Assembly: GCA_028706105.1 (NCBI GenBank)
Contig: JAQWCF010000010.1
Coordinates: forward strand, 1 to 32,098
Reading direction: 5' to 3'
Origin: Candidatus Margulisiibacteriota bacterium
GTDB lineage: Bacteria > Margulisbacteria > Riflemargulisbacteria > GWF2-35-9 > DYQY01
Length of the DNA stretch: 32,098 bases
Made by a program: the position numbers and the translations under genes. This document shows, piece after piece, positions 1 through 32,098 of this stretch. Position 1 is the stretch's first letter; every line of letters starts with the position of its first letter. A model generated the notes under the pieces. The model did no database searches and was not told the DNA's origin. It worked only from the letters and a program-made list of their open reading frames with translations.

Positions 1-3000
1 CCGTCTGCTTCTTTTAAGGTTACAGAGAAGAGCGATGCTGTTGCACTTAAAGCTTTACCTTTAAGTTTTAAATTGAACGATGAAAAGTGGACGACGCCAC
101 AGAGTGCAGAAGCTTTTGCCTTTCAATTAAGTGAAGGAGCCAATACTATAAACGTTAAACTGATGGATAAAGCTGGAAATGTAATTACGTCATCGTTCGT
201 TGTTACTTTAGATGAAGTTGCTCCAACAGTAACGACTTTTAGCATAGTTATTTCTCATGATGTTTCACGTGATTTTGGAGAAGAACCTATCGCTGATGAG
301 CATGAAATATGGTATAACAAGGACCTTATTCAAGGTTATGTAACCTGGGATAGTTCTCTGAGTCCAGATGATTCATTAGTTACAGAAAATATATTTATTA
401 AAGGGAATAAAACTAATAGTTTTGAATCTATCGGCTTTATCAATACGTCCGCTACTTTTGCTATTCAGGTTATCCCAGGAAGAACCTCGCCAGTGTCAAT
501 CATGGCATTTATTAGAGATAAGGCAGGGAATATTCAATTTGCTTCAGCTAATGTATACGTTAATACAGATAAGCCAGGTATGGGTGAAGTTTTCATTGTT
601 CCCGATACCGCTAATGATGGCTGGTTCCACCCGAAGAGTGGGTATTATGATCAATTAGATATTGATTGTACTTGGACAGAACCAACTGGAATATTAAGAG
701 CTAAACCATATCAGGTTAGAAGTAGTTTAACTTTTAACTGGACTGTAACTCAAAGTAGCACAGAGTATAACGGATATACCACAACTATTGGGAATCAAGA
801 AATTATTGTTAAAGCGATAGATAAGGCTGGTAATATTGCTACCTTCTCGGCGTGGGTTACTGTTGATCTGACAGCTCCGGCAACAGCGGATGCTTATATT
901 TCTCCTGACGTGGATTCTCTTTCTGATGGGTTTGGTCCTATTTTGGGTTACTATGATAATCAAGAAATTATAGTTACGTGGCAGGAAGTTGAAGATCAAA
1001 ATCTGGATTTTTATATGATTTTGACTCATGATATTAGGAACTTAACTGCGGATATAGACGTTAATTCTTATAAGATTTCAACGAACATAAAAGAAAAGTT
1101 AGTTACAGTTTCAAATCAAGGCATTAATACTTTATCAGTGATTGCAGTTGATGAAGCAGGGAATTATAGCGTTAAGTTGCTTACTGTTAATTTAGATACA
1201 ATTGCTCCTAGCTTTAGTTTTGTGGTAAACGAGAAAAATTTTGTTGAGATTTCCCAAGATGTACTCATTATTACGATTTCCTCTTGGGAATCGATTAGCA
1301 GAGGCTCGGACGCTTTATTTATAACATTAAACCTGGATGTTCAGGATGGAGAGAAAAAAGAATATAGACTTACGGTAAATCAATTATCAGAGGTTTTGTT
1401 TACTACCACGATGGATACTTCTGTTGCTAATGTAAGCGACAATAAAGCCACGTTAGAGTTTCTGCTCGTAGATAACGCTGGAAATGTCAGTACTTATTCA
1501 ATGAAGGGAATAGAGTTTAGAAGAAAGAAGCCTAAAGATCCTATTTTTAATTTGAGAAATCCAAACAATGAAAGCATAATGTATACCAATACCTTGAACG
1601 TAAGCGTTAACTGTAGTTATTCAGAGTACTTGACTCTTTCGTGGAATATTACATTTAATGTAGAGACTAGACCAAGCGAAAACGATTCTTTATTGTGGGG
1701 GACCTACCCAAGTACATTTGTTATTCCTTCTTCTTCACAAGGATTAAAGACCGTCTATCTTTGGGCTAAGAACGACTCAGGCACAAACTTAAACGCAGTC
1801 AGCGCAAGCATAGTGTATGACAATATTCCGCCAACATGCTCTCTTGAGAAAAATGATACATGGCCAACAGTTAGCTATGGTGAGTATAATTTTATCTTAA
1901 ATGTTTCCGATCATTTGGCTCAAGCACCAACAGCATCTATAGTTTTTTCAGAATTAGAAAACAAGACAGGCACTTTCAGTGTTAGACAAATAGATGGCTT
2001 GAGATATTCATTAGGATATAGCTTTACGGAGACGAGCGTTAATGGAATTATTACTTTGGATATAGAGATGGTTGACCGTGCAGGCAATACTTCTTCTGTG
2101 ATTAGTGGTTGGAGTACCTTGAATTTGCAAATGAATTATCCTCCAACGCCTAGTATTAGGTTTTCACAGATTGATGATCCTAGAAGAATCCAGTACATTA
2201 ATACAACCAATATTGAGCTTTTGAGCTGGATAGCAGTGTCAGCTGAAAACGATACAATCACTCAGTATTTAATAACCTATAACAACAACTTAAGACCACG
2301 TTCAAATTATGGTGGATGGAGGGGCGTTAGTTCATCTGTGCAGTCTACAGATGATATTTATGGAGATGGTGTTATTTCAACATGGAACATTAAGAGACTT
2401 ACTGTAGATTATTCAGAGGTTGTTAATAAATATGGTTTGAATGGTCAGAGATTTTTAACTACTGACATTTATGTTTGGGTCAGGGATGAAAAAGGTAATG
2501 TTTCTGAAAAGGCTGCAATGCAAAGCTTGACGATAGATATTGATGTGCCAGTTGACACTATTAGCTTCAACTATCTTGATGATACTTCCCCACAAAGAAT
2601 AACTTTTAACATTTTTATAGATGAAGCAGTAACTATCAACAAGTATTGGATAGAATTTGCTTATGACTCAGCGGAAGCATCAAAGAATCTAACAACAGAT
2701 GTAAGTATACGAAATTTCATTTTAACAGTGGATTTGACCAGCGAAGAAAAGTCTCTTCATCCTGTGTTGCGAAGACAGCTTGTAGATTTGGCTGGAAATA
2801 CACTTAATGCAACAACTGAGCTGCAGCCTAAGCTTTATGTTATAACAATCAATATGTCTACCAACACAGCAAACAGGAGAGATGAAATGTTGCGTTTATT
2901 AGATATAAATATTTCTCCTTCAACTGTTATTACTTTAGATAGTTTTACTATGGAGAAAGTTGGAGATAATCAAAACAAGTCAGTGGAACAATTATATTTG

Positions 3001-5196
3001 AAATTAAATGGACAGCGACTAGCTACTGCAAACTTTGTAGCTGGAACAGAAAACATTCGTTTCTTGTTCAATCCAATAAACATTACCGCTAATTCTGTCC
3101 TTTCTATTTATGGAGATATTCTTTCTTCTGCTTTAGAGCCTTTTGCTTTTCGAGTAACTACTGCTTCCTTTGCTTTAGATGTTTACAATAAGGTTTCTTC
3201 GAATATTCTGACACATACAACCAACTATTATGTTATTGGTAATGGTTGGAATGTGTTACACGTTTATAGAGAGTCAAATATAAAAACTACTCCAAACATA
3301 GTTTATCCAAATGATAAGGATGTTGTTTTGTTTAAGTTTGAAATGAATACATATCCATACAATGTAGCGTTGAATAAAATTGTTTTTAATAGGCACGAAG
3401 GCAATGATTTATTATCTGTAGAAAGTTTAGAAAATGTTAGATTGTATTATGAGAGTGATGAAGCTGTTATGAATGAAGTTTTTGACCCTGGAGACTCTCG
3501 TTGGTTGGAGCTTGTATTGGGAAAAATTGATAAAGGCCAGCAAACAATAACTTTTCAAGATTTTAGTAAAGTAATTTCAAGTAAGAAAATTAGGATATTT
3601 GTTGTTGCAGACATCAGTATTGATGCGTTATCTGGTAAAAACATTGCGTTAGAGTTTAGGACTACTGCTAACTTTGACGTTGGTGCTTTAAGTTTGATTA
3701 ATGAAAGTACGCTGCCTTTGTGTTCTGATACTACACAGATGGGAAGCTACAGACAAAGAATGAAGATGACTTACGCTCCATTTCAGAGAGGGGAAGTTCA
3801 TCAAGGCGCGAGCATTAAGTTTGGTGAATTAATAATTAGCAACGATTATTATAGTACACCTTTATCTCAAATTAATTTAAGGGTTTCATATAATAACATT
3901 GATTCGCTTGGGTCTTCACCATTTGTCGTTTCGTTTAATAATCAAAGAATGTCTAACCTTAATACTTTGACTAAAATAAATGGGGATTATGACGCTCTTG
4001 AAGTTCCGTTTCCTGGTTCCCAATATTTGATTGAGGGCTTTCCCCATATTATGGGATTAGGTGTAGATATTGCCAATGATGCTATTACTGGTTCTATGAG
4101 CATTAAGCTTTACCCTTCAGACTTGAAAGAATTGGTTGCTCCAGCAATTATCTTAAATACAGAAAACTTAACCATGGCAGAGATTATAGTTGTTGATAAG
4201 AGTCAGCCGATTATCTCTGGTGCTAAGGTTTTTGATTTTGTTAATAGGCCCGATTTGGTTACTTTTGATTTGGATTGTTCTGTTAATGACAATCAAACTA
4301 GTATTAATTCTGTTCAGGTTGCTCTTTTTCGCCTAGTTGCTGGTACTGAAGAGAACATAGGGACTAGTTATATTTCATTAAATAAGAATGCTAAAAACAA
4401 TAAATTCGAACTAAGAAACATTACTCTTGATAGGAGAGATATAAGCAATTTATCATTACTACATGGATATCAATATTTAATTAAGTTGAGAGCGAAAAGT
4501 AGCAAGGGAGAAGCAATTTTTACTTCTAGTGAGTTAGTTTTAACTTTTAATATTGATCTTACACCACCAATGTTTGAAAATGCAGGACTATTATTACATC
4601 AGGTGGATGATCCAGAAGCCACGTCTGATACTCATAGGTTAAGTTGGTCTCCTGCTTATGATCCAGAATCAACGGTTAGATATTATACAATTGAGTACCA
4701 AAGAGGTACTTCTCAAAAATGGAACCATGAAGCAACCATCAATGCAACTAGTTATACGATAGCAAACAGAGACAAGGACTTAAGATATCGATATAGAGTT
4801 AACGCAGTTAATGGAGCTAGGTTAAACTCAAATTGGATAACTTCTGAATATTCAACTGTAGCTAAACCAAAAGATAGCATATACAATGTTTCTTTTTATC
4901 CAAACCCTGTAAATGCAATTGCCAATGAAAAAGGAACTTTTTATTATGAACTAAAAGAAGATTCCAATGTTTCTTTGAAGATTTATGACGCTTTAGGGCA
5001 CTTTGTTAGGGAAATGAATTATAGGGCAGGAGCAAGTGGAGGACAAAGCTCTCAGCCTAATAAAGTAGAATGGGATGCAACCGACTCAGCTGGCAGAAAA
5101 GTTTCCAAAGGTGGTTATTTTGTTGTAATTAATTCGGTCTCTGAGAGCACGGGGCTTGAAGGTAATGTGAGACTTATGGTAGGGGTAATCCATTAG
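1..5196 (+). CDS. giant Ig-like repeat surface protein with FlgD-type C-terminal domain (5' partial)
   Basis: The reading frame is open from base 1, so the true start lies upstream; the TTG at 73 is only the first start-like codon and the frame runs through it. What is present is about 1,731 codons. At least nine repeat units end in a D-x-A-G-N type turn followed by a strand and a proline (for example DKAGN, DEAGN, DNAGN, DRAGN, DLAGN), the pattern of bacterial Ig-like/cadherin-like domains in secreted adhesins. A fibronectin type III-like domain lies near codons 1540-1620. The last ~80 codons (from about 1629) begin with FYPNPVN, continue through LKIYDALGHFVREM and VEWDATDSAGRKV, and end in GGYFVVI, which matches FlgD Ig-like / secretion-type C-terminal domains. 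It is probably exported to the cell surface. The ligand is unknown and no catalytic motif is visible. cysE follows 12 bases later. Confidence 0.85.
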   Translation, partial: PSASFKVTEKSDAVALKALPLSFKLNDEKWTTPQSAEAFAFQLSEGANTINVKLMDKAGNVITSSFVVTLDEVAPTVTTFSIVISHDVSRDFGEEPIADEHEIWYNKDLIQGYVTWDSSLSPDDSLVTENIFIKGNKTNSFESIGFINTSATFAIQVIPGRTSPVSIMAFIRDKAGNIQFASANVYVNTDKPGMGEVFIVPDTANDGWFHPKSGYYDQLDIDCTWTEPTGILRAKPYQVRSSLTFNWTVTQSSTEYNGYTTTIGNQEIIVKAIDKAGNIATFSAWVTVDLTAPATADAYISPDVDSLSDGFGPILGYYDNQEIIVTWQEVEDQNLDFYMILTHDIRNLTADIDVNSYKISTNIKEKLVTVSNQGINTLSVIAVDEAGNYSVKLLTVNLDTIAPSFSFVVNEKNFVEISQDVLIITISSWESISRGSDALFITLNLDVQDGEKKEYRLTVNQLSEVLFTTTMDTSVANVSDNKATLEFLLVDNAGNVSTYSMKGIEFRRKKPKDPIFNLRNPNNESIMYTNTLNVSVNCSYSEYLTLSWNITFNVETRPSENDSLLWGTYPSTFVIPSSSQGLKTVYLWAKNDSGTNLNAVSASIVYDNIPPTCSLEKNDTWPTVSYGEYNFILNVSDHLAQAPTASIVFSELENKTGTFSVRQIDGLRYSLGYSFTETSVNGIITLDIEMVDRAGNTSSVISGWSTLNLQMNYPPTPSIRFSQIDDPRRIQYINTTNIELLSWIAVSAENDTITQYLITYNNNLRPRSNYGGWRGVSSSVQSTDDIYGDGVISTWNIKRLTVDYSEVVNKYGLNGQRFLTTDIYVWVRDEKGNVSEKAAMQSLTIDIDVPVDTISFNYLDDTSPQRITFNIFIDEAVTINKYWIEFAYDSAEASKNLTTDVSIRNFILTVDLTSEEKSLHPVLRRQLVDLAGNTLNATTELQPKLYVITINMSTNTANRRDEMLRLLDINISPSTVITLDSFTMEKVGDNQNKSVEQLYLKLNGQRLATANFVAGTENIRFLFNPINITANSVLSIYGDILSSALEPFAFRVTTASFALDVYNKVSSNILTHTTNYYVIGNGWNVLHVYRESNIKTTPNIVYPNDKDVVLFKFEMNTYPYNVALNKIVFNRHEGNDLLSVESLENVRLYYESDEAVMNEVFDPGDSRWLELVLGKIDKGQQTITFQDFSKVISSKKIRIFVVADISIDALSGKNIALEFRTTANFDVGALSLINESTLPLCSDTTQMGSYRQRMKMTYAPFQRGEVHQGASIKFGELIISNDYYSTPLSQINLRVSYNNIDSLGSSPFVVSFNNQRMSNLNTLTKINGDYDALEVPFPGSQYLIEGFPHIMGLGVDIANDAITGSMSIKLYPSDLKELVAPAIILNTENLTMAEIIVVDKSQPIISGAKVFDFVNRPDLVTFDLDCSVNDNQTSINSVQVALFRLVAGTEENIGTSYISLNKNAKNNKFELRNITLDRRDISNLSLLHGYQYLIKLRAKSSKGEAIFTSSELVLTFNIDLTPPMFENAGLLLHQVDDPEATSDTHRLSWSPAYDPESTVRYYTIEYQRGTSQKWNHEATINATSYTIANRDKDLRYRYRVNAVNGARLNSNWITSEYSTVAKPKDSIYNVSFYPNPVNAIANEKGTFYYELKEDSNVSLKIYDALGHFVREMNYRAGASGGQSSQPNKVEWDATDSAGRKVSKGGYFVVINSVSESTGLEGNVRLMVGVIH

Positions 5197-5208
5197 TGTT
5201 ATAATTTA

Positions 5209-5916
5209 ATGATGAATATTTTTCTAATTATACTTTTTATTTATTATCTTTTAATATTATTTATTGCTTGGTATTTTAAGGATATTGACGCAGTATTTAA
5301 GGGTGACCCTGCTGCTAAGAATATTCTAGAAGTATTGCTTTATCCAAGCATCTACGCGGTTGCTAATTATCGAATATTTCATTTAATGTTTGTTTTGAAG
5401 ATACCATTTTTGCCTAGAATCATGTCACAGCTAGTTAGGTTTTTTACCTTTATTGAAATACACCCAGGAGCAAAAATAGGCAAATCTTTTTTTATAGATC
5501 ATGGTGATAGTGTTGTAATAGGTGAGACAGCAGTAATAGGGAATAATGTAATTATTTATCATCAGGTTACCCTTGGTGGAACAGGGAAGGACCATGGAAA
5601 AAGACACCCCACAATTAAAGATAATGTCATTGTGGGCGCAGGGGCTAAAATATTGGGTAATATTACAATAGGGGAAAATTGTAAAATTGGGGCAGGGTCT
5701 GTTGTGCTAAAAGATGTTCCTGCTTATTCTACAGTAGTCGGTAATCCCGCCAGAGTTGTTAAGGTCAAGGATGGGGCGGTTCATTCTGCCTTTGATTTAG
5801 GTAATGTTCCTGACCCTCTGAAGGATGAATATGTTAAAATGGAAAAGAAAATTAGAAGTATTACTAAGGAATTGAATGATTTGAGAGAAGAAATAAAGAA
5901 AACAATTAATAAATGA
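5209..5916 (+). CDS. cysE: serine O-acetyltransferase with N-terminal membrane segment
   Basis: Serine acetyltransferase makes O-acetylserine from serine and acetyl-CoA, the first step of cysteine synthesis. Residues about 24-60 ([13 protein letters not shown], then [12 protein letters not shown]) match the alpha-helical SAT domain of short bacterial CysE. They are followed by a left-handed beta-helix of hexapeptide repeats containing [19 protein letters not shown] and GNPARVV, the usual active-site loops. Residues 2-22 form a strongly hydrophobic helix, which is unusual for this normally cytosolic enzyme. No ATG, GTG or TTG occurs between 5215 and the SAT domain, so the extension cannot be trimmed away. 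The last ~30 residues look like a coiled coil. No Shine-Dalgarno is visible; a TATAAT at 5200-5205 sits just upstream, so the mRNA may be nearly leaderless or translation may be coupled to the preceding gene. Confidence 0.93.
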
Positions 5917-5944
5917 TAAAGATAAGTTTATAATAGAGAGTGTG

Positions 5945-6418
5945 ATGGCAGAAATTAAAGTTAAATTAGCGGAGATGAGATTTTCCAATAAACCAGATGA
6001 TAGCATTGTTGCGCATGGGTTAGGCGCTTGTGTTGCTTTGGCAATCTATGATTCAACAACTTATTTAGGAGGATTGATTCATATTGTAATGCCATCTAGT
6101 GATGTTCAGTCGAAAAATGAGTATCCTATTAGGTTTGCTGACACAGGTATTCCTCTTTTCTTGAAAGAGTTTATGCAACAAGGTGGTAATTTTGCTGCCT
6201 GTAAGATAGTAATTTCTGGAGGGGCTAGTATGCCTTCCAATAGCATGTTTAATATCGGCGATCAGAATGTTGTTGCAGTAAAAAAGGCGTTGTCTAAGTT
6301 TAATCTGAGCGTATCGTCTGAAGATGTGGGTGGAAACAACGGAAGAACGTTAAACATTAATATTAAAAAAGGTATTATTACATCAAAAGTATTTGGCTGT
6401 CCGGAGAGAGTATTGTAG
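5945..6418 (+). CDS. cheD: chemoreceptor glutamine deamidase CheD
   Basis: CheD deamidates glutamines on chemoreceptor cytoplasmic domains and, in some bacteria, works with CheC in adaptation. The 157-residue product has the family signature GLGACVALAIYD with catalytic Cys29, the GGLIHIVMP strand with catalytic His46, and later GGASM, NIGDQN and DVGGNNGR blocks. The residue aligned with the conserved active-site Thr (Thr21 of Thermotoga CheD, in VTLGLGSC) is Ala23 here (VAHGLGAC), so activity may be altered. The ATG at 5945 is preferred over the GTG at 5942 because AGAGAG at 5935-5940 is better spaced for it. It lies 47 bases before the HDOD gene, in the same direction as fliM. Confidence 0.93.
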   Translation: MAEIKVKLAEMRFSNKPDDSIVAHGLGACVALAIYDSTTYLGGLIHIVMPSSDVQSKNEYPIRFADTGIPLFLKEFMQQGGNFAACKIVISGGASMPSNSMFNIGDQNVVAVKKALSKFNLSVSSEDVGGNNGRTLNINIKKGIITSKVFGCPERVL

Positions 6419-6465
6419 GTATGAGAGTAAGAGTATATTATTAATAATAGAAAACGGAGAACATA

Positions 6466-7338
6466 ATGGTAGAAAAAGACAATGTATTATATTTTAGAAT
6501 AGTCAACAAGATTACAGAGCTGATGCCTCTTTCAGGGACCATTCAGAAAATAATAGATCTTACCAGAAATCCTGACACTCAGCTAAAAAAAATATCTGAC
6601 GCACTTGAGTCGGACGAGGCAATGGCCTCTAAGGTGCTTAAATTGGCTAATTCTTCTTTTTATGGATTCTCTAAACAAGTTAAGACTATATCTCACGCTG
6701 TGGTCTGTTTGGGTTTTAATACCATTAAGCAGATGTCCTTAACTGCTCATAGTTTTTCTGTTTTAGATCAGAAGCTAGATGGATATTATTTGGACAAGGG
6801 TTCAATGTTTCAGCATAGTTTTGGTACCGCCTTAGCCTCGAGATTATTGGCAACAAAGATGTTTTATCCAAATGCTGAGGAAGTTTATTTAATGGGACTA
6901 CTTCATGATGTAGGGAAGGTTATTCTGAATCAGTATGCCGCAGAAGAATTTAAAAAAGTTGTAGAGTTATACAATCAAGGTGGAATAGCTTTTTATGAAG
7001 CTGAAAGACAAATATTGGGATTTGATCATGGCGAAATAGGCGCTGCTGTTTGCAAAAAATGGAATTTATCAGATGATATAGTGGATACAATTCGTTGTCA
7101 CCATAGTCCGGAGGAGGCTTCTAGCTCAAATTTATCAGTGCACATGGTACACATAGCTAATATTATTGTGACTATTATGGGTATTGGAATAGGAGCTGGA
7201 GGGATAGATCAAAAAATATCAGAGAAATCATTAGCTGCACTAAATTTAAAAGAAGAAGATATTTCTATGCTAATGATGAGCATTATGGATGAGCTCGAAA
7301 ACGACGAGACTTTGTCTTCTTTCCGAAACAAAGAATAG
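6466..7338 (+). CDS. HDOD domain protein
   Basis: This 290-residue protein is almost entirely one HDOD domain, an HD-related output fold found in signalling proteins and often linked to motility and c-di-GMP networks. The N-terminal part contains the family pattern LMPLSGTIQKIIDL and the block DEAMASKVLKLANSSFYG, then ISHAVVCLGF. The central part keeps an HD-like LLHDVGK near residue 148 and a later DHGEIGAAV and RCHHSPE, so metal binding is possible, although most HDOD domains are thought not to hydrolyse nucleotides. A good Shine-Dalgarno (GGAGA near 6455) precedes the ATG. The position between cheD and fliM, 17 bases before fliM, suggests a role in motility control. The exact function is unknown. 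Confidence 0.9.
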   Translation: MVEKDNVLYFRIVNKITELMPLSGTIQKIIDLTRNPDTQLKKISDALESDEAMASKVLKLANSSFYGFSKQVKTISHAVVCLGFNTIKQMSLTAHSFSVLDQKLDGYYLDKGSMFQHSFGTALASRLLATKMFYPNAEEVYLMGLLHDVGKVILNQYAAEEFKKVVELYNQGGIAFYEAERQILGFDHGEIGAAVCKKWNLSDDIVDTIRCHHSPEEASSSNLSVHMVHIANIIVTIMGIGIGAGGIDQKISEKSLAALNLKEEDISMLMMSIMDELENDETLSSFRNKE

Positions 7339-7355
7339 GGTAGGTGAAGTAGAAA

Positions 7356-8324
7356 ATGTCTGGGGGGAACATTTTAACGCAGGAAGAGTTAGACGCTCTT
7401 CTTAATGGCGACCCTAACGAAAAGAATGGGTTTTCAAATGGTAAAGCCACTTTAGGTGAAGTTAGGTCTTATGATTTCATGGTTCCCAATAAGTTTTCTA
7501 AAGAGCTACTGAGGTCCTTAAAAGCTATTCACGACAACATGTCTAGAATGGTTTCTGCTTCTATTTCTGTTTTTCTTAGACAAGACATTAAGATTTATTT
7601 GAACTACTTAGAGCAAAGAACATATCAAGAGTATATAGAAGAGGCCAGTGAGGGCGTCTTGTATTATGTTGTTTCCTTTATTGATGATAAGGCGATAGTT
7701 GGGCTTGATGCTAACGTTGCCTTGCTTTTGGTGGAGAAGTTACTAGGGGGTAAAGGGGCTAAAACAGGCATCAACAGAAACGAGCCAACTGAAATAGAAT
7801 CAAAAGTTATCTCTAACTTATTGGATCAGATTTTTTCTTTGCAGAAGGAAAGTTGGGGAAGAGTAATGCCGGAAGTCCCAAGAATAATTAAACAAGACAA
7901 TCATCCAAAACTTATACATATTTGCCAACCTAATGATGCGGTATTAAGCATGAGGTTTGAAATTATAATAGGTGATGAGATTGGGAACATAACGTATTGC
8001 ATTCCTTTCAATGCAATAGAGAATGTGTTACCTCAATTTACAACTGAGGACACTATGGATAGTAGGTTAAAGAAAGGCGAGAAAAAAACTCAAGAGATAA
8101 TTAAGAATATTCACGATGCAGTTGTTCCTTTAACGTCAATATTAGGGAGGACAGAGATTACTGTTGCAGATGTTTTGTCGCTCAGACAAGGCGATATAAT
8201 TGACTTCTGTATTAGTAGTACGTCCCCCGTTGTCATTAATGTTGGTGAATTTAAAAAATTTAGTGGTGAACTTGGAATATCAAATAAAAAATATGCAATT
8301 AAAATTACCCAAGTTCATTTTTAA
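7356..8324 (+). CDS. fliM: flagellar motor switch protein FliM
   Basis: FliM is the C-ring protein that binds phosphorylated CheY and sets flagellar rotation direction. The N-terminus carries LTQEELDALLNG (residues about 6-17), the conserved CheY-binding peptide. It is followed by the middle domain (from about residue 38, YDFMVPNKFSKELLRSL) with the internal LLGGKGAKTG motif, and a C-terminal SpoA domain (from about residue 245, AVVPLTSILGRTEITVADVLSLRQGDII). Length is 322 residues, normal for the family. FliN and FliY are not in the window. The 3' end overlaps the end of the convergent ymdB gene by 20 bases, leaving no room for a conventional terminator. Confidence 0.96.
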   Translation: MSGGNILTQEELDALLNGDPNEKNGFSNGKATLGEVRSYDFMVPNKFSKELLRSLKAIHDNMSRMVSASISVFLRQDIKIYLNYLEQRTYQEYIEEASEGVLYYVVSFIDDKAIVGLDANVALLLVEKLLGGKGAKTGINRNEPTEIESKVISNLLDQIFSLQKESWGRVMPEVPRIIKQDNHPKLIHICQPNDAVLSMRFEIIIGDEIGNITYCIPFNAIENVLPQFTTEDTMDSRLKKGEKKTQEIIKNIHDAVVPLTSILGRTEITVADVLSLRQGDIIDFCISSTSPVVINVGEFKKFSGELGISNKKYAIKITQVHF

Positions 8325-9096
8325 TAGTCAATGAATATGGAATAATGCTTTTAGCTTTTCCAGTTTTTTCAATAATAATTTCAACATAATTTAATATAGA
8401 GAAATCATCTTTTTTAGGCGGAGCAAATCTCTCAGGCATAGAGGTTAGAAACCTTCTTAGAACAGGCTCTGGTTTCATTCCAATTATACTATTTTTGGCA
8501 CCAATCATGCCGACATCTGTTATGTACGCTGTGTGTTCATTAATGATTTCAGCATCATTCGTTTGTACATGGGTATGTGTTCCAACAATGGCAGAGACTT
8601 TGTTTTGAAAGTGATAGGCAAATGCTTTTTTTTCAGAGGTTGCTTCTGCATGTATGTCTATTAAAATAATATCACTATTAATATTTTCTAGAAACTTTTC
8701 TGTTGTATGAAAAGGGCTGTCGATAGGTGGCAGGAATACTTGACCTAAGACATTAAGAATTGTAATTGTTATTCCTTGGATAGTAGTTGAATAGCTACTA
8801 TTGCCCGGTACGCTGTTTGGGTAGTTGAGTGGTCTGATCAGGTGAGTGTATTCTTCCATTTGTTCAATAATATCTTTATTATCAAACACGTGATTACCAG
8901 AGGTGATACAGTCAACTCCGCTATCAAGCAGTTGATGGTAGATGTGAGGAGTTATTCCTTTTCCATTGGCTAGATTCTCACCGTTAACGATGATGAGGTC
9001 AGGCTGGTGGTCCTTTTTAAGGGAAGGAAGCTTCTTATAAAAAGCTTCCCTTCCAATTTCTCCAACAATATCACCAAAGAAAAGTATTTTAATCAT
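8305..9096 (-). CDS. ymdB: YmdB-family metallophosphoesterase
   Basis: YmdB proteins are dinuclear metal phosphodiesterases active on 2',3'-cyclic nucleotides; in Bacillus the protein affects biofilm and motility decisions and RNase Y-related RNA turnover. The 263-residue product shows all the metal ligands expected for the family: Asp9 (GDIVGEIGR), Glu40 and Asn41 (NGENLANGKG), Asn68 and His69 (GNHVFD), His149 (DIHAEATSEK) and His174/His176 (GTHTHVQT). Its ATG overlaps the rny stop as TAATG, a translational-coupling arrangement, and rny-ymdB is a widely conserved pair. It is the last gene of the metK-led run and ends inside the convergent fliM. Confidence 0.94.
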   Translation of the reverse strand: MIKILFFGDIVGEIGREAFYKKLPSLKKDHQPDLIIVNGENLANGKGITPHIYHQLLDSGVDCITSGNHVFDNKDIIEQMEEYTHLIRPLNYPNSVPGNSSYSTTIQGITITILNVLGQVFLPPIDSPFHTTEKFLENINSDIILIDIHAEATSEKKAFAYHFQNKVSAIVGTHTHVQTNDAEIINEHTAYITDVGMIGAKNSIIGMKPEPVLRRFLTSMPERFAPPKKDDFSILNYVEIIIEKTGKAKSIIPYSLTIKNELG

Positions 9097-10631
9097 TAGG
9101 TCGCTATTTCTTGTACTCTTGTTTCCCTAATAACCGTTACTTTAATTGTTCCTGGGTATTCTAATTCGTTTTCAATTTTTTTAACAATATCTCTCGCAAG
9201 TTTTGGTGTGAGCTTGTCATTGACGATGTCAGGCTTCACCATTACTCTTATTTCCCTGCCAGACTGAATAGCAAACGCTTTTTCAACACCAGTGAATGAT
9301 GTTGCAAGTGTTTCTAAATTCTCAAGCCTTTTAACGTAAGCTTCTATGGATTCTCTTCTTGCTCCGGGTCTTGATGCAGAGATTGCATCAGCAGCTGCGA
9401 CCAGAATAGCTTCAATCGTTTGTGGCTTCACTTCTTCATGGTGAGCAAGAATGGCATGGACTACTTCGTCATTTTCCCCATGTTTCTTTGCAAATTCAGC
9501 ACCAAGTAGGGCATGTGTTCCTTCTTTTTCAAAGTCAAAAGACTTGCCTAGGTCATGAAGAAGACCTGCTCTTCTCGCTAATCTGACATTTACTCCTAAT
9601 TCTTGTGCCATTAATGAGGCCAAATGTGCAACCTCTATACTATGTTGCATTACATTTTGACCATAACTGGTTCTGTAGTTCAGTCTGCCTAACAGGTAAA
9701 TTATTTCTTGAGAAAGATTTTGTACATCAGCCTCAATAGCTGTTTTTTCTCCAAGGTCCATAATTGTGATTTCTAGGTCTTTTTTTGCTTGGTTGTATAG
9801 TTCTTCGATTCTGCTTGGATGAATCCTTCCATCAGAAACAAGCTTCGTTAGTGTGATTCTAGCTATTTCTCTTCTAATAGGGTCAAAGCCGGAAAGCACA
9901 ACTGCTTCAGGTGTATCATCTATGATTAAATCAATACCTGTCATTGTTTCAAATGCTCGAATATTTCTTCCTTCTCGTCCAATAATTCTGCCTTTCATGT
10001 CATCTCCAGGTAGAGCAACAACAGAAGTTGTAACTTCTACGACGTTATCGACAGCGCATCTTTGGATGGCAGTTGCGATAATTTCTCTAGATTTTTTGAG
10101 AGCAGTTTTTTGAGCTAGTTCTTCCGTTTCCTTAATCATTTTTGAAGCTTCGTACTTAATCTCTCTTTCCATATTGTCTAGTAAAAGTTTTTTAGCTTCA
10201 TCCTTGCTGAGCTTAGAAATACTCTCTAGGACAACAGATTGTTCTTGATAGAGCTTATCAATTTCTTCGTCTCTTTTGGCAAGAGTTTCTTCTTTCTTTT
10301 TGTTTTCGTTTGTTAACAGGTCTAAGTTAGCTTCCTTTTTGTCGAGATTTTCTTCTTTTTGAATTAACCTGTTTTCAACTGTCAGAAACTTGTCTCTTTC
10401 TTTTCTTATTTCATCTTCCAGTTCATTCTTTTTTTGCATGAACTCTTCTTTTGCTTCAAGAATAGCTTCTCTTTTTATGTCTTCCGCTTTCCTCTCCGCT
10501 TCTTTCATTATTTTTCCTGCTAGTTGTTTAGCTTCTTTTTCTCGGTTAAGTATAGAGTTGTCTTTAATAAACAACACGTATGCCGCTACCAAAAGTATAG
10601 CAATGATGACTATTAATACTATTGTTAACAT
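9096..10631 (-). CDS. rny: ribonuclease Y
   Basis: RNase Y is a membrane-anchored endoribonuclease that starts mRNA decay. The 511-residue protein has the full family layout: one N-terminal membrane helix (residues about 2-21), a long charged coiled coil (about 25-165), a KH RNA-binding domain (around 200-265, with [16 protein letters not shown]), and an HD domain with catalytic LLHDLGK near residue 354 followed by AILAHHEE. The Shine-Dalgarno AAAGGA lies immediately upstream of the ATG. It is 27 bases downstream of recA and directly coupled to ymdB. Confidence 0.97.
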
Positions 10632-10658
10632 TTTTTTTCCTTTCTTTTTGTCAGTTTT

Positions 10659-11651
10659 TTATTTTCCGCTCGCTAGTTTGGCTAGTACCTGTTCTTCAAG
10701 TGTTTTAAGAATTTCAGGATGACTCTCCAAGTATATTTGAGCATTATCTCTTCCCTGTCCAATCTTTTCTTCTTTGTAGCTAAACCATGCTCCATATTTT
10801 TCTATGAAGTTGTACTCTACAGATAAATCAAGAATTTCACCTATTTTTGAAATACCTTTGCCGTAGATTATTTCGAAAATAGCTTCTTTGAACGGAGGAG
10901 CAACTTTATTTTTGGCAACCTTTACTTTTGTGAGAGTGCCAACAATAGTGTCTCCCTTTTTGATGCTTTCTCGTTTTCTAACATCTAGCCTGATAGATGA
11001 GTAGAATTTTAAAGCATTTCCTCCGGTTGTGACTTCCGGATTTCCAAACATTACCCCAACCTTTTCTCTTAACTGGTTGACGAAAATAACGATGCAAGAA
11101 GATTTGCTGACAATGGCTGTCAGTTTTCTTAGTGCTTGAGACATTAGTCTAGCTTGAAGCCCTACGTGTCTATCACCCATTTCACCGTTTAATTCATCTT
11201 TTGGTACAAGGGCAGCAACTGAGTCTATAACAATGACGTCAATAGACCCACTTTTAACTAGAGTTTCAACTATGTCTAGTGCTTGTTCTCCCCAGTCAGG
11301 TTGTGATATAAGAAGTTCCTGAGTATTTACTCCAATGTTTTTTGCATAGACAGGATCAAGTGCATGTTCTGCATCAATAAAGGCACACACTCCACCTTTT
11401 TTTTGCGCTTCAGCAATAATATGTAAAGAAACCGTTGTTTTTCCTGAGCTTTCTGGGCCATAAATTTCTACTATTCTTCCTTTTGGTATGCCACCTACAC
11501 CTAATGCAAAGTCTAATTTGATAGACCCTGTGGAAATAGATTCAATATTCAGATTTAGTTTATCTCCCATTTTCATAATGGACCCTTTTCCGAATTCTTT
11601 TTCTATTTCTTGGATAGCAAGTTCAAGGTTTTTGTTTGTTTTGTCAGCCAT
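10659..11651 (-). CDS. recA: recombinase A
   Basis: RecA forms ATP-dependent filaments on single-stranded DNA, drives strand exchange and triggers LexA self-cleavage. Signature blocks are [10 protein letters not shown] at residues 21-30, the Walker A loop GPESSGKTT at 65-73, AEHALD near 94-99, the Walker B strand VIVIDS at 139-144, and the L2-region motif [17 protein letters not shown]. Length is 330 residues, slightly short because the acidic C-terminal tail is reduced. The ATG lies inside the last codons of cinA (8-base overlap), and its Shine-Dalgarno GGGAGG is also within cinA, so translation is probably coupled. No SOS-box-like element was seen directly upstream, as expected for an internal operon gene. 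Confidence 0.98.
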
Positions 11652-12180
11652 TTTTACCTCCCTTTTTTTTGTTCGTAAGCAAATATTTGAGGATTTCTAG
11701 AACAGAGAAAGTCGTTTGTTTGATTATATCCATTCTTTCGCCTTCAAATTGATGTTTTTGCGTTAATTGTTCCTCGTTAACAATAACAGAGGTAAAAACT
11801 GTTCCAACTGGTTCTTCTCCAGTTCTGGGTCCAGCAAAACCTGTTGTTGCTACGCTAATGTTCGAGCCAAATTTTCTTTTGATTCCTATGGCCATTTCAG
11901 CCGCAACCTGTGAACTGACAGGTCCATAATTTTTTATAGTCTTTGGTTCTACAAGGCATTCTTGTACTTTTAATAAATTAGAGTAAGCAATAACGCCACC
12001 AAGGTAAACCCTAGATGCGCCAGGAATTTTTGTAAAAGAAGTTGCTATATCTCCGCCAGTTATGGATTCAGCAGAGGTTAATGTTTGGTTTTGCTCAACA
12101 AGCAAGTCGAATACTTTATATGGAAGCATGTTAAGGTCGTTTAGCTCTTTGCTGGTAAGTACATTGTTAAAGTTAACCAT
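11644..12180 (-). CDS. pncC: CinA-family nicotinamide-nucleotide amidase (stand-alone C-terminal domain)
   Basis: The 178-residue protein corresponds to the CinA C-terminal domain (PncC), which deamidates NMN to nicotinate mononucleotide in the pyridine nucleotide cycle. Recognisable blocks are [17 protein letters not shown] (residues about 33-49), [15 protein letters not shown] and TTGFAGP with a later PVGTVF. The usual AESCTGG is AESITGG here. The N-terminal MoCF-like domain of full CinA is missing. The order pgsA-cinA-recA is the classic Firmicutes arrangement. It overlaps both pgsA (8 bases, ATGGTTAA) and recA (8 bases, ATGGCTGA). Confidence 0.92.
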
Positions 12181-12688
12181 TTAAAACCTCTTTGTTTTTA
12201 AGAAAATAATTAACTCCAGAAAGGATAGTTACTAAAACTGTTAGAAGTAGCAGTAAAGTGTAACCTGGGAAGTCCATTATTAAAAAGCAAATCAAGGTAA
12301 ACTGTAAAACAGTTTTGAATTTTCCATAAATATCAGCTTTGATGACTATATTTTTTAATGCTGCAACGGAGCGGAGCCCCAAGACTGCATATTCTCTAAA
12401 GATTATTATGGCAGTCCAATAAAATTCAATTTTCCCATATTGGGTGAAAAACAAAAGCACAGTTGTTACTAAGATTTTGTCAGCCAGGGGATCAAGTAAT
12501 TTACCAAGGTCGCTAATTTGGTTGTGTTTTCTGGCAATATATCCATCCAGAAAATCAGAAAAAGCGATAATAAGAAAAAAGCATAAAGATATTATTTGAT
12601 GATTTGGAATCTTGGTTGAGAGCAAAAGGATTACCAAGAAGGGAATTGAGGCTATTCTGAAAAGGGTTATTTTATTAGCTAGCGTCAA
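12173..12688 (-). CDS. pgsA: CDP-diacylglycerol-glycerol-3-phosphate 3-phosphatidyltransferase
   Basis: PgsA makes phosphatidylglycerophosphate, the precursor of phosphatidylglycerol, in the inner membrane. The CDP-alcohol phosphatidyltransferase signature D-G-x2-A-R-x8-G-x3-D-x3-D is complete in the stretch starting LDGYIARKHN and ending LLDPLAD (residues about 47-70). There are four to five hydrophobic helices and the length is 171 residues. The start is the TTG at 12688, which overlaps the rimO stop as TTGA; the resulting N-terminus (TLANKITLFRIASIP) fits the family. Only a weak Shine-Dalgarno is visible, so reinitiation after rimO is likely. Confidence 0.94.
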   Translation of the reverse strand: MTLANKITLFRIASIPFLVILLLSTKIPNHQIISLCFFLIIAFSDFLDGYIARKHNQISDLGKLLDPLADKILVTTVLLFFTQYGKIEFYWTAIIIFREYAVLGLRSVAALKNIVIKADIYGKFKTVLQFTLICFLIMDFPGYTLLLLLTVLVTILSGVNYFLKNKEVLNG

Positions 12689-13977
12689 GTCAGCTCGCCG
12701 ATCAAATCATATTGAAGGGCTTTTTTTATTTTAACTGTTTTAAATTGGCCGATGTCTTTTGGTTGAATATTTTCAATGAATACAAATCCGTCTATCTCGG
12801 GTGCATCAAAATATCTTCTACCGCCATTCATGTTGTCTACCAATATTTCCAGTTCTTGCCCTATGTAACTTTTGTTGAGTTTTTTGCTTATACTTTTCTG
12901 TGTTTTTATGATCATTTTAGCTCTTTTTTCTTTTGTCTGTTCTTCTAACTTTCCCTTCAGTTTAAAAGAAACAGTGTTTTTTTGATCAGAATAAGCAAAA
13001 ACACCAAGGTGATCAAACTTTGTTTGATCTATAAAGGAATTTAATTCAGCAAAATCATTTTCGTCTTCACCGGGAAAACCAACTATGACAGTTGTTCTTA
13101 ATTTTGCTTCTGGTAATTCTTTTCTAATAAGATTTATCACGTCAATAATCCTTTGTTTAGAACTTTTTCTATTCATTTTACTTAATATTTTATCACTTAT
13201 ATGCTGAATTGGCATATCAATATACTTGACAATTTTTTTTGAGTCTTTAATTGTTTTAATCAGACGCTTATTGATGTTATCTGGATATAGGTATAAAAGT
13301 CTAATCCATTCTATTTTCTCGGTGTTTTCTAGGTCTTTTAGCAAATCAGCTAAATCGTAGGTTTTATTATAAGAATAGCTGGTAATGTCTTGGGCTATCA
13401 AGATAATTTCTTTTACACCTTGAGCAGCTAAAATTTTTGCTTCAGCCAGAATATCTTGCGGTGCTTTAAAGTAAGTGCCACCTCTCAGTGAGGGTATTTT
13501 GCAAAAAGAACAACCATGATTACATCCATCCCCAATTTTTAAATAAGCGTAGTGGGCTGGAGTTGCTAAGACCCTGTAGTCTTGCTCAATTAAATTCATT
13601 TTTCTTTCTTCAAAAATTTTTGTGGGAGTTTCTTGCAAGGAGTTTATTAGTTTATTGATTTTTGATATTGCGCCAGTATTAAGAATGCCGTCTATAAAAG
13701 GATATTCTTCAAGAATTTTTTCCTTCATTTCTTCAACATAACAGCCAGCTACAATAATTTTCCGTCGAGGGTTGTACTCTTTCCAATCCTTCAGGTCATA
13801 CAGATTTTCAATAGTTTCTTCGGTCGCAGAATCAATAAAGGTGCAGGTATTTAGAACCATAACATCAGCATCATCCATTTCGTTGGTGAGTTGGTGTTCT
13901 GTTATTATGTGTCCAATCATTGTTTCTGTATCAACAAGATTTTTAGGGCAGCCTAAACTGATAAATCCTATATTAAT
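12685..13977 (-). CDS. rimO: ribosomal protein S12 methylthiotransferase RimO, with ATT start
   Basis: RimO is a radical-SAM enzyme that methylthiolates an aspartate of ribosomal protein S12. With the start proposed here the protein has 430 residues. The N-terminal methylthiotransferase domain contributes Cys10 (FISLGCPKNLVD), Cys45 (VLNTCTF) and Cys79 (VAGCYVEEM) to the auxiliary [4Fe-4S] cluster. The radical-SAM motif is at Cys152/156/159 (DGCNHGCSFC), and a TRAM-like domain ends the protein. The first ATG in frame (13920) comes after the conserved GCPKN motif and would delete Cys10. Upstream, in-frame codons run back to a stop at 14001-13999 without any ATG, GTG, TTG or CTG. The ATT at 13977-13975 lies six bases after AAGAGG (13989-13984) and is the best start; ATA at 13971 is a weaker alternative. 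metK ends 11 bases upstream. Confidence 0.92.
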   Translation of the reverse strand: MNIGFISLGCPKNLVDTETMIGHIITEHQLTNEMDDADVMVLNTCTFIDSATEETIENLYDLKDWKEYNPRRKIIVAGCYVEEMKEKILEEYPFIDGILNTGAISKINKLINSLQETPTKIFEERKMNLIEQDYRVLATPAHYAYLKIGDGCNHGCSFCKIPSLRGGTYFKAPQDILAEAKILAAQGVKEIILIAQDITSYSYNKTYDLADLLKDLENTEKIEWIRLLYLYPDNINKRLIKTIKDSKKIVKYIDMPIQHISDKILSKMNRKSSKQRIIDVINLIRKELPEAKLRTTVIVGFPGEDENDFAELNSFIDQTKFDHLGVFAYSDQKNTVSFKLKGKLEEQTKEKRAKMIIKTQKSISKKLNKSYIGQELEILVDNMNGGRRYFDAPEIDGFVFIENIQPKDIGQFKTVKIKKALQYDLIGELT

Positions 13978-13988
13978 GGTTGACCTCT

Positions 13989-15152
13989 TTAGCTTTTTTT
14001 AAGCAGATCTACTTTATCTAGTTTTTCCCATGGAAAGATGTCTCTTCCGAAGTGACCATATTTTGCGGTTGCTTCATATATTGGTCTCTTTAGTTTAAAG
14101 GTATCAATAATATCTTTAGGTTTTAACGGGAAATGCTTATAAATTAGATCTGTTATTTTTTCTTCTGACATTTTTCCTGTTCCGAATGTTTCAACAAAAA
14201 TAGAAACTGGCTCGGCTTTACCAATTGCGTAGGCAAGTTGGATTTCACATTTATCGGCAAGTCCAGCTGCTACTAAATTTTTAGCAATATACCTTGCTAC
14301 GTAAGCTGCGGATCTATCTACTTTTGAAGGATCCTTGCCACTAAAAGCTCCACCACCATGACGGCTCATTCCGCCATATGTATCGACGATAATCTTTCTT
14401 CCCGTTAATCCACAGTCACCCATCGGTCCGCCAATAACAAATCTGCCAGTAGGATTAATGAAAATATTCTCATCTTTAATGTCTTTTAACAATTCTTTTG
14501 GAATGGTTGTTTTAATGACCTTTTCAATGATGTCTTTTCTTAATTGTTCAAGAGTCACATCTTCACTGTGTTGCGTGGAAACAACAATAGCGTCAATGCC
14601 TTTTGGACCATTTTCATCATAATGGACAGAAACCTGTGATTTACTGTCTGGCTTTAAATATGGCAATACTTTTGTTTTTCTAAGCTCAGTTAATTTGATT
14701 AACAACTTGTGAGAGAGCATAATTGGTAGAGGCATAAGTTCTGGTGTTTCGTTGCTTGCATAGCCAAACATGATTCCTTGGTCGCCAGCACCCTGTTCTC
14801 TGTATAGCCCCGCTCCTTCTGTTACTCCTTGAGAGATATCAGGAGATTGCTGACCAATCGCATTCATTACCGCACAGGTTTTATAATCAAAGCCGTCACT
14901 AGAATCAGCATATCCAATTTCCTTCACAGTTCTTCTGACTAGTTCTTCATAATTAATAACAGCCCTGGTTGTGATTTCTCCTGAAATAATGACTATTCCT
15001 GTTTTAATCATAGTTTCACAGGCAACTCTAGACTCAGGGTCTTGCGCTAAGCAAGCATCTAATATTGCATCACTTATTTGGTCTGCCATCTTGTCTGGAT
15101 GTCCTTCAGAAACGCTTTCTGAGGTAAATACACATTCATGTCTTTTTCTCAT
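13989..15152 (-). CDS. metK: S-adenosylmethionine synthase
   Basis: MetK makes S-adenosylmethionine from methionine and ATP. The 387-residue protein has the family blocks [16 protein letters not shown] (residues about 17-32), [12 protein letters not shown], the glycine-rich [18 protein letters not shown] loop and FGRDIFPWE near the end. A strong Shine-Dalgarno (CAGGAG) precedes the ATG. It appears to head the long minus-strand run that continues with rimO, whose radical-SAM reaction consumes two SAM molecules per target, so the adjacency makes biochemical sense. The leader between a plausible promoter at 15193-15198 and the start is too short to hold a known SAM riboswitch. Confidence 0.98.
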
Positions 15153-15192
15153 TATAATTCTCCTGTGTTTAATTTTTTTTTAATAGGGTAAT

Positions 15193-15198
15193 ATTATA
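15193..15198 (-). promoter_or_regulatory. candidate -10 box of the metK operon
   Basis: On the minus strand a perfect TATAAT lies about 40 bases upstream of the metK ATG, in the 156-base gap shared with the divergent phosphatase gene. The matching -35 region (TTTATC, 17 bases upstream) is poor. The position suits a start site near 15186 with a ~34-base leader. Confidence 0.35.
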
Positions 15199-15308
15199 GA
15201 TGGTTTAGGTATAAAGATAAAGGAGTATATAGGATGGTGTTAGTATTGAAGATAACTATTCCTGTGAGTTAAAGTTTACTATAGAATAGATATGAGGAGT
15301 TTTGTGTA

Positions 15309-17078
15309 ATGATAGGCAATTTATTAGAAGATATTCATCATTTAAAAAATCAGGTTGAGCAATCTAAGTCAGAAGAGGACTTAGCTAGCGTTATTTTAAA
15401 GTTTCTAAACGATAGAATGATGATTACTCCACTGACGGCTTTTTTGACAATAAATGAGTTCAATCGAGCTGTTTTGTATGGTATAAGTGAATACCCAGCG
15501 GAGTTGCTTAATATGGCTAAAGACAAGATTGTTGAGCGTATAGAAAACGCAACAGGTTATAGTTTTACAAGCAGAAATATCCAGATTTATATTGAAGAAA
15601 GAGAAGAAAAAGACAACCTTGGCTTTATGCTTGATAAGATTAAAGTGTATCCAATGGTTCTGGATGAGCAATTGCATGGAGCGATGATTGTCTATCAAGA
15701 CGAGGAGCTTCCTTGGCAGACTCAAACATACGATTTCGCAGGATGGATGTTTCAAGAACGATTTTTTGTTATAGCAAATAAATATAAAATTCTTTTAAAT
15801 AAAAAGCTGGAAGCAATAAATGAGGCGCGAGAGATGATGTATTCTATTATTAATCTTGACGATATGCTTTCAATTTTAGGTGACATTGTTTTGAAACATG
15901 CGAAAGCTAGATTGGGCTGTGTTTTAATAAAAGAAGAAAAAACAGAGGAATTTAAGATTAAGGCTAGCTGGAATAGTATGGAGATTGAACCAGTAAATAG
16001 TTCTAGCGAGTTTGTGATGGATTTTCCTTATAGTGTTGAACGGATTTATATAGAAGGCAAAGGGTGTTTATTGGATATTTTGAAGAAAGAACCAAAAATA
16101 ATGAAGTTTGATTCTTTAAAGGTATCCAAAACTAGTAGCCATGAATTAATTGATCTTATTTTGCCTGAGCTACTAGTCATTCCTTTAGTTGAAAGAGGGA
16201 AAACTGTAGGTGCTTTGATTTTAATACGAACAGAGTTTAAAAAAGAAAAATTTACAAATAATGATATTTCTATTTTAGAAACAATTGCTTCATTAGCCTC
16301 CTCTTCAATTGAAAACAATAAATTGCATGAACAAACCTTACAAGAACAAATGGTGAAAAAAGATTTACAGGTAGCTCATAATATTCAAAAAAGTATGCAG
16401 GCCAAAATAGAACCTCATTTAAAGAATTTTGATATTGCTGCAACTTCTGTTCCTGCTAGGGCGATTGGTGGCGATTATTACGATTTTTTTCAGTTAGATG
16501 AGAATAGGCTAGGGATAACGATGACAGATATTGTGGGAAAAGGCATACCAGCAGCTCTTATCATGGCTTTCTTTAAGGGCGTCATGCAAACATCTGTTGT
16601 TGATGACAAAGACCCCAAGGATATGTTTTCTAAGATAAGCCTAAATCTATATTTGAATAAGAGTGTCAAAAACTACATTCCATCAGTTTATGGTATATTG
16701 GATGACGAAAAAAAGACTTTTTGTTATGCGAATGCCGGACATGAAAACCCGTTATTTTTGGATTATCAAACTGATGAATTTCGCGTACTTGATGAAGGGG
16801 GATTGCCTTTAGGAGCATTTAAGGATTCTGAGTATGAGCAAGAGATTATTCATATGAAGGAGGGCGATATTGCCTGTGTTTTTACGGATGGTGTAACAGA
16901 AGCAAGAAACATCTATCATCAAGATTATGGGGAAGAAAGATTTAAGAAATTTCTGCTAAAGAACAAACATCTTTCTGCTGGAGATCTAGTTCAGAAAATT
17001 TATGAAGAAGTTTTTGTTTATTCAGAAGGCTTGCCAGCACATGATGATTTCACTGTGATGATAATAAAAAGGGTGTAG
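15309..17078 (+). CDS. GAF-SpoIIE (RsbU-like) PP2C serine phosphatase
   Basis: A 589-residue signalling phosphatase. The C-terminal ~240 residues form a SpoIIE/PP2C domain, with GGDYYDFF near 386-393, TDIVGKGIPAAL near 413, NAGHENPLF, GGLPLGAF, CVFTDGVTEARN and the terminal DDFTVMII metal-site motif. A GAF-like sensor domain is likely at about 180-335, and a helical linker (QVAHNIQKSMQ) joins it to the phosphatase. The N-terminal ~170 residues may hold a second, divergent sensor domain. No membrane segment is seen, so it should be cytosolic. RsbU-type enzymes dephosphorylate STAS anti-anti-sigma factors; one is encoded 79 bases downstream. The kinase/anti-sigma partner is not in the window. 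The Shine-Dalgarno is GAGGAG at 15294-15299. Confidence 0.92.
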   Translation: MIGNLLEDIHHLKNQVEQSKSEEDLASVILKFLNDRMMITPLTAFLTINEFNRAVLYGISEYPAELLNMAKDKIVERIENATGYSFTSRNIQIYIEEREEKDNLGFMLDKIKVYPMVLDEQLHGAMIVYQDEELPWQTQTYDFAGWMFQERFFVIANKYKILLNKKLEAINEAREMMYSIINLDDMLSILGDIVLKHAKARLGCVLIKEEKTEEFKIKASWNSMEIEPVNSSSEFVMDFPYSVERIYIEGKGCLLDILKKEPKIMKFDSLKVSKTSSHELIDLILPELLVIPLVERGKTVGALILIRTEFKKEKFTNNDISILETIASLASSSIENNKLHEQTLQEQMVKKDLQVAHNIQKSMQAKIEPHLKNFDIAATSVPARAIGGDYYDFFQLDENRLGITMTDIVGKGIPAALIMAFFKGVMQTSVVDDKDPKDMFSKISLNLYLNKSVKNYIPSVYGILDDEKKTFCYANAGHENPLFLDYQTDEFRVLDEGGLPLGAFKDSEYEQEIIHMKEGDIACVFTDGVTEARNIYHQDYGEERFKKFLLKNKHLSAGDLVQKIYEEVFVYSEGLPAHDDFTVMIIKRV

Positions 17079-17083
17079 TTTAA

Positions 17084-17112
17084 TTGTTTTTGTGATGCAT
17101 ATGCTATATAAT
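17084..17112 (+). promoter_or_regulatory. candidate sigma-70 type promoter for the STAS gene
   Basis: TTGTTT at 17084-17089 and a perfect TATAAT at 17107-17112 are separated by 17 bases, directly after the phosphatase stop codon. This would allow the STAS gene to be transcribed separately from the phosphatase, with a start site near 17119. Confidence 0.5.
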
Positions 17113-17157
17113 TAAAGCTAAGTATTAAGTTTATAAGATTGTTAGGAGGGATATTAA

Positions 17158-17529
17158 GTGTTAGAAATTCAAAAAGAAGTTAAAAATAATATTGTTATAT
17201 TAAGTCTTGGTGCAAATAAATCCGGGAATACGGTTAGTGGTGATGTTGAACTAGATGTAGATAATAATTATTTACTTATCGAAGCGGTAGAAGAAGAGTT
17301 AAGTAAGGGTAAAAACAAATTAATTTTACAGCTAAAAAATGTAAGTTATGTTGACTCCTCGGGGCTAGGAGCAATTTTTGACAGTTATAAACAAGTTGTT
17401 GAAAAAGACGGACAATTAAGGATATTAAATCCAAATATTGACGTTAAAAGAGTTCTTGATATAACAAAAATTTCTAAGAAAATAGATATTTTTAATAACG
17501 AAGAAGAAGCTTTAAAGAGTTTTAATTAG
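17158..17529 (+). CDS. STAS domain anti-sigma factor antagonist
   Basis: A 123-residue single STAS domain. The hallmark VDSSGLGAIFDSYK (residues about 65-78) contains the serine pair Ser67/Ser68 that is phosphorylated by an anti-sigma kinase and dephosphorylated by an RsbU-like phosphatase in partner-switching systems. The GTG start at 17158 is fixed by an excellent Shine-Dalgarno (AGGAGGG at 17144-17150) and by a TAA-rich spacer. The loop at residues 18-35 is longer than in typical SpoIIAA-like proteins. The upstream phosphatase is the probable partner. The 3' end overlaps the convergent receiver gene by 8 bases. Confidence 0.92.
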   Translation: MLEIQKEVKNNIVILSLGANKSGNTVSGDVELDVDNNYLLIEAVEEELSKGKNKLILQLKNVSYVDSSGLGAIFDSYKQVVEKDGQLRILNPNIDVKRVLDITKISKKIDIFNNEEEALKSFN

Positions 17530-17881
17530 AATATTTTTTTGTAGCATTTAAAATGTCTTCCGTACGGAAGGGTTTAGATAAATGATCAGTGAAGCCGTTT
17601 GCAAGAACGGTTTCTTTGTCTTTATGGTATGCTTTTGCTGTAAGTGCTATGACTGGAGTTTGTTGGTAGTCTGTATTTTTTCGAAGTTCTTTAACAACAG
17701 TGTAACCATCCATACCATCCATCATTAGGTCTAAGAAAATTAGGGAGTATTGATTTTTTTTGCAAAGAGCCAATGCGTCTTTACCGTTATCAACGGTGGT
17801 AGCATCAAAATTAGACAATTCAAGTATTGTTTTTACCAATAGAAGAATATCTTTATTATCATCAACAATTAATATTTTCAT
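17522..17881 (-). CDS. CheY-like single-domain response regulator
   Basis: A 119-residue stand-alone receiver domain with the full phosphorylation site: acidic pair Asp7/Asp8 (IVDDNKD), phospho-acceptor Asp51 (LIFLDLMMDGMDG), switch Thr in IALTAKA near 81, and conserved Lys in SKPF near 103. There is no output domain, so it acts through protein contacts, like CheY. It has its own candidate promoter (17910-17937) and is flanked by the partner-switching pair on one side and the cheA operon on the other. It could carry signals between them, but that is inference. The YHKDKETVLANG segment resembles receivers of hybrid-kinase systems more than a motor-binding CheY. Confidence 0.9.
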   Translation of the reverse strand: MKILIVDDNKDILLLVKTILELSNFDATTVDNGKDALALCKKNQYSLIFLDLMMDGMDGYTVVKELRKNTDYQQTPVIALTAKAYHKDKETVLANGFTDHLSKPFRTEDILNATKKYSN

Positions 17882-17909
17882 TTTCCACCATTTAAATTTT
17901 ATGTGATTT

Positions 17910-17937
17910 ATTATAGCAGGATTAACATAGAGAACAA
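17910..17937 (-). promoter_or_regulatory. candidate sigma-70 type promoter for the single receiver gene
   Basis: On the minus strand TTGTTC (17937-17932) and a perfect TATAAT (17915-17910) are 16 bases apart, starting 8 bases past the tsaC stop codon. The start site would fall near 17903, giving a ~22-base leader that includes GGTGGA as the ribosome binding site. Confidence 0.55.
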
Positions 17938-17944
17938 GCGTGTT

Positions 17945-18520
17945 TCAAGCAAAGACTACTTTGCCTTGTCTGATAATTGTTGGTTTGCTTTTAGTAAGGT
18001 CCACAATTGTTGAGGCAACTTGCGATCCTTTGTTGTGTTCAACTACAAGGTAATCTAGCTTCTTGAGAAGATTGTTATCAATTTCTTTATAGCAAGTAGC
18101 TGCGACTTTCCCTGACTTATTGAGGCTAGTTACCACAAGCGGATTTTTATAGTAACTAAGGATAGCTTGTGTGCTTGCATGATTCGGTATCCTAACTCCT
18201 ACGGTATCATGAAGGTATGGCAAAGAAACAGTAGCTGATTTTTGGAAAATGAACGTTATTTCCCCAGGCCAAAATTTATTTAGAATATTCATTTGATATT
18301 CTGAAAGCGGTGCAACAATATCCTTTAGTTGCTCAAGCTTAGCTATCTGTAACACGTAATGTTTGGAGTCATCTCTTTCTTTAAAATCTGTAATTTTTTT
18401 TATAGCATCAAGGTTGTAAGCATCACAAGCTAGACCATATACCGTGTCAGTTGGTAATCCTATTATTCCTCCTTTAGAAAGGGTTTTACTTATTACTTCA
18501 AGTTCTTTTGGAGTTAACAT
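17945..18520 (-). CDS. tsaC: threonylcarbamoyl-AMP synthase (YrdC/Sua5 family)
   Basis: TsaC/Sua5 makes threonylcarbamoyl-AMP from threonine, bicarbonate and ATP, the activated donor for t6A at position 37 of ANN-decoding tRNAs. The 191-residue product consists of the YrdC domain only: GIIGLPTDTVYGLACDA (residues about 18-34), ITDFKERDDSKHY, the phosphate-binding VGVRIPNH, and VTSLNKSG, where most members have TSAN-x-SG. It lacks the C-terminal Sua5 domain, hence TsaC rather than Sua5. Its ATG lies 23 bases inside the end of the membrane-protein gene, so it is translated as part of that operon. Confidence 0.93.
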   Translation of the reverse strand: MLTPKELEVISKTLSKGGIIGLPTDTVYGLACDAYNLDAIKKITDFKERDDSKHYVLQIAKLEQLKDIVAPLSEYQMNILNKFWPGEITFIFQKSATVSLPYLHDTVGVRIPNHASTQAILSYYKNPLVVTSLNKSGKVAATCYKEIDNNLLKKLDYLVVEHNKGSQVASTIVDLTKSKPTIIRQGKVVFA

Positions 18521-19232
18521 TTGTCGTAAACTGGTAGATTAGAACAAGAGCAGTAATAAATAGTGTTAACAGGAAAATATTAAAATAAAAATAGATATTA
18601 AAGTAAGCAGGATAAGTTGAAAGAATATTCATCGTTGTCATTAGACAAATAATTAAAAAATTAATGGTGAAGAAGAGTATTTCAATCTTTATAAAGTGTT
18701 TGACTTGCTTGCACTCTATGACAATAAATAACAACAAGAGTAGGCAATAAAGAAAAATATATGCAGAATGAAACACTTGTCCGATATATAAAATATTTGT
18801 ATCAACATTCTGCATGCTTTCAACGAATAGTTCTGGGTATTTACTAGAAGAAACGCTTAGTTGGATAAAGTTATAGAGCTGAAAAAGAAAAATAGCAACA
18901 AATTTCAGGGATACATAGCCAAGTGCAATGCTCAGAATGTTGTTGATGGTTTGATGAGAGTGTCTGCGATGCAAATAAACTCTAACTAAGGATTCAGCCA
19001 ATATGTAGAAAAATGAACTTATTATTGTGGCGACAATCAGTGGTTGATTGGAAGCAAAAGCAAGGAAAGGAAGCTTTAGTATTGTGATAACAGAAAGCAA
19101 CATCCCCAGCGACAGATATTTTGGAGAAAGAGGGGTTTTTTTATTAAGGAGCAACGCTAAAAAAGTTGGAATAACTAACAAAATAATGCTGGAGATTATT
19201 ATCATCAGCATAAAGATTTCAAAATTAATCAT
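18498..19232 (-). CDS. seven-helix membrane protein of unknown function
   Basis: The 244-residue protein is not recognised. It contains seven clear hydrophobic segments (approximate residues 5-28, 40-60, 64-88, 97-125, 147-173, 181-203, 211-237), joined by short loops with few charges. There is no signal peptide, no cytoplasmic domain and no obvious catalytic or metal-binding motif; a basic stretch YLHRRHSH follows helix 3. The layout resembles N-terminal sensor modules of histidine kinases without the kinase. It lies between cheY and tsaC, overlapping both (8 and 23 bases), which suggests obligatory co-translation with the chemotaxis genes. A role as a membrane sensor or anchor for the CheA/CheY pathway is speculation. 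Confidence 0.8.
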   Translation of the reverse strand: MINFEIFMLMIIISSIILLVIPTFLALLLNKKTPLSPKYLSLGMLLSVITILKLPFLAFASNQPLIVATIISSFFYILAESLVRVYLHRRHSHQTINNILSIALGYVSLKFVAIFLFQLYNFIQLSVSSSKYPELFVESMQNVDTNILYIGQVFHSAYIFLYCLLLLLFIVIECKQVKHFIKIEILFFTINFLIICLMTTMNILSTYPAYFNIYFYFNIFLLTLFITALVLIYQFTTNVNSKRT

Positions 19233-19593
19233 TAGAAACTTTTTGGGCTTGGTATTTTTCTATCACAGCCAGAAGCTTGCCTGGGTCAAAAGGTTTTACA
19301 ATATATTCGTCCGCTCCTTGTTGTAGCGCTTCGATTATTTGCGTTTGTTGTCCAATGTTGGAGAGAACAACCACAGGAATTTTCATTGTTTTCTTGATTT
19401 CTTTCATAGCAGTTATGCCATCCATAATTGGCATAATAATGTCCATTATAACGATGTCAGGCTCGTGTTTAGTGCACTTTTCAATAGCCATTTGTCCGTT
19501 CTCCGCTTCAAATATTATAAAGCCGTAATCTTTCAAAAAAGAAGATAGTTTGTTTCTTACATAGTTAGAATCATCACAAATTAATATTTTCAT
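19225..19593 (-). CDS. cheY: chemotaxis response regulator CheY
   Basis: A 122-residue receiver domain that starts 2 bases after cheA and is therefore the likely direct phosphate acceptor of CheA. Key residues are Asp7/Asp8 (ICDDSNYVR), Asp51 (IVIMDIIMPIMDG), a switch Ser in VVLSNIGQQ near 82, and Lys in YIVKPFDPGKL near 104. Phospho-CheY would bind the FliM N-terminal peptide; fliM is encoded elsewhere in the window. Compared with the receiver at 17522-17881, its sequence is closer to the CheY proteins of Thermotoga and the Firmicutes. Its end overlaps the membrane-protein gene. Confidence 0.94.
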   Translation of the reverse strand: MKILICDDSNYVRNKLSSFLKDYGFIIFEAENGQMAIEKCTKHEPDIVIMDIIMPIMDGITAMKEIKKTMKIPVVVLSNIGQQTQIIEALQQGADEYIVKPFDPGKLLAVIEKYQAQKVSND

Positions 19594-19595
19594 CT

Positions 19596-21587
19596 TTAAT
19601 GTAGATTATACTTTCTTTTTATCTCATCAAACAATGATGAAATATCTAAAATTAATCCTATATCTCCTGTTCCTAAAATTGTTGCCGAGTGAATAAGGTA
19701 ATAAAGTTGATCAACAAAATCTATATTTTTGATAACAATTTCTTGTTCATCAATAATTTTATCAACTATTAGTATAATGCTTTTATCTGAGAAAGACAAA
19801 ACAACTCCCTTTGTATGGTTAGTGATAGTTGTTTTTTTCTTAAAGAATAATTCTTTAAGATGGAAAACAGGAATAACTTCTTCTCTAAAAATAATGTGAG
19901 GATGATTGTGAATGGGTTTTGTTTCGTAGTCGGCTATATCAATAATTTCTTCAATATAAGTTATTGGAATAATGAATATTTTTTTGTCTATTTCCGTTAT
20001 CAGCCCTTTAATAATAGCCATTGTTAAGGGAAGTGTTATTTTGAAGGTTGTTCCTTTGTTCTTTTCGCTTGATAGAGTTATTCCTCCACCGAGTTTTTGG
20101 ATAGTGTTTTTTACAACATCCATTCCAACACCACGGCCGGAAATGTCCGATACATTTTCTTTTGTTGAAAAACCAGGATGAAAAATATAATCAAAAATCT
20201 GTTCTTTTGTAAGCTCCAGTGTTTCTTCTTTAGAGAGTATTTTTTTGTCTATTATTTTTTTTACTATTACGTCTGCATCAAGGCCCTTGCCGTCATCAGA
20301 TAAGAGGAAGATAGCTTTATTGTTTTTGTGTTCTGCTATTATTTTGATTGTACCCGTAGAGTCTTTTCCTATGTTTTTTCTGTCTTCAGGTAATTCTATT
20401 CCATGGTCAATAGAGTTACGGACTAGGTGGATTAGAATATCATTAAGATAGTTCAGGATAATTCTGTCTAGTTTAAGTTCTTGACCTGTTATTTCTAGCC
20501 TAATTTTTTTATTAATTTTTTTTGCTATTTCTCTAGATAATCTATGATATTTATCTAGAACACTATGTAAGGGGATTGACCTGATGTTGAGTAGTAGAGA
20601 TTGTAGACGATACGAAGATTTCCAAAGTTTGCTTGTTGTTTCAGATAGTTTAACGAAGTCATTATCCAGTGGATATTTTTCTTCAAGCGCGGTGAGTGCA
20701 TCTGCGATTTGATTCCTATTGATTATGATTTCTCCTAATTGATTAATTAGGTCATCAAGTTGACTTATGTCAATCTGCACTTCACTTAGTTCTTCTTTGG
20801 TGTTTTTTATTTCCCTTACTTCTAAGTTTCCTTTATTTTTTTCCCTTTTTTTGACGTTGAATATTTTTTTAACAAACTGGATGTCATCAATTATAGCTAT
20901 TTCTCTTAATAGTGTATTGATTTCTTCGTTAGTTAGCGTTTTTAATAATTTTATGTGTAGAATTTCTGCCGACTTGCCATTTTTTATATCATTTGTAGTT
21001 GGATTTGATTCAAATTGGATTTTATTTTCTTCAATTAAATGAATAACTTGATAAAAAGTTACCGCCGGCATTTCTGCTTCTTTATTAAGATATATTTCTA
21101 AAGAAATACCATCAACTGTAGCATTCAAGTTAGCTGGAGATTCTTCTTTTTGTGTGAGCTCATTTGTTTTTAATGAAGCATTTGTTTCTTGTGAAGGTAA
21201 TGATTTTCTAATTATTTCAAGGACTTCATTGTGCATAGAGTCACTAACATCAAATGATGATTTGGAGAGGTTTTTAGTAAGATTTTTGATGTAATCTACA
21301 GCAGTAAAGAGCGCTTCGTTCGATTCTTCGGTTAGAGTAATGTCATTTTGTCTGAAATGCTGTAAGACATGTTCTGTTTCTGCCGACACTTCTTGCATGC
21401 TTGTATAACCAATCATGCCAGCATTGCCCTTGATTGTATGGAAACTACGAAATAGCTGTTCTATAAGTTCCTTTTGGTAACCTTGCTCTAATTCGATTAA
21501 ACTATTTTCTATGAAACCAATGTGTTGATTAAGTTCTTTATTGAAAAGATTGCGTTCTTGGTGTGTAAGACCTATTTGTATCTTCAA
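19596..21587 (-). CDS. cheA: chemotaxis histidine kinase CheA
   Basis: CheA autophosphorylates in response to chemoreceptor signals and passes the phosphate to CheY. The 663-residue protein shows the standard order. P1 Hpt has phospho-acceptor His50 in FRSFHTIKGNAGM. A P2-like region follows at about 165-245, then the P3 dimerisation helices near 270-335. The P4 ATPase domain has an N-box HLVRNSIDHGIELP near 387, DDGKGLDADV near 432 and GRGVGMDVVKNTI near 482. P5 is CheW-like and runs from about 525 to the end. The P1-P2 linker is rich in Ser, Asn and Glu. The gene starts 2 bases after rpoD ends and 2 bases separate it from cheY, so all three are almost certainly co-transcribed. Confidence 0.96.
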   Translation of the reverse strand: MKIQIGLTHQERNLFNKELNQHIGFIENSLIELEQGYQKELIEQLFRSFHTIKGNAGMIGYTSMQEVSAETEHVLQHFRQNDITLTEESNEALFTAVDYIKNLTKNLSKSSFDVSDSMHNEVLEIIRKSLPSQETNASLKTNELTQKEESPANLNATVDGISLEIYLNKEAEMPAVTFYQVIHLIEENKIQFESNPTTNDIKNGKSAEILHIKLLKTLTNEEINTLLREIAIIDDIQFVKKIFNVKKREKNKGNLEVREIKNTKEELSEVQIDISQLDDLINQLGEIIINRNQIADALTALEEKYPLDNDFVKLSETTSKLWKSSYRLQSLLLNIRSIPLHSVLDKYHRLSREIAKKINKKIRLEITGQELKLDRIILNYLNDILIHLVRNSIDHGIELPEDRKNIGKDSTGTIKIIAEHKNNKAIFLLSDDGKGLDADVIVKKIIDKKILSKEETLELTKEQIFDYIFHPGFSTKENVSDISGRGVGMDVVKNTIQKLGGGITLSSEKNKGTTFKITLPLTMAIIKGLITEIDKKIFIIPITYIEEIIDIADYETKPIHNHPHIIFREEVIPVFHLKELFFKKKTTITNHTKGVVLSFSDKSIILIVDKIIDEQEIVIKNIDFVDQLYYLIHSATILGTGDIGLILDISSLFDEIKRKYNLH

Positions 21588-21589
21588 GG

Positions 21590-22663
21590 CTAGACTTCCT
21601 CTTTAAGATAACCTTTAAGTCTTTTAAGACGCGAAGGGTGTCGTAGCTTTTTAATAGCCTTGGCCTCTATTTGTCGAATCCTTTCTCTTGTTACATCATA
21701 TACTTTTCCAACTTCTTCTAGTGTTCTTGGTCTGTCATCCACAAGTCCAAATCTTAATTTAATAACCATTCTTTCTCTTTCAGAAAGTTCTTGCATTATT
21801 TCATCTAAATCTTTTCTCAGAAGTGTTCGATAAAGACTAGCTTCAGGAGATTCTGTTTTGTCATCTTTGACAAAGTCTCCAAGTTTTGAGCTGTCACTTT
21901 CGTCACCAATAGGTGTTTCTAGTGAGATTGGAGTTAAAGAAGAACGGAAAATGTCTCTAACTTTTTCGATAGGCATCTCCATATATTCTGCTACTTCTTC
22001 TTCAGTTGGTTTTCTCCCTAATTCTTGCATTAAGTGTCTTGAAGCTTTTCTGAGCTTGCTCATTGTTTCACCTAAATGCACCGGTATTCTAATTGTTCTT
22101 GATTGGTCAGAAATGGCTCTTGTGATAGCTTGTCTAATCCACCAAGTAGCATATGTAGAAAATTTATAACCCTTGGTATAATCAAATTTCTCGGTAGCTC
22201 TGATTAGTCCAATATTTCCTTCTTGTATCAGGTCAAGGAAAGCCATGCCTCTGCCGATGTATTTTTTGGCAATACTCACAACTAATCTTAAATTAGCATC
22301 GATTAGTTCCTTTTTCGCAATCGGATCACCTTCTGCGACTCTTTTTGCAATACTTTGTTCATCTTTAAGGCAAAGCAAGTCAACTTTTCCAATTTCTTTT
22401 AAATACATCTTAACTACGTCAGATGTTTTAACCTTTTCAGCTTCTCTTTGTTCAATTTCAGCTTTTAGGAGAGCAGCTTCTTCGCCGTCTAACCCTTGGT
22501 TTTCTGGTTCTTGATCAACAATATCAATTTGATGTTCATCAATAAATGATTCAAGTTGGTCAAGATTATTTTCTGGGTTAGCAATAACTTGTAGAATATC
22601 TTCTGGTGTTACTAATCCTGAGCTGAAAGGTTCGTCTGTATTTAATTCTGTACTGAATTCCAT
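21590..22663 (-). CDS. rpoD: primary sigma factor RpoD
   Basis: A sigma-70 family factor of 357 residues. Region 1.2 starts near 82 ([13 protein letters not shown]). Region 2 contains [32 protein letters not shown] and [18 protein letters not shown]. Region 3 follows with [15 protein letters not shown], and region 4 ends with [27 protein letters not shown]. These match group 1 (housekeeping) factors, including the region 2.4 RTIRIPVH element. The N-terminal ~80 residues are short and acidic, and the non-conserved insert of proteobacterial RpoD is absent. The ATG follows GGGAG with a fairly long 13-base spacing. Being immediately upstream of cheA is unusual; sigma factor genes more often sit with dnaG. 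Confidence 0.96.
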
Positions 22664-22719
22664 TGTTGTCTTTAATCTCCCTTATTCAATGTTAAATAAA
22701 TAGTGCTACAAAGTAAATA

Positions 22720-22908
22720 TTATTCTATTATTGAAATAGCATTTACTGGACAGGTATCTATTATTTCTTCGAGTAGCTCTTTATTCTTAATGTTTTGAGA
22801 ACGTACTTTTGCTAAACCGCTTTCTTCATCCATTACAAAAATTTCTTCATCCATTGCAGCGCAAACCCCGCAACCAATGCAGAGCTGGTCATTTATTATA
22901 ATAGTCAA
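22720..22908 (-). CDS. 4Fe-4S ferredoxin
   Basis: A 62-residue monocluster ferredoxin with CIGCGVC near residues 10-16 and a distant CPVNAI near the C-terminus, giving the C-x2-C-x2-C...C-P ligand set of Thermotoga/Desulfovibrio-type single [4Fe-4S] ferredoxins. The start is the TTG at 22908. An upstream in-frame GTG at 22932 exists, but the strong Shine-Dalgarno AGAAGGAG (22923-22916) lies inside that longer frame and is spaced 7 bases from the TTG. The gene is 56 bases upstream of rpoD. It may serve as electron partner of the Rnf complex encoded 2 kb further upstream on the same strand, which is inference. Confidence 0.9.
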   Translation of the reverse strand: MTIIINDQLCIGCGVCAAMDEEIFVMDEESGLAKVRSQNIKNKELLEEIIDTCPVNAISIIE

Positions 22909-22947
22909 GGACAATCTCCTTCTGTATGACACCTATGTGCCTTTGGT

Positions 22948-22976
22948 AGTATAGTAAAAATTTAATCATAATGCAA
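22948..22976 (-). promoter_or_regulatory. candidate sigma-70 type promoter for ferredoxin-rpoD-cheA
   Basis: On the minus strand TTGCAT (22976-22971) and TATACT (22953-22948) are separated by 17 bases. The start site would be near 22941, about 33 bases before the ferredoxin TTG. It separates this operon from the formyl-THF cyclo-ligase gene that ends at 22999. Confidence 0.55.
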
Positions 22977-22998
22977 TAGCTCCATCTTGGCAATAAAA

Positions 22999-23532
22999 TT
23001 AATCAGTGATAATTGCTGCTAATTTTTTGTCATTATTAGTAGTTGGAATTTGATACAGTAGCTGAAAATCGAAACAAATTCCAATAGTGATAGCTGAGGT
23101 TTTACCTAAAAACCTATCATAAAAACCAGCGCCATAACCCATCCGATTATTATTTTTATCACAAGCGACACAAGGGACAACGATTATGTCTATAAGGTCG
23201 GCGGGGAAGATACTCTCAGTTTTTGGTGAAGGTATCCCATAATCATCTTTTTTAAGAAAAGATTTTTTCTCAAATAATTTAAATTCCATATTTCCATTTT
23301 TGTATGCGTAGGGAAGCAAAACATTTTTATTGTTATTCCAGCAAAAATCATACAAAGGGCGGATGTCAGCTTCATTATAAATAGGATAATAGAAAGCGAT
23401 GGTGTTATAGTTAATGCTTTCAATATATTCCATTAAATTTTTAATAATTTTGTTTGAACGAAGTTCAATTTCTGGAGCAGTAAGTGCTCTTCTTTGTAAT
23501 AGAATTTTTTCTCTTAATTGTTTTTTGTTCAT
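22999..23532 (-). CDS. 5-formyltetrahydrofolate cyclo-ligase
   Basis: This enzyme (MTHFS, YgfA/YqgN/Fau family) converts 5-formyl-THF to 5,10-methenyl-THF using ATP, recycling folate. The 177-residue product contains N-terminal KKQLREKILLQRRAL, the AFYYPIYNEADIRPL region, LPYAYKNGNMEF, GIPSPK and the hallmark RMGYGAGFYDRFL, where most members have GGGYYDRFL. It starts 15 bases after the phosphohexomutase gene and is the last gene of the bactofilin-rnf run. Confidence 0.93.
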   Translation of the reverse strand: MNKKQLREKILLQRRALTAPEIELRSNKIIKNLMEYIESINYNTIAFYYPIYNEADIRPLYDFCWNNNKNVLLPYAYKNGNMEFKLFEKKSFLKKDDYGIPSPKTESIFPADLIDIIVVPCVACDKNNNRMGYGAGFYDRFLGKTSAITIGICFDFQLLYQIPTTNNDKKLAAIITD

Positions 23533-23547
23533 ATTATTAATTTTACC

Positions 23548-24945
23548 CTAAAAAACTTTATTGATAAGAGATTGTGCAATATCTTTTGTTTTTGCTTCAG
23601 CAAAATAACGGATAATAGGTTCAGTATTGGAAGCTCTTACATGCAACCATGAGTTTTCAAAAATTACTTTAACGCCATCCTGTATGTCCATGGTTTCGCC
23701 TGCAAATGTTTTTTTAACTTTTTCTAAAATATAAGCAACTTCTTCTTGGGAGGAAAGTCTCTTGCTAGTTTTGACAACTTCATAACGAGGAACAGTGTTA
23801 ACGATCTCAGAAACTTTCATTTTTGTGGTTGCAAGGTATTCGAGCATAAAAGCAATTCCCGCAAAGGAGTCTCTGCCAAGACCAATTTCAGGAATGATCA
23901 CTCCTCCGTTACCTTCCCCTCCAATAATTGCACCTTTTTGTAAGAGAACTTTGGAAACATTAACTTCACCAATCTTTGTTCTAACAACCTTGGTTTTGTA
24001 TAATTCTGCGACATCATCAAAGGCCTTGGATGTAGAAAGGTTTGTAGCAACAATTTTTCCTGCTGGGTTAGGGTGTCTTTGTAATAGATATTTCATCACA
24101 AGAACAAGGGTGTAATCTTCCCCAATTGCTTGACCTTTTTCGTTTACAATTGCTAGCCTATCAGCGTCTGCATCTTGGGCAAAACCTATATCTGCTTTTT
24201 CTTCTAAAACTTTTTCTCTTAATAGGGTTATGTTTTCTGGTAAGGGCTCTGGTCCTCGGGTAAAGTTGCCATCAGGAGCGCTGTTTATGTTAATGAACTT
24301 AATCCCTAGTTTTTTAAATAATATCGGGTTTAAGATCGCACCTGAGCCGTTGCAACTATCGATTACAACTTTTAATCCAGATTTTTTAATTAATTCCACA
24401 TTAACACTTTTAAGAAGGTGATCTATATGTTCTTCTGCAGCAGAAGCATAAGAGGTTATATTGCCAAGTGATTTTACGTCAACATAGTTAATTGTTTTTT
24501 TGTTCACAAATTCTTCATTAGTATTAGATTTTTTCAGGTCATCGTTATAGCTATCATATAAATCAAATATTTCTTGCATTTGTTCTTCATCAAAAAAGAT
24601 GCCCTTATCGCAAATAAACTTAAGTCCATTCCATTGTATGGGGTTATGTGAAGCGGTAATCATGATGCCACCTTGGGCTTTTAACTTTTTTACCATGATT
24701 TGGGTCGTAGGAGTGGAAACAATCCCAATATCAATAATATTACACCCAGTGGCGGATAGTCCTGCTATTACTGCTGACTTAAAAGGAAGAGTGCTCAGCC
24801 TTGTGTCTGTTCCAAGGACAATTGTGCCTTTCTTCATGATAGTGCCAAAAATTTCAGCAAACTTCAATGCAGTTGCTGGAAGAAGCGAAAGGTTAGTTTC
24901 CCCTCTTATTCCTGCCACAGTTATTTTTAGAGATGTTTCTATCAT
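23548..24945 (-). CDS. alpha-D-phosphohexomutase, probably phosphoglucosamine mutase
   Basis: A 465-residue member of the phosphohexomutase superfamily. The phosphoserine loop is ITASHNPIQWNGLKF with catalytic Ser99, the metal loop is QDADADRLAIV near 258, the sugar-specificity loop is GGEGNGGVI near 340, and the C-terminal phosphate-binding loop is VRASNTEPIIRYFAEA. The GEGNGG loop, rather than GEQSGH, is closer to archaeal-type GlmM and bifunctional phosphomannomutases than to E. coli GlmM. The most likely role is interconversion of glucosamine-6-phosphate and glucosamine-1-phosphate for cell-wall UDP-GlcNAc, with phosphomannomutase as the alternative. It starts 4 bases after rnfG. Confidence 0.9.
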   Translation of the reverse strand: MIETSLKITVAGIRGETNLSLLPATALKFAEIFGTIMKKGTIVLGTDTRLSTLPFKSAVIAGLSATGCNIIDIGIVSTPTTQIMVKKLKAQGGIMITASHNPIQWNGLKFICDKGIFFDEEQMQEIFDLYDSYNDDLKKSNTNEEFVNKKTINYVDVKSLGNITSYASAAEEHIDHLLKSVNVELIKKSGLKVVIDSCNGSGAILNPILFKKLGIKFININSAPDGNFTRGPEPLPENITLLREKVLEEKADIGFAQDADADRLAIVNEKGQAIGEDYTLVLVMKYLLQRHPNPAGKIVATNLSTSKAFDDVAELYKTKVVRTKIGEVNVSKVLLQKGAIIGGEGNGGVIIPEIGLGRDSFAGIAFMLEYLATTKMKVSEIVNTVPRYEVVKTSKRLSSQEEVAYILEKVKKTFAGETMDIQDGVKVIFENSWLHVRASNTEPIIRYFAEAKTKDIAQSLINKVF

Positions 24946-24949
24946 TAAA

Positions 24950-25471
24950 TTACTCCTTAGTTTCAGTAATTTTTTTATAATTAGTAATTGCTGTTTTTAT
25001 TCCGTCAGCAACTGCTTGGCTTGTTACAGTTGAACCAGTTATTGCTTGTACATCTTTTTTAGCAACAAAGGCATCTTCTATAGATTTAGCTATGAATTGT
25101 TGTTGAAAAGATGCTTCGTTAGCTTTTGCTCCAAGTCCAGGAGTTTCGGATAAGCTCAGAATGGAAATCCCAGTTACAATACCGTTAGAAATGCCAACAA
25201 GCATGCTAATTTCTCCGCCATAACCAATAGGTGTAACTTTAAAAACATAGCCACAAAGTTGTTTGTCTTTATTTAATCCTTGGTAAAGATTGTCTGCTTG
25301 GAGTGTGAATTCTGTTGCTTTTGGCATTACTTTAGTAAGCGCAGATTTTTGTTCTTTTTCAATTTGGCTAAGAATTAGAGGTGTGGTAAGGTCATTCATG
25401 TAAAAAAGTATGCTACCACAGATTAGTGTTATAACCGTCATATATAGTGCTAAGAGAACAGCTTTTTTCAT
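24950..25471 (-). CDS. rnfG: Rnf electron-transport complex subunit RnfG
   Basis: RnfG is the flavoprotein subunit of the Rnf ferredoxin:NAD+ oxidoreductase, anchored by one N-terminal helix (residues 4-24) and facing the outside. The FMN-binding domain contains GYGGEISMLVGI and SETPGLGAKA. Near 145-151 lies TGSTVTS, the [ST]-G-[AS]-T motif in which Thr148 should carry FMN through a phosphoester bond. The length of 173 residues is slightly short for the family. Its start overlaps the rnfD stop by one base. Confidence 0.95.
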   Translation of the reverse strand: MKKAVLLALYMTVITLICGSILFYMNDLTTPLILSQIEKEQKSALTKVMPKATEFTLQADNLYQGLNKDKQLCGYVFKVTPIGYGGEISMLVGISNGIVTGISILSLSETPGLGAKANEASFQQQFIAKSIEDAFVAKKDVQAITGSTVTSQAVADGIKTAITNYKKITETKE

Positions 25472-26409
25472 TATGATTTTATTCCAAATTTTTTGTTATA
25501 AAGTTTCAAGTGGATGAAAATCCCTATTTTGTCTAGCACTGGAACCATAATGTTTACCAAGAGGATACTAAAGTTCATTCCTTCTGGCAGGTTGCTAAAT
25601 AATCTAAGACTCATTACAAGAATGCCAGCAATAATTCCAAACAATATTCTTCCATGCTTTGTAGCAGGAGAAGTTACGTAGTCTGTTAACATAAAAAGTC
25701 CACCGAGCATAACCCCACCAGCAAATAAATGGAAAAAAGGATTGGTTTGAGTGATAAGTGAGAAAATAAAAATGGTTCCAAAGAAACTGACAGGGATTTT
25801 CCAATCTAATATTTTTTTATAGAATAACCATCCTGCACCTAATAGAAGAGCAAAAGCAGATGTTTCGCCAATACAACCGGGGATACTGCCCATGAATAGT
25901 TGAGATGTTGACACTAAAAATGGAGCTTCTTTAGCCAGTGCTGTCGCTGTTGTTATTGCACTGGAGCCGAACCAAGAAGAGGGGGACATCCAAGTTGTCA
26001 TCGCAACAGGATACGCAACAAAAAGGAAGGCCCTTCCTACGGCAGCTGGATTAAAAATGTTATGCCCTAATCCTCCGAAGGTATGTTTAGCAATGCCAAT
26101 AGCTACTAAGTTTCCAATAAAAACCATCCAGATTGGCATAGAGGGAGGAAGCGTTAATGCTAATAATAATCCAGTAAGAGCTGCGGAACCATCATAAATA
26201 GTTGTTTTTTCTTTTTTGATTCTATTGATTGCATATTCAATGATTATGGCAAAGGCCATAGACGAAACGATGATGTTAAGTGCTTGTATTCCAAAAAGAA
26301 AAACACCAACAAAGGAGGCTGGAATCAAGGCTAAAATTACATTAAGCATTACTTTGTTAGTTGTTTGACAATCTCTGATATGTGGTGAAGCTGTTACTAC
26401 TATATTCAT
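25471..26409 (-). CDS. rnfD: Rnf electron-transport complex subunit RnfD
   Basis: RnfD is a polytopic subunit related to NqrB that carries covalent FMN. The 312-residue protein has about eight to ten membrane helices. Recognisable parts are YDGSAALTGLLLALTLPP, FGGLGHNIFNPAAVGRAFLF (residues about 111-130), and ITTATAL near 152-158, where Thr156 aligns with the flavin-linked Thr. Further on come GCIGETSAFALLLGA and FMLTDYVTSPATKHGR. It overlaps rnfC by 4 bases and rnfG by 1, as expected for a stoichiometric membrane complex. Confidence 0.96.
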   Translation of the reverse strand: MNIVVTASPHIRDCQTTNKVMLNVILALIPASFVGVFLFGIQALNIIVSSMAFAIIIEYAINRIKKEKTTIYDGSAALTGLLLALTLPPSMPIWMVFIGNLVAIGIAKHTFGGLGHNIFNPAAVGRAFLFVAYPVAMTTWMSPSSWFGSSAITTATALAKEAPFLVSTSQLFMGSIPGCIGETSAFALLLGAGWLFYKKILDWKIPVSFFGTIFIFSLITQTNPFFHLFAGGVMLGGLFMLTDYVTSPATKHGRILFGIIAGILVMSLRLFSNLPEGMNFSILLVNIMVPVLDKIGIFIHLKLYNKKFGIKS

Positions 26410-27647
26410 TTTTTACACTCGCAGGCTATTTTTTTTATTTTATTTTTTTGTAGTCTTATTCTTTGAACTAAGTTTACATTTGCAGGACAATTATAAGAGC
26501 AAAGTCCACACTCCATACAGTCTATTGCTTGCAATCCCTTCTTTGCGGCAACTATTGGTAAAAGTCCAACAGGACAATTATCAATACAAGTTCCACATCT
26601 TATGCAGTCGCCTTCAGGTTTGGAGTTATTGGGAATTACTAGTATACCAGATGTTCCTTTTAATACAGGTACATTAATGTCATATTGCGCTGTTCCCATC
26701 ATCGGTCCACCCGCGATTATTTTATATTCCTGATTTCCTAAATAAGAGAGGTCGGGCAATAAAGTCTTAAAGGGGGTGCCTATTCTGACCCTATAGTTAT
26801 GTTTTTTTTCTAATAGTTCGCCACTGAGAGTAACAATTCTGTCAATTAGGGGCATGCCAGTTGTGAAGGATTTTCCAATTTGAGTTATAGTCCCAACATT
26901 TAAAACAACTGAGCCAACATCTATTGGAAGTTTGTGAACATTTTTGCCTGTAATATTTTTCACAAGTATCTTTTCTGCTCCTTGAGGATATTTTGTTGGA
27001 AGTGGACGTATTTCTAAATTATTGAAATGAATACCATATGTTTTTAGGGATTTAACACAGTCCAATTTATTGTCCTCAACGCCTATATAAATTTTTTCTG
27101 GATTCAAAATGTGCTGAACTATTTCTAGTCCAACATAGAACATTTTTGTGTCTTCTAGCATTAGTCGATGGTCAGCAGTAAGATATGGCTCACATTCTGC
27201 ACCATTTATGATAAGTTCTTGTATTGGTTTAGTGGTCTCTAGTTTAACATGGGTTGGGAAGGTTGCTCCGCCAAGTCCAGCAATTCCAAATTCTTTGATT
27301 TTGTTTATTAATGTTTCTTTCGTAAGTGATTTGAAGTTTTTAATTGGTTCAGTTTTGATTGCTTGATATTTTTTGTTATTTTCAATTACGACAGTCATAA
27401 CCTTGGAGCCATTAGTATGAATATGTGGTTTTACATCTAGAACTTTACCTGAAACGCTTGAATGAATATTTGCCGAACAGTATCCATTAGCTTCTGCGAG
27501 AAGTTGACCAACTTTTACTTCATCATCTTTTTTGACAATTATTTTGGCCGCAGCACCAATATGTTGGCAGGCTGGGATATAGAGTATATCCGCCTCTGGC
27601 GCTTTTTCTGTTTTTAAATTTTCTGTAAAAAGTTTATTGTATTTCAT
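26406..27647 (-). CDS. rnfC: Rnf electron-transport complex subunit RnfC
   Basis: RnfC is the peripheral NAD(H)- and FMN-binding subunit. The 413-residue protein begins with a barrel-sandwich region (IPACQHIGAAAKIIV). The nucleotide-binding loop is GIAGLGGATFPTHVKL, followed by INGAECEPYLTADH, and the SLBB-like domain ends in IAGGPMMG. Two [4Fe-4S] clusters are bound by Cys348/351/354/358 and Cys377/380/383/387 (CIRCGTCIDNCP and CMECGLCSYNCP). The long C-terminal repeat tail of E. coli RsxC is absent, as in clostridial and Thermotoga forms. It lies 2 bases after rnfE. Confidence 0.97.
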   Translation of the reverse strand: MKYNKLFTENLKTEKAPEADILYIPACQHIGAAAKIIVKKDDEVKVGQLLAEANGYCSANIHSSVSGKVLDVKPHIHTNGSKVMTVVIENNKKYQAIKTEPIKNFKSLTKETLINKIKEFGIAGLGGATFPTHVKLETTKPIQELIINGAECEPYLTADHRLMLEDTKMFYVGLEIVQHILNPEKIYIGVEDNKLDCVKSLKTYGIHFNNLEIRPLPTKYPQGAEKILVKNITGKNVHKLPIDVGSVVLNVGTITQIGKSFTTGMPLIDRIVTLSGELLEKKHNYRVRIGTPFKTLLPDLSYLGNQEYKIIAGGPMMGTAQYDINVPVLKGTSGILVIPNNSKPEGDCIRCGTCIDNCPVGLLPIVAAKKGLQAIDCMECGLCSYNCPANVNLVQRIRLQKNKIKKIACECKK

Positions 27648-27649
27648 CT

Positions 27650-28219
27650 TTAGTTGTCTTTATATTTATTAATAACAGCAAGCACCAAGCCAAGAGAAAG
27701 AAAGGCTCCAGGAGGTAAAACCATAATAATCATTGGCATATAACTTTTGGGAAGAACTGCAAAATTGAAGAGGGTTCCATTTCCTAAAATTTCTCTTAAG
27801 GAACCAAGTATCAATAGTCCAAGCATAAAACCTAATCCTTTTTCAATTGCATCACCAATAGAAGCAACGACATTATTTTTGGACGCAAACCCTTCTGCTC
27901 TGCCTAAAATAATACAGTTTACAACAATAAGAGGTATGTAAATTCCTAACGATTTGTTTACTTCAGGCGCGTAGCCAGCAAGCAACATTTGGATAATTGT
28001 AACAAATGCCGCGATGACAGTTATGAAGACAGGTATTCTAATTTCTTTAGGTATAGATTTTCTAATTATTGAGATAATGATGTTTGAGCCAAGAAGGACA
28101 AACAGGGTTGACAACCCCATTCCTAAAGCGTTGATTACAGAGGTTGTAACAGCAAGGGTTGGACAAAGACCGAGTAAAAGAACAAAAATAGGGTTTTCTT
28201 TTAATAAATTAAATTTCAT
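27650..28219 (-). CDS. rnfE: Rnf electron-transport complex subunit RnfE
   Basis: RnfE is one of the two related six-helix subunits (RnfA and RnfE) that form the core of the Rnf complex. The 189-residue sequence starts NLLKENPIFVLLLGLCPTLAVTTSV; the ENP...GLCPTLAV block is specific for RnfE, whereas RnfA has a different opening. GSNIIISIIRKSIP, YIPLIVVNCIILGRAEGFA and PPGAFLSLGLVLA follow. The cysteine of GLCP is retained; the second conserved cysteine, at VNCIILGRAE, is also present. These two Cys ligate the membrane-embedded cluster together with RnfA. Its start overlaps the end of the bactofilin gene by 4 bases. Confidence 0.95.
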   Translation of the reverse strand: MKFNLLKENPIFVLLLGLCPTLAVTTSVINALGMGLSTLFVLLGSNIIISIIRKSIPKEIRIPVFITVIAAFVTIIQMLLAGYAPEVNKSLGIYIPLIVVNCIILGRAEGFASKNNVVASIGDAIEKGLGFMLGLLILGSLREILGNGTLFNFAVLPKSYMPMIIMVLPPGAFLSLGLVLAVINKYKDN

Positions 28220-28560
28220 TTGTTTGAAAATACCGTTACTTCCATTTTGCCGCTATAACAAGCTCCTTCCAGGAGCCGAAGACTTTCGCAATTGATGTTT
28301 CCATAAACTCGAGCAGCTTCATTAATAATAATTCTTTTTTTTGCAGTAAGGTTTCCTTTAATTGCACCAAACACTTGAATGTTTTCCGCAGTAAGGTTTG
28401 AGTTCAAAATTGCGCCCTTTAATACGTAAACATCTTTTTCTGTTTTGATTTCGCCAGAAATATTTCCCTCAAGATAAATATTATCGGAACTTTCGATTAT
28501 TCCATCAAAAGAAGCGTCTTTTTTAATATATACTAATTTTTTATTCTTTTTTGTTAACAT
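28216..28560 (-). CDS. bactofilin (polymer-forming cytoskeletal protein)
   Basis: Bactofilins polymerise without nucleotide and act as scaffolds for cell shape, stalks, motility or chromosome positioning. The 114-residue protein is one short right-handed beta-helix with the periodic G-x-I/V pattern (ASFDGIIESSDNIYLEG, ISGEIKTEKDVYV, IQVFGAIKGNLTA, ARVYGNINCESL) flanked by short tails. The N-terminus MLTKKNKKLVYI could be a membrane-binding peptide but is quite charged. It is the first gene in front of rnfE and has a good promoter, so bactofilin and Rnf genes are probably transcribed together. Confidence 0.9.
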   Translation of the reverse strand: MLTKKNKKLVYIKKDASFDGIIESSDNIYLEGNISGEIKTEKDVYVLKGAILNSNLTAENIQVFGAIKGNLTAKKRIIINEAARVYGNINCESLRLLEGACYSGKMEVTVFSNK

Positions 28561-28591
28561 AAGTTATATATAATCCTCTTTAGTTAAAAGT

Positions 28592-28620
28592 ATTATACTA
28601 TGGTTTATTTTTTCTAACAA
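28592..28620 (-). promoter_or_regulatory. candidate sigma-70 type promoter for the bactofilin-rnf operon
   Basis: On the minus strand TTGTTA (28620-28615) and a perfect TATAAT (28597-28592) are separated by exactly 17 bases. The start site would be near 28585, about 25 bases before the bactofilin ATG, with AGAGGA as ribosome binding site. Confidence 0.65.
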
Positions 28621-28707
28621 AAGATTTAAGGATATATTGTGAGTTTTAGTCTACAAAAGTTCAAATAAAGTATTAAATAGTCGTATTTGCTGATTGAGGT
28701 GCGAAAG

Positions 28708-29271
28708 ATGCCCGTTAATAGTATAATAAAGCATATGAAATTTATTAATACTTCAATTCCAGGCGTAATAGAGATTGAACCCCATGTTTTTGGTGACGAG
28801 AGAGGCTATTTTCTTGAAACATATCGCCAGGATGTTTTTTTAAAAAATGGAATAGAAGTTGAGTTTGTTCAAGATAATTTTAGTTATTCTAAGAAAGGTA
28901 TTCTTCGAGGAATTCATTTGCAAGCAGAGCCTTTTGCCCAAGATAAATTAGTTAGGGTCGCAGAAGGAGAGGTCTTTGATGTCGCTGTTGATTTAAGAAG
29001 AGATTCTCGGACATTTGGTGAATGGGTCGGTGTTAGCTTATCAGAGAGCAATAAAAAGATGTTATTTATTCCCAAAGGATTTGGTCATGGGTTTTGTGTA
29101 GTTAGCGATTATGCAAAGTTTGAATATAAGTGTTCTGCTGTATACTCGCCTGCTCATGAATTTTCAGTTGCTTGGAATGATCCACAAATAGCAATTAATT
29201 GGCCAATCGATGAGCCCTTTCTCTCTGAGAAAGACAAGTTGGCTCCTTTTTTGAGCGAGTTAGTTCTTTAA
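28708..29271 (+). CDS. rfbC: dTDP-4-dehydrorhamnose 3,5-epimerase
   Basis: RfbC/RmlC epimerises dTDP-4-keto-6-deoxyglucose on the way to dTDP-rhamnose for surface polysaccharide. The cupin contains FGDERGYFLETYR, KGILRGIHLQ with the catalytic His, VAEGEVFDVAVDLRR, FIPKGFGHGF, and a tail with the YSPAHEFSVAWNDP block. The ATG at 28708 has a well-spaced GAGGT and gives 187 residues. The ATG at 28735 begins exactly where homologues usually start (MKFINTSIPGV) and gives 178 residues; a TATAAT at 28722-28727 lies 7 bases before it, so a leaderless start there is a real alternative. The other dTDP-rhamnose genes are not in the window. Confidence 0.94.
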   Translation: MPVNSIIKHMKFINTSIPGVIEIEPHVFGDERGYFLETYRQDVFLKNGIEVEFVQDNFSYSKKGILRGIHLQAEPFAQDKLVRVAEGEVFDVAVDLRRDSRTFGEWVGVSLSESNKKMLFIPKGFGHGFCVVSDYAKFEYKCSAVYSPAHEFSVAWNDPQIAINWPIDEPFLSEKDKLAPFLSELVL

Positions 29272-29342
29272 TTTCTTATTAAAAAAGAAATCCAAAAGTT
29301 TACTTTTTAATAAGCCAAGTTAGTGCAACTAATAATGAATAT

Positions 29343-29392
29343 AGCTTCCCGTCTAACGCAAGTCTAGGCCTTCGGCACCGCGGGAATGACTA
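29343..29392. repeat. REP/MITE-like palindromic repeat
   Basis: A GC-rich island in an AT-rich gap between the convergent rfbC and rnhA genes. The outer arms TTCCCG (29346-29351) and CGGGAA (29381-29386) are complementary, with a smaller hairpin GCC-TTC-GGC at 29368-29376 inside. Read on the minus strand it begins GTCATTCCCGCG, a sequence typical of dispersed palindromic repeats in many bacterial genomes. It may also serve as a shared transcription terminator. Confidence 0.5.
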
Positions 29393-29405
29393 AAGAAAAA
29401 ACTTT

Positions 29406-29855
29406 TCAGATAACTAAATATTGTTTGTAGCGTTCAGTCTCACTGACCGCCAGTTCGTCACAGCGATTGTTATAAGGGTTATCTGCATGACCTTTGACCC
29501 AATGCCAATTTGTTTTGTGTTTACTTACAACTGCTTCTAGTTCCATCCAAAGTTCTTTGTTTTTAACGGGTTTTTTTGCTGCGTTTCTCCAGCCTCTAAC
29601 TTTCCAGTCATGAATCCACTCTGTGATTCCTTGGATAACATATTTACTATCAGAATAGATTTCTACTTGGCATGGTTCTTTGAGTGACTTTAGTGCCTCA
29701 ATCACTCCTGTAAGCTCCATAATATTATTAGTTGTTTGTTCTGATCCGCCACTAAGCTCTTTAACGTGTCCTTCATAGATAAGCAACGCGCCCCAACCGC
29801 CTGGGCCTGGGTTGCCACTACATGAGCCATCTGCATAAATGGTTATTTTTTTCAT
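29406..29855 (-). CDS. rnhA: ribonuclease HI
   Basis: RNase HI degrades the RNA strand of RNA:DNA hybrids. The 149-residue protein has the four catalytic carboxylates in their usual blocks: [20 protein letters not shown] (Asp near 9), [12 protein letters not shown] (Glu near 47), IYSDSKYVI (Asp near 69), and [20 protein letters not shown], which holds the flexible His and the last Asp. No Shine-Dalgarno precedes the ATG. A TGTTATAAT extended -10 element ends 7 bases before it, which suggests a leaderless mRNA. Confidence 0.96.
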
Positions 29856-29862
29856 AAAAAAG

Positions 29863-29871
29863 ATTATAACA
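29863..29871 (-). promoter_or_regulatory. extended -10 promoter of rnhA, leaderless geometry
   Basis: On the minus strand TG-T-TATAAT occupies 29871-29863. The distance of 7 bases to the rnhA ATG places the expected start site at or next to the A of ATG, and no ribosome binding site is present. No convincing -35 box is seen, as is common for extended -10 promoters. Confidence 0.5.
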
Positions 29872-29916
29872 TGTACGAAGATGTTCTGCTGGGAGCTTTT
29901 TAAATAATGACAAAAA

Positions 29917-29980
29917 ATGACGTCATAAAAGTAACGAAAAATCGAATATTGTTGTTATTTCCATGCATCAGTATATTCGA
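29917..29980. promoter_or_regulatory. palindrome and inverted repeat, possible operators
   Basis: The divergent gap between rnhA and the unknown 87-residue gene holds a perfect 10-base palindrome ATGACGTCAT (29917-29926), then an 8-base inverted repeat TCGAATAT (29942-29949) / ATATTCGA (29973-29980) with a 23-base spacer. Either could bind a dimeric regulator. AT-richness makes the second less significant than the first. Confidence 0.3.
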
Positions 29981-29985
29981 ATGAA

Positions 29986-30010
29986 TAAAGTATGCAATTT
30001 TTGGCGATAT
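29986..30010 (+). promoter_or_regulatory. possible flagellar (sigma-28/sigma-D type) promoter
   Basis: TAAAGTAT at 29986-29993 and GGCGATAT at 30003-30010 resemble the sigma-28/sigma-D boxes TAAA and GCCGATAT. The spacing is about 2 bases shorter than the usual 15 between TAAA and GCCGATAT, so this is only a candidate. It is correctly placed, with its expected start ~45 bases before the ATG at 30063. Confidence 0.3.
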
Positions 30011-30062
30011 TACTATGTAGATAGCTATGATTGTGTGTATTTGATATTGGGGGTAGAAAAAC

Positions 30063-30326
30063 ATGAGTATGAGGGGAAAATTTAATAAAGGGAAAAAGTC
30101 TCCTGCGAGAGTTTCTGTCTTTGTTTCTGACAATAAAAACTCAGAAACAATTGACGTTAACGAAGTAGATATGAAGATAACAAAGTTAAATTCTATGATG
30201 AAAAACGTCGAGCGCAGAATAGACGCTCATCAAAGAAGACTATCTAATATATATGATAGCAGTGAATCACAGGAAAATAGAGAGCATATTCTTCGTGCCA
30301 ACACTCAAGTTACATCAGGACAATAG
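30063..30326 (+). CDS. small hypothetical protein, first gene of an unknown pair
   Basis: An 87-residue protein that I do not recognise. The N-terminus is strongly basic (MSMRGKFNKGKKSPAR), the middle (residues about 30-60) is a predicted amphipathic helix (ITKLNSMMKNVERRIDAHQRRL) and the tail is polar. There is no signal peptide, membrane segment or cysteine. The ATG follows GGGGGT (30049-30054) with a good spacing. It lies 13 bases before the 30340 gene and is surely co-transcribed with it. Small helical proteins next to a large partner are often chaperones or structural accessories, but nothing in the sequence proves this. Confidence 0.75.
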   Translation: MSMRGKFNKGKKSPARVSVFVSDNKNSETIDVNEVDMKITKLNSMMKNVERRIDAHQRRLSNIYDSSESQENREHILRANTQVTSGQ

Positions 30327-30339
30327 AGGAGTTTAAATA

Positions 30340-32091
30340 ATGGAGCAGGGTGGATTATCTAATAGTCAGAGCGTTAATAGCTCTTCAATCAATAGCAATA
30401 GCAAGATAGACGTAAACACAGATACTTTGCAGAAGCTTGTATTAAGCGCCCAAGAGGAAGCCTCGGATCAGTCAAAGGGAACAAAGGATACTGCCAAGTC
30501 AAAAGAAACCACCTCGGCATTACAACATATTCTAAAAGGTAACGAGAAAGATGCTAAGCAAGAATTGCTGAAAGATTTTATTCATAAAGTAGCTGGTTCA
30601 GAAAGCGATATTTTATTTAGTGGTGATAAGGGAAGTAAAAATGTAGATCTTATGGGAGAGCTCAAGTTACTTTTTGGCAAAGATTCTATGAAGAACGATG
30701 AGGTTGTTCTGAGCACTCAAGCCAGAATGATGAATATGACGGATGCTGTTACTCAAAGTCAGGCAGCCGCAGCCTTGAGAAAAGAAATGACTAAAACCGA
30801 AGACGACAATGCCAAGGCAGATAAAGCAGAAAAACTGGAAAAGCAGATTTTTGAAGAAAAAACTGGAATAAGAAATAAAGTTGCGCCAGATAGAGCAGAT
30901 AAAACAAAAGAAGCTGAGCAGAAAGAACCAGTGCTTAATAGCGACGAGAGAGGTAAGTATTTCCAAGAAGACCAAGATCAAGACAATAGTGGGAAAAATA
31001 GACAAAACCAACAAGAGGTAATTGATGATGATGACACGATGGCAATTAGCAAGCTCAAGCAACAAGCTAGGGCAGAAGTGGAAGAGTCTGTTGAAGACGA
31101 AAACGTCGTTGATGAAATTGAAGAAGTTGATGTTGACGAAGTACAACAAAAAGAAGCAAAGGTAGGACAAGTTTCTATTGCTAGAGAAGGGCGCATGGAA
31201 GTAGAAGAGGCGTCTGCTGACTCAAAAGCTATTAGCGAAATTCGAGAGCAGGTACAGCCTCAAGAGACAAAGCCACCTAGGGACGAGTTGATTACAAAAT
31301 ATACTGACCACTATAGAAAGTTTTTGATGCTTCCGAACAAAGACTTAGACGGTCTTATGAAAAACGAGGAAGAATTATTAAAAGAATTTGGTCTTACATC
31401 CAGACAGATAAAGGATGTTCAGCAAGCAGTCAAGAAGACGATTAAGCAAGAGATAAGAGGTAAAATTGGAGACGCAATTATTCAAAAGCAGTTAAGTGTT
31501 GGCAATAAATTGGATTCCTTAACCGCAGATACTCGCCTCAATAAGTTCACCGATTACTTTGTATCTAATTTATTGTTAGGCGGGCAGGACTTCGGCGGGT
31601 TTGATGATAATTTCCAAGGTATGGTTAATAAAGCGATGTATTTTGCTAGTAAAGATTTAGCTAATTTTTCGATTGAAGAAATGGAGCAATTTGTTACACA
31701 GGAATCTATCGACCCATCCAAAACGAAGGTAGATAAGATAAGAGATTTCGAATCAAAGGTGAATGATTTAAACTCTATTACTAATAACCCAAAGGTAACA
31801 GAAGAGTGGGCTCAGACAGCGATGGAAGCATTTATGAAAGACTATGGTCTGGCTAGAGAAAAGCTAGATATTCCTGTGCAAGCTGCAGGCTCAGGCATTA
31901 ATGTGATGTCTGGCGGGGCAGGGTTTAATCAGGGGAATCAGCAGAAGGAAAAGCATGAATATCAATTTGATTCCAAAGACGAGAAAGACATTTTTCTTAA
32001 TATCAGTGCGATCAGGAGCTTGCCGAGGGGCGGATGCGGTTCCATGAAGTACACCCCGTTGAGATACTTCTGCGCACTTGCGATGTGGTAG
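30340..32091 (+). CDS. large hydrophilic acidic protein of unknown function (3' end corrupted)
   Basis: An unrecognised protein. The N-terminal ~40 residues are rich in Ser and Asn, and residues about 40-310 are charged, low in hydrophobics and probably coiled coil or disordered, with acidic runs such as DDDD and EEVDVDEV. From about 320 to 530 a more ordered all-helical domain follows (starting DELITKYTDHYRKFLML). There is no signal peptide or membrane segment. A Ser/Asn-rich start with charged coils and a helical domain is seen in some secreted or flagellum-associated proteins, but no family match is claimed. About the last 27 codons (from roughly 32010) come from high-GC sequence of different origin, so the stop at 32091 is not the real one and the gene is truncated by the join. 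Confidence 0.7.
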   Translation: MEQGGLSNSQSVNSSSINSNSKIDVNTDTLQKLVLSAQEEASDQSKGTKDTAKSKETTSALQHILKGNEKDAKQELLKDFIHKVAGSESDILFSGDKGSKNVDLMGELKLLFGKDSMKNDEVVLSTQARMMNMTDAVTQSQAAAALRKEMTKTEDDNAKADKAEKLEKQIFEEKTGIRNKVAPDRADKTKEAEQKEPVLNSDERGKYFQEDQDQDNSGKNRQNQQEVIDDDDTMAISKLKQQARAEVEESVEDENVVDEIEEVDVDEVQQKEAKVGQVSIAREGRMEVEEASADSKAISEIREQVQPQETKPPRDELITKYTDHYRKFLMLPNKDLDGLMKNEEELLKEFGLTSRQIKDVQQAVKKTIKQEIRGKIGDAIIQKQLSVGNKLDSLTADTRLNKFTDYFVSNLLLGGQDFGGFDDNFQGMVNKAMYFASKDLANFSIEEMEQFVTQESIDPSKTKVDKIRDFESKVNDLNSITNNPKVTEEWAQTAMEAFMKDYGLAREKLDIPVQAAGSGINVMSGGAGFNQGNQQKEKHEYQFDSKDEKDIFLNISAIRSLPRGGCGSMKYTPLRYFCALAMW

Positions 32092-32096
32092 TTCTC
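32003..32096 (-). CDS. fragment of protein O-mannosyltransferase-family glycosyltransferase (foreign, partial at both ends)
   Basis: On the minus strand, reading from 32096, the frame has no stop and translates to ENYHIASAQKYLNG, VYFMEP, HPPLGKLLI. This is the signature of the PMT/GT39 membrane glycosyltransferases, where an acidic DE motif is followed ~20 residues later by HPPLGK. Here 49 of 88 bases (56%) at 32011-32098 are G or C, against 33 of 90 just before. It is better explained as a piece of another genome joined to the contig end than as a gene of this organism. Confidence 0.6.
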
Positions 32097-32098
32097 GT

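Follow-up and report, generated by a model that had tools for sequence, protein, structure and literature searches.

The end of the stretch analysed here (the window; 32,098 nucleotides, comprising the whole of C10, one of the 147 contigs in a 1.93-Mb assembly) raises the question of whether its last gene ends as assembled or whether two unrelated sequences have been joined. Based on sequence comparisons, we conclude that the contig end is almost certainly chimeric: the sequence is genuine up to position 32002 and is followed by a single stray T and a 95-bp fragment from the GT39/PMT gene of a Peribacteraceae bacterium, and the true continuation of the truncated gene lies on a second contig of the assembly, C26. 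The two sides of the join have different origins, the left side leading to C26 and relatives and the right side to a Peribacteraceae MAG.

Composition and coding content of the contig end

The last 96 bases (32003-32098) have a G+C content of 56.3%, compared with a mean of 35.0% (standard deviation, 5.7) for 96-bp stretches in the window, ∼0.003% of which are as GC-rich; the 300 bp directly before them have a G+C content of 39.7%. The initial annotation had placed a GC jump near 32010; the jump is real, but the compositional boundary lies slightly to the left, at 32002/32003. It had also described a PMT signature on the minus strand of the tail, and we recovered this signature. The minus strand is a stop-free frame (ENYHIASAQKYLNGVYFMEPHPPLGKLLIALI), and the encoded 32-aa peptide matches the Pfam family PMT (PF02366) with E=3e-4 and 20.9 bits, which is just below the curated cut-off of 22.7 bits, a value set for whole proteins. 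Among solved structures, the peptide matches chains of protein O-mannosyltransferase (6p25, E=0.0015), and over 31 aa it has 84% identity to a Nitratiruptor protein annotated as a phospholipid carrier-dependent glycosyltransferase. As judged from these matches, the tail is a piece of a GT39/PMT glycosyltransferase gene (PF02366). PMT genes on three Nitratiruptor plasmids have 81 to 84% protein identity to the tail peptide; we consider them relatives only and not the source of the tail.

The truncated gene and its true continuation

On the plus strand, the window ends with an open reading frame at 30340-32091. Its genuine part (30340-32002) comprises 554 complete codons, and the 126 bp at 31877-32002 are exactly identical, on the plus strand, to the first 126 bp of C26. 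C26 (L003) holds the same frame open up to a stop at position 665, and the 3' part of the gene corresponds to C26:127-665. Consistently, the homologue in a genus-mate (G001) is a single open frame across the join point. The alignment of this homologue to the window part has 75% identity over 541 aa and ends at N554, i.e., the last complete codon ahead of the join, while the alignment to the C26 part has 84.5% identity over 220 aa. The two alignments share 41 residues, reflecting the 126-bp overlap, and zero residues are missing between them. At the DNA level, a search within the genus gave a match in G001 that covers query positions 3-124 of 222 and breaks off at the join, and 34 of the 38 genomes searched contain a match to the C26 part. 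Because both C26 and G001 carry the gene uninterrupted, its true length, with the parts on C10 and C26 taken together, is about 733 codons, and the ending of the window reading frame is false. On this comparison, the last 29 residues of that frame (residues 555-583, encoded by the plus strand at 32003-32091; ISAIRSLPRGGCGSMKYTPLRYFCALAMW) and its stop are artefactual, as the initial annotation had proposed; the overlap with C26 and the intact gene in relatives likewise bear out its suggestion of a chimeric join.

The gene itself (30340-32002 together with L003:127-665) is conserved across the phylum and encodes a protein of no named family. The protein has no significant hit in Pfam and nothing over the cut-off in NCBIfam, where a weak, sub-cut-off match to HYxxLL (E=0.0011) was found; when its true C-terminal part was compared with solved structures, nothing beyond chance matches was obtained. 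The gene is followed by one for an unknown protein of 593 aa and faces flhB, and it is possibly tied to the flagellar export apparatus.

The junction and the origin of the tail

After the overlap, C26 reads GGCTTAGGGCAC..., while C10 reads TCAGTGCGATCAG.... A search of ∼85,000 species genomes for exact copies of an 81-base stretch of the tail gave a single match, namely contig JAQWAC010000004.1, which is labeled Candidatus Peribacteraceae bacterium isolate STF2_188, NODE_1188 ... Sandtown_F2 (MAG). Positions 32004-32098 of the window are identical to this contig, on the minus strand, at 95 of 95 bases (L015:256-350). The donor locus is internal to a 53-kb contig (G038:C5:24256-24350) and lies in an open 544-codon frame with a full PMT sequence. 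An unbroken version of each parent therefore exists, i.e., C26 and the G001 homologue for the left side and this 544-codon frame for the right side. The tail and the STF2_188 GT39/PMT gene (PF02366) share the reading frame and the motif HPPLGKLLIAL; the STF2_188 gene continues (GEKLLNVNPTHNEF...), whereas the window holds only ∼32 codons. The G+C content of the donor region is 56.7%, in line with the high-GC foreign donor anticipated in the initial annotation. Neither phages, which gave short chance matches only, nor E. coli, which gave no match, qualified as the source of the tail.

With both parents at hand, the join can be placed to the base. The T at 32003 belongs to neither parent, being a G in C26 and a C in the donor; from 32004 onward all bases are those of the donor, and the true continuation in C26 is different. 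Thus, the parents are without any common base at the join, and a single extra T separates them. The initial annotation had suggested that a short shared sequence at 32001-32014 (ATCAGTGCGATCAG) caused the join. Because no base is common to the parents there, this microhomology fails as an explanation.

Could the tail instead be native, for instance a piece of the genome's own PMT gene that was misjoined within the genome? Two native PMT-family genes do occur in the genome, on C37 and C81. However, the tail DNA has no second match anywhere in the window's own genome, and it is identical to the Peribacteraceae MAG over its whole 95 bp; moreover, even if the donor contig had been misbinned, the join would still be false. 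We therefore consider a native tail highly improbable, and the fragment of ∼32 codons is foreign and not one of the genome's own genes.

Another reading is that, in part of the population, the gene truly acquired a fragment of a GT39 gene from a Peribacteraceae bacterium by rearrangement or horizontal transfer. In favor of this reading, the tail is real donor sequence, and both organisms could live in one habitat. Several observations argue against it: the tail is 100% identical to DNA of a distant organism, the join is without homology, the contig stops 95 bp beyond the join, the uninterrupted version is present on C26 in the same assembly, and the gene is uninterrupted in relatives. Moreover, at least two other contig ends in the assembly appear to carry unrelated foreign scraps that are also shorter than k (see below). 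Altogether, we regard such an event as very unlikely; a very recent, real Peribacteraceae insertion present in a minority of cells, with the intact version assembled separately as C26, seems to us equally improbable. Rather, the junction is an ordinary technical artefact from assembly or library preparation and of low biological interest.

Assembly fingerprint and similar contig ends

How might such a chimera have arisen? We compared 279 of the 294 contig ends of the genome. Among the 25 exact, flush head-to-tail overlaps between contigs, 22 are 127 bp long and three are of other lengths; the 127-bp overlaps indicate de Bruijn assembly at k=127. That C10 and C26 share 126 bases, i.e., k-1, suggests that the edge between their end k-mers is absent from the graph. 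A chimeric read or fragment from a mixed-community library probably provided the only sequence by which the last genuine 127-mer could be extended. The k=127 graph would have lacked the correct 128-mer edge to C26, which would explain why the overlap is 126 rather than 127 bp, and the chimeric branch, being without a competitor, would not have been clipped as a tip. Because the tail (96 bases) is shorter than 127, it would contain no full donor k-mer and could neither be merged with the donor contig nor be extended, which may account for the lack of a link between the two. A single read holding the full 127-mer together with the tail would need at least 223 bases; otherwise, the tail would have entered at a lower k.

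Other contig ends in the same assembly have a similar structure. The start of C57 (L041) has a 126-bp overlap with the start of C50 (C50:1-126, L034), preceded by a 125-bp overhang (C57:1-125) that lies outside the overlap, has a G+C content of 56%, and reads ...GVIEISNICQKDCDYCAMRRSN.... The cysteine pattern of GVIEISNICQKDCDYCAMRRSN resembles that of BioB/HydE-like radical SAM enzymes; the overhang peptide matches the Pfam family Radical_SAM with E=0.05 only. C50 is likely the true continuation of C57, and the start of C57 appears, from its sequence, to be a second chimeric contig end. The start of C68 (L052) overlaps the start of C137 (L121) by ∼128 bp at ∼98% identity, i.e., not exactly, and has an overhang of 103 to 108 bp with a G+C content of 66% that encodes part of the methyltransferase subunit MtrH (E=1.3e-7, with a Pfam match that exceeds the cut-off). 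It is likely a third chimeric end, although less clean than those of C10 and C57. None of the overhangs at C10, C57, and C68 reaches a length of k, and the recurrence of such overhangs at several contig ends speaks against a biological origin of any of the three. Two more contig starts, C48:1-100 (L032) and C95:1-110 (L079), are GC-rich and coding (glycosyltransferase-4-like and 2-hydroxyacid dehydrogenase-like, respectively) but have no known continuation; they are possible further chimeras.

The COBRA paper (PMC10914622) describes that contig fragments of one population share ends of maxK or maxK-1, which mark the true continuation. The end of C10 resembles the case described there in having foreign sequence at the contig terminus and a k-related overlap. 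We see no difference of principle between the two; however, the k-1 overlap of C10 is set 96 bp inside the contig, behind the tail, and a comparison restricted to the terminal k bases would probably miss the true join between C10 and C26. Cutting contig ends back by up to k bases, or finding set-back k-1 overlaps, would give a cleaner genome and joined contigs (C10-C26 and C57-C50). In databases derived from this assembly, the protein would have a false C-terminus, and anyone searching with the tail could be wrongly led to gene transfer between distant bacteria. The tail of C10 is useful as a flag for assembly quality.

At the opposite end of the contig, the first gene (1-5196) is truncated at its 5' end. 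The encoded surface-type protein is at least 1731 aa long, contains Ig-like, fn3, and FlgD_ig domains, and matches Por_Secre_tail weakly.
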